Source of the DNA: Sulfuricurvum sp.
Lineage (GTDB): Bacteria > Campylobacterota > Campylobacteria > Campylobacterales > Sulfurimonadaceae
Direction of reading: 5' to 3'
NCBI RefSeq assembly: GCF_028710345.1
Contig: NZ_JAQTUH010000004.1
Coordinates: 157,183-221,182 of the forward strand
Length of the DNA stretch: 64,000 nucleotides
The position numbers and the translations under genes were made by a program. The notes beneath the pieces were generated by a model, which was not told where the DNA came from, did no database searches, and worked only from the letters and a program-made list of their open reading frames with translations. Positions 1 through 64,000 of this stretch are shown here, in pieces. Every line of letters begins with the position of its first letter. The first letter of the stretch is position 1.

Positions 1-26
1 ACATAATGTGACACAAAGGATTTTCC

Positions 27-1916
27 ATGTTACGATCACTCTTTGACGGTATTACCGGTCTTCAATCACATCAAATTGCAATGGACGTTGAGTCTAATAA
101 CATTGCTAACGTTAATACGATCGGTTATAAATACTCACGTGCTAACTTTTCTGATCTATTAGCACAAACCAATCAAATTGCAACGGCTCCCCAAGGTGCT
201 CTTGGAGGAAAAAATGCCGTTCAAGTTGGATTAGGGACAACCGTAAGTTCAATAACACGTATCATGTCTCAAGGGTCTATTCAAAATACCGATAAAAATA
301 CCGATGTCGCTATCCAAGGGGATGGATTTTTTATCGTCAGTTCCGATGGAGGAAATACCTATAAATATAGCCGTTCCGGAGATTTTAAATTTGATGCATC
401 CGGAAATTTTGTCGATAATAATGGCTTTATCGTCCAAGGATGGGTGCGTGATGCCAATACCGGTCTCGTCGATTCTACAGCTCCAATCAGTAATATTCAA
501 ATCCCACCAGGGTTGACCACGCCGGCAAATGCAAGTACCGAAGTAGTCATCAAAGCCAACCTTAGTGCCAGCAGTAAAATAACCCAATATTCACCAACCT
601 ATGAAACTGACACCACCGGTGCTTTTGTCAATACCAATGGGGCACCTGTCGCTGCTGAAGATATGGGAATTATGTTTAATGGAAGCGGTACAGCATTCTC
701 TCTCACTTCAGCAGCAAACGGTCCCGGAACCGGAGGTGATGGTATTTTTATCAGTACTGATGGTGGACAAACCTATGCAGAATTTCGTTATACCAGCAAT
801 ATTGCCGATATCAATACTACCGGTACGGGTGCAGCCGGTGCAGCCACTTCACCATTACAAAGTGATGGTACTGCTTCCGTTAACGCTAATGTCTATTATT
901 TCAATACAACCGAAGATTTTCGTGCAGCCGTTGCCAATTGGGCAAGCAGTAATGCCCTCAATGTTGGTGCCTCTCCGGGAGCAACAGTCAACTATAATAA
1001 CCAAGGTAAGCTGCAAATTATGAACAATGGAACAGGGGCGACCAGTCTCAGTATCCAAGTTGCTGGAATTACCGATGCCGCAACAGCAAAAAATGATATC
1101 TTTACCTCTAATTTTTTAACACTCTCAGGAAATATTGCAGCAGGCTCTGCTTCATCTAAACAATCACAAGCCGTTAATGCCGCTACACACTCCGCCAGTA
1201 TCGATGTGTATGATTCACTCGGAAGTAAACACACTCTCAAAGTTGACTTTCGTAAAGAATCCAGCAGCCCCACCAGTGGAACATCTTGGAGCTATTCCGT
1301 ATCGGTCCCAAAACCGGCAGATATTGGGGGAGCAGCCCCTTATGAAAACATACTCAATCCAGCAGGTTTAATCTCTTTTGATACGGCAGGGGCATTGGCA
1401 GGGTACAATATTCCAGGGATCGATTTTACTGGGAATAACGGATCTACTCCCAATCAAGCCATTACTCTTAATTTTGGTAATATTAATAAATTTGATGGAA
1501 TTACCAGTTTTGACAACCCCTCAACTACTAGCGGTATCTCTCAAGACGGTTATCCTGGTGGAGATCTCGTCGGTATCCGAATAGACCAAAGCGGAACACT
1601 TATAGGATCGTTTTCCAATGGTCGCTCCTTTGGTTTAGCTCAAATTGGAATGGCTAAGTTTTCAAATAACGAAGGGCTCGTAAGTGATGGAGGAAATGTT
1701 TATCTCCAATCGGCAAACTCAGGAGATCCAATCATCGGAACGGCGGCAACAGCAGGACGCGGGTTTATGCAATCTTCAGCACTCGAAGCATCCAACGTCG
1801 ATTTATCTAAATCTCTTACGAACCTCATTATCATTCAACGTGGTTATCAAGCAAATGCAAAAACCATTACAACATCCGATACATTATTGGAAACATTATT
1901 AGGAATTAAACGATAA
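27..1916 (+). CDS. flgE: Flagellar hook protein FlgE
   Basis: Structural subunit of the hook that joins the flagellar rod to the filament, exported by the flagellar type III system. The 629-residue product begins with the rod/hook-family N terminus (residues 1-45, including SNNIANVNTIGYK) and ends with the matching helix (SLTNLIIIQRGYQANAKTI and TSDTLLETLLGIKR). The two ends form the coiled-coil D0 domain. Between them lies a long Ser/Thr/Asn/Gly-rich region, typical of the large hook proteins of Campylobacterota. An AAAGGA ribosome binding site lies just before ATG 27. The upstream partner genes are outside the window. A strong hairpin follows the gene. Confidence 0.97.
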   Translation: MLRSLFDGITGLQSHQIAMDVESNNIANVNTIGYKYSRANFSDLLAQTNQIATAPQGALGGKNAVQVGLGTTVSSITRIMSQGSIQNTDKNTDVAIQGDGFFIVSSDGGNTYKYSRSGDFKFDASGNFVDNNGFIVQGWVRDANTGLVDSTAPISNIQIPPGLTTPANASTEVVIKANLSASSKITQYSPTYETDTTGAFVNTNGAPVAAEDMGIMFNGSGTAFSLTSAANGPGTGGDGIFISTDGGQTYAEFRYTSNIADINTTGTGAAGAATSPLQSDGTASVNANVYYFNTTEDFRAAVANWASSNALNVGASPGATVNYNNQGKLQIMNNGTGATSLSIQVAGITDAATAKNDIFTSNFLTLSGNIAAGSASSKQSQAVNAATHSASIDVYDSLGSKHTLKVDFRKESSSPTSGTSWSYSVSVPKPADIGGAAPYENILNPAGLISFDTAGALAGYNIPGIDFTGNNGSTPNQAITLNFGNINKFDGITSFDNPSTTSGISQDGYPGGDLVGIRIDQSGTLIGSFSNGRSFGLAQIGMAKFSNNEGLVSDGGNVYLQSANSGDPIIGTAATAGRGFMQSSALEASNVDLSKSLTNLIIIQRGYQANAKTITTSDTLLETLLGIKR

Positions 1917-1926
1917 TAGGAGATAG

Positions 1927-1953
1927 ATACTCAGGATACACCTTCCTGAGTAT
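1927..1953 (+). terminator. Hairpin after flgE, probable terminator
   Basis: A perfect 10-bp stem (1927-1936 with 1944-1953, ATACTCAGGA/TCCTGAGTAT) with a 7-base loop begins about 10 bases after the flgE stop. The following bases (GCTTTGG) are only weakly T-rich, so this could be a terminator or a 3'-end-protecting stem. A second 7-bp inverted repeat (1967-1973 with 1984-1990) follows. Confidence 0.6.
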
Positions 1954-2083
1954 GCTTTGGTCTTAAGGAGTTTGGAAGAATGAAAACTCCCCTTTGATGT
2001 GCTGCCATCAATTGGGATAAGTGTATTATGCACTCCTTTGGTAAACAAACGGTAATAACGCATTGTTTTAAACTCCGATTCGC

Positions 2084-2089
2084 TACACT
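2084..2089 (+). promoter_or_regulatory. -10 box of a probably leaderless transcript (RDD gene)
   Basis: TACACT ends 7 bases before ATG 2097 and there is no purine-rich ribosome binding site between them. If used, transcription would start at or next to the start codon. The same arrangement occurs before the genes at 5910, 13642 and 18857. Confidence 0.45.
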
Positions 2090-2096
2090 TCTTATT

Positions 2097-2603
2097 ATGA
2101 AAAAGCACTCCTCTAAAAAAAGACCTCGTACTACTACTCCCCCAAAACCACGTATCGATTACGCCCCGTTTTGGTCACGCGCTTTGGCATTTGGTACCGA
2201 TATTTTTATGATCGGTTTACCTATAACCCTCCTAACAATGGCGTTGTTTGGTTACGATCAGATGCATACCGCCAGTGGTTTGGACGTTATTGTCAATGCT
2301 CCTAAAGCACATACCAATCCCCCAAATCCTATTGCTTCGATAGTGCAAATATCCTTATTTCTCATCACTTATGTTTGGTTATGGCACAAAAGTGGTCAAA
2401 CACCGGGGAAAAAACTTGCTTCTATCCGTGTTATCGATGCTAAAACTTTTGGTAATGCCCCATATTGGAAACTAACGTTGCGTTTTATCGGTTATTTTAT
2501 CTCCCTTATTACCCTCATCGGGTTTTTTATCGGTCTGTTGCGCAAAGATAAACGCTCCCTCCATGACCTCATCAGCGGCACCGCTGTTATTCGCGTTTCG
2601 TAA
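2097..2603 (+). CDS. RDD family membrane protein
   Basis: A 168-residue protein of the RDD family (PF06271), small membrane proteins of mostly unknown role, some linked to ion transport. Lys/Arg/Pro-rich first 22 residues precede the family signature R-A-x-A-F-x-x-D at the start of the first membrane helix (FWSRALAFGTDIFMIGLPI). Two more hydrophobic segments follow, with the SGQTPGKKLASIRVID motif between them and KRSLHDLISGTAVI at the end. I chose ATG 2097 rather than an in-frame ATG 69 bases upstream because the family domain begins soon after it and a -10 box lies directly before it. The MFS gene follows after three bases, so the two are probably co-transcribed. Confidence 0.85.
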   Translation: MKKHSSKKRPRTTTPPKPRIDYAPFWSRALAFGTDIFMIGLPITLLTMALFGYDQMHTASGLDVIVNAPKAHTNPPNPIASIVQISLFLITYVWLWHKSGQTPGKKLASIRVIDAKTFGNAPYWKLTLRFIGYFISLITLIGFFIGLLRKDKRSLHDLISGTAVIRVS

Positions 2604-2606
2604 ATC

Positions 2607-3704
2607 GTGTCCGCACTTATCGCCGCATTTTATTTTTTCTATTTCGCCCTAATAGGGGTACACGTTATTTTCATCCCTAAAATCCTCACCATGGTAGGGT
2701 ATGATCCTCTCCATATCGGGATTATACTCGCCTCTGCACCGTTAGTCCGTTTTGCGATTCCGTTTCTATTTTTACAGGGATTCCAGCTCAATCAACGAAC
2801 TTTTTTTACTGCTTTAGCATTGATGCTCATAGGTGCAGGTGGTTTTTATCCTGCATTAACTCATTTCTATCCTCTATTGGGGGTCAATATTTTATTTGGA
2901 ATCGGGATATCTCTCGTATTACCCTACATCGAAGTGATTGCATTGGAGCATATCGGAAAAGAAAACTACGGCCGTATCCGTCTCTTTGGCTCATTCGGAT
3001 TTATCGCGGTCTCATTGGTATTGGTCAAGTTTCTCACAGCACCCTATATCGGGATCGATTTTTTAATCGCTATGGCACTCCTTACCCTCACTTTCGGAGC
3101 ATTAATCGGGAGTCAACAGGCCCATACCCCCGCAAACGAATGCTCTTCGAATGAGGAAGGGTGTACATTTTCTATTGTTGAACATATACCGCTTTGGATC
3201 GGGTTTTTCTTGATGCAGGTGAGTTTCGGACCGTTTTATAATTTTTTCACCATCTATACGACCGACCACGGGGTTTCATTGGATACTACCGTATGGCTTT
3301 GGAGTTTTGGAGTTATCGCTGAGATTATTATGTTCTATTTTCAAGGCAGATTGCTCCATCGCAATCTTAATGCCCTGCTATGGATAACGGCGGCTATTAC
3401 CGCTTTGAGATGGCTTTTAGTTGCTCTCTTTCCCAATTCATTGTTTATATTGTTTGCAACACAAAGCCTTCACGCGTTTAGCTTTGCCCTCTTTCATACC
3501 GCTGCTATCAGTGTCTTATTTTCACTTTATAAGGCTCGCCGACTCTCACAACAATTTTTCTTTGGTATCTCTTATGGTCTTGGGGGGTTTATCGGAGCAA
3601 TCGGGGCGGGAGTTGTCTATCAATACGCACCGACCTATCTTTTTGTTGCCGGTGCGATTGCCGCACTGGGAGCGACATTCGCATTTCGAATCAATAATCG
3701 TTAA
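2607..3704 (+). CDS. MFS transporter (MFS_1-like family)
   Basis: A 365-residue, very hydrophobic protein with about 11-12 predicted membrane helices, in the layout of the MFS_1-like/nucleoside:proton symporter group. After the first helices comes a conserved basic loop, GKENYGRIRLFGSFGFI, like the G-x-x-R-x-x-G-S motif of that group. Substrate is not predictable. The start is GTG 2607, three bases after the RDD stop, so translation is probably coupled. The 3' end overlaps the oppositely oriented mechanosensitive channel gene by four bases. Confidence 0.82.
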   Translation: MSALIAAFYFFYFALIGVHVIFIPKILTMVGYDPLHIGIILASAPLVRFAIPFLFLQGFQLNQRTFFTALALMLIGAGGFYPALTHFYPLLGVNILFGIGISLVLPYIEVIALEHIGKENYGRIRLFGSFGFIAVSLVLVKFLTAPYIGIDFLIAMALLTLTFGALIGSQQAHTPANECSSNEEGCTFSIVEHIPLWIGFFLMQVSFGPFYNFFTIYTTDHGVSLDTTVWLWSFGVIAEIIMFYFQGRLLHRNLNALLWITAAITALRWLLVALFPNSLFILFATQSLHAFSFALFHTAAISVLFSLYKARRLSQQFFFGISYGLGGFIGAIGAGVVYQYAPTYLFVAGAIAALGATFAFRINNR

Positions 3705-4558
3705 ATTGCTTCGCGCTTGACGTGAGTAACCATCTGAGGAAATGGAACGGTTATCCCATGCTCATCAAATTTGAGTTTAATCTCCTCCGTAACAGCAAAC
3801 CGAACATCCCAATAATCCTCTACCAACACCCACGGACGTGCGTAAAGCTGAACCGAATTAGCACCTAAAGCCCCTACCGATACCATAAAAGCAGGTTCGG
3901 CAAGTATTTTCGGATGATTTTTAAATACCTCACTAATCACCTCTTTAGCCACTTTTAAATCGTCTTTATAATCGATATCAAATACCATATCGATACGACG
4001 GTTGCTTTTACCGGTGTTGTTAATAATATTTCCCGCGACGAGGGTTCCATTGGGGATAATAATCGTCCGATTATCTGCCGTTGCCAAGGTGGTTGAAAAG
4101 AGATTGATAACTTCCACCGTTCCATTGACTCCCGAAACTTCTATCGAATCACCCACTTTAAACGGCCTGAAAAAGATAATCAGTACCGCCGCACCGACAT
4201 TGGCAAGGGTATCTTTGAGTGCCAAACCGATAGCCAACCCTGCCGCTCCGAAAATCGCGATAAACGACGACGTGTTAATCCCTAGATTACTCGCAGATGC
4301 TACCACTACGGCAATAATCAGTGCAACATAGACCACATTAGACGAAAACGAAATCAACGTCGCATCCACATGTGCCCGTTCCATCCCTCGGCGCATCAGT
4401 TTGATGATTTGACCTGCAATCCATTTTCCGATTAGGAAAATAGCAATCGCACCGATAAGTTTCAACCCGTATTCGGTCGCGAAATTAATAGCTATATCGG
4501 TGTAATGTTCCGCCTTGGTACTAATATGCTCTACATTTTGTTCCACTTTTTGCAACAT
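3701..4558 (-). CDS. mscS: Small-conductance mechanosensitive channel, MscS family
   Basis: A 285-residue inner-membrane channel that opens under osmotic downshock to release solutes. Three N-terminal membrane helices are visible. The third carries the glycine/alanine-rich pore sequence (FGAAGLAIGLALKDTLANVG), followed by the beta domain FKVGDSIEVSGVNGTVEVI and IPNGTLVAGNIINN, which are classic MscS signatures. Length matches E. coli MscS (286). The ATG abuts the stop codon of the upstream nitroreductase, so it lies in a reverse-strand operon with nitroreductase, DUF309 and rhodanese-like genes. Confidence 0.93.
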   Translation of the reverse strand: MLQKVEQNVEHISTKAEHYTDIAINFATEYGLKLIGAIAIFLIGKWIAGQIIKLMRRGMERAHVDATLISFSSNVVYVALIIAVVVASASNLGINTSSFIAIFGAAGLAIGLALKDTLANVGAAVLIIFFRPFKVGDSIEVSGVNGTVEVINLFSTTLATADNRTIIIPNGTLVAGNIINNTGKSNRRIDMVFDIDYKDDLKVAKEVISEVFKNHPKILAEPAFMVSVGALGANSVQLYARPWVLVEDYWDVRFAVTEEIKLKFDEHGITVPFPQMVTHVKREAI

Positions 4559-5179
4559 CTATCTGTACTCCACTATCTGTTTTAGTTCTAACCGTTTTTG
4601 CTCACTCTGAGGATTTACCCGATACCCGAACGCACACATCACTGCTACACTGGAACCGTATTCGAGATCCAGTATCGCCTCCACTTCCTCTTTGTCAAAC
4701 CCCTCTATCGGACAACTATCAATCTCCAGTGTTGCCGCATAGGTCATTGCGTTAGCAAGAGCGATATAACACTGTTTGGCTGTCCAGTTTTCGAGTAAAA
4801 CTTCATCTTCTTCTATCGGAGTAAGATAGTTTTTATAGACACCCATATACATATCGACCGCTTCAGATGGGAGTCCTCGACGCTCAAACATTTTACGCAC
4901 ATAGGATGAATCACTTCGGACGATATCGTTATCAGTCGTAAAAATCACCAACTCAGAGCACTCAGTAATTTGACCTTGGTTCCAACACGCACTTTTGAGT
5001 GCCTTACGAAGATTCGGATTACGCACCACGATCACACGCCACGGCTCCATCCCAAACGATGAGGGAGAGGTTCGAATCACTTCTAAAAGAGAGTCAAACT
5101 GCTCGCTTGGTATCTGTTTTTCAGCATCAAACTGTTTACACGCGTGACGAAACGCCATTGCTTTTAAAAATTCGGACAT
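4559..5179 (-). CDS. Nitroreductase family flavoprotein
   Basis: A 206-residue FMN-dependent NAD(P)H oxidoreductase of the NfsB/nitroreductase fold. Visible marks are the N-terminal RHACKQFD (FMN phosphate contact), RTSPSSFGMEPWRVIVV near residue 50, and SCPIEGFDKEEVEAIL with a final glycine/alanine strand. Physiological substrate unknown. I chose ATG 5179 (MSEFLKAMAF). A longer reading adds residues KIPAFAGMT, which are only the translation of the palindromic repeat at 5196-5225. The MscS gene begins directly after its stop. Confidence 0.88.
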   Translation of the reverse strand: MSEFLKAMAFRHACKQFDAEKQIPSEQFDSLLEVIRTSPSSFGMEPWRVIVVRNPNLRKALKSACWNQGQITECSELVIFTTDNDIVRSDSSYVRKMFERRGLPSEAVDMYMGVYKNYLTPIEEDEVLLENWTAKQCYIALANAMTYAATLEIDSCPIEGFDKEEVEAILDLEYGSSVAVMCAFGYRVNPQSEQKRLELKQIVEYR

Positions 5180-5180
5180 A

Positions 5181-5543
5181 TTAAGACTCCCGCTCGTCAT
5201 TCCCGCGAAGGCGGGAATCTTGCTTTTCAATAATTTTCACCATTCTAACGTACATTTCATAATGGTCTGTTTCAAATTTTCCCAAAAGTTCGCGGTATTT
5301 ATGATAATTTTTCCACGCTTTGAGAGAGGCTTCATGGCGTCCCCGTTTTACCAACTCAAAACTCACCGCCGCATTGATAAACCCCTTCCAAAGCTTCACC
5401 TCATCATTCTCCTCAAATCGACGGGAAAACCACAACGGTTCCAAATCCTCATGGGCATCGTAATAGCGCTCTTCTTCCAACGAAATAACAAACGCCTCAC
5501 ACGCGTGTGTTATCTCTGTTATATTCGCAAATTCTTGCGCCAA
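5181..5543 (-). CDS. DUF309 domain protein with repeat-derived C terminus
   Basis: A 120-residue protein of the DUF309 family, small helical proteins of unknown function. The family core is seen in the helix YYDAHEDLEPLWFSRR and in LWKGFINAAVSFELVKRGRHEASLKAWKNYHKY (shown here as two neighbouring helices). The last residues, KQDSRLRGNDERES, are encoded by the palindromic element at 5196-5225, so the repeat has replaced or extended the original C terminus. The start overlaps the upstream rhodanese-like gene by 25 bases, suggesting translational coupling. Confidence 0.8.
   Translation of the reverse strand: MAQEFANITEITHACEAFVISLEEERYYDAHEDLEPLWFSRRFEENDEVKLWKGFINAAVSFELVKRGRHEASLKAWKNYHKYRELLGKFETDHYEMYVRMVKIIEKQDSRLRGNDERES
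5196..5225. repeat. REP-like palindromic element, single hairpin
   Basis: GTCATTCCCGC-GAAG-GCGGGAATC: 8-bp stem 5199-5206/5211-5218 with a four-base loop. It belongs to the same family as 11027-11098 and 15464-15534. It lies inside the 3' end of the DUF309 gene and just before the nitroreductase start. Confidence 0.8.
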
Positions 5544-5827
5544 TAGCCCCGTCCTCCCCGCAAACTAATACACACATGGTTCGGAAATTTGGCTCGAAAC
5601 TCCCCTAGACGCTCTTTTGAAGATTTCCCCGTGTCGCAATAAAAGACGAATACACTCCCAGAGGGTTCAGCTTTGAGTAACGGCGGGGCGTAAAGGGTTG
5701 TTTGTGCACCATCGATAGGATTTAAAATCGTATCAATCAAGAGCACTTTCACCCCTTTTTCTTCTAACACCTGTTTGTTCCGTAAAAACTCTTCCTGTGT
5801 CCACTCATCGACATTTAAATCGATCAT
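5519..5827 (-). CDS. Rhodanese-like domain protein
   Basis: A 102-residue protein resembling a single rhodanese domain: the segment VFVFYCDTGKSSKERLGEF has the typical beta-strand, cysteine loop and following helix, and CISLRGGRGYWRKN matches the rhodanese end (L-x-G-G-x-x-x-W). The loop cysteine in YCDTGKSS would carry the persulfide, giving a sulfurtransferase or a cysteine-based phosphatase-like role. Partner unknown. First gene of the reverse-strand operon running to the MscS gene. Confidence 0.7.
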   Translation of the reverse strand: MIDLNVDEWTQEEFLRNKQVLEEKGVKVLLIDTILNPIDGAQTTLYAPPLLKAEPSGSVFVFYCDTGKSSKERLGEFRAKFPNHVCISLRGGRGYWRKNLRI

Positions 5828-5897
5828 ATTTCAATCCCATTATTATTTTAAGGTAGTGTATCCAAGCCTCAAAAAGATGCACCTTAGATTTTTTAGC

Positions 5898-5903
5898 TAC
5901 ACT
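5898..5903 (+). promoter_or_regulatory. -10 box of a probably leaderless transcript (helicase gene)
   Basis: TACACT ends six bases before ATG 5910, with no ribosome binding site in between. This supports ATG 5910 as the start and rejects an in-frame upstream ATG at 5775 that would run through the promoter region. Confidence 0.5.
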
Positions 5904-5909
5904 TACGTT

Positions 5910-8738
5910 ATGGCAAAGAAAAAGAAAAAAATGATAAAACTTAACCAATCCATCCGCCATTTTTTTGGCGATGAAGGATTTGATGAGGGTATTGAGCGCG
6001 TTCCGACCGAAACTCTTGTTGCACTCGCCCATGCCCTCGGTATTTTCGATGGGACGACCAAAAAAGAGCTTCTCGTCAAAACCTTTCGGCGGCTGTGGTC
6101 AGAGGGGGAGAGCGATAACCGTCACCTTGTCGTCGATTTTTTCACCCTAAACGGCAAAATCTATCCCAATCCGATTCCGCGTGAGAAACCTCATGAGAGG
6201 GAAGAGAAAATCGATGAGCTGTTTGATGCATTCGAGATGAGCCGTGATGAGAGGGTAGCACTGCACGCGGCGTTTTCAGATATCCGTACCCGTAAAATCA
6301 CCTCTGATAAAATTGCTTCCAAACTCGAACACATCCGCTACATTCGCAAACGTGAATCTCTCGAAAAAGCGGTGGAGGGGAAATTTGATTACGATGATCG
6401 GTTGGAGTTTTATGCCTCTATCCTCTACGATTTAGGGGAGGAGAAATTTAGCAAAATCCATGTTCTTAAAACGACTGCATTGGATTCCACCCGTCTGCAT
6501 GTTGAGAGTATTGATGCTCTCATACCCTATGTCACCGCTATCAAAGAGGAGTATACGGCGCAAAAACAGCTTCAAATTTCGACGTTTATTGCCTCGCTCA
6601 AACTCGATAACCACCGATACCTCACCCATAACGAGATTATCGCATCACTCAAAGGTGCCCCGCCTAGTAACACCAACACCTTTTACCCTCTCAACATGGA
6701 GACACTGGGGCGTATCCTCCCCTCTCATGCTATCGGGATAGAGTTTGTGGGAGAAGAGCTTCTCATCGAGTATCCGCAAGCAATTTTACTCCCTTATTAT
6801 GATGAGCCGTTAGTCCATACAACCCACATTCAAATCTCTCACGCTGAGATTACCAAATTGATTTGGGATGAAGCCGATTTGGTCTTTGATGAGCAGTTTG
6901 AGATTCAAGGACACGAGCTCAAAGAGAACTTTTTACGTGAATTAGACCTCTTAGCCCAAGAGTGTCGTGAGCATGCAAGACTGCTCAACCTCAGCGATAA
7001 TGCCCTCTATCCGATGATTTATGAGATTCTTTTGCCCTATCTGCATGAAAACCTCCATATCAGCTCCAAAGTAACCCGCCGTGTCTTATTCCACTTTGAC
7101 CGTCTTATTAAAGACGAGCTCCTCAAAAAACAGCGTCAAGAGTTATTGGCGCGAACGGTACGTGATTTTAAAAATCTCTTCCCACTCGCACGCTCACTCC
7201 GTCGTCGTCTCATTTTTCATACAGGTCCCACTAACAGCGGTAAAACCTACAGCGCAATGGAGCAGTTGCGACGCGGTGGGACGGGCTATTATCTCGCCCC
7301 GTTGCGTTTGTTAGCACTGGAGGGGTATGAAGATTTAAAAGAGCACGGTGTGAACGCTTCGCTTATCACGGGTGAAGAGCAAATCGTCGATGAAGATGCC
7401 ACCCATATCAGCTCCACCATCGAGATGCTCAGTTTTGAGAGTGAAGTGGATGTGTGCGTTATCGATGAGGTGCAAATGATCGGTGATCGTGATCGGGGAT
7501 GGGCGTGGGCGAATGCTATCATTGGTGCCCCTGCTAAAACCGTCATTATGACCGGCTCCTCCAATGCACTCGAAGCGATAGAAGCACTCGCTCATTATTT
7601 GGGTGAACCTCTGGAGATTGTCCGTTTTGAGCGAAAGAATCCCCTCGAACTCCTCACACAACCCACTCCGATTACCGCCATCGAGCCTCAAAGTGCCATT
7701 ATCGCCTTTACCCGCTCCAACGCGCTACGTCTCAAGCAACAACTCTCTGCGACCTATCGCACGAGTATCATCTATGGTAATCTCGGACCCGAAGTGCGTC
7801 GTGAAGAGGCACGCCGTTTTCGTGACGGTGAGACACAAATCCTCATCGCCACCGATGCTATCGCGATGGGGTTAAATCTCCCGATTAAAACATTGTTGTT
7901 TTCCAAAGCGGACAAATTTGACGGTCAAAACCAACGTGATCTCACCGTGAGTGAAATGCAACAAATCGCGGGACGAGCGGGGCGTTATGGGTTGAGTGAA
8001 AAAGGGTTTGTGGGGGCTCTCACCGGTGATGTTCTCAAAAAAATTGCACCGCTCTTTACGAAAAAAGCCGAAGATATCACGATACCGTTCAACGTCATGG
8101 CGTCGTATGATCATATCCAACTCGTTTCAAGCATTCTCGAAGAGAAGTCCCTCTCCAACATCATTAACTTTTTCGTCGAAAATATGAAATTCGAAGGACC
8201 GTTTCGGGCGGTCAATCTTGAATCGATGGCAGAAGCGGCCGCTATCGTCGATCATTATGACCTCGATATGAAGAGTAAATACATCCTCGCAACCGCACCG
8301 CTCTCTACCAAATCCCCTATCGTCATGGGTGCTTACGAGCGATATGTCAAAGCGTTAGCTCAAGCGAAACCGATTGCCTACATCCCTCCGCGTCATGGGG
8401 GAACCTATGCGCAAACCAGCGAAGAGCTCCAAGATGCCGAAGATCAGATAAAAGAGATTAGTTTGTATTTATGGTTGTCGTATCGGATGGGGGAATTTTT
8501 TGTTGACAGCGAAAAAGCGCGTAGTTTCAGAGGAGAGCTTAACCGTTTTATCGAAACCTCTCTCAAACAAAGCCATTTTGTCCCCCGTTGTAAAACGTGC
8601 GGAAAACCTCTCGCACCAAACGCAGAGTTTAGCATCTGTCAAAGCTGTTTTCACAACCTCAACCGTGCTAAACAAGGAGTTAGAGATAAACGCGATTCAC
8701 CGCGAGAAGCTGGAGGAGCAAGAAAAACACGACGCTAA
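5910..8738 (+). CDS. SUV3-type DExH RNA helicase with C-terminal zinc ribbon
   Basis: A 942-residue superfamily 2 helicase. An N-terminal half of about 430 residues without recognised domains precedes the motor: motif I HTGPTNSGKT (about residue 440), Ia YLAPLRLLALE, LITGEEQ, motif II IDEVQMI followed by RDRGWAWANAIIG, III TGSS, and motifs V-VI ATDAIAMGLNLP and QQIAGRAGRYG. The GPTNSGKT/ITGEE/DE(V/I)QM...GWAWxxA set is that of SUV3, the mitochondrial RNA helicase that pairs with polynucleotide phosphorylase, also found in some bacteria. The C terminus has CKTCGKP...CQSCF, a four-cysteine zinc ribbon. Likely role, by inference, is RNA unwinding in turnover or ribosome assembly. Convergent with the reverse-strand HTH gene nine bases away. 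Confidence 0.85.
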   Translation: MAKKKKKMIKLNQSIRHFFGDEGFDEGIERVPTETLVALAHALGIFDGTTKKELLVKTFRRLWSEGESDNRHLVVDFFTLNGKIYPNPIPREKPHEREEKIDELFDAFEMSRDERVALHAAFSDIRTRKITSDKIASKLEHIRYIRKRESLEKAVEGKFDYDDRLEFYASILYDLGEEKFSKIHVLKTTALDSTRLHVESIDALIPYVTAIKEEYTAQKQLQISTFIASLKLDNHRYLTHNEIIASLKGAPPSNTNTFYPLNMETLGRILPSHAIGIEFVGEELLIEYPQAILLPYYDEPLVHTTHIQISHAEITKLIWDEADLVFDEQFEIQGHELKENFLRELDLLAQECREHARLLNLSDNALYPMIYEILLPYLHENLHISSKVTRRVLFHFDRLIKDELLKKQRQELLARTVRDFKNLFPLARSLRRRLIFHTGPTNSGKTYSAMEQLRRGGTGYYLAPLRLLALEGYEDLKEHGVNASLITGEEQIVDEDATHISSTIEMLSFESEVDVCVIDEVQMIGDRDRGWAWANAIIGAPAKTVIMTGSSNALEAIEALAHYLGEPLEIVRFERKNPLELLTQPTPITAIEPQSAIIAFTRSNALRLKQQLSATYRTSIIYGNLGPEVRREEARRFRDGETQILIATDAIAMGLNLPIKTLLFSKADKFDGQNQRDLTVSEMQQIAGRAGRYGLSEKGFVGALTGDVLKKIAPLFTKKAEDITIPFNVMASYDHIQLVSSILEEKSLSNIINFFVENMKFEGPFRAVNLESMAEAAAIVDHYDLDMKSKYILATAPLSTKSPIVMGAYERYVKALAQAKPIAYIPPRHGGTYAQTSEELQDAEDQIKEISLYLWLSYRMGEFFVDSEKARSFRGELNRFIETSLKQSHFVPRCKTCGKPLAPNAEFSICQSCFHNLNRAKQGVRDKRDSPREAGGARKTRR

Positions 8739-8747
8739 CATTTGTCG

Positions 8748-9404
8748 TTATGCTCCGGAAAGTAAATCTGAATATTCGTATGTCGAAGTGTTTAAAAAAA
8801 TCTTATCATCGCGAACGATAAAACGACCATCACCCTTCTCTACTGCTTTTCTAAATCGTCGTTTGATATTCTTTTTGATACTCTCTGGATAGCGCTTGAG
8901 TTTTAAAAATGTTTTGAGAGGAATCCACTCATCACTAATGGACGGCACAAGAATAATATCGGCATTAATTGCCTCTTCTATCTCTTTACTCTCCCCCATC
9001 GCCTCTTGCATCACCTGATCTTCATTCACATGAGAGAGAAACTTCGTCGCAACCACATTCAAAATATTACGTAATTGAGCATCACGCTCTTTGTAGATTT
9101 GCTCCACCGTTATCCGCTCATCGATGAGCATCTGCTCACGCTGATCACGAAGGCGTGTCGTCTCTTTCTCTAAAACGTCCACTTTTTCACGTAATCGCTC
9201 GTTCTCTTGTTCGATATATTGGGTATAACGATTATCAATCACACTGTTACTAGATGCTTGATTCCCCTTAGCAGACTCTACGGCAACAAATTTAACTCCG
9301 TTCTCTACGATACAATCCAAACTCCCTCGACGAATCCGATTGTGGATAGCCTCTTTAGAGACATTAAAATACTCTGCGGCATCGGCTATTGTCATTTTTT
9401 TCAT
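8748..9404 (-). CDS. Helix-turn-helix coiled-coil DNA-binding protein
   Basis: A 218-residue protein. Residues 1-45 look like an excisionase/MerR-type winged helix-turn-helix (MTIADAAEYFNVSKEAIHNR, then RRGSLDCIVENGVKFV). A coiled coil of about 60 residues follows (IEQENERLREKVDVLEKE...), then a C-terminal domain of about 80 residues with KTFLKLKRYPESIKKNIKRR that I do not recognise. Its ATG overlaps the HD-GYP stop (ATGA), so it is the last gene of the yajQ operon. A regulator linked to c-di-GMP turnover is plausible from context only. Confidence 0.72.
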   Translation of the reverse strand: MKKMTIADAAEYFNVSKEAIHNRIRRGSLDCIVENGVKFVAVESAKGNQASSNSVIDNRYTQYIEQENERLREKVDVLEKETTRLRDQREQMLIDERITVEQIYKERDAQLRNILNVVATKFLSHVNEDQVMQEAMGESKEIEEAINADIILVPSISDEWIPLKTFLKLKRYPESIKKNIKRRFRKAVEKGDGRFIVRDDKIFLNTSTYEYSDLLSGA

Positions 9405-10357
9405 GATTTTCCTTGCTTGTGTAACATTTTGATAAACGAATTCACCATACCCATATCCAAATGGGTGCTAAACTCCCTCTTCATAAGCCCTAACGCTTCA
9501 AACGAGCTCATAGGATCTTTATAAGAACGCTTGGTAGAAAGGGCATCAAACACATCACACACCCCGATAATTCGGGCAAATTTACTAATTTGATCCCCTT
9601 TGAGGTTATCAGGATATCCACCACCTTCCAACCGTTCGTGATGGTGACGTATACCCGTCAGTATCCGCTCGTCCGTAATCCCCAGTTTCAAGGCAATAGT
9701 ATGCCCCTCTGAGGGGTGACGTTTCATCTCTTCAAACTCCATATCGTCCAAACGACCGTTTTTATTGATGATGTTGTAATCAACTTTGCTTTTACCGATA
9801 TCATGAAGAACCGCAGCGGTACCGAGAGTTTTAAGCTCATCCCCCGTAATCCCCATAAATGAGCCCAAACTGATTGTGTAAATACTCACATTGATGGAGT
9901 GGGTGTGAGTATAATAATCGTGTGCCGTAATCTGCATCAACGATTCAACCGCATTTTGATCGTGCAAAACGATATCGATAAATCCACCGACTAGCGGCTG
10001 AATTTCCTGAACATTGCCAAGCGCTTCGGGGTTATGAAACATATTGTTCATCACTTCGGTCGCTTTTTCATAGACTATTGCCGCTTTCTCTTCGGTAGGG
10101 ATATCACTCCGCGCGGCAATGTGCTGAATATGGCTGTCCAGATAGAGTTGATAAGCTGGGTGATCGGAATCTTTAACATAGAGTTTTTCGATTCCTCGCA
10201 ATGTTACTTTCATATCCGACGTAATATTGCTTCCCGTTTCGATTAAAAGGATCATTTTCGTCTTGGTTTCATTGGGATAAAACAACGAAAAATCGAGAAT
10301 TTCTCCCTCGGTAATGATTCTTTTATCAATAATCAAATAACGGGATTTTTGCGACAT
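9401..10357 (-). CDS. HD-GYP domain phosphodiesterase
   Basis: A 318-residue protein with an N-terminal domain of about 140 residues without obvious receiver signature, then an HD-GYP domain: HDIGK at about residue 185, NGRLDDMEFEEMKRHP, HHERLEGGGYP at about 239, and FARIIGVCDVFDALSTKRSYK. These motifs predict a metal-dependent c-di-GMP phosphodiesterase. I chose ATG 10357, which lies four bases after the yajQ stop, over a start inside yajQ. It lies between yajQ, whose product binds c-di-GMP in some bacteria, and an HTH gene. Confidence 0.88.
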   Translation of the reverse strand: MSQKSRYLIIDKRIITEGEILDFSLFYPNETKTKMILLIETGSNITSDMKVTLRGIEKLYVKDSDHPAYQLYLDSHIQHIAARSDIPTEEKAAIVYEKATEVMNNMFHNPEALGNVQEIQPLVGGFIDIVLHDQNAVESLMQITAHDYYTHTHSINVSIYTISLGSFMGITGDELKTLGTAAVLHDIGKSKVDYNIINKNGRLDDMEFEEMKRHPSEGHTIALKLGITDERILTGIRHHHERLEGGGYPDNLKGDQISKFARIIGVCDVFDALSTKRSYKDPMSSFEALGLMKREFSTHLDMGMVNSFIKMLHKQGKS

Positions 10358-10361
10358 AGTG

Positions 10362-10859
10362 CTACCGGAAATTATCAAATACGAGAGGGGCATCCCACTC
10401 GAGTGATTTTATGTGCGCCATAATCTTTTGAAGTTCATCAATCTGTTTCGATTTGATACGGATATGTTCCCCTTCGATTTGAGCATTTGCTTTGGTTTTA
10501 AGATTTTTAATCTCCGCCATAATCTTTTTAGCCTCTTTGGCTTCGATGGTATCGACTACTTTATAGGTCGCTTTTCGAGACCCGCCACTTGCGTCTTCGG
10601 TTTTGAGCTCTTCGAGGGCTTTAGAGGAGAGACCGCGCTTTATAAGTCTTCCAATCACAATATCTTTTAGAGCATCGAGTTTGTTATCGCTTGATGCGAG
10701 GAGGATGAGTTGTTTCTCTTTTTCACGGTAATTGATTTCATAGGTGATTCCTTTGAAATCATACCGTCCGATTACCTCTTTTTCAGCTTGGGCAATCGCG
10801 TCTTTAAACGCTTGGAGATCGATTTTTGCGGAGATGTCGAGAGAGTGTTCTGATGCCAT
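10362..10859 (-). CDS. yajQ: YajQ family nucleotide-binding protein
   Basis: A 165-residue protein with the full-length YajQ fold: MASEHSLDISAKIDLQAFKD, EVIGRYDFKG, and the end SLEWDAPLVFDNFR, all strongly family-typical. YajQ proteins bind nucleotides, and a Xanthomonas member is a c-di-GMP receptor that controls a transcription factor. First gene of a three-gene operon with HD-GYP and HTH proteins, four bases from the next start. Upstream is a -10 box TACAAT with a CAGGA ribosome binding site before ATG 10859. Confidence 0.94.
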   Translation of the reverse strand: MASEHSLDISAKIDLQAFKDAIAQAEKEVIGRYDFKGITYEINYREKEKQLILLASSDNKLDALKDIVIGRLIKRGLSSKALEELKTEDASGGSRKATYKVVDTIEAKEAKKIMAEIKNLKTKANAQIEGEHIRIKSKQIDELQKIMAHIKSLEWDAPLVFDNFR

Positions 10860-10941
10860 ACTAAAATCCTGTTATTTATTTATTGTACACGCCAAACGAA
10901 CAAAGTCCGTTTTGGCTACGCTAACGCTATGTTTCACCCTA

Positions 10942-10985
10942 TGGGCACTTCGCCTTCGGCAGGAAGCCCACGTACGCATGCGTAC
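10942..10985. other. Hairpin and perfect 14-bp palindrome between sdhB and yajQ
   Basis: Between the sdhB stop and yajQ start lies a folded region. A hairpin at 10942-10970 (TGGGC...GCCCA outside, GCC-TTC-GGC at the tip, with small bulges) is followed at 10972-10985 by GTACGCATGCGTAC, a perfect 14-bp palindrome. It may end sdhB transcription, hold an operator for yajQ, or be a repeat relic. Nothing else is seen up to 11026. Confidence 0.5.
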
Positions 10986-11026
10986 TTAATTTATAACATT
11001 AGTATAACACAAATTGATTTATTCAT

Positions 11027-11098
11027 CATTTCCGCGTAGGCGGAAATCTAGCTTATAGATACTTTATTTAACTGGATTCCCGCCTACGCGGGAATGAC
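11027..11098. repeat. Dimeric REP-like palindromic element
   Basis: Two inverted hairpins face each other. The left is ATTTCCGC-GTAG-GCGGAAAT (11028-11047) followed by CTAGC, the right is ATTCCCGC-CTAC-GCGGGAAT (11076-11095) followed by GAC. They share the outer (G)TCAT/ATGAC ends of the family. The element ends six bases from the sdhB stop. Confidence 0.8.
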
Positions 11099-11103
11099 AG
11101 CGA

Positions 11104-11811
11104 TTAAAACATTGGTGAGCCAAAATCCAAACCGCCACCAAACATCGATTCCATATTTGGATCGCTATACCCCATCATCCCACTCTTCGTCCGTAACATT
11201 CGGATATCTTGTGCAGGGGCAATATTTTGGGGACAGACGGGGACACACTCTCCGCAGAGAGTGCAATCCCAAATCCCGTTTGTTTGTACTGCCGCTATTT
11301 TGTCATCACTGTTTTGTTCACGAGGATCATTCACATACCGCCAAACACGAGTGAGAGCAAAGGGACCGATAAAATCAGGATTGACAGAATACACAGGGCA
11401 AGCACTAAAACACGACGTGCACAAAATACAATCGCTTTGCGTCTCAATCTGCGCCATTTCATTACTACTCATCTTTTCGTTTATAGAGGCTTCATTCCAT
11501 GCCAAACCTATTCGATTAAAACGCTCCACGGCAGAACTATCGACCACTAAATCACGTATAACACGCGCATTACGAATCGGTTCAACTATATCCCCATCGC
11601 TTGGTTTGTATTCACACATCAGTTGCTCGCGTCCATTCACTCGGACAGCACAGCTTCCACATACACCGCTTCGGCATCCATGTGAATAGGTGAGAGTCGG
11701 ATCTTGCTTTGTTTTGATATGATTGAGAATCGTTAATAATGTCGCATTCTCTAACTCGACGTTATAAGTTTGTAATTCCCCATTAGTCGAACGCTGTATT
11801 GAAATATTCAT
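11104..11811 (-). CDS. sdhB: Succinate dehydrogenase/fumarate reductase iron-sulfur subunit, with an extra cluster cysteine
   Basis: A 235-residue electron-transfer subunit. An N-terminal ferredoxin fold carries the [2Fe-2S] ligands C46, C51, C54 and C66 (CRSGVCGSC). The C-terminal domain has C128-x2-C131-x2-C134-x3-C138-P and C183-x2-C186-x2-C189-x3-C193-P. Classical SdhB/FrdB lack the cysteine at the position of C186 and hold a [3Fe-4S] centre there. Here four cysteines suggest a second [4Fe-4S] cluster, as in non-classical (type E-like) enzymes. There is no membrane segment. I chose ATG 11811 over a TTG three bases earlier. It is separated from sdhA by 142 bases containing a paired palindrome, unusual for two subunits. 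No anchor gene follows. Confidence 0.9.
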   Translation of the reverse strand: MNISIQRSTNGELQTYNVELENATLLTILNHIKTKQDPTLTYSHGCRSGVCGSCAVRVNGREQLMCEYKPSDGDIVEPIRNARVIRDLVVDSSAVERFNRIGLAWNEASINEKMSSNEMAQIETQSDCILCTSCFSACPVYSVNPDFIGPFALTRVWRYVNDPREQNSDDKIAAVQTNGIWDCTLCGECVPVCPQNIAPAQDIRMLRTKSGMMGYSDPNMESMFGGGLDFGSPMF

Positions 11812-11859
11812 CAATCACACCACTCTTTCTCATACTCTTCATCATCATCGTCTTCCTCG

Positions 11860-11922
11860 TTCCCAAGCTCTAGCTTGGGAATGCAAACTGGTACTATACA
11901 CTCCCAAGCTGGAGCTTGGGAG
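11860..11922. repeat. Pair of CCCAAGCT palindromes between sdhA and sdhB
   Basis: Two 10-bp stems with near-zero loops: TTCCCAAGCT/AGCTTGGGAA at 11860-11881 and CTCCCAAGCT/AGCTTGGGAG at 11901-11922. The sequence differs from the GTCATTCC family but the paired arrangement is similar. A short reading frame through this region is an artefact. Confidence 0.75.
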
Positions 11923-11953
11923 CGAGAGGACAAGCTCACCACGAACGGTTGTT

Positions 11954-13555
11954 TCACTGCATAAAATCCACGCATAGCACTCCACCTTCTTTCCATGTTA
12001 TTGTATGAGCTCCGAACATTCGATCATTCCGCACTGGGGCATCACTGCGATAATGTGCCCCCCGACTCTCGACACGACTAATCGCACCGACAACAATAAT
12101 CTCAGAGAGCTCAATTTTATTTCCAAACTCGATAAACTCGACCAGATTGGTATTGCAAATTTTCGACTTGTCACGCGGTCCCATAAACGGCAACTCTTTC
12201 TGCATCTGACGAATCGCCCCAAGCACCGCCTTAAGCCCCATATCCTCACGTACCAGTCCTACGTTGTTATAAAAGATATTCGCTAACATCTCTTGTTTTT
12301 GATAAAAATCGATTTGGTTCGTAAAATACATCACCCCTCGGATAAAGTTGGTATCTTTGGCTAACTGGCTGTTTTCCACAGTAGCGACAGGATATTTATT
12401 TCCAAATTCAACTGCGCTTCGTCCGCATTCGCGCCCAAACACGACCAATTCCAAAAGCGAATTACCCCCCAAACGGTTAGCACCGTGTGTTTTGTGATTG
12501 GCACACTCACCGACGGCAAACAACCCCTGCACACTGCTCATACACTGCGTATTAACCTCGATACCCCCCATACTGTAGTGGGCAGAGGGTTTAATCGGAA
12601 TCAATTCATGAACAGGATCAATCCCCTCATAAATCTGTGCTAACTTTCGCTCTTGTGGGAGTTCATGAGTGATAAATTCCTCTCCCAAATGGCGAATATC
12701 GAGATAAACAGCTCCACTTTTAGCTATCTCATCGTGGATAGCACGTGCCACGACATCACGTGGAGCCAACTCATCGGTAAAACGCTCTTTGTGTGCGTTT
12801 AGCAAATATCCCCCCGCACCGCGCGCACTCTCACTAATCAAAATCGATGAGCCTTTAAGTGCTGTGGGGTGAAACTGGATAAACTCCATATCGGCTAAAC
12901 GCGCCCCCGCACGTACTGCCGCCGCTAATCCATCCCCGCTCGCCTGCACCGAATTGGTCGAGTGTTTACCGTAAAGATTTCCATACCCGCCCGTAGCAAG
13001 GATAACTGCATCGGCACGTATCTCTTCCACTTCACCACTCTCGATGACGAGAAACGTAGCCCCTAACACGCGGTTAGTCTCTTCATCGACGACTAGATTG
13101 AGTAAAAAACGGTCATTTTTAAATACAATTCCCGCTTTTAGAGATTGGTCATACAACGTATGGAGGAGTTTTAGACCCGTGTAGTCCTGCGCATAACACG
13201 CTCGCGGTGAGCTTGCACCACCAAGTCGTCTACGTGCTATTTCACCCGATTCATCACGGCTAAAGGGCAATCCTATACTGTTACACCAACGTACCGCTTC
13301 GGGAGCACTCTCGCACATAAAAGCGATTCGACTCTCATCCCCCAATCCGGCAGAAGAGTTGAGGGTATCGGAAATATGATCTTCGATTGCGTCGTCTAAG
13401 CCCAAAACCGCATTCATCCCCCCCTGTGCCATCGAGGTTTGGGAACGGGTCGGAAGGGTTTTGGAGGCGACAATCACCTCTGCACCCGCTTCATGAGCTG
13501 AGAGTGCACTCACCAATCCTGCACCGCCACTCCCGATAATCAATACTTTCGCCAT
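11954..13555 (-). CDS. sdhA: Succinate dehydrogenase/fumarate reductase flavoprotein lacking the covalent-FAD histidine
   Basis: A 533-residue flavoprotein of the SdhA/FrdA family. It opens with the FAD-binding IIGSGGAGLVSALSA, and has active-site motifs FIQFHPTAL, SESARGAGG, HYSMGGI and GANRLGGNSLLE. In classical SdhA and FrdA the FAD is bound covalently to the histidine of R-S-H-T. Here the sequence is RSQTSMAQGG, with Q39 in that place, so FAD should be non-covalent. There is no Tat or Sec signal, so the enzyme is cytoplasmic. L-aspartate oxidase is the main alternative but is disfavoured by the iron-sulfur partner next door. AAGGAGT lies before ATG 13555. Confidence 0.87.
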   Translation of the reverse strand: MAKVLIIGSGGAGLVSALSAHEAGAEVIVASKTLPTRSQTSMAQGGMNAVLGLDDAIEDHISDTLNSSAGLGDESRIAFMCESAPEAVRWCNSIGLPFSRDESGEIARRRLGGASSPRACYAQDYTGLKLLHTLYDQSLKAGIVFKNDRFLLNLVVDEETNRVLGATFLVIESGEVEEIRADAVILATGGYGNLYGKHSTNSVQASGDGLAAAVRAGARLADMEFIQFHPTALKGSSILISESARGAGGYLLNAHKERFTDELAPRDVVARAIHDEIAKSGAVYLDIRHLGEEFITHELPQERKLAQIYEGIDPVHELIPIKPSAHYSMGGIEVNTQCMSSVQGLFAVGECANHKTHGANRLGGNSLLELVVFGRECGRSAVEFGNKYPVATVENSQLAKDTNFIRGVMYFTNQIDFYQKQEMLANIFYNNVGLVREDMGLKAVLGAIRQMQKELPFMGPRDKSKICNTNLVEFIEFGNKIELSEIIVVGAISRVESRGAHYRSDAPVRNDRMFGAHTITWKEGGVLCVDFMQ

Positions 13556-13630
13556 AGCAAGACTCCTTAATGTTGCGATTGTACCTAACAAACTTTAGCA
13601 CTCACTCAAAAAGATTGACTAATTTTTGGA

Positions 13631-13636
13631 TAAAAT
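13631..13636 (+). promoter_or_regulatory. -10 box of a probably leaderless transcript (AEC transporter gene)
   Basis: TAAAAT ends five bases before ATG 13642 and no ribosome binding site is present. The 86-base gap to sdhA also holds the divergent sdhA ribosome binding site. Confidence 0.45.
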
Positions 13637-13641
13637 AAACA

Positions 13642-14547
13642 ATGCAAACTTTATTCTCAATTATGGGTATTTACCTCTTTATCGCTGTCGGTTTTGGTGC
13701 CAAATGGAGCTTCAAAGAAAAAATCGACGACCGTACCATAACATTGCTCAGTATCTATTTTTTACAGATTTTTCTCACCTTTTGGGGATTGCTCAAACGC
13801 CCTATCGATACGGAACTGCTCTTTGCCCCTGCACTGTATTTGGGAATTTCCCTTTTAGCATTGCTACTAATGATTCCTCTGGCGAAAATATTTTTTCATA
13901 ACCCTAAAGAGCGCTCCATTGCTACCGTCGCCGCATTAATCGGCAATACTGGAAATCTCGGTATCCCCTTGGGAATCGCCCTTTTTGGAGAGCAAAGCGT
14001 CCCCTATCTCACCCTCATCAATCTGATGAATGTTTTTGTCGTCTATACCATCGGAGTCTTTTTTTATTCACGCGGAGAGTTCAGCGTACGAGACTCTCTC
14101 ATAAATATCCTCAAACTCCCCGTCCTTTGGGCGGCGATGGTAGCCATCATCCTAAACCTAGCGGGGTATCATCCTAGTGCGGCAGTGGATAAAACATTAA
14201 TGATGGGGGCATACGCCTCGATGACGATGCAGTTGGTACTGTTTGGGATTTATCTCTATGGGATTCAACTACGAGAGATCAATATGCGTCTAAGCGGATG
14301 GGTAATATCTACAAAATTTCTTTTAATACCGTTGATGACATTTTTTATATTGCAACATATCGCAATGGATCCGATGGTCAAAGGGCTTTTGTTTTTGGAG
14401 CTGTTAGTCCCCCTAGCGGTAGCGAATGTCAATCTCGCATCGCTCTATAACTGCTCACCTAAAACGGTTACGGTACAAGTGTTTATCACCTCTGTACTCT
14501 TTTTAGGGATTGCGTTTGTACTCCCTACACTGTTAAAAATGTTTTGA
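13642..14547 (+). CDS. AEC (auxin efflux carrier) family transporter
   Basis: A 301-residue membrane protein with about ten hydrophobic segments in the two-times-five pattern of the AEC family (PF03547). The conserved N-terminal half segment AALIGNTGNLGIPLGIALFG and the C-terminal LELLVPLAVANVNLASLY correspond to the broken helices of this fold. Bacterial members often export carboxylates such as malate, and the neighbouring sdhA and hydroxyacid dehydrogenase genes would fit, but the substrate is unknown. The last 23 bases overlap the convergent dehydrogenase gene. Confidence 0.85.
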   Translation: MQTLFSIMGIYLFIAVGFGAKWSFKEKIDDRTITLLSIYFLQIFLTFWGLLKRPIDTELLFAPALYLGISLLALLLMIPLAKIFFHNPKERSIATVAALIGNTGNLGIPLGIALFGEQSVPYLTLINLMNVFVVYTIGVFFYSRGEFSVRDSLINILKLPVLWAAMVAIILNLAGYHPSAAVDKTLMMGAYASMTMQLVLFGIYLYGIQLREINMRLSGWVISTKFLLIPLMTFFILQHIAMDPMVKGLLFLELLVPLAVANVNLASLYNCSPKTVTVQVFITSVLFLGIAFVLPTLLKMF

Positions 14548-15454
14548 TATTCCCTATCGTCGCATCAATCAATCGTTCCCGTGCTTCACGCGACGTCCAC
14601 GCGATATGAGGCGTGATATAGAGACGCTCAGGGTGTTTGATTGCCAAAAGAGGGTACGGTGTTTTCATTGGCTCTTTCACTAACACATCCAAACCGACAA
14701 AAATCGGTTTCACATCGATAATGACCGAGAGGGCATCTTCATCCACGATTCCACCCCGACCGAGGTTGAGCAATAGTGCACCGTCTTTCATCTGCAACAG
14801 TTCGGAGTGGGAGATGAGATTTTCGGTCGATGGGTTGAGCGGTGCGTGAATCGAGATAACATCGCTGTTTTCAATCAAACGGCTGAGTGTCGTTTTTTCA
14901 TACTCGCTGTTCTCATTTTTCCCCGACGTTGAGTAATAACAGACGTTTGCCCCAAAAGCTGACGCGATTTTCGCCACATTCCGACCGATTTCCCCTAATC
15001 CGATTATCCCCCATGTTTTTCCACGCAGTTCACTGAATGAAGGACCGATATGTGTAAATACCGCCTCCTTCTGCCATGCTCCGCTTTTGACATACTCATC
15101 ATAATAGCGACTATGCCCCATCAGGTAAAAGAGGATTGAAAAAGTGTGTTGCACCACCGCATCGGTCGAATACCCCGCGACGTTTTTAACACTGATTCCA
15201 CGACGTTCCGCCGCCTCATGATCGATGTTATTCATCCCCGTTGCAGCGACACAGATGAGCTTGAGATTAGGTGCCGATTCCATCACGGTGTCGTTAATAA
15301 CCACTTTGTTTGTAACAATTACATCTGCATCGCGCACACGCTCCACCGTCTCATCAGCAGATGTCGTTTGATAAGTTGTTACATCCCCTAGAGAATCAAA
15401 TCCTGCTAACGAGGTATCACCGTAAGTTAGTGCATCTAAAATTACTATTTTCAT
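14525..15454 (-). CDS. D-2-hydroxyacid dehydrogenase
   Basis: A 309-residue NAD-dependent enzyme of the D-isomer 2-hydroxyacid dehydrogenase family (glycerate, lactate or hydroxypyruvate type). Visible are the Rossmann motif WGIIGLGEIGRNVAK, the catalytic-arginine segment LLNLGRGGIVDEDAL, and ITPHIAW with the catalytic histidine. The start is ATG 15454 with GGAGA six bases before it. A longer reading adds the residues MDPRIKSEDD, which are only translated palindromic repeat. Its 3' end overlaps the AEC transporter gene on the other strand. Confidence 0.9.
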   Translation of the reverse strand: MKIVILDALTYGDTSLAGFDSLGDVTTYQTTSADETVERVRDADVIVTNKVVINDTVMESAPNLKLICVAATGMNNIDHEAAERRGISVKNVAGYSTDAVVQHTFSILFYLMGHSRYYDEYVKSGAWQKEAVFTHIGPSFSELRGKTWGIIGLGEIGRNVAKIASAFGANVCYYSTSGKNENSEYEKTTLSRLIENSDVISIHAPLNPSTENLISHSELLQMKDGALLLNLGRGGIVDEDALSVIIDVKPIFVGLDVLVKEPMKTPYPLLAIKHPERLYITPHIAWTSREARERLIDATIGNIKTFLTV

Positions 15455-15463
15455 ATATTCTCC

Positions 15464-15534
15464 GTCATCCTCGGACTTGATCCGGGGATCCATCTTTATT
15501 TTTTTAGCTGGATTCCCGCCTACGCGGGAATGAC
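15464..15534. repeat. Dimeric REP-like palindromic element
   Basis: Left hairpin ATCCTCGGA-CTTGA-TCCGGGGAT (15467-15489, one G-U pair), right hairpin ATTCCCGC-CTAC-GCGGGAAT (15512-15531), with GTCAT at the left edge and ATGAC at the right. It fills the gap between purT and the hydroxyacid dehydrogenase gene. Confidence 0.8.
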
Positions 15535-15538
15535 GAGT

Positions 15539-16702
15539 CTATGCATCCTTAATTTTCTGAATCAATTTCTTCGCTTTTTTAAGCGCTTTATTCACTTTAT
15601 CAAACACCAACACCACTGCCATACGTCGTCCGACGTGTGCTTCAGGTTTTCCAAACACTCTCACATAGCTGTTAGTATCAAACAACTCATCCGCAACATC
15701 AATCACCGGTTCGTGAGACTCCACGGTCGATTTGAATGCCGCACTGGCACCATCACCGTAGAAGATAAATCCAAGAGGCAATCCGAGCACAGCTCGTACA
15801 TGGAGAGCAAACTCGCTTTGGCTTTGGGTAATCAGCGTTACCATCCCCGTATCGTGCGGACGTGGGCTCACTTCACTAAAATAGACCTCATCGCCAGCCA
15901 CAAACAGTTCTACCCCAAACAACCCTTTGCCGCCCAAACCATCTGTTATTGCTTGTGCGATTTTTTGAGAGCGTTTAAGTGCTTTTCGTGACATCTCCAT
16001 CGGTTGCCAGCTGTAGATATAGTCACCATCTTTTTGAATATGTCCGATTGGCTCACAAAATACGGTCTCACTTCCGTTACGAGCGGTGAGCAAAGTAATC
16101 TCATAATCAAATCGGATAAACTCCTCGACAATCAGCTCACTCGCATCCCCACGCGCCTCTTTGGCGATCTCCCATGAGCTCTCCAAATCAAATGGACTGT
16201 GAGCGATACTTTGACCATGTCCTGAGCTACTCATAACGGGTTTGATAACACACGGGAACCCAACATCCTCCGCAGCAGCGCACATATCCTCATAGGTACT
16301 CACAAAATGGTAACGGCTTGTTTTAAGCCCTAGCTCTTCTGCTGCAAAACGGCGGATATTTTTACGGTTCATGGTTTTGTTGACCGCTTCAGCATTCGGG
16401 ATGACACAAAACCCCTCCGCTTCAGCCGCGAACAACGCATCGATGCTAATTGCTTCAATCTCTGGGAGAATATAATCGGGTTTCTCTTCACGGATAATTT
16501 TGAGCACCGCCTCTTTATCTTGCATATTGACTACATGAGAGCGATTCGCAACCAAATGTGCCGGAGCATGAGCATAGCGATCCACGGCAACCACTTCGAT
16601 CCCCAAACGCTGTGCTTCTATAGCTACTTCTTTACCGAGTTCACCCGAACCCAACAACATGATTTTTTTGGAATTATTTTTAAGTGGTGCGCTGAAAAGC
16701 AT
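15539..16702 (-). CDS. purT: Formate-dependent phosphoribosylglycinamide formyltransferase
   Basis: A 387-residue ATP-grasp enzyme of purine synthesis that formylates glycinamide ribonucleotide using formate and ATP rather than formyl-folate. It matches PurT in length and motifs: [21 protein letters not shown] at the start, [31 protein letters not shown] (ATP-grasp loop), [27 protein letters not shown] (split here between the nucleotide- and metal-binding strands) and the C-terminal [24 protein letters not shown] box and AAGG ribosome binding site precede ATG 16702. Confidence 0.96.
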
Positions 16703-16808
16703 GAAATAGCCTTGTGCAAAATTTATACCACGAAGTTTATCATAGGGTTAGTAAAGGTTTTGTTAGTAGAGAATAAAAAAAGGGGAAAAATGAGAGGGTG
16801 TAACTCAA

Positions 16809-16820
16809 GCGCCGAAGCGC
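16809..16820 (-). terminator. Short GC hairpin after rpsU
   Basis: Read on the minus strand, GCGC-TTCG-GCGC forms a 4-bp stem with a stable UUCG loop seven bases after the rpsU stop. T-rich sequence appears only about 20 bases further on, so terminator function is uncertain. Confidence 0.35.
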
Positions 16821-16826
16821 AAGAAA

Positions 16827-17039
16827 TTACAGGCGAGATTCGTAACGTCGCATCATATAGAGACGTTTTAACATCTTCTTGCGAGCGCTGATTTTGAACT
16901 GTTTACGTTTTTCGGTCTCAGTAACGTGGTTACGACGAGCACGAGCTTCTGTAACAACCAGATTACGATCTGTTTGTTTTTTGAAACGACGGTATGCAGC
17001 ATCAAAATTATCATCTTGGCGTAAGATAATACCAGGCAT
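16827..17039 (-). CDS. rpsU: 30S ribosomal protein S21
   Basis: A 70-residue, very basic protein matching bacterial S21: [20 protein letters not shown] at the start, then arginine-rich helices ([19 protein letters not shown] and [17 protein letters not shown]). S21 helps the 30S subunit bind mRNA near the ribosome binding site. The start has AGGTG seven bases upstream. It stands alone, between purT and a forward-strand chemoreceptor gene. Confidence 0.97.
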
Positions 17040-17163
17040 CTACAATCACCTACTTTCTATTTAAAATTTTCGAACTGCAATTATAGCGTAACTTCGCGGA
17101 TAAAAGCTATCTTTTAGCCTAAGATAGGTTATCATTTAGATTATAGTCATTATGGAGTTTCAA

Positions 17164-18828
17164 ATGAACCCACGAATAGTGTTGATGTGGTTAATATTTG
17201 TCGGAATGATGATCCCACCAATCGCTTGGGTATTTCTGGTTTTCTTTTCTCATCTTTTCACATTTGATGAGTTAGTTTCGATACTGGTATCCATCCCCAT
17301 GGCTCTTTACATGCTCGTTGCTACTTCGATTATGATTGTCGGTTTTAACCGCACTCTGACAAAAATCGAATTTCTTATGAAAACACCTCATAAACACGAA
17401 GATGCTGCCGCCATTATCTCCCGATTGCCCTATTGGTTTTTGTTGGGAGAGTTACTCTATACGTTTTTAGGTCCTACCGCCGTCCTTGCGGGAAAATCTT
17501 TTATTACGATTGAGCGATTCGGTCTTGCCCAGTTTGCAGTACTACCGCTCCTTTTGCTTTTTATTATCCCTATTTTTATCTTGTTTGTTATTCGTCTCGA
17601 AGAGTGGGTAACCGTTATCCCATTGAGCGAACGCTACCCTTTTATCTCTTTTGGGAAAAAAATGGTCCTTTCTATCTTTACCACCATCCTCGGTAACATT
17701 GTTTTACTCGTTTTACTCAATACTATTTTGCTCTATTCTATCCCCCATCTTGATCTATCGACCCTTGTAATCAAAAATATCATTACCGCCCTCGTAGGAA
17801 TTACCATCTCTGCACTTAACATGACCCTCCTCGTAGCCCAAGTGACCCGCCCGATAAAATCACTGACCGATAACCTGAAAACTAATCTTTTTGATCTAAC
17901 CAAATCATTTCGAGGATTTACACGCGACGAAACAGGGGTAATGATGAGTACCCTCAACCGTTTTATTTCTGAGATGGAACAAGCAATTTCGCAATCCAAA
18001 ACCATATCAACAACCAATTTAGATGTTGCTAACAATCTAGGGAATATCTCAAATAGCATTAAAGATCGTGTTTATAAAGAGAATGAGCTCGTTACAACCA
18101 CCACCAAAAATGCCCACTCTATCCAAGTAATCGTCGATCAGGGGGTGGAAGATTTTGCCCTTACCCAAGTAAATGTCAGTATTGCGTTCGACCAACTCCA
18201 AAACAGCCGTCATGAGCTTGAAATATTACTCCAAACGATTAGCCGTAGTTCAGAGCTCGAAGAAGATTTAAGTTACAAACTCCAACAGCTCAATACTGAA
18301 GCCTCCCAAGTTCAACATATCCTTCTCGTTATCGGCGATATTGCCGATCAGACGAACCTCCTCGCCCTCAATGCCGCTATCGAAGCGGCTCGTGCGGGGG
18401 AACACGGTCGAGGATTTGCCGTCGTTGCCGATGAAGTACGCAAACTCGCCGAACGTACCCAAAAAAGTCTCGTCGAGATAAACGCTACTATCAATATAAT
18501 CGTCCAAAGCATCTCCGAAGCAACCGATCAAATGAAACACAACAGCGAATCGATGGGGCATGTCACCGATATATCGCATACCGTTGATCAAAACATCAAC
18601 GAAACCGTCAAAGCGATGGAAAAGACGGCTGAACTTACCGATGCCAGTGTCAAAAACTCTAAAATCATCGCCGAGCATATCGATTCTATGCTCACTCAAA
18701 TCGAATCCATCAACACCCTTGCCACACTCAATGAAACTTCTATGCACGAACTCTCAGAGATTGCCGATTCGATTGAACACTCCGCGAACACTCTTTATCA
18801 ACAGTTGGGACAATTTAAGACACATTAA
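17164..18828 (+). CDS. Methyl-accepting chemotaxis protein with a multi-span membrane domain
   Basis: A 554-residue chemoreceptor. Instead of the usual two helices around a periplasmic ligand domain, the first about 225 residues contain roughly six hydrophobic segments with short loops. A short HAMP-like stretch ([13 protein letters not shown]) follows, then a long coiled coil with the signalling hairpin tip [20 protein letters not shown] and [18 protein letters not shown], which binds CheA/CheW. I chose ATG 17164, which has GGAG six bases before it, over ATG 17152, whose own codon overlaps that ribosome binding site. dnaG follows 28 bases later with its own promoter. Confidence 0.92.
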
Positions 18829-18844
18829 TAAAGCCCTCTTTCGC

Positions 18845-18850
18845 TAAAAT
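18845..18850 (+). promoter_or_regulatory. -10 box of a probably leaderless transcript (dnaG)
   Basis: TAAAAT ends six bases before ATG 18857, with no ribosome binding site between. The box lies in the 28-base gap after the chemoreceptor gene. Confidence 0.5.
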
Positions 18851-18856
18851 ACACTT

Positions 18857-20500
18857 ATGATAACTCCTGACTCCATTGAAGCCCTCAAAGGGCGTCTTGA
18901 TATTGTCGATGTCGTAGGCTCCTACGTTGAACTCAAACGTTCAGGGTCTAACTTTAAAGCACCCTGCCCATTCCACGACGAAAAATCGGCGAGCTTTATG
19001 GTTAATCCTCAGCGTCAACGTTACCACTGTTTCGGGTGCGGTGTCGATGGAGATTCGATCAAGTTTACGATGGAGTATGAAAAGCTGAGCTACCCCGAAG
19101 CGATTGAAAAACTCGCCTCTTCGGTCAATTTTACCCTCCACTACACCGACAATAATGAACGTCGTGAACGTTCAAACCTCCTCGACACCCTCAACGGATG
19201 GTATCAAAAACTCCTAGGGGAAAACCGTACTGCTTCTGCCTACCTTAGCGATCGGGGAATCTATGCCTCTAGTATCGAAAAATTCGGTATCGGCTATGCC
19301 CCCACTTCGCCCGAAACGCTCCGATTTTTAGAGCACCATAAATTTAGCTCCGAAGAGTCCATCACCCAAGGGGCAATCGGCAGAGGGGATGATGGGCGAC
19401 TTTTTGCCCGTTTTATCGAACGTATCACATTCCCTATCCACTCCAATAGTGGAGCGATAGTCGGTTTCGGCGGGCGTACCATTACGGGGCATCAGGCAAA
19501 ATACGTCAACTCCTCTCAAAGTGCCATTTTTAATAAATCACGCCTCCTCTACGCCTACCATCTAGCGCGCGAGTCGATCTACAAACACAAAGAGATCATC
19601 GTCACCGAGGGGTATTTGGACGTGGTGATGCTCCATCAAGCAGGATTTACCCATGCCGTCGCTACGCTTGGGACAGCCCTCACCAGCGAACATCTTCCGA
19701 CGCTTCGTAAAGGTGAACCGCGCGTCCTCGTCGCGTACGATGGAGACAAAGCGGGACAAAATGCGGCATTCAAAGCCTCTAAACTTCTCAGTGGCGGGGG
19801 GTTTGATGGGGGAGTTATCCTCTTTAGCGGCGGGCTTGATCCTGCCGATATGATTAAAGAGGGGCGTATAGAAGAGCTCAATGCCCTCTTGCACCGTCCC
19901 ATCCCCTTTATCGAGTTTGTTATCACCCAAACCATCGGTGGATACAATCTTAGCGATTCCCACGCCAAAGAATCGGCAATGCACGAGATTATCGCGTATC
20001 TCAAAACCCTCTCACCACTGATGCAAGAGGAGTATCGAACGTTTGCCGCATCCCGATTGGGGATTTCACCCTCACTCATACGTCTTAACCAACCCGCATC
20101 CTCTACAACCACCCAAAAAATAAATTTCTCTCATCACGATATTTGGGAATTGAGCCTCATTAAAACGATTTTAGATCGCCCTGCTATTATCGATTCTCTC
20201 CTCGATTTTATAGATGCCTCTTTGTTTCAATACCATAGCAATGAATTTCTATCGGCGATTAATAACCGTGATGATCCCCGATTGGGAGCACTACTGATGG
20301 ACGAACGGATCCATATTTTTGATGGGGATGAGGCGATTCGCGCAGAGCTTATCACCTTCTTAACCCACTATTACAATCGTGAACTCAAAAAAATTGCCAG
20401 TGAAAATTCGGTATCATTCGATAAAAAATCGTATTTAATACGTCAGATACGGGATAAAATTGCTCGATTAAAACGGGGTGAACTCGTACCGCTCAGTTAG
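18857..20500 (+). CDS. dnaG: DNA primase
   Basis: A 547-residue primase that makes RNA primers for DNA replication. Residues C37, H40, C58 and C61 (CPFH...HCFGC) form the N-terminal zinc-binding domain. The TOPRIM catalytic domain has IIVTEGYLDVVMLHQAGF and VLVAYDGDKAGQNAAFKA, and SGGLDPADMIKEG follows. The C-terminal part, which should bind DnaB helicase, is poorly conserved, as usual. The stop codon lies inside a perfect 14-bp palindrome (20498-20511). Confidence 0.97.
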   Translation: MITPDSIEALKGRLDIVDVVGSYVELKRSGSNFKAPCPFHDEKSASFMVNPQRQRYHCFGCGVDGDSIKFTMEYEKLSYPEAIEKLASSVNFTLHYTDNNERRERSNLLDTLNGWYQKLLGENRTASAYLSDRGIYASSIEKFGIGYAPTSPETLRFLEHHKFSSEESITQGAIGRGDDGRLFARFIERITFPIHSNSGAIVGFGGRTITGHQAKYVNSSQSAIFNKSRLLYAYHLARESIYKHKEIIVTEGYLDVVMLHQAGFTHAVATLGTALTSEHLPTLRKGEPRVLVAYDGDKAGQNAAFKASKLLSGGGFDGGVILFSGGLDPADMIKEGRIEELNALLHRPIPFIEFVITQTIGGYNLSDSHAKESAMHEIIAYLKTLSPLMQEEYRTFAASRLGISPSLIRLNQPASSTTTQKINFSHHDIWELSLIKTILDRPAIIDSLLDFIDASLFQYHSNEFLSAINNRDDPRLGALLMDERIHIFDGDEAIRAELITFLTHYYNRELKKIASENSVSFDKKSYLIRQIRDKIARLKRGELVPLS

Positions 20501-20593
20501 ACTATAGTCTAGTAATTAATTCCCATGATCCAACACCTAGAGCTGTTCCGGAGGCAGTAGTGCCGAGAGGAACATAGCGTTTTTGGATCATGG
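20498..20593. other. Palindrome and nested stem structure downstream of dnaG
   Basis: TAGACTATAGTCTA (20498-20511) is a perfect 14-bp palindrome covering the dnaG stop. Next, 20523-20533 pairs with 20583-20593 (CCATGATCCAA/TTGGATCATGG, 11 bp). Inside it 20544-20549 pairs with 20569-20574 (TGTTCC/GGAACA), and 20553-20556 with 20561-20564 (GGCA-GTAG-TGCC). This could be a structured RNA. Alternatively the minus strand holds a 29-codon frame, 20591 to 20502, with sequence VPLGTTASGTALGVGSW in its middle and an AAAGAG six bases before ATG. I cannot decide between these. Confidence 0.4.
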
Positions 20594-20605
20594 TATGCTC
20601 TTTTG

Positions 20606-20633
20606 GTACTTTTCTGGCTAAACAGAAAAGTAC
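20606..20633. repeat. Hairpin before the PP-loop gene
   Basis: GTACTTTTCTG (20606-20616) pairs perfectly with CAGAAAAGTAC (20623-20633), 11 bp with loop GCTAAA. It lies 24 bases before ATG 20658. It may be a dispersed repeat, a terminator for upstream transcription, or a leader element of the next gene. Confidence 0.6.
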
Positions 20634-20657
20634 AATTATAAAGCAAGGATTCATTTT

Positions 20658-21632
20658 ATGAAAGCAATAGCCCTCTTTAGTGGCGGACTCGATTCGACTC
20701 TCGCCATGAAACTCATCATCAACCAAGGGATTGAGGTGATCGCCTGCAACATTAGCACAGGATTTGGTTCGACCAAAGATAGACGTACCCATATGCAAAA
20801 CATGTGTGATCAAGTGGGTGCAGAGCTTCGGATTATCGATATCCAAGAGGAGTATTTGGAGCAAGTTCTCTTTACCCCGAAATACGGCTATGGGAAAAAT
20901 TTCAATCCCTGCATCGACTGTCACGGGAAGATGTCTGAAGTAGCCAAACGGGTGATGATTGCAGAGGGGGCGAGTTTTATTATTAGCGGTGAGGTGTTAG
21001 GGCAACGTCCTATGAGCCAAAACAGCGAATCGCTCCAAAAAGTGCTCAACCTCAGCGATTGCGAAGGGCTACTATTACGTCCTCTCAGCGCCCAAGCGTT
21101 AGAGCCGACTATCCCAGAACTAGAGGGGTGGGTAGATCGGAGCAAACTCGAAAACATCGTCGGACGAAACCGTGATCGCCAAATGGAGCTGGTTTCAGAA
21201 TTCGGACTCACTGATTACGAAGCACCCGGAGGGGGATGCCTCCTCACCGATGAGCATTTTTCACGCAAAATCCGAGATCTCATCGCCCATGATAGCAACT
21301 TTATCAAAGCCGATATCCCTACCCTCAAATACGGTCGTCAATTACGGCTTCCAGAAGGGGCAAAATTTATCATTGGACGCAACGAAGAGGAAAACAACGT
21401 GTTAGAGGGTATCGAAAATGAGAAATATACCCATATCACTACTGACCTCTTCGGTCCCCACTCTTTGATATCCAAAAATGCAAGTGATAACGATAAGACA
21501 TTGGCAGCGAAATTGGTCTTAGCCTATTGCAAACCCAATTTTAGCGGAGAACAAGTGATTGATTTTGGGGGAGAGACTTTAAGCACTGTTAGTGATCTTA
21601 GCCGTAACGATGCTCAGAAGTATATGATTTAA
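20658..21632 (+). CDS. PP-loop ATPase fused to an NFACT-R-like domain, candidate RNA thiolation enzyme
   Basis: A 324-residue protein. The N-terminal two thirds are a PP-loop (ATP pyrophosphatase) domain of the MnmA/ThiI type: ALFSGGLDSTLAMKL at residues 5-19, CIDCHGKM with C85 and C88, FIISGEVLGQRPMSQ and APGGGCLLTD with C194. The C-terminal part (FIIGRNEEENNVLEGI to AAKLVLAYCK) resembles NFACT-R/DUF814, an RNA-associated domain. The combination suggests tRNA or rRNA sulfur modification, with cysteines that could carry sulfur. It is not MnmA itself, being shorter and differently organised at the C terminus. AAGGA lies nine bases before ATG 20658. Confidence 0.75.
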   Translation: MKAIALFSGGLDSTLAMKLIINQGIEVIACNISTGFGSTKDRRTHMQNMCDQVGAELRIIDIQEEYLEQVLFTPKYGYGKNFNPCIDCHGKMSEVAKRVMIAEGASFIISGEVLGQRPMSQNSESLQKVLNLSDCEGLLLRPLSAQALEPTIPELEGWVDRSKLENIVGRNRDRQMELVSEFGLTDYEAPGGGCLLTDEHFSRKIRDLIAHDSNFIKADIPTLKYGRQLRLPEGAKFIIGRNEEENNVLEGIENEKYTHITTDLFGPHSLISKNASDNDKTLAAKLVLAYCKPNFSGEQVIDFGGETLSTVSDLSRNDAQKYMI

Positions 21633-21641
21633 CATCCCTTT

Positions 21642-21694
21642 GTCATTCCGTGCCACGACACGGAATCTAGCTTTTCGCCCTACGCGGGTATGAC
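21642..21694. repeat. REP-like palindromic element, right half degenerate
   Basis: Left hairpin ATTCCGTG-CCACGA-CACGGAAT (21645-21666) is followed by CTAGC, then a damaged right half CGCCCTACGCGGGTATGAC. The overall plan, GTCAT at the left and ATGAC at the right, matches 11027-11098. It lies between the 3' ends of the PP-loop and HMA genes. Confidence 0.7.
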
Positions 21695-21697
21695 AAT

Positions 21698-21961
21698 CTA
21701 TTTAGCTACTGAACAGCCATAACCCGCTTTTTTGACCGCGTCACACATTGCATCAGCTTTTGTCCCATCGGCTGCTTTTACTTCTGCTTTACCCTCTTTG
21801 AGGTATACCGTAGCGTCTTTAACCCCTTTTACTTCCGACAAAGAACCTTTAACGTTTTTTACACACGCAGGGCACATCATCCCCTCGATTTTAAGGTTTA
21901 CCAACTGATCCGCACTCGACACCGCTACCAAAGCCACAAGACTCAAGAGTACTTTTTTCAT
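21698..21961 (-). CDS. Periplasmic heavy-metal-associated (HMA) domain protein
   Basis: An 87-residue protein with a signal peptide (MKKVLLSLVALVAVSSA) and a single HMA domain: KIEGMMCPACVKNVKGSLSEVKGVKD, with the metal-binding pair C30 and C33. It resembles MerP/CopZ-like proteins that carry copper or mercury, but in the periplasm. The divergent neighbour is a SafE/UreH-like membrane protein of the kind seen near copper and cbb3 oxidase maturation genes, so copper is the better guess. I chose ATG 21961, with AAAGGA before it. Confidence 0.85.
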   Translation of the reverse strand: MKKVLLSLVALVAVSSADQLVNLKIEGMMCPACVKNVKGSLSEVKGVKDATVYLKEGKAEVKAADGTKADAMCDAVKKAGYGCSVAK

Positions 21962-22082
21962 TATTCGTCCTTTTAGTAATTTCATGCTATTGTTACACAG
22001 AAGTCTTAATAAAGTGTTAAAATTTTACCATTTTTATAAAAAGCAGTATTTATTGTAAGAATATTTAATAAAAGGTTTCATT

Positions 22083-22772
22083 ATGGGTTCAATCGATTGG
22101 TTTGTTATTATCTCTATCGCTTTTGCCGGTAGTTTCGGTCACTGCATCGGGATGTGCGGAGGATTTATCGTCGCCTATAGCTCGACCAAAATCGATGCCT
22201 CTATGAGTCGCGGTGCACAGCTTCTCCGTCATGGTGCCTACAATATCGGGCGGGTAAGCTCGTATGCGATACTGGGGATGATTTTTGGTGGACTAGGCTC
22301 ACTCTTTACGGTGAGTATGGAGATGCACGGAGCACTCTTTATCTTTGCGGGGATATTGATGATTATCACCGCCCTCTCGATGTTGGGACTCTCGAAACTT
22401 CTTCATGCACTGGAGCACTCTTTTTCCAATTTCAAAATCTTTAAACTCCTCTTCTCTCGCCTCATTAAAAGCAAAAGTATCAAAAGCTTTTTTGCATTGG
22501 GGATGATGAACGGATTTTTCCCGTGCGGATTTGTCTTTTTCTTTGCCGCGAAAGCCGCTTCAAGCGCATCAATCCTCCATGGAGGAGCTATTATGGCGAT
22601 ATTTGGACTCGCAACCATCCCCACACTTCTAGCACTCGGACAATCGGTTAATTTTATGAGAGAAATCGCTTTTCGTCAAAGTATGAATCGACTCGCCGCT
22701 ATCGCTATCGCCATTTATGGACTTTACAGCATCTATTACGGACTGGCTTATTTTATCGATTTGCCAATGTAA
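22083..22772 (+). CDS. SafE/UreH-2 family membrane protein, likely metal or redox maturation
   Basis: A 229-residue protein with about six membrane helices. The first contains GHCIGMCGGF (H20, C21, C25), and a second cysteine motif NGFFPCGF lies in the middle. This pattern belongs to the sulfite exporter TauE/SafE or UreH-2 (PF13386) group, related to DsbD/CcdA-like proteins, members of which occur in copper handling and cytochrome oxidase assembly. It diverges from the HMA gene, which supports a copper role. Its last 20 bases overlap the convergent histidine kinase gene. Confidence 0.78.
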   Translation: MGSIDWFVIISIAFAGSFGHCIGMCGGFIVAYSSTKIDASMSRGAQLLRHGAYNIGRVSSYAILGMIFGGLGSLFTVSMEMHGALFIFAGILMIITALSMLGLSKLLHALEHSFSNFKIFKLLFSRLIKSKSIKSFFALGMMNGFFPCGFVFFFAAKAASSASILHGGAIMAIFGLATIPTLLALGQSVNFMREIAFRQSMNRLAAIAIAIYGLYSIYYGLAYFIDLPM

Positions 22773-23733
22773 CGGTTTTAGGAAGAGAGAAGTAAAAACA
22801 GCTCCCCTCTCCAACAACGCTCTCCACCCATATCTCTCCACCATGCATCTCTATAATCTTTTTCACAATAGAAAGACCTAACCCAGTCCCTTTTATCGAT
22901 TCATTTTGGTGTTCACGAATTTGGACAAAAGGGTTAAAAAGAGTGCCGATTTGATCTTCTTTTATCCCATAGCCATGATCTATAACGCCAAAAACATACC
23001 GTTCTTTCTCCCATTGATAGTTCATGGATATGGTTTCATTTTCCGGGGAAAATTTGATTGCATTGCTCAACAGATTCACTAACACCTGTTTGATTAGCTG
23101 TCGATCTCCATCAACCTCTATCTCCTGAGTTATTTCCAAATCGAGTTTTAGATGTTTGTTTTGAGCCATAGGTTCTACCAATACCGCTACTTCATGAATT
23201 AACTCATTCATAACAAACGTCGTTAGATGAACATCCATTTTGCCCGATTCAATTTTGGCAAAATCTAAAATAGTATTCACAAGTGAAAGAAGCGTGTTCC
23301 CTGCAAGTAAAATTTTTTCGATAAACTTTTTTGCATTGTCCGGGGTATCATTTTTGGCAAGCAGTATCTGAGAAAATCCATTAATAGCATTGAGAGGGGT
23401 ACGGAGTTCATGACTCATGTTGGATAAAAAAATATCTTTGGCGCGGTTAGCCTCTTGCGCCTCATTCATGGCCATAACTGCTTGATCGTGCGCCGATTTG
23501 AGCTTCTCGTTTTCCAGTAGCTCTTCATACTGTTTTTTCAGTGAATGGTTCGCCTCTTCTAACTCTTTGGAGCTTACATCCAACGTATGCTCCAATAAGC
23601 GGCGCTCTTTTTCCGCATCGATATAAAAATTATTGACCGTCTCTAAAAAAGGGGCTAATTCATCTATTAATTCAGGACGTACAAACCTCCGCATTTGTCG
23701 AACCAATAAACGATGGTACGGAGGCGTTGTCAT
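22753..23733 (-). CDS. Sensor histidine kinase without membrane segment
   Basis: A 326-residue cytoplasmic kinase. After about 100 residues of mainly coiled coil come the HisKA dimerisation helix (LSNMSHELRTPLNAINGFSQI), the N box NLLSNAIKFSPENE, and ATP-lid motifs VIDHGYGI and GTGLGLSIVKKIIEMHGG. No sensor domain is evident, so input may come from a partner, perhaps the FIST protein encoded just upstream with an eight-base gap. Last gene of the six-gene signalling operon. The kinase core resembles that of the hybrid kinase in the same operon. Confidence 0.9.
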   Translation of the reverse strand: MTTPPYHRLLVRQMRRFVRPELIDELAPFLETVNNFYIDAEKERRLLEHTLDVSSKELEEANHSLKKQYEELLENEKLKSAHDQAVMAMNEAQEANRAKDIFLSNMSHELRTPLNAINGFSQILLAKNDTPDNAKKFIEKILLAGNTLLSLVNTILDFAKIESGKMDVHLTTFVMNELIHEVAVLVEPMAQNKHLKLDLEITQEIEVDGDRQLIKQVLVNLLSNAIKFSPENETISMNYQWEKERYVFGVIDHGYGIKEDQIGTLFNPFVQIREHQNESIKGTGLGLSIVKKIIEMHGGEIWVESVVGEGSCFYFSLPKTVTLANR

Positions 23734-23741
23734 GTTCGTCC

Positions 23742-24866
23742 CTATTCGTAAATACTGACCAAAGTCATCGTTTGATTATGGAGTGTACATCGAGATTCTC
23801 CTAATTCAGACAGTTCACCATAAGAATAGAAACCGGTTAAAATCGCTTTTTCTCCAAGTATCTCTCGAATAATCTCCAGCTCTTCTTCACACAATTGCCC
23901 CAATACAAGGCGTCTGCCTACACAGCTTACAAGCAATACAAGGAACTCATCGTCATGCTCCATTTGAGAAGCTTTTGCCGCCAAGCCGGCATGCTCAATA
24001 AGAGCATCCATATTGGTTTTCATCAATCGGCATAGCCCTCCATTGGGGATATCCCCTGCAAACGTCAAACTTTGAGTCTCTTCATCAATAGCAAGAAGGG
24101 TTCGGATCAAAGGAGATCCCTCGGCATCTTTACGTACACTCATCGGAAAGCGCAACCCGCTTCCCGGTAAATCTGCCGCAAACTCCCCCAAATAGCTTTT
24201 ATACAACTCAAGTGCTGGCTTATCATCGATAGTATAAAGGACATTCCCCTCAGAACGTGTAATTCGACGCTCTGCCCCAAACTCTTCCCATCCCGCGGAA
24301 CATCCGCTTCGTGCGACTAATGATTCACCGTATAAACCGATCGCGGCAACAACTCCAATCTCTGCAACTCCCTGCGCCATTACATAGGTAGCTCCAAAGC
24401 GTGTTCCATCTCCTGCCATACCTCCGGTAATACTCACCCCATCAGGCAACACTTCTGACAATCCGCGTGCCAATTCACTCCCATTGACCGTCAATCCATC
24501 CGAGAGGATAAATACATGGCGTAACGTCTCTCCATGCAACTCTTTCCCCAATGCAATACCGAGCTGTTCCATATCTTGGAAATCAATGACCCGCTTTGAT
24601 GCTGAGCGCACTTGCGTACGATCAAAACTAATCGCCGTTGCCACCGCATCTTCATCACTGATAATCGTATCCAAAACACTCCCCGAACTGCTTGCTCCTG
24701 CAATCACCGCATTAGGATACATCTCTTTGAGGGTTTCATACCACTGCGGATCTAAACAGGCATGGTTATCAAAAAAGACAAGTACCAAGTTCCGCATTGC
24801 ACCTTGTACTTTATCATACCCGACCCATCCATTTTTTTGGCTCCATCGTATTTGTTCGCTTCTCAT
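23742..24866 (-). CDS. FIST domain sensor protein
   Basis: A 374-residue protein with FIST N and FIST C domains, an intracellular sensory module thought to bind small ligands such as amino acids. Typical stretches are NAVIAGASSSGSVL, DGLTVNGSELARGL, GVSITGGMAGDG, and the C-terminal LVLLVSCVGRRLVLGQ with AILTGFYSYGELSELGESR and LHNQTMTLVSIYE. It lacks any output domain, so it presumably acts through protein contacts, with the kinase immediately downstream as the natural partner. It lies between the HDOD gene (11-base gap) and the kinase gene. Confidence 0.9.
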   Translation of the reverse strand: MRSEQIRWSQKNGWVGYDKVQGAMRNLVLVFFDNHACLDPQWYETLKEMYPNAVIAGASSSGSVLDTIISDEDAVATAISFDRTQVRSASKRVIDFQDMEQLGIALGKELHGETLRHVFILSDGLTVNGSELARGLSEVLPDGVSITGGMAGDGTRFGATYVMAQGVAEIGVVAAIGLYGESLVARSGCSAGWEEFGAERRITRSEGNVLYTIDDKPALELYKSYLGEFAADLPGSGLRFPMSVRKDAEGSPLIRTLLAIDEETQSLTFAGDIPNGGLCRLMKTNMDALIEHAGLAAKASQMEHDDEFLVLLVSCVGRRLVLGQLCEEELEIIREILGEKAILTGFYSYGELSELGESRCTLHNQTMTLVSIYE

Positions 24867-24877
24867 GGTACAGCCTT

Positions 24878-25666
24878 TTATTTTTGTATATTTTCTTTGA
24901 GCATGGCAACCGCTTTTTCAAACTCTGCTAACGGTAATCCAAATTTCTCTATGCTCCCCAAAGCCCGTTCTATCGATTTTTCACTCAATACCTCTTTAAG
25001 TGAAATCGCTTGACTCACCACGTTTAAAACAGCACCATACCCTTGTGGTTCTGAATCGGAAATAGCTCGGAAGATATCGATTAGATGGGATTCAAAATGC
25101 CAATGTTCAAACATTAGAGCACTTATCTCATAACTATCCATTCCAAAGAATATCTTCTCAATCTCTGCAATATTTTCAGATTCTTCAATTTGCGATGCAA
25201 AAAGCTTTTCTTGACCCATTTTGATGATTTTGGCAGCGCCTACCAATTTTCCGAGCTCCATTAAAAATGAAGCACTCATCAACAGCGGCAACATACTCTT
25301 ATCAGCTTCACCGTACCATAATCGCACTAAAGCTTGTTGCATCATCGAAACTTCACTCAAATGCTCGATGGTCGTATTGTACGGAGACATATCCAGAGGA
25401 AGGGTTTTTTTGATCGCATTCGCTGCCGCAAAACCCCGTATCATAGAAATACCAAACAGCATCATCGCCTGATGGATAGACGATATCTCTCGACTCATCC
25501 CATACAACGGTGAGTTCGCCGCTTTGAGTATATTGGCACTGAGCATCGGATCACTCTCGATCACTTTAGCCAAAGCATTGACATCTACTTCACTCATCAT
25601 GCATAGCTCTTGGATTTTGCTAATCGAAGCCGGTAGCGGGGGGAGACTTTTAATATCTTCAATCAT
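24878..25666 (-). CDS. HDOD domain protein
   Basis: A 262-residue HDOD protein, a non-catalytic relative of HD phosphohydrolases used in signalling. Recognisable are IKSLPPLPASISKIQELC, VIESDPMLSANILKAANSPLYGMSREISSIHQAMMLFG (two adjacent helices) and LMELGKLV in place of the catalytic His-Asp pair. The start is ATG 25666, which overlaps the stop of the upstream hybrid kinase (ATGA) and has GAGAGG before it. A longer reading into the kinase gene is rejected. HDOD proteins often work downstream of kinases or c-di-GMP systems. Confidence 0.9.
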   Translation of the reverse strand: MIEDIKSLPPLPASISKIQELCMMSEVDVNALAKVIESDPMLSANILKAANSPLYGMSREISSIHQAMMLFGISMIRGFAAANAIKKTLPLDMSPYNTTIEHLSEVSMMQQALVRLWYGEADKSMLPLLMSASFLMELGKLVGAAKIIKMGQEKLFASQIEESENIAEIEKIFFGMDSYEISALMFEHWHFESHLIDIFRAISDSEPQGYGAVLNVVSQAISLKEVLSEKSIERALGSIEKFGLPLAEFEKAVAMLKENIQK

Positions 25667-27996
25667 AATGAACCTCTCTTTTTTGTTTGGAATGTAAGAA
25701 AATCGCATATCTCATTGATGTTAACCTTATTAAATATCCCCTCAACATTTTGGGCATCAGGGAAATGAGAGATAAGTTTATTATCATCTTCAGCCGAAAT
25801 AATAATTGTGGGTGTACGAATAGCATTTGCTTCCATAAATTGTAATACTTCCGAGCTGATTCCATCCACCAAAAAGAAATCGAGAATAATGAAATCAAAA
25901 CGCTCCTTTTCTAAAAGCTCTTTGGCAAGATTGACTGAATTGGTCACCATGATATTAAAATCATTTTTTAACCGCTCAACCAAAATCTGCTGATACTCAT
26001 GAGCATCCTCAACAATTAATATACTAGGAAGTCCGGAATCAAGATTCGGATAGGATGTCATTGTGGTTTGTGAGTCAGATACGGGGATCGTAAAATAAAA
26101 GGTAGAACCTACTCCAATTTGACTCTCTACCCACAATTTTCCTTTATGGAGATCTTCGATAATCCGCTTCGAAATAGCCAATCCTAATCCCGTCCCTTTA
26201 CTGCTTTTTTGAAATGGATTTTCCACCTGCGTAAAAGGGTCAAACAATGTAGCGATATCTTTCGCTTCAATCCCTATCCCCGTATCGGTGATGGAAAAGC
26301 GATATACCCGCTCCACTAAATCATACTCCAGTCCCAAGGTGATCTCTCCACCCTCTTGGGTAAATTTAACTGCATTACTAAGCAAGTTTAAGAGTACTTG
26401 AACAATCAATGAGCGATCCAAATAAAGCCCCAATGAAATCAATTCCGGATGATGGAAAGTAATCGCTTTTTTCTGAGCCAACGGCTCAACAATAGACAAC
26501 ACTTCATGAAAAATGCCTGCAACAACGGTTATTTCCGGCTTGAAATTTAACTTTCCTGCTTCCAATTTTGCAAAATCCAAAATCGTATTCACAAGCGACA
26601 AAAGATTATTGCCCGAGATTGTAATCTTTTGGATATAAGCTCGAAGATTTTCCGGAATGCTTTTATTCATCATCAAGATTTGAGAAAATCCGATGATAGC
26701 ATTGAGTGGCGTTCGCAATTCATGACTCATATTGGCTAAAAACATATCTTTAGCCCTGCTGGAGCGTTCAGCATCATCAACAAGCCGTATCAACGCATGT
26801 TCTCGCTCCCGATTTTGGAAGTTTTGACGCAAAATTTCGAGCAATATGCGGATAATTTCTGTCATATAGTGCTTATTAGGGATATCTTTCAAAGCCACTC
26901 CGACATTCATCCGATGTTCATTGAGAACGATCTTTCCGACTACATCGTACTCTTCCCCGCCATCAATATGCCCCTCACCAACATACAATCCCTCGATACA
27001 CCATCCGAGCGTTTGGTGAAGCTGCTCATACAGTTTTTCTCGTACACCATTAATGAGTTCATCCGGATTATAAGATGAACCACTCTCATATATTGAATGG
27101 GCACAGGCGTGCAAGAACTCAATCCCCGAATGAACACCCATATAAGTCGTCGCCGAAATATCACTGAGCGGTTTATCGATAATCCCATACAGCGCTTGGG
27201 ATATCTCTATAATACGTTCATATACCGTTTTCCCCTCTGCACGTGGCAACTGCAACAACATTTCCACATTTTCATGATAGGCATGATGGAGAGAGCGTGC
27301 TTGGGAAATATCTATCCCAAAACCCAATAACAACTCCGATTTATCCCCTAGTACATCAAGTGTGCGACTAAAAGGGCAGGAGTCTTCAGTGTGAAACGTT
27401 TCGTTCTCAATCGCCCCTTTATCCCAAAAACGTATCAATTTTTGCTGATTTTGTTTGTGTATCGTCAGTGCTGCGTATAAAGTATCAAACAGCGTCAAGA
27501 CTTCATTCTCCCGCTTAAGCTCCTCTTGATGTTTGAAGTAACGATCAACATAACTCTGATTCATCACCGATTCACTAATCCGTATCATTTTGAGAATAAT
27601 CGCTAAATCTTCCCGTACATTGACATTGATACCTGCTAAATCAATAATAATTTCATTTAAAATATCAAATCCGCGTGACACTTGAATCGCTTCAAGCCCT
27701 ATTGCCATATGGATTTCGGCGATTTGACGCGTTCTCTCTATCAAGCGCTCATCAAAAGGGTGAATAAACAAAGAGCTAAAATACTCCCCAAACATTCGGA
27801 CTAAACGGGGAGTATCGGACAGGGAGAGGATATTACGAAACGTAGGATCTTTTAAAAGATAATGGCTATACATCCTATCGGCGATAAGACTGCCGAACGA
27901 ATGAATATATGAACCCACTTTTTCACGTTGCTTAAGATGATTTTCATCCAGCTCAAATAATGTCATCAGTGATATGGAATCAAATGGTTTACGCAT
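25663..27996 (-). CDS. Hybrid histidine kinase with a globin-like N-terminal sensor
   Basis: A 777-residue cytoplasmic kinase. Residues about 20-155 resemble a globin-coupled sensor: IADRMYSHYLLKDPTFRNIL, then EYFSSLFIHP and IAEIHMAIGLEAIQVSRGF, with H96 as candidate haem-binding histidine. Residues about 195-250 contain H202, C207, H238 and H241 in a pattern like a CZB zinc-binding domain. An unassigned region follows to 395. Then come HisKA (NMSHELRTPLNAI, H425), HATPase (NLLSNAVKFTQEGG; GTGLGLAISKRII) and a C-terminal receiver domain with D706. Oxygen, NO or redox sensing is inferred. Overlaps its neighbours on both sides. Confidence 0.85.
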   Translation of the reverse strand: MRKPFDSISLMTLFELDENHLKQREKVGSYIHSFGSLIADRMYSHYLLKDPTFRNILSLSDTPRLVRMFGEYFSSLFIHPFDERLIERTRQIAEIHMAIGLEAIQVSRGFDILNEIIIDLAGINVNVREDLAIILKMIRISESVMNQSYVDRYFKHQEELKRENEVLTLFDTLYAALTIHKQNQQKLIRFWDKGAIENETFHTEDSCPFSRTLDVLGDKSELLLGFGIDISQARSLHHAYHENVEMLLQLPRAEGKTVYERIIEISQALYGIIDKPLSDISATTYMGVHSGIEFLHACAHSIYESGSSYNPDELINGVREKLYEQLHQTLGWCIEGLYVGEGHIDGGEEYDVVGKIVLNEHRMNVGVALKDIPNKHYMTEIIRILLEILRQNFQNREREHALIRLVDDAERSSRAKDMFLANMSHELRTPLNAIIGFSQILMMNKSIPENLRAYIQKITISGNNLLSLVNTILDFAKLEAGKLNFKPEITVVAGIFHEVLSIVEPLAQKKAITFHHPELISLGLYLDRSLIVQVLLNLLSNAVKFTQEGGEITLGLEYDLVERVYRFSITDTGIGIEAKDIATLFDPFTQVENPFQKSSKGTGLGLAISKRIIEDLHKGKLWVESQIGVGSTFYFTIPVSDSQTTMTSYPNLDSGLPSILIVEDAHEYQQILVERLKNDFNIMVTNSVNLAKELLEKERFDFIILDFFLVDGISSEVLQFMEANAIRTPTIIISAEDDNKLISHFPDAQNVEGIFNKVNINEICDFLTFQTKKRGSL

Positions 27997-28363
27997 TGAT
28001 GTAGTTATCCAATACCCGTTTCATCTCATCCATATCGATCGGTTTTGAAATATAATTATCAAAACCGTGGAGCAATAACTTCTCACGATCTCCGCTAATC
28101 GCAAACGCTGTTACACATATCATCGGAAGGATAAGACCAAGCTTTTTAATCTCATCCACCAAAATATATCCATTCATAACTGGCATATCAACATCAGTAA
28201 GAAGGAGATCAAACGGCTCACTCGCCAATTTCTCCAGCGCCTCAGCCCCATTCTCAACAATCGTTATAGCCACATCAGGATAGAGGATTTCGACCATTGC
28301 TTGCACCACCATTTGATTATACTCTTCATCTTCAGCTATTAAAATTTTCACTTGTTTCTCCAT
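27989..28363 (-). CDS. Single-domain response regulator
   Basis: A 124-residue receiver domain with no output domain: acidic cluster IAEDEEYNQ, phospho-acceptor in LLLTDVDMPVMNG, conserved threonine/alanine in ICVTAFAIS and lysine in YISKPIDMDEM. It probably relays phosphate from one of the operon's kinases, CheY-like. ATG shares one base with the stop of the upstream REC-HD-GYP gene (TAATG), and its end overlaps the hybrid kinase start by eight bases, showing tight coupling. Confidence 0.95.
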   Translation of the reverse strand: MEKQVKILIAEDEEYNQMVVQAMVEILYPDVAITIVENGAEALEKLASEPFDLLLTDVDMPVMNGYILVDEIKKLGLILPMICVTAFAISGDREKLLLHGFDNYISKPIDMDEMKRVLDNYINA

Positions 28364-29457
28364 TACTGTAATTGATCGATAAGATTCATAATCGACGGGG
28401 TCTCTTCTTCATCCGGAAAGGCCTCTTTGATAGCCAAAAATTGATCCAAATTCTCTATAAAAAGGGTTAAAAGCTTTTCATCAAAATGACTTCCGGAACC
28501 CTCTTGCATGATTTCAACTGTTTTTTCAACACTAAACGCTTTTTTATATACCCGTTCAGAACTCAATGCATCAAACACATCCGCAATCGATACGATACGA
28601 GCATATATATGGATTTTCTCCCCTTTAAGGCCGGCAGGGTATCCTGTACCGTCTATTTTTTCATGGTGCTGCAATGCGATAATCCGTCCAACCTCCAAAA
28701 CGGGGTAATTTCCCTCACTCTCCAACATCTTGCCACCCAAAACAGCATGAAGCTTCATAATCTCAAACTCCTCGGGAGTAAACCGACCGGGTTTGAGTAA
28801 AATCTGATCGGGAATCCCCACTTTGCCGATGTCGTGGAGGGGCGAAGCATACAGCACCAACTCCACCTCTTCCGTATCTAGCCCTGCCAACTCAGCGAGT
28901 TTTGCTGAATAATGGCTCATCCGTTTAATATGCATCCCCGTCTCTAAATCACGGTATTCGGACGCCTTCCCCAATCGTGCAGAAATCTCATATTCGGTTT
29001 TTTTAGCTTGCATTAGCGCATCCGACAACTCACGAGTACGCTCTTCCACCATGCTGTTGAGGTTATCTTGATAATCTTTTATTTTAGCATAGTTAAAAGT
29101 TCGTAACTTCAACTCTTCAATATCGTACGGCTTACTGATAAAATCATCTCCGCCGAGATTAAGGGCACGCAACTTTTCTTCTTTATTCGCGGTGACGATG
29201 ATAGTGGGGATCTGCTTCCATACAGCATTCCCCTTTAACCGCTCCAATGTCTCAAATCCATTAAGAACGGGCATCGCTAAATCGAGTAAAATCACATGGA
29301 AACAAGGATCTTTTTCGAGAATCTCCAAAGCTATCTGACCATTTTCTGCTTTTATTAGCTCCGTATTCTCATATTCCATAAATGCTAATTCTATAAGATC
29401 GAGATTAAACTCCTGATCATCAACCGCTAATATTCGGACTTTTTCCATGAGTGTCAC
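28363..29457 (-). CDS. Response regulator with HD-GYP output
   Basis: A 364-residue (or 361) protein. The N-terminal receiver domain has VDDQEFNLDLIELAF, phospho-acceptor in VILLDLAMPVLNG and DDFISKPYDIEEL. A coiled-coil linker follows, then an HD-GYP domain: HIKRMSHYSAKLAELAG, SPLHDIGKVGIPDQILLKPG, HHEKIDGTGYPAGLKG and ADVFDALSSERVYKKAFS. It is a predicted phosphorylation-controlled c-di-GMP phosphodiesterase (RpfG type). GTG 29457 has AAAAGG four bases before it, ATG 29448 is nine bases further in, and either could be used. First gene of the six-gene operon. Confidence 0.93.
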   Translation of the reverse strand: MTLMEKVRILAVDDQEFNLDLIELAFMEYENTELIKAENGQIALEILEKDPCFHVILLDLAMPVLNGFETLERLKGNAVWKQIPTIIVTANKEEKLRALNLGGDDFISKPYDIEELKLRTFNYAKIKDYQDNLNSMVEERTRELSDALMQAKKTEYEISARLGKASEYRDLETGMHIKRMSHYSAKLAELAGLDTEEVELVLYASPLHDIGKVGIPDQILLKPGRFTPEEFEIMKLHAVLGGKMLESEGNYPVLEVGRIIALQHHEKIDGTGYPAGLKGEKIHIYARIVSIADVFDALSSERVYKKAFSVEKTVEIMQEGSGSHFDEKLLTLFIENLDQFLAIKEAFPDEEETPSIMNLIDQLQ

Positions 29458-29586
29458 TTTACCTTTTATTATATGCTACTAGCTATAGTGTACTCCTAGA
29501 AATTTTAAATGCTGTTGAGTCTTTATTATGAAGATGATTTTTAAAATTACGTTATACTACTCTCATGTTAATTTAGGGGGATTTCT

Positions 29587-30003
29587 ATGGCAGGGGTAAC
29601 ATTTTCTTTTGATAATTTCGCAGCACTTATCGATCTTAATATCGGTATTGCTAATCGTCTTGATGAGAACCGATCGGAGAGTTTTACGATTTTGTTTTGT
29701 GATTTTGCAGGTATGACCCAAGAGATTATTAACACTAACCTTCCAAACCTGCTACGCACTTCTGATTCAATTGTCCATCATGAAAATTATTATTTCTTTG
29801 TCATGCCCTATACCGACCGATACGGGACAGGAATCGTCAAACGGATGTTCGAGGAGATGTTCGCCCGTCCTATCCCCTCAAGTGCCGTATGCTATCCGGC
29901 AAACGGGGAAAACAAAGGAGAACTTTTTGAATCGCTGCATGCGGAAGTGAAAAAGATGCACCGTATTGACCTCGATTGCCTCTATGGTGCGCTAGAGGGA
30001 TAA
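29587..30003 (+). CDS. Small GGDEF-like protein without active site
   Basis: A 138-residue protein not firmly recognised. Its layout follows the second half of a GGDEF domain: a strand ESFTILFCDF, then LRTSDSIVHHENYYFFVMP where cyclases have L-R-x-x-D-x-v-x-R-x-G-G-D-E-F, a helix IVKRMFEEMF, a strand SSAVCYP and LFESLHAEVKKMHRID. The signature is replaced by HENYYF, so no cyclase activity is expected. It diverges from the six-gene signalling operon and may belong to it functionally. GGGGG lies six bases before ATG 29587, with TATACT upstream. Confidence 0.6.
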   Translation: MAGVTFSFDNFAALIDLNIGIANRLDENRSESFTILFCDFAGMTQEIINTNLPNLLRTSDSIVHHENYYFFVMPYTDRYGTGIVKRMFEEMFARPIPSSAVCYPANGENKGELFESLHAEVKKMHRIDLDCLYGALEG

Positions 30004-30006
30004 CCG

Positions 30007-30720
30007 TTATTGGCGTAACCCTACCGACTCAAACCGATGGTACGGAGACGTTTTATAATATCGGATTGCTTCGGCAAACTCATCTTTTCGTATATCTCGT
30101 TTGTCGCATATCGATTGAACAACAGGAGTCATCGGTTTGGTATCAGCCATAGAAACACTCGATATCAGAGGGAGCGTTACTGGTTTCACTTCCGTATATG
30201 GCTGAACAGCTTCTATCGGTTTGGCTTCCGCAAGTACTTTTGCTACTTCTACCGGTTTAACCTCTGAGTGTACCTGCGCGGCTTCTGTTGATTTAACTTC
30301 CGCAACCGCTTTTGCTACTTCTACCGGCTTAACCTCTGAGTGTGCCGGCACGGCATCTATCGGCTTTACTTCCGCAAGCGCCCGTACTACCTCTGTCGGT
30401 TTTGATTCTGTATGGGTAGCATTCTCAGCCGTAAAATGTCTCTCTACGGGACGAACAAACGCATCACTGCTCACAACGTTACGCGCATTTTTTAGCGCTT
30501 TACCCGCATTTTTACCATCTTTAAACGCCCCCAATGTGACAACGTAACGACTGTTTTCAACATTTTTATGTATATCTAAACCCGATTTTTTTAATTTCTT
30601 ATCAAACTCTTTGGTTACCGATTTTTCATATATCGCGCTGATCACTTGAACCGTAACGGGCTCGGATGCACACATTACACTACTCATCCCTAATACAGCA
30701 AAAAACATTAATTTTTTCAT
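30007..30720 (-). CDS. Secreted SPOR-domain protein with 12-residue tandem repeats
   Basis: A 237-residue protein with signal peptide MKKLMFFAVLGMSSVMCA. Residues about 22-95 look like a SPOR domain, which binds denuded peptidoglycan glycan strands: VTVQVISAIYEKSVTKEF and SRYVVTLGAFKDGKNAGKAL. Residues 103-186 are seven copies of a 12-residue repeat with core E-V-K-P-x-E-V (for example HSEVKPVEVAKA), a Pro/Lys/Glu-rich extended stretch probably spanning the periplasm or wall. The last 35 residues (DEFAEAIRYYKTSPYHRFES) are unassigned. Ends three bases from the convergent GGDEF-like gene. Confidence 0.7.
   Translation of the reverse strand: MKKLMFFAVLGMSSVMCASEPVTVQVISAIYEKSVTKEFDKKLKKSGLDIHKNVENSRYVVTLGAFKDGKNAGKALKNARNVVSSDAFVRPVERHFTAENATHTESKPTEVVRALAEVKPIDAVPAHSEVKPVEVAKAVAEVKSTEAAQVHSEVKPVEVAKVLAEAKPIEAVQPYTEVKPVTLPLISSVSMADTKPMTPVVQSICDKRDIRKDEFAEAIRYYKTSPYHRFESVGLRQ
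30163..30414 (-). repeat. 36-bp coding tandem repeat, seven copies
   Basis: Codes for residues 103-186 of the SPOR protein. Copies 3 and 5 differ by one residue and alternate with more diverged copies, so the unit has probably also duplicated as a 72-bp pair. Copy number may vary between strains. Confidence 0.75.
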
Positions 30721-30822
30721 GCTACTAACTACCTTTGTCTGGATAATTCTGAATAGCTATATCGGCATTTTGTTTTAAAACCTTTACCTTTTATCACAAA
30801 CAAAAATTAAGAACCAAGTGGG

Positions 30823-30828
30823 CATAAT
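30823..30828 (+). promoter_or_regulatory. -10 box of tRNA-Ala
   Basis: CATAAT ends 22 bases before the tRNA 5' end, in the 130-base gap upstream of it. No clear -35 box is seen, as is usual in Campylobacterota. Confidence 0.4.
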
Positions 30829-30850
30829 TTCACTCCAGCAACTACTTCAA

Positions 30851-30926
30851 GGGCCCTTAGCTCAGCTGGGAGAGCGCAACGCTGGCAGCGTTGAGGTCAC
30901 CGGTTCGATCCCGGTAGGGTCCACCA
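30851..30926 (+). tRNA. tRNA-Ala (anticodon GGC)
   Basis: A 76-base cloverleaf. Acceptor stem GGGCCCT pairs with AGGGTCC (one G-U), the D arm contains AGCTCAGCTGGGAGAGC, the anticodon stem CAACG/CGTTG encloses loop CTGGCAG with anticodon GGC, and the T arm is ACCGG-TTCGATC-CCGGT. Discriminator A and CCA are encoded. It lies alone, not in an rRNA operon. Confidence 0.97.
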
Positions 30927-31087
30927 ATACATAAACATTATCGTTCTAATCAATCAAACCTATAAAAAATTCAATAAAAGCATAAAGTTAAATTTCTAAA
31001 CTTTGATTTGTTAAAATGTAAGCTTAACTTAACTATAATATCAATATTCACTATAAATCATCAAAATATCATAAGGATGCACAAATT

Positions 31088-31879
31088 ATGGATTTTATGT
31101 TAATGTCGGCAGGTGCTATCACAGGTTTGCTAGTAGGTTTGACAGGAGTTGGAGGAGGAGCACTAATGACTCCATTGCTTTTACTTGTATTCGGAATAGC
31201 CCCGATGGCAGCAGTTGGAACCGATTTATGGTTTGCCGCGATTACCAAACTTTTTGCTATGCGGATTCATCAACATCATGGCTTGATTGATTGGCAAGTC
31301 GTCAAACGTCTTTGGATAGGGAGTCTTAGCGCATCAACAATAACATTGATATGGATGAAACTTTATCCAGTAGATGACAGCGCTGTAATCTTGCTCAAAA
31401 CAACCATTGCTATTGCGGTAGTGTTAACAGCAACCGGCATTCTATTTCAAAAACAATTGCACGGTTTTGGGCGCTATCTTCGGACAACAGATAGTGAACA
31501 TTTTATACAGTGGCAAGGACCGCTTACCATCATTGCCGGAGCAGTACTTGGGGTATTAGTAACCTTGACATCTGTAGGAGCAGGAGCCCTTGGCGCTGTA
31601 TTTTTAGCCTATCTGTACCCCCTTCGTTTAACCATGCCTCGATTGATAGCAACCGATATTGTTCATGCAATCCCCCTAGCTATGTTTGCCGGAATTGGTC
31701 ACCTAATCATCGGAAATGTTAACTTTATATTACTAGGTAACTTACTTACAGGCTCCATCCCTGCTGTAATTATCGGAGCAATGTTGTCTGCACGATTACC
31801 ACATAAATGGCTACGAATTGGCTTAGCAATAGTGTTATTTTCAATTGGAGCCAAACTGTGGTTAAACGTATGGCATTAA
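31088..31879 (+). CDS. TauE/SafE family permease, probable sulfur-compound transporter
   Basis: A 263-residue protein with about eight membrane helices and the family repeats GAITGLLVGLTGVGGGALMTPLL and GAVLGVLVTLTSVGAGALGAVFL. TauE/SafE proteins move sulfite, sulfonates or related anions. It directly precedes cysDNCQ in the same direction (77-base gap), so sulfate or sulfite transport for that pathway is likely. AAGGA lies nine bases before ATG 31088, and a TATAAT box is seen about 50 bases upstream. Confidence 0.88.
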   Translation: MDFMLMSAGAITGLLVGLTGVGGGALMTPLLLLVFGIAPMAAVGTDLWFAAITKLFAMRIHQHHGLIDWQVVKRLWIGSLSASTITLIWMKLYPVDDSAVILLKTTIAIAVVLTATGILFQKQLHGFGRYLRTTDSEHFIQWQGPLTIIAGAVLGVLVTLTSVGAGALGAVFLAYLYPLRLTMPRLIATDIVHAIPLAMFAGIGHLIIGNVNFILLGNLLTGSIPAVIIGAMLSARLPHKWLRIGLAIVLFSIGAKLWLNVWH

Positions 31880-31956
31880 ACTAAATATTGATACGATATA
31901 ATTCACCATTATTATAATTTAGAATATAAATTTTCATAAAATAAAAGGTTATTTAA

Positions 31957-32868
31957 ATGATAGATGAAAAAAGGTTAACCCACCTCAAGCAACTGGAAGC
32001 CGAAGCTATCCATATCATGCGTGAAGTGGTAGCAGAGTTTGAAAATCCGGCAATGCTTTATAGCATTGGGAAAGACTCCTCGGTAATGCTACATATTGCC
32101 CAAAAAGCATTTTATCCTGCACCGCCACCATTTCCGCTTGTGCATGTAGATACCATGTGGAAATTTCATGAAATGATTGAATTTCGTGACCAGCGAGCCA
32201 AAGAGGTAGGGATGGATCTGATCGTCTACGTCAATCCACAAGGGAAAGAGATGAATATCAGCCCTTTTGAGCATGGCTCAGCAGTACACACAGACATTAT
32301 GAAAACAGAGGGTCTCAAACAGATGCTTGATATCTACAAATACGATGCTGTATTTGGGGGAGCACGTCGGGATGAAGAAAAAAGTCGGGCCAAAGAACGT
32401 ATTTACTCTTTTCGTGACAAATTTCATCGTTGGGATCCAAAGAATCAGCGCCCTGAATTGTGGAATATCTATAATGGGCGTCATCATAAAGGTGAAAGTA
32501 TTCGTGTATTTCCCCTTTCAAATTGGACAGAACTTGATATTTGGCAATATATTTATTTAGAACAAATTCCTATCCCTTCTCTCTATTTCGCGGCTGAACG
32601 TGAAGTGGTCGAGATGGGTGGAACACTTATCATGGTTGATGATGATCGAATGCCAGAAGAACTTCGAAAAACTGCTAAAAAAGAGCTTGTCCGCTTTCGT
32701 ACGCTTGGATGTTATCCGTTGACGGGTGCGGTAGAATCAAATGCAACCACGCTACCAGAGATTATACAAGAGATGCTTTTAACAACAACTTCTGAACGAC
32801 AGGGTCGATTGATCGATAGCGATTCAACCGGTTCTATGGAAAAGAAAAAAATAGAAGGATATTTTTAA
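31957..32868 (+). CDS. cysD: Sulfate adenylyltransferase subunit 2
   Basis: A 303-residue ATP sulfurylase catalytic subunit that makes adenosine 5'-phosphosulfate (APS) from sulfate and ATP. PP-loop [12 protein letters not shown] lies at about residues 35-46. Other family marks are [48 protein letters not shown] and [16 protein letters not shown]. Length equals E. coli CysD (302). Its stop shares a base with the cysN start (TAATG). Confidence 0.98.
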
Positions 32869-34325
32869 TGGCTCATCAAGGTGATTTAATCGCAAGCAAT
32901 ATCGAAGAATACCTCCATCAACATGAAAACAAGGGATTAATGCGTCTCATAACCTGCGGTAGCGTAGATGATGGGAAAAGTACCCTTATCGGAAGACTTC
33001 TCTATGATTCAAAAATGATTTTTGAGGATCAACTCTCTGCGATCGAAAAAGATTCAAAAAAAGTGGGAACACAAGGTGGGGAGCTTGATCTTGCTCTGCT
33101 AGTAGACGGGTTACAAAGCGAACGAGAGCAAGGGATTACAATTGATGTCGCGTATCGATTTTTTTCAACTGATAAACGAAAATTTATTATCGCTGACACT
33201 CCTGGACATGAACAATATACACGTAATATGGCGACAGGAGCATCTACGGCAGATTTAGCAATCATATTGATTGATGCACGCTATGGTGTTCAAACACAAA
33301 CCCGTCGTCACTCCTATATTGTCCATCTTTTAGGGATAAAACATATTATTGTTGCAATCAATAAAATGGATTTGGTTGACTTTAGCGAATCACGCTTTAA
33401 TGAAATTCGAGAAGAATATACTACTTTATCCAAAGAACTAGGGATCGAAAATCCTATTTACGTCCCAATGTCGGCACTAAATGGTGATAATGTCGTCAAT
33501 GCCAGCGAACAATCGCCGTGGTACAATGGCGAGTGTTTGATGGAAATTCTTGATACACTCGATATTTCAGACAAGAGTGATGCGAAGCCTTTCCGATTTC
33601 CAGTTCAGTGGGTAAATCGTCCGAATTTAAACTTTCGCGGTTTTGCAGGAACTATAGCATCCGGAAGTGTCAAAGTCGGTGATGAAATTACCGTACTCCC
33701 TTCTGGAAAAACGACCCGCATTAAATCGATTATCCCCCCTATGGCAGAAAACAACCTCTCCCTAATGGGTGAAAATAGTGCGATAGAAACCCTCGATGAA
33801 GCTTATGCGCCGATGGCGGTCACATTGACAACAGAAGATGAAGTCGATATTAGCCGAGGAGATATGATTGTCCATGCAGAGCATCTCCCTCGCATCTCTA
33901 ACAGTTTAAAAGTAATGATAGTATGGATGGCGGATGAGCCGATGAGTATAGGAAAAAACTATCATATTAAATCTGCAACAACTGTATTGGGTGGTAGTTT
34001 TGATCATATAAATTATAAAATTGATGTCAATACTTATGAAAAAGCAATCGTCGAAGAGCTTCATCTTAACGACATAGCTTCTTGTAAACTTGTATTAAAC
34101 CGTCCAATCGCAGCAGACCCTTATCGATTAAATCGATCAACCGGAAGTTTTATCGTGATTGATCGTTTAAGCAATAGCACTGTAGGTGCTGGGATGATTG
34201 TCGATGTCAGTCGTCGTGATCAAGATATTGTCCCTAGTGATCACCGCGAATACACACAAGCTGAAGTTGAATTAAATAGATACATCCGAAACCATTTTCC
34301 GGAATGGGGATGCAAGGCTATTTGA
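32868..34325 (+). CDS. cysN: Sulfate adenylyltransferase subunit 1 (GTPase)
   Basis: A 485-residue EF-Tu-like GTPase that drives APS synthesis by CysD. The P-loop is GSVDDGKSTLIGRLL (from residue 31), switch regions include EREQGITIDVAYRFF and IADTPGHEQYTRNMATGAS, and NKMDLVD is the guanine-specificity motif. Two beta-barrel domains follow. It is not fused to an APS kinase domain as in CysNC; the kinase is encoded separately 45 bases downstream. Confidence 0.97.
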   Translation: MAHQGDLIASNIEEYLHQHENKGLMRLITCGSVDDGKSTLIGRLLYDSKMIFEDQLSAIEKDSKKVGTQGGELDLALLVDGLQSEREQGITIDVAYRFFSTDKRKFIIADTPGHEQYTRNMATGASTADLAIILIDARYGVQTQTRRHSYIVHLLGIKHIIVAINKMDLVDFSESRFNEIREEYTTLSKELGIENPIYVPMSALNGDNVVNASEQSPWYNGECLMEILDTLDISDKSDAKPFRFPVQWVNRPNLNFRGFAGTIASGSVKVGDEITVLPSGKTTRIKSIIPPMAENNLSLMGENSAIETLDEAYAPMAVTLTTEDEVDISRGDMIVHAEHLPRISNSLKVMIVWMADEPMSIGKNYHIKSATTVLGGSFDHINYKIDVNTYEKAIVEELHLNDIASCKLVLNRPIAADPYRLNRSTGSFIVIDRLSNSTVGAGMIVDVSRRDQDIVPSDHREYTQAEVELNRYIRNHFPEWGCKAI

Positions 34326-34370
34326 TGTGCATAAAAAAAATCACCCACCTCATTCAAGAAAGTTCTAATA

Positions 34371-34973
34371 ATGTCACACACTAATATTGTATGGCACAAT
34401 CATCAAGTTTCAAACGCTGAGCGTGCAAAAATCAAAAATCAAAAACCCTGCATCCTTTGGTTTACCGGCTTAAGTGGATCTGGTAAATCAACCATTGCCA
34501 ATGCTTTGGAACTGAAACTTTTTGAAATAGGAAAACACACCTATCTGCTTGATGGTGACAATATACGCCATGGGCTCAATAAAGATTTAGCTTTTAATGA
34601 TCATGACCGAATTGAAAATATTCGCCGAATCGGAGAAGTCAGCAAACTCTTTGTTGACGCAGGATTAATAGTCATTACGGCATTTATCTCACCCTTTTGC
34701 TCCGATCGACAAATTGTTCATGATCTGGTTGCAGAGGGAGAATTTATTGAAGTATTTGTTGATACCCCGATAGATATTTGCGAACAAAGAGATCCAAAAG
34801 GGCTCTATACTAAGGCACGGAATGGGGACATCCCCTTTTTTACCGGAATCAGCTCTCCGTATGAAGCTCCTCAAGAGCCACAAATTCATCTTCTTACTGA
34901 AGAACTAGGGATTGAGGGGTGCGTTAGCACTATAATTGATTATTTACAATCCAAAGGATACCTGCATGCTTAA
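34371..34973 (+). CDS. cysC: Adenylylsulfate kinase
   Basis: A 200-residue kinase that phosphorylates APS to PAPS. It has P-loop FTGLSGSGKSTIANALE (residues 31-47), DGDNIRHGLNKDLAFNDHDR and ENIRRIGEVSKLFVDAGLI, and TAFISPFCSDRQ, all CysC signatures. A close relative in the C. jejuni capsule locus acts instead in phosphoramidate synthesis; here adjacency to cysD and cysN and absence of the other phosphoramidate genes support a true APS kinase. PAPS serves sulfate reduction or sulfotransferases. Overlaps cysQ by eight bases. Confidence 0.93.
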   Translation: MSHTNIVWHNHQVSNAERAKIKNQKPCILWFTGLSGSGKSTIANALELKLFEIGKHTYLLDGDNIRHGLNKDLAFNDHDRIENIRRIGEVSKLFVDAGLIVITAFISPFCSDRQIVHDLVAEGEFIEVFVDTPIDICEQRDPKGLYTKARNGDIPFFTGISSPYEAPQEPQIHLLTEELGIEGCVSTIIDYLQSKGYLHA

Positions 34974-35727
34974 TCAAATCAATATCGATGATATCGTAAC
35001 TATCGCTAAACAAGCAGGTGATATTATTATGGATATCTATGCAAAAGATTTCAGTATTGATTACAAAGAAGATCAAAGCCCCCTCACAGAAGCTGACCAA
35101 AAAGCCAATGAATTAATCGTAGAAGGGTTAAGCAATCTATTGTTGAAATTTCCAATTCTTTCGGAAGAGGGGAAAACAATCCCTTTTGAAGAACGAAAAG
35201 AGTGGGAATACTTTTGGATGGTAGACCCGCTGGATGGTACAAAAGAGTTTATAAAAAAGAATGATGAATTTACTGTCAATATTGCTCTAATCCATAATCA
35301 CATCCCAATCTTAGGAGTAGTTTACGCTCCTGCACTGAGTGAGATGTACTGGGCTACACAAGGCAACGGTGCCTATAAAAACGGAATACCCCTTCCTCTC
35401 TACACCAACACCGAATCAGATAAACAGCTTAAAGTAGTAGCAAGTAAATCCCATCTTAGTTCTGAAACACAAGACTATATTGATGATTTGGCCAAAACAA
35501 CCGAGAATATCGAATGCGTCTCTAAGGGAAGTTCATTAAAACTGTGCATGGTAGCAGAAGGGAGTGCAGATGTCTATCCACGTCTTGCACCGACTATGGA
35601 GTGGGATACAGCTGCAGCCGATGCGATTGTACGTGAAGCAGGTAAGATGACATATCAATTTCAAAGTGGCACTGCGATGGAATACAATAAAGAGAACCTT
35701 TTAAATCCTTGGTTTGTTGTTCGTTGA
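34966..35727 (+). CDS. cysQ: 3'(2'),5'-bisphosphate nucleotidase
   Basis: A 253-residue magnesium-dependent phosphatase of the inositol monophosphatase fold that removes the 3' phosphate of PAP, the product left after PAPS is used. Motifs are SPLTEADQKANELI, ILSEEGK, WMVDPLDGTKEFIKKN and APTMEWDTAAADAIVREAG. ATG 34966 was chosen: it starts at MLNQINIDDIV and overlaps the cysC end by eight bases. Its presence after cysC shows the cell handles PAPS turnover. Confidence 0.95.
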   Translation: MLNQINIDDIVTIAKQAGDIIMDIYAKDFSIDYKEDQSPLTEADQKANELIVEGLSNLLLKFPILSEEGKTIPFEERKEWEYFWMVDPLDGTKEFIKKNDEFTVNIALIHNHIPILGVVYAPALSEMYWATQGNGAYKNGIPLPLYTNTESDKQLKVVASKSHLSSETQDYIDDLAKTTENIECVSKGSSLKLCMVAEGSADVYPRLAPTMEWDTAAADAIVREAGKMTYQFQSGTAMEYNKENLLNPWFVVR

Positions 35728-35734
35728 GTTGACT

Positions 35735-37567
35735 ATGAGGCTAAATCTTTTGGAAACGTTAAAACGTTTCCTATTGATTATGCTTCACGATTATCAGAAG
35801 GGGAATGGGACATTTCGTATCGTATCTAAATCACTTTGGCGGTTTCGTCGCTTAGGTTTAGATGGAATGCTAGAGTGGCTCGATAAAGAGATAGGTAAAC
35901 TCCCTAATACCAATAAAATACTTTCAATCGACACCCCTACCTACCAACACTGGATAAAGACAAAAGAGCCGCAACTACTTTTATCATACCCGATTGAAAT
36001 AAAAATCAAATTCTCTATAGTATTTCCGCTTCAAAACAATAAATTATCCATATCACGCACGATCGACTCATTGATTTCGCAACACTATAAAAATTGGGAA
36101 TTACTTATCATATGCGACACAACAACTACCAAAAATCATAATGATTCTCGCATAGTATACATCACAGATCATGCCCTTCAAACACTATCAGAAAAATGGC
36201 ATATCGGACAGGAACAAGCTACCGGAGAGTGGATAATCTTAGCCCATGAAGGGATGATTTTTTCACCACATACACTATTAGAAATGACCATAGCTATCCA
36301 AAAAAATCCTAAAGTAAAACTAATATATTCAGATGAAGACGCCCTTACCAAAAATTCTCAACGCTGTGACCCGCACTTTAAAAGTGATTTCAATCCCGAT
36401 TTATTTTACTCAATATCGTACATCGGTACAGCTTTCGCCTCCAATACAACAATGATCAATACAATAGGTAAAACTTCTCGATCAACGCACCAATGTATTG
36501 CCTATGACTTAATAATCCGCATTTGGGAATATATGGGGAATAACAGTATTTATCATATTCCAAAAATCTTATTCCATTTTGAAAAAACGGATAAAAATTA
36601 TTATGATAAAGAGTGTGAACTCCACATATTAAAAGAACATTTTACACGAATATCTCAATCTGTAACTATTACTCAAGGTTTACATCCTGAAATACATCGG
36701 CTACATTGGCAATTACCAAATCTTTTGCCTTTAGTTTCCATTATTATTCCTACACGAGATCATCTCGATATACTCCAAACGTGTGTTGAAAGTATTCAAC
36801 AAAAGACTACTTATCCAAATTATGAAATTATTATAGTTGACAACCAAAGCCAAGCAAATGAAACCATTCACTATTTTGACCAATTGTCACAAAATGACCA
36901 TATAAAAATTTTACGTTATGATGAAGCATTTAATTACTCAGCCATTAATAACTTTGCAGTTACTCAAACAAAAGGAGAGGTAATTGTATTAATGAATAAT
37001 GATGTAGAAGTGATCTCATCAAACTGGCTTGATGAAATGGTCTCACATGTTATTAGAGCAGATATCGGATGCGTTGGAGCGATGCTCTACTATCCTGACA
37101 ATACCATTCAACATGCTGGAGTAATTTTAGGACTGGGAGATGTTGCAGGACACGCACACAAATATGTAACTCGAGGGAGCAGTGGCTACTTCCATAGGGC
37201 ATGTTGTGTCCAAAATTTTGCTGCCGTAACAGCAGCTTGCTTAGCTGTTCGAAAGAGAGTATATGAAGAGGTTGCTGGATTAAATGACAAAAATCTTACC
37301 GTAGCCTATAATGATGTCGATTTTTGTCTCAAAGTTCAACGATTAGGATATCGAAATCTTTGGACCCCTTATGCTGAATTGTATCATCATGAATCCAAAA
37401 GCAGAGGGAAGGAAGATACTCCTGACAAAAAAGATCGCGTAATCTCTGAAATAGCTTATATGCACGCGAACTGGTTGGATAGCATAACCTATGATCCTCA
37501 CTATAATCCCTCCTTAACCAAAATAGCCGAGCAATTTCAAATTCGAAGAATGGATATTACTCGATAA
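35735..37567 (+). CDS. Glycosyltransferase with two tandem GT2-type domains
   Basis: A 610-residue protein. After an N-terminal stretch of about 90 residues come two GT-A folds. The first (from about residue 93, FSIVFPLQNNKLSISRTIDS) has the DxD-like SDEDAL near residue 205. The second (from about residue 330, PLVSIIIPTRDHLDILQTCV) has VLMNNDVEVIS and ends with NDVDFCLKVQRLGYRNLWTP. Such paired domains occur in enzymes building surface polysaccharides. I prefer ATG 35735 over an upstream TTG inside cysQ. The gene starts eight bases after cysQ and is noticeably AT-rich. Confidence 0.87.
   Translation: MRLNLLETLKRFLLIMLHDYQKGNGTFRIVSKSLWRFRRLGLDGMLEWLDKEIGKLPNTNKILSIDTPTYQHWIKTKEPQLLLSYPIEIKIKFSIVFPLQNNKLSISRTIDSLISQHYKNWELLIICDTTTTKNHNDSRIVYITDHALQTLSEKWHIGQEQATGEWIILAHEGMIFSPHTLLEMTIAIQKNPKVKLIYSDEDALTKNSQRCDPHFKSDFNPDLFYSISYIGTAFASNTTMINTIGKTSRSTHQCIAYDLIIRIWEYMGNNSIYHIPKILFHFEKTDKNYYDKECELHILKEHFTRISQSVTITQGLHPEIHRLHWQLPNLLPLVSIIIPTRDHLDILQTCVESIQQKTTYPNYEIIIVDNQSQANETIHYFDQLSQNDHIKILRYDEAFNYSAINNFAVTQTKGEVIVLMNNDVEVISSNWLDEMVSHVIRADIGCVGAMLYYPDNTIQHAGVILGLGDVAGHAHKYVTRGSSGYFHRACCVQNFAAVTAACLAVRKRVYEEVAGLNDKNLTVAYNDVDFCLKVQRLGYRNLWTPYAELYHHESKSRGKEDTPDKKDRVISEIAYMHANWLDSITYDPHYNPSLTKIAEQFQIRRMDITR
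35752..35771. repeat. Perfect 20-base inverted repeat inside a coding start
   Basis: GGAAACGTT-AA-AACGTTTCC, 9-bp arms with a two-base centre, lies in codons 6-13 of the glycosyltransferase gene. It could be an operator or slow early translation of this gene. Confidence 0.45.
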
Positions 37568-37660
37568 ATTACCTTATTTGTATCGGCTACAATCATCCAT
37601 TAACATTATCACAACATTTTCGCACTATAATAACCTTACTTATTCATCAAAAGGAATTTC

Positions 37661-38185
37661 ATGAAATCATCACACATTCTCTCCTCTCTTATCCTTACAG
37701 CTTCCATAGCATTTGCAGCTCCAACTACCCTTGCAATCGTTAATGGTACTGCTATCACAACCACTGATGCAAGCACTTTTATGTCCAAAGCCATTCCAGG
37801 CATGACGTTTGATAAACTCGATCCGAAAATGAAACGTCAGGTAGTCGATCAACTTGTAAATCAGCAACTTATTAAAGATCAAGTTTCCAAAAGCGGTATC
37901 CAAAATACCCCACAATTTAAATTAGCTTATGCGGCATTACGAGATGATCTTGCAGTCGATATGTGGATGAAGCAACAAATGGCTAAAATCACCGTAAGCG
38001 ATCAAGAAACTAAAACATTTTATGACAATAACAAAGAAAAAATGAAACAAAATGACAAAGTTGTTCCATATGATAAAGCAAAATTTGAAATTACCCAGTT
38101 TATTAAAATGGAAAAGTTCAAAGCGCAAATGACCAAAACAACGGAATCACTTCGCGCCGCATCTAAAGTAGAGGTAAAATTATAA
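37661..38185 (+). CDS. Periplasmic SurA-like chaperone without a PPIase domain
   Basis: A 174-residue protein with signal peptide MKSSHILSSLILTASIAFA. The rest matches the N-terminal chaperone domain of SurA/PEB4-type proteins: AIVNGTAITTTDASTFM, FDKLDPKMKRQVVDQLVNQ, LIKDQV, then TVSDQETKTFYDNNKEKM. In PEB4-like proteins a parvulin PPIase domain of about 90 residues follows. Here the sequence goes straight to the C-terminal helix (VVPYDKAKFEITQFIKMEK), so the isomerase is absent. It probably helps fold secreted or outer-membrane proteins. AAGGA lies six bases before ATG. Confidence 0.8.
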   Translation: MKSSHILSSLILTASIAFAAPTTLAIVNGTAITTTDASTFMSKAIPGMTFDKLDPKMKRQVVDQLVNQQLIKDQVSKSGIQNTPQFKLAYAALRDDLAVDMWMKQQMAKITVSDQETKTFYDNNKEKMKQNDKVVPYDKAKFEITQFIKMEKFKAQMTKTTESLRAASKVEVKL

Positions 38186-38228
38186 TATTGCAAATTCACT
38201 ATATAAGCACTACCTACAGAGATTGTCC

Positions 38229-39209
38229 ATGAGAACGGAACTCCCTCTTGTTACTGTATTGATGGCAACCTATAACGGAGCACGCCATATTTCTGAACAA
38301 ATTGACTCAATATTAGCTCAAACGTATTCAAACATTGAGCTTGTTATTGCGGATGATAGCTCTATGGATGAAACTGTTCCCATTCTCAGATCATATAAGC
38401 AAAAACATCCCAATATCAAGCTCTATATCAATCAAATACGTTTAGGATTCGTCAAAAATTTTGAACAATTACTTCAAAAAGCGGATGGTAAATATTTTGC
38501 ACTGTCGGATCAAGATGATATATGGGATCATGATAAAATATCTATCATGATGCAAGCACTAATCGAAAAAGAGAAAAAAAGACCCGATGCACCCATTATG
38601 ATTCATAGTGATCTAAAAGTGATCGATGAAGTTGGTGCGTTGATATTTCCTTCCTATTCTCTTCATCGGGATTACCATTTTTCAAATCACAAGAATATTC
38701 CAATGATGCTCAGCAAAGGCGGGGTAATGGGTAATACTATACTCCTCAACAATCACCTCAGACAGCTGATCCTCCCATTTGACCCAGATGTAATGCATCA
38801 CGATTATTGGATAGCACTCATTAACGAAATATTCGGTTTTCGTATTAGCCTCAAAGAGACGTTAGTATCCTATAGAATCCATACTCACAACACCAGCAAT
38901 AAAATGCACCTAATATCCAATCAGCACCAAAAAAATAAAAAAAATATTTTGCCATATCAAGATAACAACCGTTATAAAGTATTACGTGGAATATTGCAAC
39001 GCTTTCCCATAGAGAAAGATGACAAACGTCCAATTATAATTTTTTTGAAATACTTACGAGAACAAAAAAATTGGCTGAAATACTATCGACCGCTCTACAA
39101 AGAGGGTTTTATCAAAAACTCTATTCGTACTCATTCAAAATTATTAGGGAGATTTACGCTTGCTTCACTCAAACGAAAACAAGCACTTAAATCTTCAATA
39201 CAATCCTAA
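38229..39209 (+). CDS. Glycosyltransferase family 2, rhamnosyltransferase-like
   Basis: A 326-residue GT-A enzyme: PLVTVLMATYNGARHISEQI, IELVIADDSSMDETVPIL, LGFVKNFEQLLQKADGKYFA and LSDQDDIWDHDKI, the last including the DxD metal site. It resembles transferases annotated as rhamnosyltransferases in capsule and O-antigen loci. The C terminus is basic. ATG 38229 has AGAG seven bases upstream; an earlier TTG at 38223 is less likely. Its stop shares a base with the kpsC N-module start (TAATG). Confidence 0.9.
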   Translation: MRTELPLVTVLMATYNGARHISEQIDSILAQTYSNIELVIADDSSMDETVPILRSYKQKHPNIKLYINQIRLGFVKNFEQLLQKADGKYFALSDQDDIWDHDKISIMMQALIEKEKKRPDAPIMIHSDLKVIDEVGALIFPSYSLHRDYHFSNHKNIPMMLSKGGVMGNTILLNNHLRQLILPFDPDVMHHDYWIALINEIFGFRISLKETLVSYRIHTHNTSNKMHLISNQHQKNKKNILPYQDNNRYKVLRGILQRFPIEKDDKRPIIIFLKYLREQKNWLKYYRPLYKEGFIKNSIRTHSKLLGRFTLASLKRKQALKSSIQS

Positions 39210-40147
39210 TGTTAATCAGTTTTTCACAAACATTATATTCCCGCTTGAAACCGTTTAAAAAATATTTTGCATCTGATTTTAAAATTATTTTCGTTGGGTG
39301 GGGACGCCGTAAGTACGGTGAGTTCGCCAGAAAAATAGCCAAAATATTTAATTTTCCGTTTTTATGTCTCGAAGATGGATTCATCCGGTCTGTTGAAATT
39401 GGGAAAAGTGATTTTGTTTTTTCTATAGTTATAGATGAAAAAGGGATTTATTACGATGCGACAAGAGCCTCAAAACTCGAAGATATCATCAATACGTATG
39501 ATTTTCAATCCGATACCGGATTAATACAAACCGCTTCAGATTCATTAAAATTACTTATAGAATATAATATTACGAAGTACAATCATGCCCCTAATTTTCA
39601 TAAAGCTGATTTAGCAAACGATACCAAAAAACAGATACTGGTTGTTGCTCAAACGGCTGGTGATATGTCTTTAAAATACGGCATGACTGATTCTTATTCC
39701 ACAAATGATCTCCTCGCTATTGCCCGAAAAGAAAATCCAGATGCAACGCTATATCTCAAACTGCACCCCGATGTACTACATGGAATAAAAAAATCCGATA
39801 TTGATTTAAAGCAGATTCACAAAGATTTTACTATTATCAGCGAAGATGTCAATGCACTAACATTGTTGAAATCAATGGATAAAGTTTATACAAAAACCTC
39901 TCAGATGGGATTTGAAGCGTTATTACTTGGTAAAGAAGTTGTCTGTTTTGGTGTTCCATTTTATTCAGGATGGGGGCTGACGGATGATCGCATCCCCTGC
40001 AACCGCAGAGTACGCAGAGTCACTCCCTTGGAACTATTTGCAGCTGCTTATATCTTATACCCTGTATATTACAATCCCTATACCCGTAAAGATTCCGATA
40101 TTATTGACACCATACAAACCATTGTAGCTATCAAAAATGCAAAATAA
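39209..40147 (+). CDS. kpsC: Capsule Kdo transferase, KpsC N-terminal module as a separate gene
   Basis: A 312-residue protein equal to one of the two repeated modules of KpsC, which builds the beta-Kdo linker that attaches group 2 capsules to a lipid. Marks include FVGWGRRKYG, CLEDGFIRSVEIG, YLKLHPDVL, KTSQMGFEALLLGKEVVCFG and VPFYSGWGLTDDR. In the usual KpsC (about 670 residues) two such modules are fused; here the second follows as its own gene overlapping by 11 bases. It ends at VAIKNAK with no sign of decay. Cytoplasmic, membrane-associated. Confidence 0.88.
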   Translation: MLISFSQTLYSRLKPFKKYFASDFKIIFVGWGRRKYGEFARKIAKIFNFPFLCLEDGFIRSVEIGKSDFVFSIVIDEKGIYYDATRASKLEDIINTYDFQSDTGLIQTASDSLKLLIEYNITKYNHAPNFHKADLANDTKKQILVVAQTAGDMSLKYGMTDSYSTNDLLAIARKENPDATLYLKLHPDVLHGIKKSDIDLKQIHKDFTIISEDVNALTLLKSMDKVYTKTSQMGFEALLLGKEVVCFGVPFYSGWGLTDDRIPCNRRVRRVTPLELFAAAYILYPVYYNPYTRKDSDIIDTIQTIVAIKNAK

Positions 40148-41225
40148 CACCTCCAACAGCTATTTTTTTGGATTTTCTATCTGGAAACGTTTACTTATTA
40201 CTATTACACCTTTTTTTGATGTTCAGCCGATTTTTATTAATCCTATTTTCGGAAATAACCATCTCACTTTGGCTCTTAAAAAAAAGATGAACCCCCAAAG
40301 TAGCCTCTATATTTGGGGTAAAAAGACTGTAAGTGCGATAGAGCACTATGCCGTACAACACGGATGTAAAATTTATCATGTCGAAGATGGATTTATACGT
40401 TCTATCTCTTTGGGTTCTGATCTAACACAGCCTTATTCACTCGTGATAGATTCACGTGGAATCTATTTTGACCCTACTTGTGAAAGCGATTTAGAATATA
40501 TTCTTCAAAATCATACTTTTAACGACAACGAAATTGCTCGTGCTAAAAATATTCAACTTTTCTTGATTGAAAAAAAGCTCTCAAAGTACAACGTGTACGA
40601 GAATCGTGCATTAAATTTTCCGACCGACCGAGAAATTATTGTTGTCCCTGGACAAGTTGAAGATGATGCTTCTATACACTATGGAGCCAAAGGGATGAGT
40701 AATTTGGAGCTTTTACGCCAAACACGTGCTAATCGTCCAAATGGTTATATTATTTACAAACCTCATCCGGACGTCTTGGTGGGCAATCGTGTTGGAAAAA
40801 TAGATGATGAAGAGGCTTTGCGTTACTGTGATCGTATTGTAACTGAGGTTGGAATCGATAGCGTACTAAAATATGCAGATGAAGTACATACTATGACATC
40901 CTTGGTAGGATTTGAAGCGTTGATTAGAGGCATTAAAGTTGTCACCTACGGATTACCTTTTTATGCAGGATGGGGCCTAACTATCGATATGCAATCTTGT
41001 AGTCGTCGAAAACGGCAATGTAGGCTCCATGAGCTGGTTGCGGCGACCTATATCCTCTATCCTCTATATATTGACCCCCTAACAAAAAAACGCTGCGAAA
41101 TAGAAGATGTGTTAAGCTTTTTAGATACAGAACGGGCTCATTACAAAAACTCTATTGCTCTTAAGATTAGAAATTGGTTTAGTCGAAAAGTTCAATTGCT
41201 GATTCGAAAACTAAAAGGACTATGA
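40137..41225 (+). CDS. kpsC: Capsule Kdo transferase, KpsC C-terminal module as a separate gene
   Basis: A 362-residue protein, the second KpsC module: SSLYIWGKKTVSAIEHYA, HVEDGFIRSISLGSDLTQPY, IVVPGQVEDDASIHYGAKG, IIYKPHPDVLVGNR, MTSLVGFEALIRGIKVVTYG and LPFYAGWGLTIDM. It ends with a very basic helix that may hold it at the membrane. Each KpsC module adds a Kdo residue of different linkage. It is in a different reading frame from the preceding module, overlapping it by 11 bases, and its stop overlaps the next gene (ATGA). Confidence 0.88.
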   Translation: MQNNTSNSYFFGFSIWKRLLITITPFFDVQPIFINPIFGNNHLTLALKKKMNPQSSLYIWGKKTVSAIEHYAVQHGCKIYHVEDGFIRSISLGSDLTQPYSLVIDSRGIYFDPTCESDLEYILQNHTFNDNEIARAKNIQLFLIEKKLSKYNVYENRALNFPTDREIIVVPGQVEDDASIHYGAKGMSNLELLRQTRANRPNGYIIYKPHPDVLVGNRVGKIDDEEALRYCDRIVTEVGIDSVLKYADEVHTMTSLVGFEALIRGIKVVTYGLPFYAGWGLTIDMQSCSRRKRQCRLHELVAATYILYPLYIDPLTKKRCEIEDVLSFLDTERAHYKNSIALKIRNWFSRKVQLLIRKLKGL

Positions 41226-42346
41226 TGAATGTCAAGAAACGTGTTGTTTACTATCTAAGTGGATTTGATCCTCGCGGAGTACATCACTACTATAGCTTAT
41301 ACAAAGAGAATTTTAATAATCAAATGACAATTAATGGAATGAAAGGAACCGTTTCTCCTCGTAAAAATCTTCATCAGTGGGAAATCGATGCGACTGATCA
41401 AGGAATACATGTTAATACTCTTTACAATTTTTTGAGTTGGGATGACATCATACGTTCTGAATGGTCTTCGGGACTATTAAATTATTATAAGGACTTATTT
41501 TATTGCATCGTTGCCTATCTTTCTAATGGGTTAATTATTAAATATGCAAAAGCTTCTCCAAAACAAATGATAGCAGGTTTATATCCAGGATTCTATTTGT
41601 TAGGTGCTCTCGTAATAGCTATCTACGGAAGCATTTCACTCTATCAGTCTATCGAAGGAATAATAGGGATAGCATCGGGAATAATTTTTTCAATCTTAAC
41701 TATGATGTTGTTTGAAAAAATCGGTAATACAATTGGGGTCTTTTGGCTATTACGTATTTATGCTTTTAGTGTTCGATGGGGTAGAGGGGAAATAGACACT
41801 ATTGAAGAACGAATAAATCATTTTAGTGATGCAATAGCAATACAACTCAATATTGCAGAAGATGTAGATGAAGTTTTATTAATCTCACACAGTGTCGGAA
41901 CTATTTTGGCAGTAAGTGTACTTGCCCGCATATTGGAAAAAGCAGACCATTTGGATAAATTCGGGATGATAACACTAGGTGAATGTATACCATTGGTAAG
42001 TTTTCAACCAAATGCTGATAAATATCGGGCAGAATTACAAAAAATTGCTGAGAATAAAGATATTATATGGGTTGATTATACTGCTCCCATCGATGGAGCG
42101 TGCTTTCCCTTGCATGATTTTATGCAAAGTAGCAGTATTCAACAAAGTGGAATGAATTTACACTATCTTTCACCGAGATTTCATACACTTTTTGATAAAA
42201 TTACGTATGCAAAATTACGCAGAGATTGGTATACAACCCATTTCCTCTACTTGATGTCGACCGAAATATCCGGTGGATACGATTATTATAAAATAAGTGC
42301 GGGTGCTATGAGTATTCGTGATAAAATTGATCATCTAAAGAGTTAA
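41222..42346 (+). CDS. Membrane protein with serine-hydrolase-like motif, function unknown
   Basis: A 374-residue protein I do not recognise at family level. Residues about 118-185 contain two or three hydrophobic helices (GFYLLGALVIAIYGSISLY; IGIASGIIFSILTMMLFEKI). After them VDEVLLISHSVGTILAVSVLA (S-H-S-V-G at 222-226) resembles the nucleophile elbow of alpha/beta hydrolases, with candidate D and H later in IDGACFPLHDFM. It is coupled to kpsC by an ATGA overlap and to the P450 by a one-base gap. A hydrolase acting on lipid or polysaccharide at the membrane is a guess. ATG 41225 is an equally possible start. Confidence 0.65.
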   Translation: MMNVKKRVVYYLSGFDPRGVHHYYSLYKENFNNQMTINGMKGTVSPRKNLHQWEIDATDQGIHVNTLYNFLSWDDIIRSEWSSGLLNYYKDLFYCIVAYLSNGLIIKYAKASPKQMIAGLYPGFYLLGALVIAIYGSISLYQSIEGIIGIASGIIFSILTMMLFEKIGNTIGVFWLLRIYAFSVRWGRGEIDTIEERINHFSDAIAIQLNIAEDVDEVLLISHSVGTILAVSVLARILEKADHLDKFGMITLGECIPLVSFQPNADKYRAELQKIAENKDIIWVDYTAPIDGACFPLHDFMQSSSIQQSGMNLHYLSPRFHTLFDKITYAKLRRDWYTTHFLYLMSTEISGGYDYYKISAGAMSIRDKIDHLKS

Positions 42347-42347
42347 T

Positions 42348-43736
42348 ATGTCATCCTGCCCATTTCATCAACCTTTTTTTCCTCCACCGCTTAAAAATAA
42401 GGCGTCACTACTATTTACTTTTTTTAGAAAAAGACGTTCTTGGCTAGATGGACTGTATGAACGTAGCTATAGCATGAAAATGGGACGGGTAAAAATGCCT
42501 GGACTTGATTTGCATGTAATTAATCAGCCCGATCTTGTTCACCGTATTTTGGTGGATGAAGTGAAAGAGTTTCCGAAAAATCAGCTTTTGGGACATCTGT
42601 TGGAACCGCTATTGGGGGAAAGTATTTTTACGACCAATGGGGAACAATGGAAAAGACAACGTGAAATGCTCAACCCTTCATTCGAGATGACCCGTATTTC
42701 TCATGTCTTTGGGCTCATGAACGATGCGGTACAAGAGATGAAAGATCATCTTCGCGGAGATAACACTGAAAATCATCTCGATATTGATCCCGAAATGACC
42801 TATGTAACGGCAGATATCATCTTTCGAACCATTCTTTCATCACGACTCGATCGTAATGATGCAGTAAAAATTATCGAAGCATTTGTGACATTTCAAGAAG
42901 AGACCGCACGAACCGCAATGAGAACCATGTTTAAAATTCCGGAGTGGCTATGGTTTTTGAGCGGGGAAAACAAACGGATAAAGGCAGGGAACGATATTCG
43001 TGATATCCTCGCGTCCATTATTCGTCCTCGATACGATGCCATCATTGCCGATGATACACCAAATAACAAAGACATCCTCTCATCATTACTCCAAGCGGTG
43101 GATGTTGATAGCGGTGAAAAATTTTCGTTTGAAGAGATACTCGATCAAGTAGCGATGCTTTTTCTTGCAGGACACGAAACATCTGCAAGTGCATTAACAT
43201 GGGCAACTTATTTACTCTCTCTGTATCCCGAGATTCAAGAGCGTGCTTATCATGAAGTGTTAAACATCGCTGGTGAAGATGAATTTAATGCCGATCAGCT
43301 CAAACACATGGAACTAATTACCAACATTTTCAAAGAGACACTCCGCTTATACCCCCCCGTTGGATTTTTTGCACGTGAAAATACGCAAGAGACAACTATG
43401 CGGGACAAAACGATTGCCAAAGGCTCTTCCGTTGTCGTGGCACCATGGCTCATTCACCGACACAAAGAGTTTTGGGAAAACCCAAACGGATTTGATCCGG
43501 ATCGCTTTAGTGATCCAAAATCAATACACAAAGATACCTATCTCCCTTTTGGGATGGGGGCTCGGATTTGTATCGGATCATCTTTTGCGATGCAAGAAGC
43601 GGTATTGATCTTAGCTACCCTCATTCGTGAATTTAAAATAGAGCTCCAAGAGGGCTTTGTTCCGGATGTCGTCGGACGCTTAACGGTACGTTCAGCCAAC
43701 GGAATGAAAATTATTTTGAAACGGCGTACTCACTGA
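42348..43736 (+). CDS. Cytochrome P450
   Basis: A 462-residue haem monooxygenase with all P450 hallmarks: I-helix LFLAGHETSASALTWA (A274-S279), K-helix KETLRLYPPVGFF (E330 and R333), meander FDPDRFSDP, and haem loop PFGMGARICIGSSFAM with ligand C408. There is no N-terminal membrane anchor, so it is soluble. P450s are rare in Campylobacterota, but from memory C. jejuni has one (Cj1411c) also beside kpsC/kpsS. No ferredoxin or reductase partner is encoded nearby. It is tightly packed, one base after the previous gene and sharing one base with the next, so a role in capsule or its lipid is plausible; substrate unknown. Confidence 0.96.
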   Translation: MSSCPFHQPFFPPPLKNKASLLFTFFRKRRSWLDGLYERSYSMKMGRVKMPGLDLHVINQPDLVHRILVDEVKEFPKNQLLGHLLEPLLGESIFTTNGEQWKRQREMLNPSFEMTRISHVFGLMNDAVQEMKDHLRGDNTENHLDIDPEMTYVTADIIFRTILSSRLDRNDAVKIIEAFVTFQEETARTAMRTMFKIPEWLWFLSGENKRIKAGNDIRDILASIIRPRYDAIIADDTPNNKDILSSLLQAVDVDSGEKFSFEEILDQVAMLFLAGHETSASALTWATYLLSLYPEIQERAYHEVLNIAGEDEFNADQLKHMELITNIFKETLRLYPPVGFFARENTQETTMRDKTIAKGSSVVVAPWLIHRHKEFWENPNGFDPDRFSDPKSIHKDTYLPFGMGARICIGSSFAMQEAVLILATLIREFKIELQEGFVPDVVGRLTVRSANGMKIILKRRTH

Positions 43737-44095
43737 TGAAAGAACGTTTAGCCGGATTTCTCCTTATGTGTGCAGTCGTACCGCTCGCAATATTGGGATA
43801 TTTGATTATTTGCTACGCAGGCTTTATCGGCAAGCCCGCACGCGGTCGAGCGGGGGTGAGAGCACTCGATCATTTTGTCAATGCAACCGTCTTTAATGGT
43901 TATGCGTGGGAATCGGTATCATCTCATGCTTGGCGAGAACGCAATACAAAATGGTGGGCAGCATGGGTTATAAAAATAACGGATGCTTTTCAAAAAGATC
44001 ATTGTATGCGTGCCAATAAACGGGAACAACCGATAATAGATCTAATGCTTCATAAAGGTTTGCACGATCAAACCATCGGCAAAAAGAGACAATAA
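43736..44095 (+). CDS. Small membrane-anchored protein of the capsule operon, unknown function
   Basis: A 119-residue protein with one N-terminal membrane helix (FLLMCAVVPLAILGYLIICY) and a basic/aromatic remainder (NGYAWESVSSHAWRERNTKW; VIKITDAFQKDHCMRANKRE). No family recognised. It starts on the last base of the P450 stop (TGATG) and ends three bases before kpsS. The unbroken packing suggests a structural or partner role for the P450 or for KpsS. Confidence 0.72.
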   Translation: MKERLAGFLLMCAVVPLAILGYLIICYAGFIGKPARGRAGVRALDHFVNATVFNGYAWESVSSHAWRERNTKWWAAWVIKITDAFQKDHCMRANKREQPIIDLMLHKGLHDQTIGKKRQ

Positions 44096-44098
44096 ACC

Positions 44099-45316
44099 AT
44101 GGTTCGTAGAGGTTTACAATCATTTAAAGATAAAAAAGTTGTTTTATTGCAAGGTCCTGTTGGCCCTTTTTTCAAGAACCTTGGTTACGATTTAGAAAAT
44201 GTCGGTGCAGAAGTTTACAAAATCAACTTTAACGGAGGAGATTGGTTTTTTTCTTCAGACAAAAACATCGTTAATTTTAGAAACCATTTTGACCAATGGG
44301 AATCCTACTTTACCAATTTTATCGAAACATATAACATTGATACTGTCATTTTTTTTGGAGATTGTCGCAAATACCATCAAGTTTCACATAAAGTTGCCGA
44401 TTACAAAGGGTTAGATATTGGTGTGTTTGAAGAGGGTTATGTCCGTCCCGATTACATCACATTTGAAGAATTTGGGGTAAATGGATATTCTCAACTTTCA
44501 CGAGACCCACAATTTTATAAATCGTTATCGGAAGAGGAATTTTTGGCGCCAGACCCAATTCCTGTAGGCAATACCTTTTGGTGCATGGCATCGCATGCAG
44601 TTCTTTACTATTTTTTTAGTGCCGTACTTTATCCGGTATTTCACCGATATACCCATCATAGACCTCTCAACCCTTTCGAAACATTTTATTGGATTCGATC
44701 TCTTTGGCGCAAACAATACTATAAAATGAAAGAATATGGAATGCAAATGGACTTGATAGAGCACCATTCTAAGAGCTACTATTTGGCACCGCTTCAAATT
44801 TCAACAGATGCACAAGTGCGCGAACATTCTGATTTTAGTTCCGTTGAGAATTTTATTGAAAGAATAATAGGCTCTTTTTCAGCTAATGCTCCCAAAGACA
44901 CCTTACTAGTAATCAAACACCATCCTCTAGATCGTGGTTATCATGACTACTCCTCCTTTATACGACGCTTAGCTCATCATCATAATGTAGCCACTAGGGT
45001 ACGTTATATTCACGATCAACACCTTCCATCTCTCCTAGAACATGCGCGCGGTGTAGTCATGATCAATTCAACCGTAGGGCTTTCTGCTATACATCATAAT
45101 GCACCAGTATTGGCATGCGGAACCGCTATTTATGATTTTGAAGGAATGACCTATCAAGGTTCAATTCACTCATTTTGGAATGCAGCAGAGACATTTAAAA
45201 TCAACCGAGATTTATATCATCGATTTCGTGGCTATGTTATTCGAAGCAACCAAATTAATGGTAGCTTTTATCGATGTTTAAACCATAGTAATCTTCACTC
45301 TGGCGTATCTTGGTAA
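44099..45316 (+). CDS. kpsS: Capsule Kdo transferase KpsS
   Basis: A 405-residue protein. Family marks are VVLLQGPVGPFFKNLGYDL near the N terminus, NFNGGDWFF, VIFFGDCRKYHQVSH, GVFEEGYVRPDYITFEEFGV, LVIKHHPLDRGYHDYSSFI and GVVMINSTVGLSAIHHNAPV. KpsS adds the first Kdo to lyso-phosphatidylglycerol as the lipid anchor of group 2-type capsules, after which KpsC extends it. Last gene of the capsule block; ABC exporter genes (kpsMT, kpsED) are not in the window. Confidence 0.95.
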   Translation: MVRRGLQSFKDKKVVLLQGPVGPFFKNLGYDLENVGAEVYKINFNGGDWFFSSDKNIVNFRNHFDQWESYFTNFIETYNIDTVIFFGDCRKYHQVSHKVADYKGLDIGVFEEGYVRPDYITFEEFGVNGYSQLSRDPQFYKSLSEEEFLAPDPIPVGNTFWCMASHAVLYYFFSAVLYPVFHRYTHHRPLNPFETFYWIRSLWRKQYYKMKEYGMQMDLIEHHSKSYYLAPLQISTDAQVREHSDFSSVENFIERIIGSFSANAPKDTLLVIKHHPLDRGYHDYSSFIRRLAHHHNVATRVRYIHDQHLPSLLEHARGVVMINSTVGLSAIHHNAPVLACGTAIYDFEGMTYQGSIHSFWNAAETFKINRDLYHRFRGYVIRSNQINGSFYRCLNHSNLHSGVSW

Positions 45317-45475
45317 TATACTAATACTTCAGTAACAAAGCTATATTAGCCAATCTGTTACCATTCTTTACATCCACTCTTGTTTTACCCTTTTTATTGT
45401 TGAGTTGTTACGTTTCATTAACAATACTTTAAATTATATGTCAAAATAAAGCTACTACAACCATAAGGAATCTTC

Positions 45476-46756
45476 ATGACCTCATCCAAAATTCTCCTCT
45501 CACTAGTCGCGTCCGCATGTGTCGCAACCCTTTCATCTGCAATGGAGTTTCAAGTATTAGGTGCTAAAGCTGCTTCCATGGGGGGCGCCGGTATTGCCAC
45601 ATCACCCTCTTCACTAGCAGCGTATAACAATCCTGCACTTTTGGCTAATAATCCTGAAAAGTTCACGTTTCACCTCGGTGTCGGTGTCGGTGCAAAAGAC
45701 ACAGGAGCAGGTGCAGCAGCAGGAAAGTTGAGCGATATGGATTTCTCTTCTCTTAACAATAAAGATGCCACAAACCTTACTACGACCGATATTGATAATT
45801 TGCAAAAAGCGCGCGATATTATCGTAGGGATGAATGGACAAGGATTTCAAGTAAACCCCACAGCTGATCTAGGACTCTCGATCGGCTCATTTGGGACAGG
45901 GTTGTTTGTTACCTCCGACATCGGAGCCGTTGCCAATATCGATCAAACCCACAAAGACCTTATTTGGAAACAAGATAATGGAAATGGAACCTTTACTTAT
46001 GTAGATATCGTCAATAGTGTCAACGTATCTCAAGCTACCTACGAAAGCACATCACTGCAATATGCCGTTGAAAATAAAAGCACCTATCTTGATGTTGTAG
46101 GGCTAGCAGTGTATGAAATACCGCTTGCTTATGGATATGCATTTGATACAGGGCTCGGTTCACTTTCAGTCGGTGGTGTACTCAAATACATGAAAGGTAA
46201 AACTTTTTATAAACAAATGAACATTGATAGTGATAATACCACTAATAATCTCAGCGATAATGCGGTAGACACTTCGACCTTCGGTATTGATCTAGGGATG
46301 GCTTTCAAACCAGATGCCCTACGTGAACTCACTCTCGCCCTTGTAGGGAAAAATCTTAATACCCCCTCGTTTGATATTGCTGCTGCTGCGGGTGGAGGAC
46401 AATATGAGATTAAACCTGCCATTCGTGCCGGTTTAGCCTATCATCCAAACAGCTGGGTAGAATTTGCCCTTGACGCTGACCTTACCAACAACAAATCACT
46501 TACCCACTACGATACGCGCTATGTTGGTGGAGGATTAAATTTTGACCTTTCCCTTATAGAGCTCAATGTCGGTCTTATGAAAAACACCGCATCCAATGAC
46601 CAAGCCGGTCTTATCTACACCGCCGGAATCGCAACCGGACCATCATGGCTCCATTTCGAACTTACAGGGCAAATGGCGAGTAAATCAGGAGAAGTAGATG
46701 GAACAAGCTATCCGATGCAAGCAATGGTAAATTTCGCTATTTCTTCGGCGTGGTAA
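45476..46756 (+). CDS. TraF-like outer-membrane beta-barrel protein
   Basis: A 426-residue exported protein with signal peptide MTSSKILLSLVASACVATLSSA. The mature start, FQVLGAKAASMGGAGIATSPSSLAAYNNPALLA, has the conserved G-A-(K/R)-x-x-x-M-G-G-A-x-x-A...NPA motif of FadL-like and TraF_2 (PF13729) barrels. Repeated amphipathic strands follow and the last residues (AMVNFAISSAW) end in an aromatic, as outer-membrane proteins do. Cargo unknown. First of three secreted-protein genes in a row. The 159-base gap before it holds no feature I can name beyond a TAAGGA ribosome binding site. Confidence 0.8.
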   Translation: MTSSKILLSLVASACVATLSSAMEFQVLGAKAASMGGAGIATSPSSLAAYNNPALLANNPEKFTFHLGVGVGAKDTGAGAAAGKLSDMDFSSLNNKDATNLTTTDIDNLQKARDIIVGMNGQGFQVNPTADLGLSIGSFGTGLFVTSDIGAVANIDQTHKDLIWKQDNGNGTFTYVDIVNSVNVSQATYESTSLQYAVENKSTYLDVVGLAVYEIPLAYGYAFDTGLGSLSVGGVLKYMKGKTFYKQMNIDSDNTTNNLSDNAVDTSTFGIDLGMAFKPDALRELTLALVGKNLNTPSFDIAAAAGGGQYEIKPAIRAGLAYHPNSWVEFALDADLTNNKSLTHYDTRYVGGGLNFDLSLIELNVGLMKNTASNDQAGLIYTAGIATGPSWLHFELTGQMASKSGEVDGTSYPMQAMVNFAISSAW

Positions 46757-46771
46757 AAATCCCTTCCCATC

Positions 46772-46793
46772 ATTCCATGCTACGGCACGGAAT
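46772..46793. repeat. REP-like palindromic element, single degenerate hairpin
   Basis: ATTCCATG-CTACGG-CACGGAAT with one mismatch in the stem, preceded by CATC. It belongs to the GTCATTCC family and lies between the TraF-like and lipoprotein genes. Confidence 0.55.
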
Positions 46794-46819
46794 CCTCACC
46801 AACAACTAAAGGAATCTCA

Positions 46820-48976
46820 ATGAAAAATAAACGTTTGACAACGATTCTCTTCTCAGGTATTACTACCGTATTTCTCATCGGTTGTGGTGGCGGAGGCGGA
46901 GATAGTAGCTCTACTGCAAATCCCACTGCTTCAAACGTCCCAACAGGAAGCTACACCGTATCCGTTATCGATGATAACATTAGCGGAGCAACGATCAGTG
47001 CGCCTGAGTGTGCTACATTCTCTCACAATGGTGGCAACTCTTATACCTTAAAAGAGTGCATAGGTGCACCATCGACCATTACTGCCGTAGGTGGCTTCGT
47101 GGATGTAGATGGTGATGGGGTACAAGGAGCAACGGAAGTCAGTCAAACCGCACCGTTAATACTCAAAGTATCCCAAACAACCTTGACCAACAACTTCGCT
47201 GTAACACCACTGTCTACTCTTGCATCACAAGAGAGTAACCTGAGCGCATTAGCATCAGCCCTAGGGGTAAACGAATCAGATTTCTTTCAAGATAATGCTG
47301 CTAACAGAAACAAAATGCGCGCGATAAATGCCATCCTCATCTCCGCACGCGAGGCAGGAATTACCAAATATGATTTGTTTATCAGTGATTTAAAAGAGTT
47401 AATTAAAACCAAAGGCTCACTCGCTGCCGCACAAGCAGACATGATGAATCCAGCTAACTTGGCTGCGTATAAAACGAAGTTCGGTATCGTCTTTGGTGGA
47501 TTTGTAAACGATACATCAAATATTACCCTTGATTCCGATCCTCTTGCTCAGGTTAAGGCTAAAAATACCGTTCCCGCAGGAAAAGTACGTTTAGGAGGAT
47601 TTGTTTGGGATGGTGCTATTGCGGATGCAAACATCACTATTTATGACGGTGCAACCATCATCGGCTCTGTATCATCCGATAGCATCGGGCGCTATAAAAT
47701 TGATATCGATAGTACAGCATTAATGAGCTCTAAAGTATTGAAAATCGTAGCCATCAAAGGGTCAATCAAGCTCATCGCCTACATCACTACCGATGAGCTA
47801 AAAGCAGGTAATTTCGGCTCACGCGTCTCCAGTGGTACAGTAGAAGATCTCGTTATCTCCAACGTCACAACAGCCAAAGCGGTTATGATTGATAAACTCG
47901 ATTCCAATGCAACCTTAAATGCTCTGACAATGACTCAGACCAAAGCCCTTGTTGAATCACTTTATGCGGATGATGTTCTCAAAATAGCCTCAAGCATCAA
48001 AGCCGTAATAGACGGTGGAGCATCAATGAGCCAAAGTGATACTCTCGCATTAGCAAGTGATGTTGCTTCAGGGACTCAAACAGCCGATAAAAGCTACTCA
48101 ACCGCTATCAGTTCTGATCCCATCCTCAGTCATCAGTTAACCTCAACGACAAGCGTACCGACAGGGACAACCTCTATGCGCGCTGTAATGGAGGGAAAAA
48201 CATTCTATCAGTTTGACTATTTCAGTGGATTTACAAACAACCCTTTCACCTACACCACTATGAAAATCAATACCGACGGATCACTGAGTTCTACTGATTA
48301 CCGCAATGACACAGGAACGAACTGGATATCTTTTCAAACACAAACTTCCCCTAGTGGTACCATGAAATGGTCAAGCGATGGCAATATTTTATATGATGCA
48401 GGAGATTACTGGGTACCGCAAAAACACACTCTTCTCAAAAAAGAGGTCATTACCTCAAACGGAATAAGTGCTAATATCTACTTTACACGCGACGAAACAA
48501 CTGCTGATGGAACAGAGGGGTTCTTTACCAACTTTGCAGCAACATCAAATGACGGGAGCGGAACCTATACTCCTGCTACAAAACAAATAAGCTATACCTA
48601 TTCCGATGGAGGAACTAATACCTTTTATCTCGGTAATAACGGCTATCTCCAATGGGATCCAGTAACAGGGGTGGCAGGGACAGATACAACGAATAAATGG
48701 GAAACCATCACCCGATACGGGAAAACGTTCTACGTGGTTCAGTGGAGTGATTACCGTGCGATCTTTTATATCGATGCAAACAATCATGTTTACAAAAAAG
48801 ATTATAATCCTATCGGTACAGTTGAAATAAGCTGGATGACGGATAGCCCTGCTCTTCTTTACGTGTGGAAAAACATAACACAAACACAAAGAGATACCCT
48901 ACAGGCACAAATTCCTATGCAATGGAATTGGCAAACTATCCAACGAATATTTTTTGATTTTCTTAAATCGCTATAA
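46820..48976 (+). CDS. Large surface or periplasmic lipoprotein
   Basis: A 718-residue protein with lipoprotein signal MKNKRLTTILFSGITTVFLIGC; C22 is the lipidated cysteine, followed by a Gly/Ser-rich linker. Residues about 40-190 form a domain with VDVDGDGVQGATEVSQTAP (calcium-loop-like) and NNFAVTPLSTLAS. Near residues 255-330 lies a carboxypeptidase-regulatory-like beta sandwich (RLGGFVWDGAIADANITIYD). The C-terminal 260 residues are rich in Tyr/Trp/Thr strands and unassigned. Such proteins are common in marine and sediment Campylobacterota, with unknown ligands. It lies between two outer-membrane barrel genes. Confidence 0.72.
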   Translation: MKNKRLTTILFSGITTVFLIGCGGGGGDSSSTANPTASNVPTGSYTVSVIDDNISGATISAPECATFSHNGGNSYTLKECIGAPSTITAVGGFVDVDGDGVQGATEVSQTAPLILKVSQTTLTNNFAVTPLSTLASQESNLSALASALGVNESDFFQDNAANRNKMRAINAILISAREAGITKYDLFISDLKELIKTKGSLAAAQADMMNPANLAAYKTKFGIVFGGFVNDTSNITLDSDPLAQVKAKNTVPAGKVRLGGFVWDGAIADANITIYDGATIIGSVSSDSIGRYKIDIDSTALMSSKVLKIVAIKGSIKLIAYITTDELKAGNFGSRVSSGTVEDLVISNVTTAKAVMIDKLDSNATLNALTMTQTKALVESLYADDVLKIASSIKAVIDGGASMSQSDTLALASDVASGTQTADKSYSTAISSDPILSHQLTSTTSVPTGTTSMRAVMEGKTFYQFDYFSGFTNNPFTYTTMKINTDGSLSSTDYRNDTGTNWISFQTQTSPSGTMKWSSDGNILYDAGDYWVPQKHTLLKKEVITSNGISANIYFTRDETTADGTEGFFTNFAATSNDGSGTYTPATKQISYTYSDGGTNTFYLGNNGYLQWDPVTGVAGTDTTNKWETITRYGKTFYVVQWSDYRAIFYIDANNHVYKKDYNPIGTVEISWMTDSPALLYVWKNITQTQRDTLQAQIPMQWNWQTIQRIFFDFLKSL

Positions 48977-48991
48977 AGCCAAAGGAAACGT

Positions 48992-49873
48992 ATGAAAAAA
49001 TTACTTTTAACCGCTCTCATCCCCCTTGCCCTTTTTGGAAACGATGAGGGGGGAAAAATCTACAATGGGTACACCTACTTTAGCGTAGGGGTACAAAATA
49101 CTGCCTATCAAGAGGACTTTTTTTCTACTACGTTAGGTCAAAATGTTCACAGCGATGTTAAAACAACCAGCCCTGTCTATATCAGCGGAGGGTTAATGCG
49201 AGTCAATGATAAATACGATTTTTCGATGGATATTGCCTCAACTCTACTCCCAACCCAAGGGGATGAAAAATGGTATACCGATGGGGCACTCTATCAAACC
49301 AACTCGTTTGATGCGATGATCAATTCGATGGAGTTTTTAGGACATTACAAAGTCACCAACAATCATCGATTTGTTTTAGGGGCAACATATACTCTAGACA
49401 GCTATAAACGCTACACATGGAAAGACGAAACAGGTGCCTACATAACACAAACGGTTACTGATCCCGCAACTGGTCTACCTACAGATAGTGGTGTTAAATT
49501 AGGCTTAACAGAAGAGCGTGTGGCAACACTTTATGCTACAACAGGGTATTGGTATGAGAGTATCCCTCATGCTACAATGGGTAACGTCCGTTTTAAAGCC
49601 AATGCCTTGATCGGATTACCTATCTGGAATCAAGCCAACAATACATCTTTTGAAAAAATTACTTTTAACTCCACAAGCGGATACAAAGCAGAAGCTAATC
49701 TTTATGCGGGCTACCCTCTTTTAAAAGGACTAGAGCTTGGTCTGTTTACGGGATACAATTACCAAAAGAAAAGCGGTACGGATGTTGCAGCAGATGGCCA
49801 TACTAAATGGCCTGAAAATGTTCTCAGTTCATGGCAGGCAGGAGTTAGCTTGGTATGGAATTTTTCGAACTAA
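48992..49873 (+). CDS. Putative outer-membrane beta-barrel protein
   Basis: A 293-residue exported protein with signal peptide MKKLLLTALIPLALFG. The mature part alternates polar and aromatic residues in strand-like runs (YTYFSVGVQNTAYQEDFF; LEFLGHYKVTNNHRFVLGA-like) and ends in SWQAGVSLVWNFSN, close to the aromatic C-terminal signal of barrels. No family recognised. It begins 15 bases after the lipoprotein stop with AAAGGA, so the two are co-translated. The 3' end is seven bases from the convergent fliI. Confidence 0.65.
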   Translation: MKKLLLTALIPLALFGNDEGGKIYNGYTYFSVGVQNTAYQEDFFSTTLGQNVHSDVKTTSPVYISGGLMRVNDKYDFSMDIASTLLPTQGDEKWYTDGALYQTNSFDAMINSMEFLGHYKVTNNHRFVLGATYTLDSYKRYTWKDETGAYITQTVTDPATGLPTDSGVKLGLTEERVATLYATTGYWYESIPHATMGNVRFKANALIGLPIWNQANNTSFEKITFNSTSGYKAEANLYAGYPLLKGLELGLFTGYNYQKKSGTDVAADGHTKWPENVLSSWQAGVSLVWNFSN

Positions 49874-49880
49874 CTACCCT

Positions 49881-51185
49881 CTACTGCATCAACTCAATCA
49901 ACGCATCCACCGTTGATTGAAACTCACTCGAACTCATCGCTTCTTGGGATAAAAATTCATCCATCCTCTCTTTTTTACTGATCGCTTCATCGAGTTCTCT
50001 ATCCGTACCACGCACATACGCACCAATACGGATCAGCATCTCATTCTCTTTTAATAGTGTATACAGACGGCGAAATCGTCGCACGGCGGCGAGATGTTCG
50101 GGAGTGATGATGTCGTTCATCACCCGTGAAGCGGAGTTGAGGATATGGATAGGGGGATAAATACCAAAATCGGTGAGTTCGCGAGAGAGGACGATGTGCC
50201 CATCGAGGATTGAGCGGGACTGATCGGCGATGGGATCGGACATATCGTCTCCCTCCACCAAAACCGTGAAAAAGGCAGTGATGGAACCGTTCCCCTCCTC
50301 TTTGCCTGCTCGCTCCATTAGCTGTGGTAGAAGTGTCAACGACGATGGAGGATACCCTTTGGACGTTGGAGGCTCACCTAAAGCTAGACCGATTTCCCGC
50401 TGTGCCATCGCAAAACGGGTCACGGAGTCCATCATAAAAAGGACATCTTTCCCTTGGGCTTTAAAATACTCCGCGACGCTCATCGCACTAAACGCCCCAT
50501 ATTTACGCATCAGCGGGGAATCATCACTCGTCGCAACCACCAAAACGGTGTTCTCTAAATTGCCACCGAGGCTTTTTTCGATAAATTCGGGAACCTCCCG
50601 CCCCCGCTCTCCGATAAGGGCAACCACTTTAATAGGGGCATCCGCTCCACGGACTATCATCCCCATCAGTGTCGATTTACCCACTCCACTTCCGGCGAAG
50701 ATACCCAGTTTTTGCCCTTTTCCACAGGTGAGCAATCCATCGATGGTTTTGACCCCGACACTAAACACCTCATCGATCATCCCCCGCTTCATTGCAGCGA
50801 TAGGGGCTTTGATAATCGGTTCAGTGTGAGAGCCAAAAATGGGACCTTTCCCATCGATAGGTTTCATAAACGGATCGACGACACGCCCCAGTAATCCATC
50901 ACCCACCTCGATAGACATCCCGTTTTGATTGGTAAATACCTTATCTCCGGCACGAAACCCTTCGACAAAACGAAAAGGGGTAACAAAAAAGCGATTTCGC
51001 TCCACCTCGCTCACCATCCCCATGGTTTCGCTTCCATCAATATCCGAAACAATAGTGACCGTATCGCCGATACTCACATGCAACCCCTCAGCCACAATCA
51101 CCGTCGGAGAGATTTTCGTTACAGTGCCAAAAATAGTGGTGAGTTTTTGCTGACCTAGACGTTCACGAAGGGCTTTTAGAGGCAT
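49881..51185 (-). CDS. fliI: Flagellum-specific ATPase FliI
   Basis: A 434-residue ATPase of the flagellar type III export apparatus, related to the F1 beta subunit. It has Walker A GIFAGSGVGKSTLMGM (residues 161-176), VALIGERGREVPEFIE, Walker B VLFMMDSVTRFAMAQREIGLA (strand plus helix) and GEPPTSKGYPPSSLTLLPQL. The adjacent order fliI-folE-tig-clpP-def resembles that of Campylobacter. Three hairpins separate it from folE, which is upstream on the same strand. Confidence 0.97.
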   Translation of the reverse strand: MPLKALRERLGQQKLTTIFGTVTKISPTVIVAEGLHVSIGDTVTIVSDIDGSETMGMVSEVERNRFFVTPFRFVEGFRAGDKVFTNQNGMSIEVGDGLLGRVVDPFMKPIDGKGPIFGSHTEPIIKAPIAAMKRGMIDEVFSVGVKTIDGLLTCGKGQKLGIFAGSGVGKSTLMGMIVRGADAPIKVVALIGERGREVPEFIEKSLGGNLENTVLVVATSDDSPLMRKYGAFSAMSVAEYFKAQGKDVLFMMDSVTRFAMAQREIGLALGEPPTSKGYPPSSLTLLPQLMERAGKEEGNGSITAFFTVLVEGDDMSDPIADQSRSILDGHIVLSRELTDFGIYPPIHILNSASRVMNDIITPEHLAAVRRFRRLYTLLKENEMLIRIGAYVRGTDRELDEAISKKERMDEFLSQEAMSSSEFQSTVDALIELMQ

Positions 51186-51198
51186 GGTTTAAAATTCT

Positions 51199-51282
51199 CC
51201 CACATAAAATGTGGGTAGCTTTAGGGGATTGCAAAGGACGATTTCGTCCTTGCCACTAAAATGAGCTTTGCTTATTTTAGTG
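51199..51282. other. Three consecutive hairpins between folE and fliI
   Basis: CCCACAT-AAA-ATGTGGG (51199-51215), GCAAAGGACG-ATTT-CGTCCTTGC (51231-51253, one bulge) and CACTAAAATGAGC-TTT-GCTTATTTTAGTG (51254-51282, one G-U pair). They fill the 104-base gap ahead of the fliI start on the minus strand. They could end folE transcription, act as a fliI leader, or be repeat relics. Confidence 0.6.
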
Positions 51283-51289
51283 CATAACA

Positions 51290-51865
51290 TTAGTAACGAT
51301 TTCCACTCGAAGAGTTTATAAGACTAAAAAACTCCATACGGGTCTTTTCATCTTTTTTGAACAATCCGCGCAATGCACTCGATGTAGTTGTGGAGCTGAT
51401 TTTCTCCACTCCCCGCATCTCCATACACATATGACGCGCTTGGATTACCACGGCGACCCCTTTAGGTTTAATCGCCTCCATCAACGCATCGGCGATTTGT
51501 TCGGTGAGTTGTTCTTGAATCTGCATACGTCGGGAGAAGACATCGACAACACGTGGGATTTTAGAGAGCCCTACTACTTTTCCATTGGGGATATAGGCAA
51601 CATGGGCACGACCGATAATCGGGAGGAGATGGTGCTCGCACGTCGAATAAAACTCGATATCTTTGATTAATACCATCTCATCATTAGAGCTTTCAAACAT
51701 CGCCGAATTGAGAATAGTTTGGGCATCTTCTTGATACCCTCCGAACATAAATTCATACGCCTTTAAAACGCGCTCAGGGGTCTTGAGAAGCCCCTCACGA
51801 TTGACATCCTCTCCGACATGGGTTATCATTGTTTTTACGGCATCTATAAAGTGTTCGTTCGCCAT
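51290..51865 (-). CDS. folE: GTP cyclohydrolase I
   Basis: A 191-residue zinc enzyme that converts GTP to dihydroneopterin triphosphate, the first step of folate (or queuosine precursor) synthesis. Marks are [43 protein letters not shown] (C and H zinc ligands), [17 protein letters not shown], and [15 protein letters not shown] with the second cysteine. A TATATT box lies shortly before ATG 51865. Divergent from tig. Confidence 0.97.
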
Positions 51866-52003
51866 AGTTTCTCGCTTAATATAGTCTCTTTTTTATAGTA
51901 TGCTACTTTAACACGTCTTTGCTTTTATTCAGCCATTTATTAACCCTTTTAGGATATTATTGCCACCATTTACTCATCATGAGATAACCCAACAAGGATA
52001 TTA

Positions 52004-53299
52004 ATGCAAATCACTACCAACAAAATCGACTCCGCAAACGCAAAAATCAATGCGGCGATTACACGCAACACTATCGATTCTAACATCGAAAAAATCGCTA
52101 AACAAATAGCGAAAGAGGCTAAAGTTGCCGGCTTCCGTAAAGGAAAAACACCTATCAGTGCCGTCAAAAAACAATACGGTGAACGTCTTGTTCAAGATGC
52201 AGAAGCTCAAGCGCTTCGCGATTTGCTCAATGCAGGTCTCGTAGAGATGGGAATCGCTAACGATCTTCTTATCGGTGAGCCGAACATCACAAAATTTGAA
52301 AAAAATGATAACGGTATCGATGTTGAAGTAACCATCGCTACACGTCCTGCTATCGAGCTTGGCGATTATGTAGCATTGGTTCCAGAAGTTGCTAAACCCT
52401 CAATCGATGATGCTGCTATCATGGCACGTATCGAAGAGCTTGCAAGCGCTCAAGCACCTCTCGTAAATATCGAAGAAGACCGCGCACTTGTTAGCGGTGA
52501 TACTGCACTTCTCGATTTCGAAGGGTTCGTTGATGGCGAAGCATTCGAAGGTGGAAAAGCAGAAGGGTTCTCTCTTCGTCTTGGAAGCGGTCAATTTATC
52601 CCAGGATTTGAAGACCAAGTGATCGGGATGAAAAAAGGGGATGAAAACACTATCGCAGTAACCTTCCCAGAAAACTACGGCGGAGCTGCGCTAGCAGGTA
52701 AACCAGCTGAGTTCAAAGTAAAAATTCACGCTATCCAAGCAAAAGAAGCGGTAGTGGTTGATGAAGAATTGGCGAAAAAAATGCTTCCGGGGTTTGAAGA
52801 TGCAAGCGTAGAGATGCTCAAAGAGAAAGTAAAAGAGCAACTCGAATCTGAGGCTATGAGTGAGCTTTATAACGCGGAACTCAAACCAAATCTTATGGAA
52901 ACATTCGTCAGTGCATTCACCATCGATCTTCCTGAGTTCATCGTAGAACAAGAGATGGATATGGCATTGAACAAAAAAGCGCGCGAAATGAGCGAAGCAG
53001 AAATTCAAGAGCTTCGTGACAATGCTGATAAAGTAAAAGAACTTCGTGAAGCGTTCCGTGACGATGCGTGTCGTGCCGTTAAAGCAACCTTTATCGTTGA
53101 CGCTCTCGCTCGTGCTGAGAACATCGCAGTGAACGAACAAGAGTTGATGCAAACCATCTATTTCGAAGCAATGCAAATGGGTCAAGATCCTGCGGCAGTT
53201 TATAAAAACTACCAAGAATCAGGTTACTTGCCGGCTATCCAAATGGCGATGATCGAAGATCGCGTGTTGAGCAAATTGCTTAACGACAAAATCAAGTAA
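52004..53299 (+). CDS. tig: Trigger factor
   Basis: A 431-residue ribosome-bound chaperone. The N-terminal ribosome-binding domain ends in the signature [20 protein letters not shown] middle FKBP-type PPIase domain ([40 protein letters not shown]) and the helical C-terminal chaperone domain follow. AAGGA lies nine bases before ATG 52004. clpP starts five bases after the stop, so it heads the operon tig-clpP-GGDEF-like-def. Confidence 0.97.
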
Positions 53300-53304
53300 T
53301 CAGC

Positions 53305-53907
53305 ATGAGCTATATCCCTTACGTTATCGAGAAAACAGGGCGTGGTGAGCGATCGTATGATATCTACTCACGTCTTCTCAAAGATCGTATCATTATGCTT
53401 AGCGGTGAGGTTCATGACGGTGTAGCTTCTTCTATCGTGGCACAGCTTTTATTCTTAGAAGCTGAAGATCCGACCAAAGATATCTATTTTTACATCAACT
53501 CTCCGGGAGGTGTTATCACCTCAGGGATGGCGATTTACGATACAATGAATTACATCCGTCCTGATGTTTGTACCATCTGTATCGGTCAAGCCGCCTCTAT
53601 GGGTGCATTCTTGCTCTCATCAGGAACCAAAGGGAAGCGTTATGCCCTCCCGCATGCACGTATCATGATTCACCAACCACTCGGCGGTGCTCAGGGTCAA
53701 GCAACCGATATTGAGATCCAAGCTAAAGAGATTTTACGCATGAAAGCCGAACTCAACGAGATTTTGGCGAAAAACTGTGGACAAACGGTTAAAAAACTTG
53801 AAAAAGATACCGACCGTGATAACTTCATGTCAGCCGCAGAGGGTGTAGAGTATGGTATTATAGACGAAGTACTTATCCAAAAAGAGAAAGTTGAGAGCAA
53901 AGAGTAA
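53305..53907 (+). CDS. clpP: ATP-dependent Clp protease proteolytic subunit
   Basis: A 200-residue serine protease that forms the degradation chamber with ClpX or ClpA. The catalytic triad is visible: S98 in [16 protein letters not shown]123 in [11 protein letters not shown] and D172 in [23 protein letters not shown] is also conserved. Length is usual. It lies five bases after tig and three before the degenerate GGDEF gene. Confidence 0.98.
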
Positions 53908-53910
53908 GCC

Positions 53911-54951
53911 ATGGCTGACGAACAAAAATATCCACATCATGCTGCTTCCCGTTTAGAGATGGGAAATCAGATTCATATCGGTTCACTGAATGACCCAACC
54001 AGTGATATGGAAATTTTTGCCAAAGAAGTTCTCGGTGCTCTTATCATGGACAATCTCCCCCCTACTCCCAACAATTTTACCCTCTATTTTGATCGAATAC
54101 TCGAAGACAAAAGTGATAGCTTGCGTCGTCAAATCGGTGCTGTCTTAGAGCTCGAAGAGAGTAATGATGATGAAAAAAACATTGAACTTGAGAAAACGCT
54201 CAAGCAAGGTTTTTCCTCGGTTAAAAGTGTCTTACAGCTCAGCACTACTTTGTACAAAAATATGATGCTGATGGAGAAGATTCTCGATAAACGACGCGAA
54301 GAGATGAAAAACACCCCATCTCTTGCCGTTGCAAACGATCTTATCTCCTCTTTGGGCAATGATGTGAGCAAACTTGGCGGGATACTCAAAAAGCAAGTTT
54401 CTCATATGAAAGAGCTTTATAACGAAACCGCCAATATTGTCAAACAAGTAGAAAATGAGACCATCTTTGATGATCAATACGGCGTCTATAACAAACGCTA
54501 TCTCATTAACAAATTGACCCAAGAGATGCATCTGATCGAAGAGTTCCGTCACAAAAGTTCCCTTGTTTTAGTAAGCCTTTCTCACACTACACTCGCTCAG
54601 ATTAGCAGCGATAAAGCCAAAGGGTTGATGGTTCGAACCGTAGCACGTCTGTTACTTAAAACATCTCGTCGCAGTGATACCGTTGCACACTACGGGGAGG
54701 GTGTATTTGCGATGATGCTCAAACATACCGATATAGAGAGTGCAAAAAAGGCTTCTGAACGACTTTTCGATCTCGTCTCTTCAACCAACTTTTTTCTCGG
54801 AGAACAAGAGATATCGCTTCGCATCGCCATTGGGGTTATCGAGCTTAACCCCGCACACTCTGTTGAACACACTGTGGTAACAACTTTGGATGCAATGGAA
54901 GCTGCCAACAACGAAACAAAGAACCGATACGTTATCTCTAGCGCACAATAA
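53911..54951 (+). CDS. GGDEF-domain protein with degenerate active site
   Basis: A 346-residue cytoplasmic protein. Residues 1-175 are helical and coiled-coil (ALIMDNLPPTPNNFTLYFDR resembles regions preceding GGDEF domains in this phylum). A GGDEF fold starts near 186 (FDDQYGVYNKRYLINKL), but the metal-binding aspartate strand reads LVLVSLSH and the signature is GEGVF at 262-266 instead of G-G-D/E-E-F, so cyclase activity is not expected. It may bind c-di-GMP or act structurally. It is coupled between clpP (three bases) and def (five bases). Confidence 0.85.
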   Translation: MADEQKYPHHAASRLEMGNQIHIGSLNDPTSDMEIFAKEVLGALIMDNLPPTPNNFTLYFDRILEDKSDSLRRQIGAVLELEESNDDEKNIELEKTLKQGFSSVKSVLQLSTTLYKNMMLMEKILDKRREEMKNTPSLAVANDLISSLGNDVSKLGGILKKQVSHMKELYNETANIVKQVENETIFDDQYGVYNKRYLINKLTQEMHLIEEFRHKSSLVLVSLSHTTLAQISSDKAKGLMVRTVARLLLKTSRRSDTVAHYGEGVFAMMLKHTDIESAKKASERLFDLVSSTNFFLGEQEISLRIAIGVIELNPAHSVEHTVVTTLDAMEAANNETKNRYVISSAQ

Positions 54952-54956
54952 GACCT

Positions 54957-55472
54957 ATGAAGCTACCAATCATTACCTATCCCGATAAACAACTCAAAAG
55001 TGTCTCCAAAGAGGTTACAAACTTCGACACAGAGCTCCATACTTTTTTGGATGATATGTTTGAAACCATGATGGGAAATAACGGTATTGGTCTTGCCGCT
55101 ATTCAAGTTGCACGTCCTATCCGCGCCCTGATCCTATGTATCCCCGATGAAGAGGGTGAACAAAAAAAAGAGAACCTCTTAGAGATTCTTAATCCCCTCA
55201 TTAAAACTCCACAAGGGGTTACCACTTACCAAGAAGGGTGTTTAAGCGTTCCGGGATTTTATGAAGATATCGAACGTTTTGAGTCTCTTACACTTCATTA
55301 CCAAGACCGACATGGAAAAGAGTGTACGTTAGAGGCAAATGAGCTGTTAGCTATCGCTATTCAGCACGAAATGGATCACCTAGAGGGGAAACTTTTCATC
55401 GAGAAACTCACCTATAATCGTCGAAAAAAGTTTGAAAAAGAGTATAAAAAAGCCCTCAAAGAAAAAAAATAA
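54957..55472 (+). CDS. def: Peptide deformylase
   Basis: A 171-residue metalloenzyme that removes the N-formyl group from new proteins. The three motifs are NGIGLAAIQV, EGCLSVPGF (C95) and QHEMDHLEGKLF (H137, E138, H141), which bind iron. Family-typical length. It ends the tig-clpP operon, placing protein maturation genes together. Confidence 0.97.
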   Translation: MKLPIITYPDKQLKSVSKEVTNFDTELHTFLDDMFETMMGNNGIGLAAIQVARPIRALILCIPDEEGEQKKENLLEILNPLIKTPQGVTTYQEGCLSVPGFYEDIERFESLTLHYQDRHGKECTLEANELLAIAIQHEMDHLEGKLFIEKLTYNRRKKFEKEYKKALKEKK

Positions 55473-55555
55473 TGATTTTATTGCAAATTGTCATATTTTT
55501 ACCCAAATAAAATTATTTCTGTTATTGTTTTCCTACTTCATTAGAGGAGAAAAGG

Positions 55556-57061
55556 ATGAAACAACTACTCTGTGCTACCTTCGAGGGGATTGATGCACAA
55601 ACCGTCGAAGTACAATTTAGTGCTACCAAAGGGCTACCAGCATTCACCATCGTAGGGATGGCAAATACCGCTATAGCTGAATCCAAAGAGCGGGTTAAAT
55701 CAGCACTTTTGAGCAATGCATTCACCTTTCCTCCCAAGCGACTTACCATTAATCTCGCCCCCAGCGATATCCGTAAAGAGGGGTCACATTTTGACCTTGC
55801 CATTGCCACCCTTATCGCCTTGGGAGAGAGTTCTGCAGCTCTCGATGATTGGTATGTATTTGGCGAACTGGGATTGGATGGAAAAGTGAGCGAAAATACC
55901 CTCCTCTACCCCATCATCCTCTCACTTGCCAATCAAGGACTCATCACCAAAGCCATCGTCCCTACCGAATCACTGGAGAAACTCTCCCGCATCCCCAATA
56001 TTGCTTTTTACGGAGTAGCTACCCTCAATCAAACATTGGAAATTCTCCAGCACGACGCACCGACACCCCATACTCAAATTTCTGCTTTTACATTTCCCAC
56101 ATTAACCTATAACGAAAACAATTATTTCTATCACCAACACTATCCCCTCGATTTTGCAGAGATAAAAGGGCAAGAGCACGCCAAACGCGCCGCACTCATC
56201 TGCGCTGCTGGAATGCATAATCTGGTTTTAGAAGGCTCTCCTGGGAGCGGAAAATCGATGATTGCCAAACGTCTTCAACATATCCTCCCCCCACTGCACA
56301 ATGATGAGATGTTAGAATGTGCTAAACTTGAAATTCTTGATGGTAAAGAGCCATCCTTTACCCCTCTACGCCCCTTTAGAGCCCCTCACCATACCTCGAC
56401 ACCCTCCAGTATCTTCGGTGGAGGATCGCACAAAGCACAAATCGGTGAAGTGGGATTAGCACACGGAGGGATGCTCTTTTTTGATGAACTTCCCCATTTT
56501 CCTAAAAATATCCTCGAAGCACTACGTGAACCCCTCGAAGATCAACATATCCGCATATCCCGTGTCAATTCAAAAGTGACCTATGCCGCCGATTTTCTCT
56601 TTGTTGCGGCGATGAATCCCTGTCCGTGCGGAAATTTACTCAGCAAAACGACCCCGTGCCGATGCTCCGATTTGGAAATCAGCCGTTATCGCTCACGCCT
56701 CTCCGACCCCTTTTTAGATCGAATCGATCTTTTTATCCAAATGCACCCAAGCAGTTCAGAAGACAAACCCTCCTACACCTCACAACAGCTCCACGAGCAA
56801 GTACGCAATGCTTTTATTCGTCAAAAAGAACGGGGACAGAAACGGCTGAACGGATCACTGAGTGATCGTGAAATAAGTGAGTATTGTGTGTTAGACGAGG
56901 ATGCTCAAACCATTATAGATCAGGCGATAGGACGTTTTGGACTTTCATTTCGAGCCGTCGGAAGAATATTAAAAGTGGCACGAACTATTGCAGATTTAGC
57001 ACAGAGTAATCGTATAGAAAAAGGGCATATTCTTGAAGCGTTGAGCTATCGAAAGCGATAG
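55556..57061 (+). CDS. comM: ComM/YifB family AAA ATPase
   Basis: A 501-residue protein of the Mg-chelatase-like AAA+ group. The N-terminal Lon-protease-like domain (PAFTIVGMANTAIAESKERV; RLTINLAPSDIRKEGSHFDL) is followed by Walker A LEGSPGSGKSMIAKRL, Walker B MLFFDELPHFPKNILEALRE, a cysteine cluster NPCPCGNLLSKTTPCRCSD and the C-terminal SFRAVGRILKVARTIADLA. In competent bacteria ComM is a branch-migration helicase for natural transformation. GAGGAG lies before ATG 55556. Confidence 0.95.
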   Translation: MKQLLCATFEGIDAQTVEVQFSATKGLPAFTIVGMANTAIAESKERVKSALLSNAFTFPPKRLTINLAPSDIRKEGSHFDLAIATLIALGESSAALDDWYVFGELGLDGKVSENTLLYPIILSLANQGLITKAIVPTESLEKLSRIPNIAFYGVATLNQTLEILQHDAPTPHTQISAFTFPTLTYNENNYFYHQHYPLDFAEIKGQEHAKRAALICAAGMHNLVLEGSPGSGKSMIAKRLQHILPPLHNDEMLECAKLEILDGKEPSFTPLRPFRAPHHTSTPSSIFGGGSHKAQIGEVGLAHGGMLFFDELPHFPKNILEALREPLEDQHIRISRVNSKVTYAADFLFVAAMNPCPCGNLLSKTTPCRCSDLEISRYRSRLSDPFLDRIDLFIQMHPSSSEDKPSYTSQQLHEQVRNAFIRQKERGQKRLNGSLSDREISEYCVLDEDAQTIIDQAIGRFGLSFRAVGRILKVARTIADLAQSNRIEKGHILEALSYRKR

Positions 57062-57063
57062 CA

Positions 57064-57090
57064 TTTGAGGTCGCAAATTACGACCTCAAA
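57064..57090. terminator. Bidirectional terminator between comM and the YeiH gene
   Basis: TTTGAGGTCG (57064-57073) pairs perfectly with CGACCTCAAA (57081-57090) around a seven-base loop. The T and A runs at its edges suit termination from both directions, and it sits between convergent genes. Confidence 0.75.
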
Positions 57091-57095
57091 GAATA

Positions 57096-58196
57096 TCAAA
57101 ACGTCACGACAACCCATTGGGTAATAACAAATCCACCCACAACAAGCCACAAAAACATCGATCCAGCAGTATAGAGCGGTGCAAGACCCAACCCTTTAAA
57201 CTTCGCAAATCGTGTCCCCATCCCCAGTGCACTCATCGCCATGGTGAGCAAGAACGTATCGATGAGATTGATGTTGCCGATAATCCCTTTTATCATATCC
57301 GCCATTTCAACAGGGGCAGTGAGGGTATAGTTATGAATCAAAGAGTTTAATCCCGCCATACCGATAAAATAGACGGCAAACCATGGGATAACGAGCTGTA
57401 ATTTTCCCCCCTCGCTACCGGAGCGTTTTGCCATCATACTCATCACCAATCCCAAAACAATCAACATTGGTGCAATCATAATAACCCGTGTCATTTTGAC
57501 AATAACAGCGGTATTTGCCATGCTCTCACCCGCGCCCGGAACCGATGCGGGAACTGCAACCACTTGGGCTACTTCATGAATCGTTCCGCCGACATACATC
57601 CCAAACGTAGAGGGCTCCATGTGCAAAAAGCCCGTGGCTGGCTGAATAATCGTCGCATACAACACAGGATACAAAAACATCGAAATCGTCCCAAAAAGGA
57701 CAACCATTGAAACTGCAACCGCAGTTTTATAATCTTCACTTTTAAGGACCGGTTCCGTCGCCAAAACTGCCGCTGCACCACAAACTGATGCCCCTGAAGC
57801 GGTCAAAATCGCGGTATCTCTATCCATTTTGAAAAGTTTCGTCCCCAACCAAATCCCTAACATCATAGTCGACGAGAGGACGAGCAATGAGACCATAAAT
57901 CCTTGGATTCCTACTTCGGCAATTTGTTGAAACGTGATACGAAATCCATAAAATACAATCGCAAAGCGGAGGATTTTTTTACCCGAGAAAGTGATACCAC
58001 CTTCCCATCCCGTCGGAGTTTTGGAGTGAAGGGTATTGGCATAAAATATCCCCAACACAATCCCGACAACCAACGGCGATATCCCCATATTTTTAACAAA
58101 ACTCAAATCAGCAATCATGGTTGCTGCGGCAGCAAAAATAGCAACAAAAACAATACCGCTGAGGGTATCTTTGCGCTTTGCAGGTGAAAAAGGCAT
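57096..58196 (-). CDS. YeiH family membrane protein, putative sulfate exporter
   Basis: A 366-residue membrane protein with about ten hydrophobic segments, of the YeiH/UPF0324 family (PF03601). Conserved parts are PLVVGIVLGIFYANTL, ILRFAIVFYGFRITFQQIAEVG, LTASGASVCGAAAVLATEPV and GGTIHEVAQVVA. The family is often annotated as a sulfate exporter on weak evidence. TATAAT and a good AAGGAG lie before ATG 58196. Confidence 0.88.
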   Translation of the reverse strand: MPFSPAKRKDTLSGIVFVAIFAAAATMIADLSFVKNMGISPLVVGIVLGIFYANTLHSKTPTGWEGGITFSGKKILRFAIVFYGFRITFQQIAEVGIQGFMVSLLVLSSTMMLGIWLGTKLFKMDRDTAILTASGASVCGAAAVLATEPVLKSEDYKTAVAVSMVVLFGTISMFLYPVLYATIIQPATGFLHMEPSTFGMYVGGTIHEVAQVVAVPASVPGAGESMANTAVIVKMTRVIMIAPMLIVLGLVMSMMAKRSGSEGGKLQLVIPWFAVYFIGMAGLNSLIHNYTLTAPVEMADMIKGIIGNINLIDTFLLTMAMSALGMGTRFAKFKGLGLAPLYTAGSMFLWLVVGGFVITQWVVVTF

Positions 58197-58252
58197 AATG
58201 CACTCCTTAAATAAAGGGCTAATTATAAGAGAAGTAAGTTAACAGCCCTCTT

Positions 58253-61099
58253 TTATTGTACCGTTAACTCCAATCTCGAAGCGATCAGTTTATTTGCATC
58301 GGCTGCGGATTTTTCATTGCTAACCACACTAGCACGTCCGCTTAATGCAGGATTTTGCATCAAATAATTGACAACCGTTTGTGCACGTGCGGTTGCGAGG
58401 GCATCAAGTTCCGGAGGAGCAATAACCTGATGTACGATCAATTTTTCGAGCAACGCCGCACTATAGTGTTTCACATAAGCCCCCTCTTCAGTGTATTGCG
58501 TTTTCATTGCCATACGCAACGCCTTAAGCTCAGAAGGATCAAGAGTTTTTTCTGCCGTTGCTTCAAGATACTCCATACTCATAGCTTCACGTGAGGTTCT
58601 TGCCCCTTTATTACCCATAACCGATGCAATCAGCTTTTGGATACGCAATGCTCTATCATCTTCCATACTCTCCCAGCCTCCATGAATTTTGAGGAGTAAT
58701 TTCGGACGTTTTTGCATAAGTGCTGTCAATTTATCTAATTTTTCGCGCTCAGGAGGTAACAATATCGCTTCACCGGCCTCAAAATTGACACTTGAGAGGC
58801 TATCATCTTCGCTATCAAGCCCCATCAATGATCCCATAAGCTTAAACGGTGAAGTAACTGCTTTGGTAAAAAGATTCCCGATCACTTGCCATACCACTTT
58901 GCCGTATTTAAAATCAGGGCTATTCACATCCCCCTCAATCGGCAAATCAATATCAATCACCCCCTCGGAATCTTCAAGCAATGCAACCACGAGACCTAAT
59001 GGCCACGGTGAACCACCAGCCTTCTCTTCACCCAGTTCAATCTGCTTAATCAACACTTTATTTTTACCGTTTAGCTTCCCTTTGTTAATAACATACCCTA
59101 GGTTGAGGTAAAGCTTCCCGCCTACAATCTTATAGCCTAAAAATTCGAGCGAATACGGAGTGTATTGCTTGATATCCAAATTATCAAAATTCACGATGAT
59201 ATCGGTAAAATCTTTAGGGGCTTTTGTGTTAAGCTTTCCACTCACATGGGCCATCCCATATTGATCTACCCCACCGCTTAGTTTCACATAGGTGACAACA
59301 TCTTTGGTGGTTGAAATCCCTAAAATCTCCCCATTAAGATAATGAATATAGGTTTTAAATAACAACGGCAAGGAGAGGTCACTAAAGGTTGCACTCCCAT
59401 TATTGACAACAAATTTGATAATATCAACCCCAAATGGGTTTTTGGTTTGTTGCTTTGGTGTGTTTGACTCTTTTGATATTTTAGAGAGGGTTGAGAAATT
59501 GAGTGTTTTATTTGCATCAATCAGAGCATTTGCATACAATCCATTGACATCGAGCTGATTTATTTTGAGACGATTATCAGGGTATGCATAAACAAACGGT
59601 GTTACTCCGATATTTTGCCACCCCGCCAAAACACTTTGATCTCTCGAATCGTTGATGACCCAATCAGTTAGATCAAGCTTTCCTCTAACGGTGGTTTTAT
59701 CTTTGTTATAGCTATACTCACCGGATATCCCAAACACTCCGCGTTTAATTGTTGCATACGTACTTGGCTCTATATAAGAATCAAATGCACTTACATCGAG
59801 TCCGCTAAGAGTAAAGTGGCCTGTGGAGATTAGCGCTTCTCTGATGATATCCCCTTGCAGGGTAAGCGAACTCTTCTCGTTGATACGGGTTGAGAGGGAA
59901 AAATTATTTTTATCGTGAGGATTGGAGGTAAAATTTAAAATCGAGAGATTAAGAGCATCGAGATTTACCGTCACACTATGCGAGGGAACTTCATCCACAA
60001 AACGAACCGCTCCTCTCTCCAAAGAGAGAGAACTCAGGAGATAACTCCACGGAGTTTTATCGGTATCGTTTTCATCATCTGGAAATGCTTTTTTGATCTC
60101 ATCCGCATAGCGCACCCAATTGATTGATCCATCTTTTGCTCGTAAAGCACTTAAATCAATCCCCTCTAAGCGAACATCCTGCGCCTCTAAATACTTTCTA
60201 AGCGGCCATACATTTGCCCCCGAAACGGCTAATGAATCCAGTGAAAAAAGTTTCTCTTCTTTCTCTTTTGAGAGAATTCGAAGTTTTTTTACTCCGGCAC
60301 TTACATTGGAGAGCTTTGTCCCGTTAAGATCGTTAGTGTTCAGTGAATAATCAAAAGAAAGATTCATTGTCCCATCCACCACCTCAATAGGCATTTTATC
60401 TTTAACATAACGCCATGGAGTAGATAGTTTTCCCGAAGCAAACACTACATTCCCGTGCATTGCAAAAGGTTTTAGTGAATCCATTTTCCCTTTTAAATCG
60501 ATAAATCCGCCATCATTAATCGTCGCATACAGACGTGTTGCACCATGCGATACCGACATGTCTCGCAAATCGATATTTTCGAGATGAAACCCAAAATTAT
60601 CAATACTTTCATGATAATTTTTCCCCTTACTAATGTCACTGTATTTGACCACCCCTCCTTTGAGTGTAAAATTTTTCACCAATAGCGAGAGCGGTTTTGA
60701 TTCTTCTTTGGTCGTGTTATCCTCTTTAATAAGCCAACCGAAATTCATTTGTCCCGCATGATCTTTTGCAACCGATACTCGGGGTCCTTCAACATGGATA
60801 TCTTCCACTACCAATGTCTGCTTCCAAAGATAATCAAGTGGATCTAAATTAATAGAAAATTGGTTGAAGGCAACAAAATCTCCATTCGCAGGTGTTTTAA
60901 AAGAGAGATTATGAAGATCGAGCTCAAAAAGAAAAGGATTAAACGCTGCCGATTCGATATGCAACCGTCCCCCTTGAGTTGCCTCAGAAACTTTTTTGGG
61001 AACAATGTGAGTTATAACATAAGGGACACCCAAAAAACCGGCTACAATATATGCTAAAAAAAGCCCTCCCGCAATTTTCAATCCTAATAATTTACCCAT
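58253..61099 (-). CDS. DUF748 (AsmA-like) envelope protein
   Basis: A 948-residue protein with one N-terminal membrane helix (LGLKIAGGLFLAYIVAGFLG) and a long periplasmic part of repeated beta-strand units typical of the DUF748/AsmA superfamily, whose members bridge the inner and outer membranes and may move phospholipids. Family marks include AAFNPFLFELDLHNLSF, VVEDIHVEGPRVSVAKD and IDIDLPIEGDVNSPDFKYG. The C-terminal 190 residues (LDKLTALMQKRPKLLLKIHG; LATARAQTVVNYLMQ) resemble an OmpA-like fold with a long insertion. I chose ATG 61099, six bases after GGGAG. Confidence 0.82.
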   Translation of the reverse strand: MGKLLGLKIAGGLFLAYIVAGFLGVPYVITHIVPKKVSEATQGGRLHIESAAFNPFLFELDLHNLSFKTPANGDFVAFNQFSINLDPLDYLWKQTLVVEDIHVEGPRVSVAKDHAGQMNFGWLIKEDNTTKEESKPLSLLVKNFTLKGGVVKYSDISKGKNYHESIDNFGFHLENIDLRDMSVSHGATRLYATINDGGFIDLKGKMDSLKPFAMHGNVVFASGKLSTPWRYVKDKMPIEVVDGTMNLSFDYSLNTNDLNGTKLSNVSAGVKKLRILSKEKEEKLFSLDSLAVSGANVWPLRKYLEAQDVRLEGIDLSALRAKDGSINWVRYADEIKKAFPDDENDTDKTPWSYLLSSLSLERGAVRFVDEVPSHSVTVNLDALNLSILNFTSNPHDKNNFSLSTRINEKSSLTLQGDIIREALISTGHFTLSGLDVSAFDSYIEPSTYATIKRGVFGISGEYSYNKDKTTVRGKLDLTDWVINDSRDQSVLAGWQNIGVTPFVYAYPDNRLKINQLDVNGLYANALIDANKTLNFSTLSKISKESNTPKQQTKNPFGVDIIKFVVNNGSATFSDLSLPLLFKTYIHYLNGEILGISTTKDVVTYVKLSGGVDQYGMAHVSGKLNTKAPKDFTDIIVNFDNLDIKQYTPYSLEFLGYKIVGGKLYLNLGYVINKGKLNGKNKVLIKQIELGEEKAGGSPWPLGLVVALLEDSEGVIDIDLPIEGDVNSPDFKYGKVVWQVIGNLFTKAVTSPFKLMGSLMGLDSEDDSLSSVNFEAGEAILLPPEREKLDKLTALMQKRPKLLLKIHGGWESMEDDRALRIQKLIASVMGNKGARTSREAMSMEYLEATAEKTLDPSELKALRMAMKTQYTEEGAYVKHYSAALLEKLIVHQVIAPPELDALATARAQTVVNYLMQNPALSGRASVVSNEKSAADANKLIASRLELTVQ

Positions 61100-61248
61100 A
61101 ATAGCTCCCATCTCTTTGTTATCTGGGATTGTAGCACAGATGAAAAAAGAGAAAAACTAATTATTATCTTCTTACCCTAAACCTAAGAGAACTTTGAGGC
61201 ATGCAAAGGCATAATAAGCAACTTACATCTTGAACACTGGATTGCCAC

Positions 61249-62268
61249 ATGAACCGCAAGAAAATCTATAATCCATCTTCTACTGAACACGTGAATGATC
61301 GGCGTATTTTCGGCGGAAATCCAACCGGTATCTTTGAACTTAATAATATCAAATACCAATGGGCATACAACCTGTGGGAGATGATGCTTAACAACACATG
61401 GTTCCCCAAAGAGGTCGATATGACCCGCGATGCAGTAGACTACAAATACCTCACTGAGATGGAAAAAACAGCGTACGACAAAGCCCTCTCTCAGCTCATT
61501 TTCATGGATTCATTGCAAACCAATAACCTCATCGATAATGTCAATCCCTATGTCACTGCACCGGAAATTAACCTCATTTTGGTACGCCAAAGTTTTGAAG
61601 AGGCACTCCATTCTCAAAGCTACGCGGTTATGGTCGATTCGATCAGCCAAAATTCTGAAGAGATTTACGATTTATGGCGTCGTGACATGATGCTCAAAAC
61701 CAAAAACGACTCTATCGCCGCCCGCTATGAAGAGCTCGCCGATGATCCGAGCGAAAGCGCGTTTGTCAAAGCCTGTTTCGCCAACCAAATCTTAGAGGGG
61801 ATCTATTTTTACAGCGGATTTACCTATATCTATACCTTGGCACGTTCAGGCAAAATGCTAGGCTCTGCACAAATGATCCGTTTTATTCAACGCGATGAAG
61901 TTACCCACCTCGTATTATTCCAAAACATCATCAACACCCTTCGTCGTGAACGCCCCGATCTCTTCAGTGAAAAGCTGATTGAAGAGGTTTACGATATGTT
62001 CCGTAAAGCAGTCGAACTCGAAACTGCATGGGGTCAATACATTACCCAAGGGCAAATTCTTGGGTTAACCAACGAAATCGTCTCCCAATACATCCAATAC
62101 CTCGCTGATGAGCGTCTCCATGCCGTTGGGCTTAAAAAGATCTATAATGTCGCCAATCCGATCAAATGGGTCGATGATTTCTCTAAATTCAACGATCAAA
62201 AAACCAACTTCTTCGAAGGCACCGTCACCAACTACTCCAAAGGAAGTCTGAGTTTTGATGACTTCTAA
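61249..62268 (+). CDS. nrdB: Class Ia ribonucleotide reductase beta subunit
   Basis: A 339-residue protein carrying the diiron-tyrosyl radical used to make deoxyribonucleotides. In [15 protein letters not shown] residues E118, H121 and Y125 match the E. coli metal ligands and radical tyrosine (E115, H118, Y122). Later ligands lie in [14 protein letters not shown] and [10 protein letters not shown]. The alpha subunit gene is not in this window. Its end overlaps the nitrilase-fold gene by 11 bases. The 137-base gap to DUF748 holds divergent promoters without a recognised operator. Confidence 0.97.
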
Positions 62269-62986
62269 ACCTCTCGTCTCGCTATGCCTCTCTACTGAGG
62301 AAAATTTCGAAAACAATCTTACCCGCCTCATCCTCCACATCGTCCAATCCCCCGAGGATGCCATCATTGTCGCCCCTGAAGTGTGTTTGAGCGGTTTTTG
62401 TTATGATCGTTTTGAAGAGGCGGCGGCGTTTACCCCTTACGCCCTTGATAAACTTTTGGGCTTTCTCGGCAATCGACTCCTCATCTTTAGTGCGATTACC
62501 AAACTCGGAGACGATTTTTACAACATTGCCTATGCCCTCACCGATTCACGCGTCGTACACGCCCAATCCAAAGCCAAGCTCTTCACCCTCGGTGCAGAAC
62601 ACGAACACTTTAGCGCAGGTGAGAGCTCAAATATTTCCCCTTTTCTCTACAACGGCTTGCGTATCGGAATCCTCCTATGCTTTGAACTTCGCTTTAAAGA
62701 GCTTTGGCAACAATTAGAGGGGTGCGATATCATCGCTATCCCTGCCCAATGGGGAAAAATTCGGGGTGAACACTTTGTCACCCTCACCAATGCCCTCGCC
62801 GTCTTAAATCAATGCTATGTCATCGCAAGCGATGCCGCCAACGAAGATACGAGTGCCATGAGCGGTATTATCAACCCCTTCGGGCATGAAGTACGCAACA
62901 ATGGTATGGAGTCTCTCACCTCCCACTACGAAGAGCGCACTCTCCAATCGATGCGACGATATCTCAACACAGGGATCGGTCAATGA
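62258..62986 (+). CDS. Carbon-nitrogen hydrolase (nitrilase superfamily)
   Basis: A 242-residue amidase-like enzyme with the Glu-Lys-Cys triad: E41 in [13 protein letters not shown]107 in [15 protein letters not shown] and C141 in [14 protein letters not shown]. It is close to omega-amidase/Nit2-type proteins, but the substrate is not evident. ATG 62258 is used; a TTG just before it is less likely. It overlaps nrdB by 11 bases and pcm by four (ATGA), so nrdB, this gene, pcm and the methyltransferase form one operon. Confidence 0.9.
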
Positions 62987-63624
62987 TCGACAAAGTAACC
63001 ATCATCAAAACCTCCCGTATGGCGGAAGAAATTTCCAAAAAATATCCCCTTCGCCCTACCATCAAAGAGGCGATTATCCATACCAATCGCGAAGAGTTTG
63101 TCCCCCTCGCCATGCGCCACAACGCTTACCGTCTCGATGCCCTCCCTATCGGTGCACAACAATACATCTCTTCCCCTCTCACGGTCGCTAAAATGACCCA
63201 ATACCTTAGCCCTGAGGGGTGTGATAGTGTATTGGAAATCGGATGCGGGAGCGGGTATCAAGCCGCCGTCCTCTCTCAAATTTTCCGTCGTGTCTTTACG
63301 ATAGAGCGAATCGAATCGTTGCTGATCGAGGCAAAAGAGCGGTTTCGTCACCTCCGTCTCGGCAACATCCACACCCGCACCGATGATGGTCAAAACGGTT
63401 GGGAGCAATACGCGCCGTTTGATCGGATCCTTTTCTCTGCATCCGCACGGACAATCCCTCAAAAACTCTTCAACCAATTACGCGAAGGGGGAATCCTCAT
63501 CGCCCCTATGGAGAGAGGACGGGAGCAAGTAATCACCCGCTTTACCAAACAAGGGGGGAAAATTCACGAAGATGCTCTTGAGGTGTGTGATTTCGTCCCC
63601 ATCCTCGATGGAGTTGTCCGTTGA
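62983..63624 (+). CDS. pcm: Protein-L-isoaspartate O-methyltransferase
   Basis: A 213-residue SAM-dependent repair enzyme that methylates abnormal L-isoaspartyl residues in proteins. Characteristic are [20 protein letters not shown], the SAM motif [36 protein letters not shown] and [19 protein letters not shown]. Start ATG overlaps the nitrilase stop, and its own stop overlaps the TTG start of the next gene. Confidence 0.95.
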
Positions 63625-64000
63625 GCCTCCCCGAAGCATTTGTAGAGCGTTTAGAAAAGATTGTTCCACGTGAACATTTTGATGCTATTCTCCGCACCTT
63701 TGATGCCCCCAAACAAGTCACCTTTCGGACCAATCCCCTCAAAACAACCCCTGAAGAACTCGAAGCCGAACTGCATGATGCCCATATCACCTATGAAAAA
63801 ATAGAGTGGGAACTCTTATCAGGGGTCTATCGTATCTCCCCTGAGGACAAACTCCGCCTCACCCAAACACCCGCCTTCTACGAAGGGCGTCTCTATATCC
63901 AAAACCTCTCCTCGATGGTCGCCCCGCTCTTACTCGCCCCCGAGCCTGAAGAGACCGTTCTCGACCTCGCCGCCGCACCGGGAGGGAAAACCCTTATTCT
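63621..64000 (+). CDS. RsmB/NSUN-type RNA cytosine-C5 methyltransferase, 5' part only
   Basis: The reading frame starts with TTG 63621, overlapping the pcm stop (TTGA), and stays open to the window end (126 codons). It reads [57 protein letters not shown] and then the SAM-binding [12 protein letters not shown], the signature of the NOL1/NOP2/Sun (RsmB, RsmF) family that makes m5C in rRNA or tRNA. Which member it is cannot be told, because the catalytic cysteines lie beyond the window. Confidence 0.88.

Follow-up and report, generated by a model that had tools for sequence, protein, structure and literature searches.

A cytochrome P450 in a capsule-linker operon

The window, that is, the whole 64,000-nt stretch of Sulfuricurvum sp. 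DNA that was analysed, harbours a coupled run of genes (Table 1) in which a glycosyltransferase family 2 gene is followed, in the order of the window ORFs, by kpsC-N, kpsC-C, HYD, P450, SMP and kpsS. The glycosyltransferase gene overlaps kpsC-N by 1 nt in ORF coordinates and likely belongs to the operon, outside the conserved module. Overlaps of 4 nt (kpsC-C and HYD) and 1 nt (P450 and SMP) were found, with gaps of 1 and 3 nt elsewhere. The first-pass annotation, made from the letters alone, had listed the HYD, P450 and SMP ORFs and their base-to-base coupling, and both are present as described; it had however placed the P450 between the two kpsC modules, whereas by the gene order above its real position is between the split kpsC and kpsS.

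Table 1. Genes of the coupled run, with window coordinates and the basis of each assignment
Feature	Coordinates	Strand	Basis
Glycosyltransferase family 2 (first gene of the run)	38223..39209	+	Pfam Glycos_transf_2 1.9e-24
kpsC-N, N-terminal beta-Kdo transferase module of KpsC, separate polypeptide	39209..40147	+	PF05159 3.2e-44
kpsC-C, C-terminal beta-Kdo transferase module of KpsC, separate polypeptide	40137..41225	+	PF05159 1.2e-40
HYD, putative membrane-embedded alpha/beta serine hydrolase	41222..42346	+	conservation, fold model, hydropathy
P450, cytochrome P450, assigned to CYP172 family, 462 aa	42348..43736	+	Pfam p450 302 bits; motifs
SMP, small membrane protein, 119 aa	43736..44095	+	conserved cassette member; hydropathy
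kpsS, beta-Kdo transferase initiating the capsule linker on lipid	44099..45316	+	PF05159 4.6e-80

Against full-length Campylobacter jejuni KpsC as the reference, the two KpsC polypeptides align best with residues 34-315 (47-49% identity) and 320-652 (47% identity), respectively. KpsS is 41-43% identical to C. jejuni KpsS and scores 447 bits against the NCBIfam KpsS equivalog model, below its 600-bit cut-off. By Pfam and alignment, KpsS and both Kdo-transferase modules of KpsC, which constitute the KpsC/KpsS pathway of ABC-transporter (group 2) capsules, are present in one operon, and the split of KpsC is shared with Thermosulfurimonas, from which such separate modules are known (PMC10148158). 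For the KpsM-type ABC-2 exporter, a single homologue was found in the genome (C12:34360), 37% identical to a KpsM-like protein of Helicobacter, ABC-2 proteins being common.

The P450, its hydrolase partner and the small membrane protein

The P450 is complete, in line with the first-pass annotation: the Pfam match extends over residues 44-436, the heme motif FGMGARICIG occupies residues 401-410 with Cys408 as ligand, the ExxR motif is E330-TL-R333 and the I-helix motif AGHET starts at residue 274. It is the sole P450 of its genome, as found by genome search, and is 60-62% identical to the C. jejuni capsule-locus P450s over about 455-460 residues, which by the customary rule of at least about 40% identity would assign it to CYP172, the dominant epsilonproteobacterial P450 family. 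Among solved structures, its closest sequence relatives are CYP97, CYP102 (BM3) and CYP4, the substrates of which are fatty acids or carotenoids; in contrast to these, it has no fused reductase and, by hydropathy, no N-terminal membrane anchor helix. In agreement with the first-pass annotation, no redox partner is encoded here: the window lacks a flavodoxin, and no ferredoxin gene adjoins the P450.

HYD harbours a probable Ser-Asp-His triad (S224, D285 or D291, and H340) that is invariant across phyla (31 and 29 sequences), while one Thalassolituus copy carries Cys in place of S224. A two-helix membrane hairpin is predicted at about residues 113-171 by hydropathy and by the structure model (pLDDT 94), and the modelled chain would adopt an alpha/beta-hydrolase fold nearest to that of lipid-acting enzymes, the closest solved structures being the DDHD domain of Nir2 (Z 11.6), Tle3 (Z 10.8) and PGAP1 (Z 10), among many matches at Z 8-11.6 that are nearly all alpha/beta hydrolases. 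With Nir2, PGAP1, Tle3 and LYPLAL1 the model has in common the fold (Z 10-11.6) and a conserved Ser/Asp/His pattern, but the hairpin inserted ahead of the nucleophile strand sets it apart and sequence similarity is negligible (6-16% identity), so that the predicted likeness to DDHD and PGAP1 is at the level of fold only. A PDB sequence search with HYD gave no match, Foldseek no significant one (best E 0.09), and Pfam only weak, sub-threshold matches.

SMP consists of a single N-terminal membrane helix (hydropathy peak at residues 8-26) and a very conserved soluble part with SSHAWR and HC motifs; at 61-91% identity across phyla, it is the best conserved part of the module. By profile search its core is common to phrog_3342 and phrog_34710 (E down to 5e-7), phage small-protein families of unknown function, although tblastn with SMP among phages gave no match. 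The one phage-type copy examined (L212) lies beside lysis-type genes and is without P450 or HYD partners. The SMP structure model (pLDDT 75, pTM 0.47) was too weak for a fold search.

Distribution of the three-gene unit and its link to KpsC/KpsS

A CYP172-type P450 like that of the window was found in 67 of 397 Campylobacterota genomes, and in each of the 67 loci it sits between HYD and SMP in an invariant unit of three genes, HYD-P450-SMP, of the same order and strand, with intergenic spacing of ≤17 nt and ≤7 nt. Since HYD and SMP are invariant partners, a P450 acting alone as the unit was ruled out. Two other candidates were rejected: the remaining P450-like matches in Campylobacterota (L069-L071, L101-L104), considered as P450s away from capsule genes, have diverged in sequence and are accompanied by neither HYD nor SMP, and in a genome considered for another oxygenase in place of the P450 (G264) only an orphan SMP was seen, some 9 kb away from kpsC/kpsS, with no HYD or P450.

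The KpsC/KpsS family is present in all 67 P450-positive genomes versus 45 of the 330 others (P value 5e-46, Fisher test across the 397 genomes, relatedness not corrected), and the P450 in none of the 285 Campylobacterota genomes without that family. Genes of kps lie within the regions of about 18 kb around 57 of the 67 copies, directly adjacent in 32, while 10 copies, one at a contig end, have none in these flanks. The repeated P450/kpsC/kpsS linkage proposed in the first-pass annotation thus holds, and P450s of this type are not mostly located away from capsule genes. The module is nevertheless optional among KpsC/KpsS genomes, as 15 Campylobacterota genomes with strong KpsC/KpsS matches have no P450, and the genes that flank it vary among Campylobacterota loci.

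The distribution of HYD-P450, with or without SMP, extends to Beta-, Gamma- and Alphaproteobacteria and to Verrucomicrobiota. In a mixed set from outside Campylobacterota, 32 of 33 HYD genomes carry kpsC/kpsS genes; for Burkholderiaceae, the Kps family is found in 10 of 11 HYD-positive versus 8 of 139 HYD-negative genomes. Physical linkage to kps was seen in Beta- and Gammaproteobacteria (L185-L190; gammaproteobacterial L109 and L112-L114), and on a Polaromonas plasmid the module adjoins a capsule biosynthesis gene; Zobellella and Oceanisphaera are among the carriers of a linked module. The alphaproteobacterial HYD-P450 pair is without SMP and not beside kps, and 3 of 10 HYD genomes of Sphingomonadaceae lack kps. 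Neighbours in alpha- and betaproteobacteria include a fatty-acid desaturase, an AMP-binding ligase and GT21- and GT28-type glycosyltransferases. When mapped onto a KpsS tree, the cassette requires a minimum of ten gains or losses, so that a single inherited accident does not explain the association. Association of the module with the capsule is strongly supported.

A P450 beside kpsC/kpsS in C. jejuni, mentioned in the first-pass annotation, was indeed published in 2013 as Cj1411c, and that report already establishes the core P450-capsule link (PMC3784454). There, deletion lowers capsule, the phenotype is restored on reconstitution, and LOS staining is also reduced, which suggests a wider envelope effect; 83% of the enzyme is in membranes, its CO spectrum shows the 450-nm complex, and its heme spectrum is shifted by membrane (inner-membrane) but not cytosolic fractions (PMC3784454). 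Cj1411c (CYP1411c) resembles the window P450 in family, in its position beside kpsC/kpsS and in its HYD and SMP neighbours; in C. jejuni, however, the module is located after kpsS, whereas in the window kpsC is split in two and the module lies between kpsC and kpsS. The portion of the 2013 report available makes no mention of HYD, SMP or other phyla (PMC3784454). Literature searches returned a SNP table only for Cj1410c/Cj1412c, nothing relevant joining P450 and KpsS, and nothing on CYP172A1. New here, and missed in the first-pass annotation, are the HYD-P450-SMP unit, as opposed to a lone P450, and its spread to other phyla.

Possible remodelling of the capsule lipid anchor

Capsules exported by ABC transporters are generally regarded as conserved at their lipid end, and we know of no origin assigned to the lyso form of the capsule lipid. 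In the reading that we favour, at a probability of roughly 0.52, HYD-P450-SMP serves the KpsC/KpsS capsule pathway as an accessory module by altering the acyl portion of the membrane phospholipid that KpsS uses to begin the linker; oxidation of the lipid anchor is our best guess. The following scheme, from the lipid substrate and the sequence of reactions to the electron donor and the part played by SMP, is our inference. HYD, its active site beside the membrane hairpin, would remove or exchange an acyl chain of the phospholipid; the membrane-bound P450 would put oxygen into an acyl chain, using electrons from a housekeeping flavodoxin or ferredoxin, with SMP perhaps holding or presenting the P450 and its substrate at the membrane; and KpsS and KpsC would add Kdo to the remodelled lipid.

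Remodelling of the anchor is favoured by several lipid hints (the HYD fold matches, the CYP97, CYP102 and CYP4 relatives, and the desaturase, ligase and glycosyltransferase neighbours) and by the fixed gene order and Kps co-occurrence within and beyond Campylobacterota. Against it, the E. coli capsule is (lyso)PG-linked, and to our knowledge E. coli-type group 2 systems contain no P450, membrane hydrolase or SMP. Remodelling of the anchor is, on the other side, consistent with the lowered capsule of the Cj1411c mutant (PMC3784454) and with the action of KpsS on (lyso)phosphatidylglycerol (PMC10148158). Yet C. jejuni has the full module while diacyl glycerol phosphate is given as its anchor, and the available part of that source notes neither a hydroxylated nor a lyso form (PMC11800397). 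The reduced LOS stain (PMC3784454), the alphaproteobacterial pairs without SMP and away from kps, the optional presence of the module among KpsC/KpsS genomes and the lack of a significant Foldseek match for HYD also count against it. Of the undescribed oxidative step proposed in the first-pass annotation, the substrate is indeed undescribed, but a role in the capsule had been reported with the Cj1411c deletion (PMC3784454).

A clearly less probable alternative is general remodelling of inner- or outer-membrane lipids, yielding oxygenated or chain-exchanged phospholipids, with the capsule hit via its anchor and export. The joint decrease of capsule and LOS staining (PMC3784454), the alphaproteobacterial pairs away from kps, and the desaturase and fatty-acid ligase neighbours would all fit, but near-confinement to KpsC/KpsS genomes (67/67, 10/11 and 32/33) is not required of a general lipid enzyme and counts against it.

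It is improbable that the target of the P450 is the capsule glycan or Kdo linker instead of a lipid. While the position between kpsC and kpsS, the products of which add Kdo, and the glycosyltransferases nearby point that way, the module is unchanged where glycan genes differ in its varying flanks, HYD and SMP are membrane proteins, and the nearest solved P450s act, as is generally known, on carotenoids and fatty acids. The membrane location of the C. jejuni enzyme and its spectral response to membrane fractions argue likewise (PMC3784454). Slightly less probable still is a separate hydroxylated, sophorolipid-like glycolipid (P450, glycosyltransferase and esterase) that would be secreted or inserted with the capsule: in Betaproteobacteria a GT28/EryCIII-type glycosyltransferase, annotated for lipid glycosylation, is the commonest extra neighbour of an HYD-P450-SMP-HYD array, and GT21-type genes lie beside the module in Zavarzinia and Methylobacillus, but in Campylobacterota such an enzyme is not a constant companion of the module, which is otherwise the same there. 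That the module merely hitchhikes with the capsule genes and has no functional link to them is very improbable despite the 10 of 67 copies with no kps gene nearby, as co-occurrence holds where the module is unlinked and across the repeated gains or losses, and P450 deletion has a restorable capsule phenotype (PMC3784454).

Throughout a large bacterial subset to which C. jejuni belongs, the module comes strictly with KpsC/KpsS; this points to a variant anchor and identifies three genes for it. Among their products SMP, more conserved across phyla than HYD or P450, represents an uncharacterised family of clear importance. The single-gene phenotype of 2013 thereby becomes a defined pathway question, with P450 partners findable by genetics. 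More tentatively, many bacteria with Kdo-linked capsules, among them Campylobacter, sulfur oxidisers and Proteobacteria, may build the capsule on an oxygenated or acyl-exchanged phospholipid made by this module. If so, capsule anchors would include a second class that depends on oxygen, and SMP would represent a P450-associated membrane protein of a new kind.

A three-gene unit within the kps operon

Seven genes of the window follow one another in a single run with hardly any intergenic space. The cytochrome P450 (CYP172 family) among them, described as complete in the first-pass annotation, indeed retains all of its motifs (see table). A genome-wide search found no second P450, and on the P450 tree it clusters with Sulfuricurvum, a free-living sulfur oxidiser. 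A sulfate-activation set immediately precedes the glycosyltransferase and kps genes; similar-looking genes (judged from sequence starts only) adjoin kpsC/kpsS at two other loci (L208:5668-13282 and L210:15-5810), and two sulfotransferase-like ORFs were recognized by eye at L208 18184-19787. The sulfate-activation set beside kps genes, together with these ORFs, suggests a sulfated capsule.

Genes of the kps region in the window
Feature	Coordinates	Strand	Remarks
Sulfate-activation set	31957-35727		cysD/PAPS-reductase type, cysN-type GTPase, APS kinase, cysQ-type phosphatase (Pfam)
GT2	38223-39209	+	
kpsC-N	39209-40147	+	separate polypeptide; aligns to first half of C. jejuni KpsC
kpsC-C	40137-41225	+	separate polypeptide; aligns to second half of C. 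jejuni KpsC
HYD (membrane alpha/beta serine hydrolase)	41222-42346	+	
P450	42348-43736	+	Pfam 302 bits; C408, E330/R333, AGHET
SMP (small membrane protein)	43736-44095	+	
kpsS	44099-45316	+	aligns to C. jejuni KpsS

Searched with the Pfam p450 model, 397 Campylobacterota genomes gave 72 hits above cut-off, 67 of them long matches of the window P450's family. The unit comprises three genes, HYD-P450-SMP, an order kept on a single strand in all 67 copies, with at most 17 nt from HYD to P450 and at most 7 nt from P450 to SMP. Searching Campylobacterota with SMP alone recovered the same 67 genomes, one genome with an orphan SMP and two weak matches (one in a prophage). The orphan (L208:14545-14916) is well conserved, has neither HYD nor P450 with it, lies ~9 kb from kpsC/kpsS and may represent either a decayed module or an independent role of SMP. 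Identity to the window proteins within the phylum is 61-80% for SMP, 56-81% for P450 and 34-57% for HYD; judged by these values, SMP is thus the most constrained member.

Association with KpsC/KpsS and the C. jejuni precedent

The repeated linkage of P450 with kpsC/kpsS noted earlier was borne out: of the 67 copies, 57 have Kps-family (PF05159) genes somewhere in the ~18 kb examined around them, 32 at a distance of no more than 200 bases; in a further, Helicobacter copy (L053), the module adjoins an ABC-2 exporter gene. PF05159 is present in 67/67 module genomes versus 45/330 others (66/67 versus 15/330 for strong matches), in a sample where some genomes may be incomplete. Therefore, the module predicts KpsC/KpsS almost perfectly, yet KpsC/KpsS does not require the module. 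The sole module genome without a strong match (G291) has a weaker one and carries its module at a contig end. Fisher values for the co-occurrence are extreme and ignore kinship.

The P450 that the first-pass annotation places beside kpsC/kpsS in C. jejuni is Cj1411c. According to a 2013 report (PMC3784454), it is a Cys-ligated heme protein with 83% in membrane fractions; dithionite alone did not reduce it, and incubation with inner membranes shifted its spin state. Its deletion lowered Alcian-blue staining of capsule, and also of LOS, and reduced serum survival and invasion, while reconstitution brought staining back. P450-capsule linkage and capsule role are therefore already known, and the oxidative step deemed undescribed is so for its substrate only. 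Among Epsilonproteobacteria CYP172 is given as the dominant P450 family, and Gammaproteobacteria have it too (PMC9148083). For the neighbours Cj1412c and Cj1410c, the literature search returned nothing except one SNP table.

Distribution beyond Campylobacterota

An HYD profile scan over 84,980 species genomes found relatives in Gammaproteobacteria (Zobellella, Oceanisphaera), Betaproteobacteria (Ideonella, Methylobacillus and others), Alphaproteobacteria (Sphingomonas, Parasphingopyxis, Zavarzinia) and Verrucomicrobiota MAGs. In most of them P450 directly follows HYD, and SMP comes next in Gamma- and many Betaproteobacteria; the alphaproteobacterial HYD-P450 pairs at the loci examined have no SMP. 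SMP-bearing P450s are grouped on the P450 tree (2 changes versus 22 with shuffled labels).

The Kps family occurs in 32 of 33 HYD genomes, of unstated completeness, outside Campylobacterota. Among Burkholderiaceae (E <= 1e-20) it is found in 10/11 genomes with HYD against a base rate of 18/150, and in the family of Sphingomonas sp. Root710 in 7/10 HYD carriers and 40/149 overall, the three Kps-less carriers having, respectively, HYD without P450, a locus cut by a contig end, and HYD-P450. The cassette adjoins kpsC/kpsS in 6 of 11 Burkholderiaceae loci read (L185-L190), and on a Polaromonas plasmid a capsule biosynthesis gene stands in the same row. Cassette presence on the KpsS tree requires at least 10 gains or losses, thus the co-occurrence was renewed many times; kinship is handled in these associations solely through such tree counts.

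Variant arrangements were also observed. At six betaproteobacterial loci (L148, L152, L164, L190, L192, L203), P450-SMP is flanked by two HYD copies, often adjoined by a GT28/EryCIII-type lipid glycosyltransferase gene, and at L188:4524-7330 a tandem pair of P450 genes from one module lies between kpsC-HYD and SMP. HYD relatives without P450 (L161 and L162, Methylobacillus; L205, Methylorubrum plasmid; L206-L207, Rhizobiales plasmids) pair with a glycosyltransferase or isoprenylcysteine-methyltransferase-like gene and, from these neighbours, read as members of a broader hydrolase family whose partners vary.

Protein features and a putative lipid target

The predicted HYD structure (pLDDT 94) shows an alpha/beta-hydrolase fold in which an insertion ahead of the nucleophile strand forms two long membrane-type helices. 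H223-S224-x-G226, D285, D291 and H340 are among the residues kept all the way from Campylobacter to Sphingomonas. By VIA-align its nearest fold is the DDHD domain of Nir2 (Z 11.6, rmsd 4.6, 246 aligned), followed by the T6SS phospholipase Tle3 (Z 10.8), LYPLAL1 (Z 10.1) and the GPI deacylase PGAP1 (Z 10.0). As Foldseek alone returned no significant match for the model, the predicted assignment is secure at superfamily level only. The solved chains closest to P450 in sequence are those of CYP97, CYP102 and CYP4. SMP combines a single hydrophobic helix with an invariant soluble core common to phage families phrog_3342/34710 of unknown function; in a same-genus genome, an SMP-core protein lies in a prophage (L212:8487-8750), where its neighbours are small membrane ORFs and an endolysin-like ORF.

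E. coli KpsS adds Kdo to (lyso)phosphatidylglycerol (PMC10148158, PMC7694667), and the C. jejuni capsule anchor is described as diacyl glycerol phosphate (PMC11800397). Module neighbours in other phyla include fatty-acid desaturase, AMP-binding ligase and GT21/GT28-type genes. Together with such neighbours, a set of three membrane proteins accompanying KpsC/KpsS (lipase-like HYD, P450 and SMP) points to an acyl lipid rather than a glycan as target. A more general lipid role of the module may also apply, given that the C. jejuni deletion affected LOS and that the alphaproteobacterial HYD-P450 pairs are unlinked to kps. In the proposed mechanism, HYD would remove or exchange an acyl group of the capsule's anchor lipid and P450 would insert oxygen into it, with electrons drawn from general carriers. 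The likeliest candidate donors are the single flavodoxin of the window's genome and a 2Fe-2S ferredoxin, whose genes lie ~1 kb apart on a contig other than that of P450 (C5:77286-78915).
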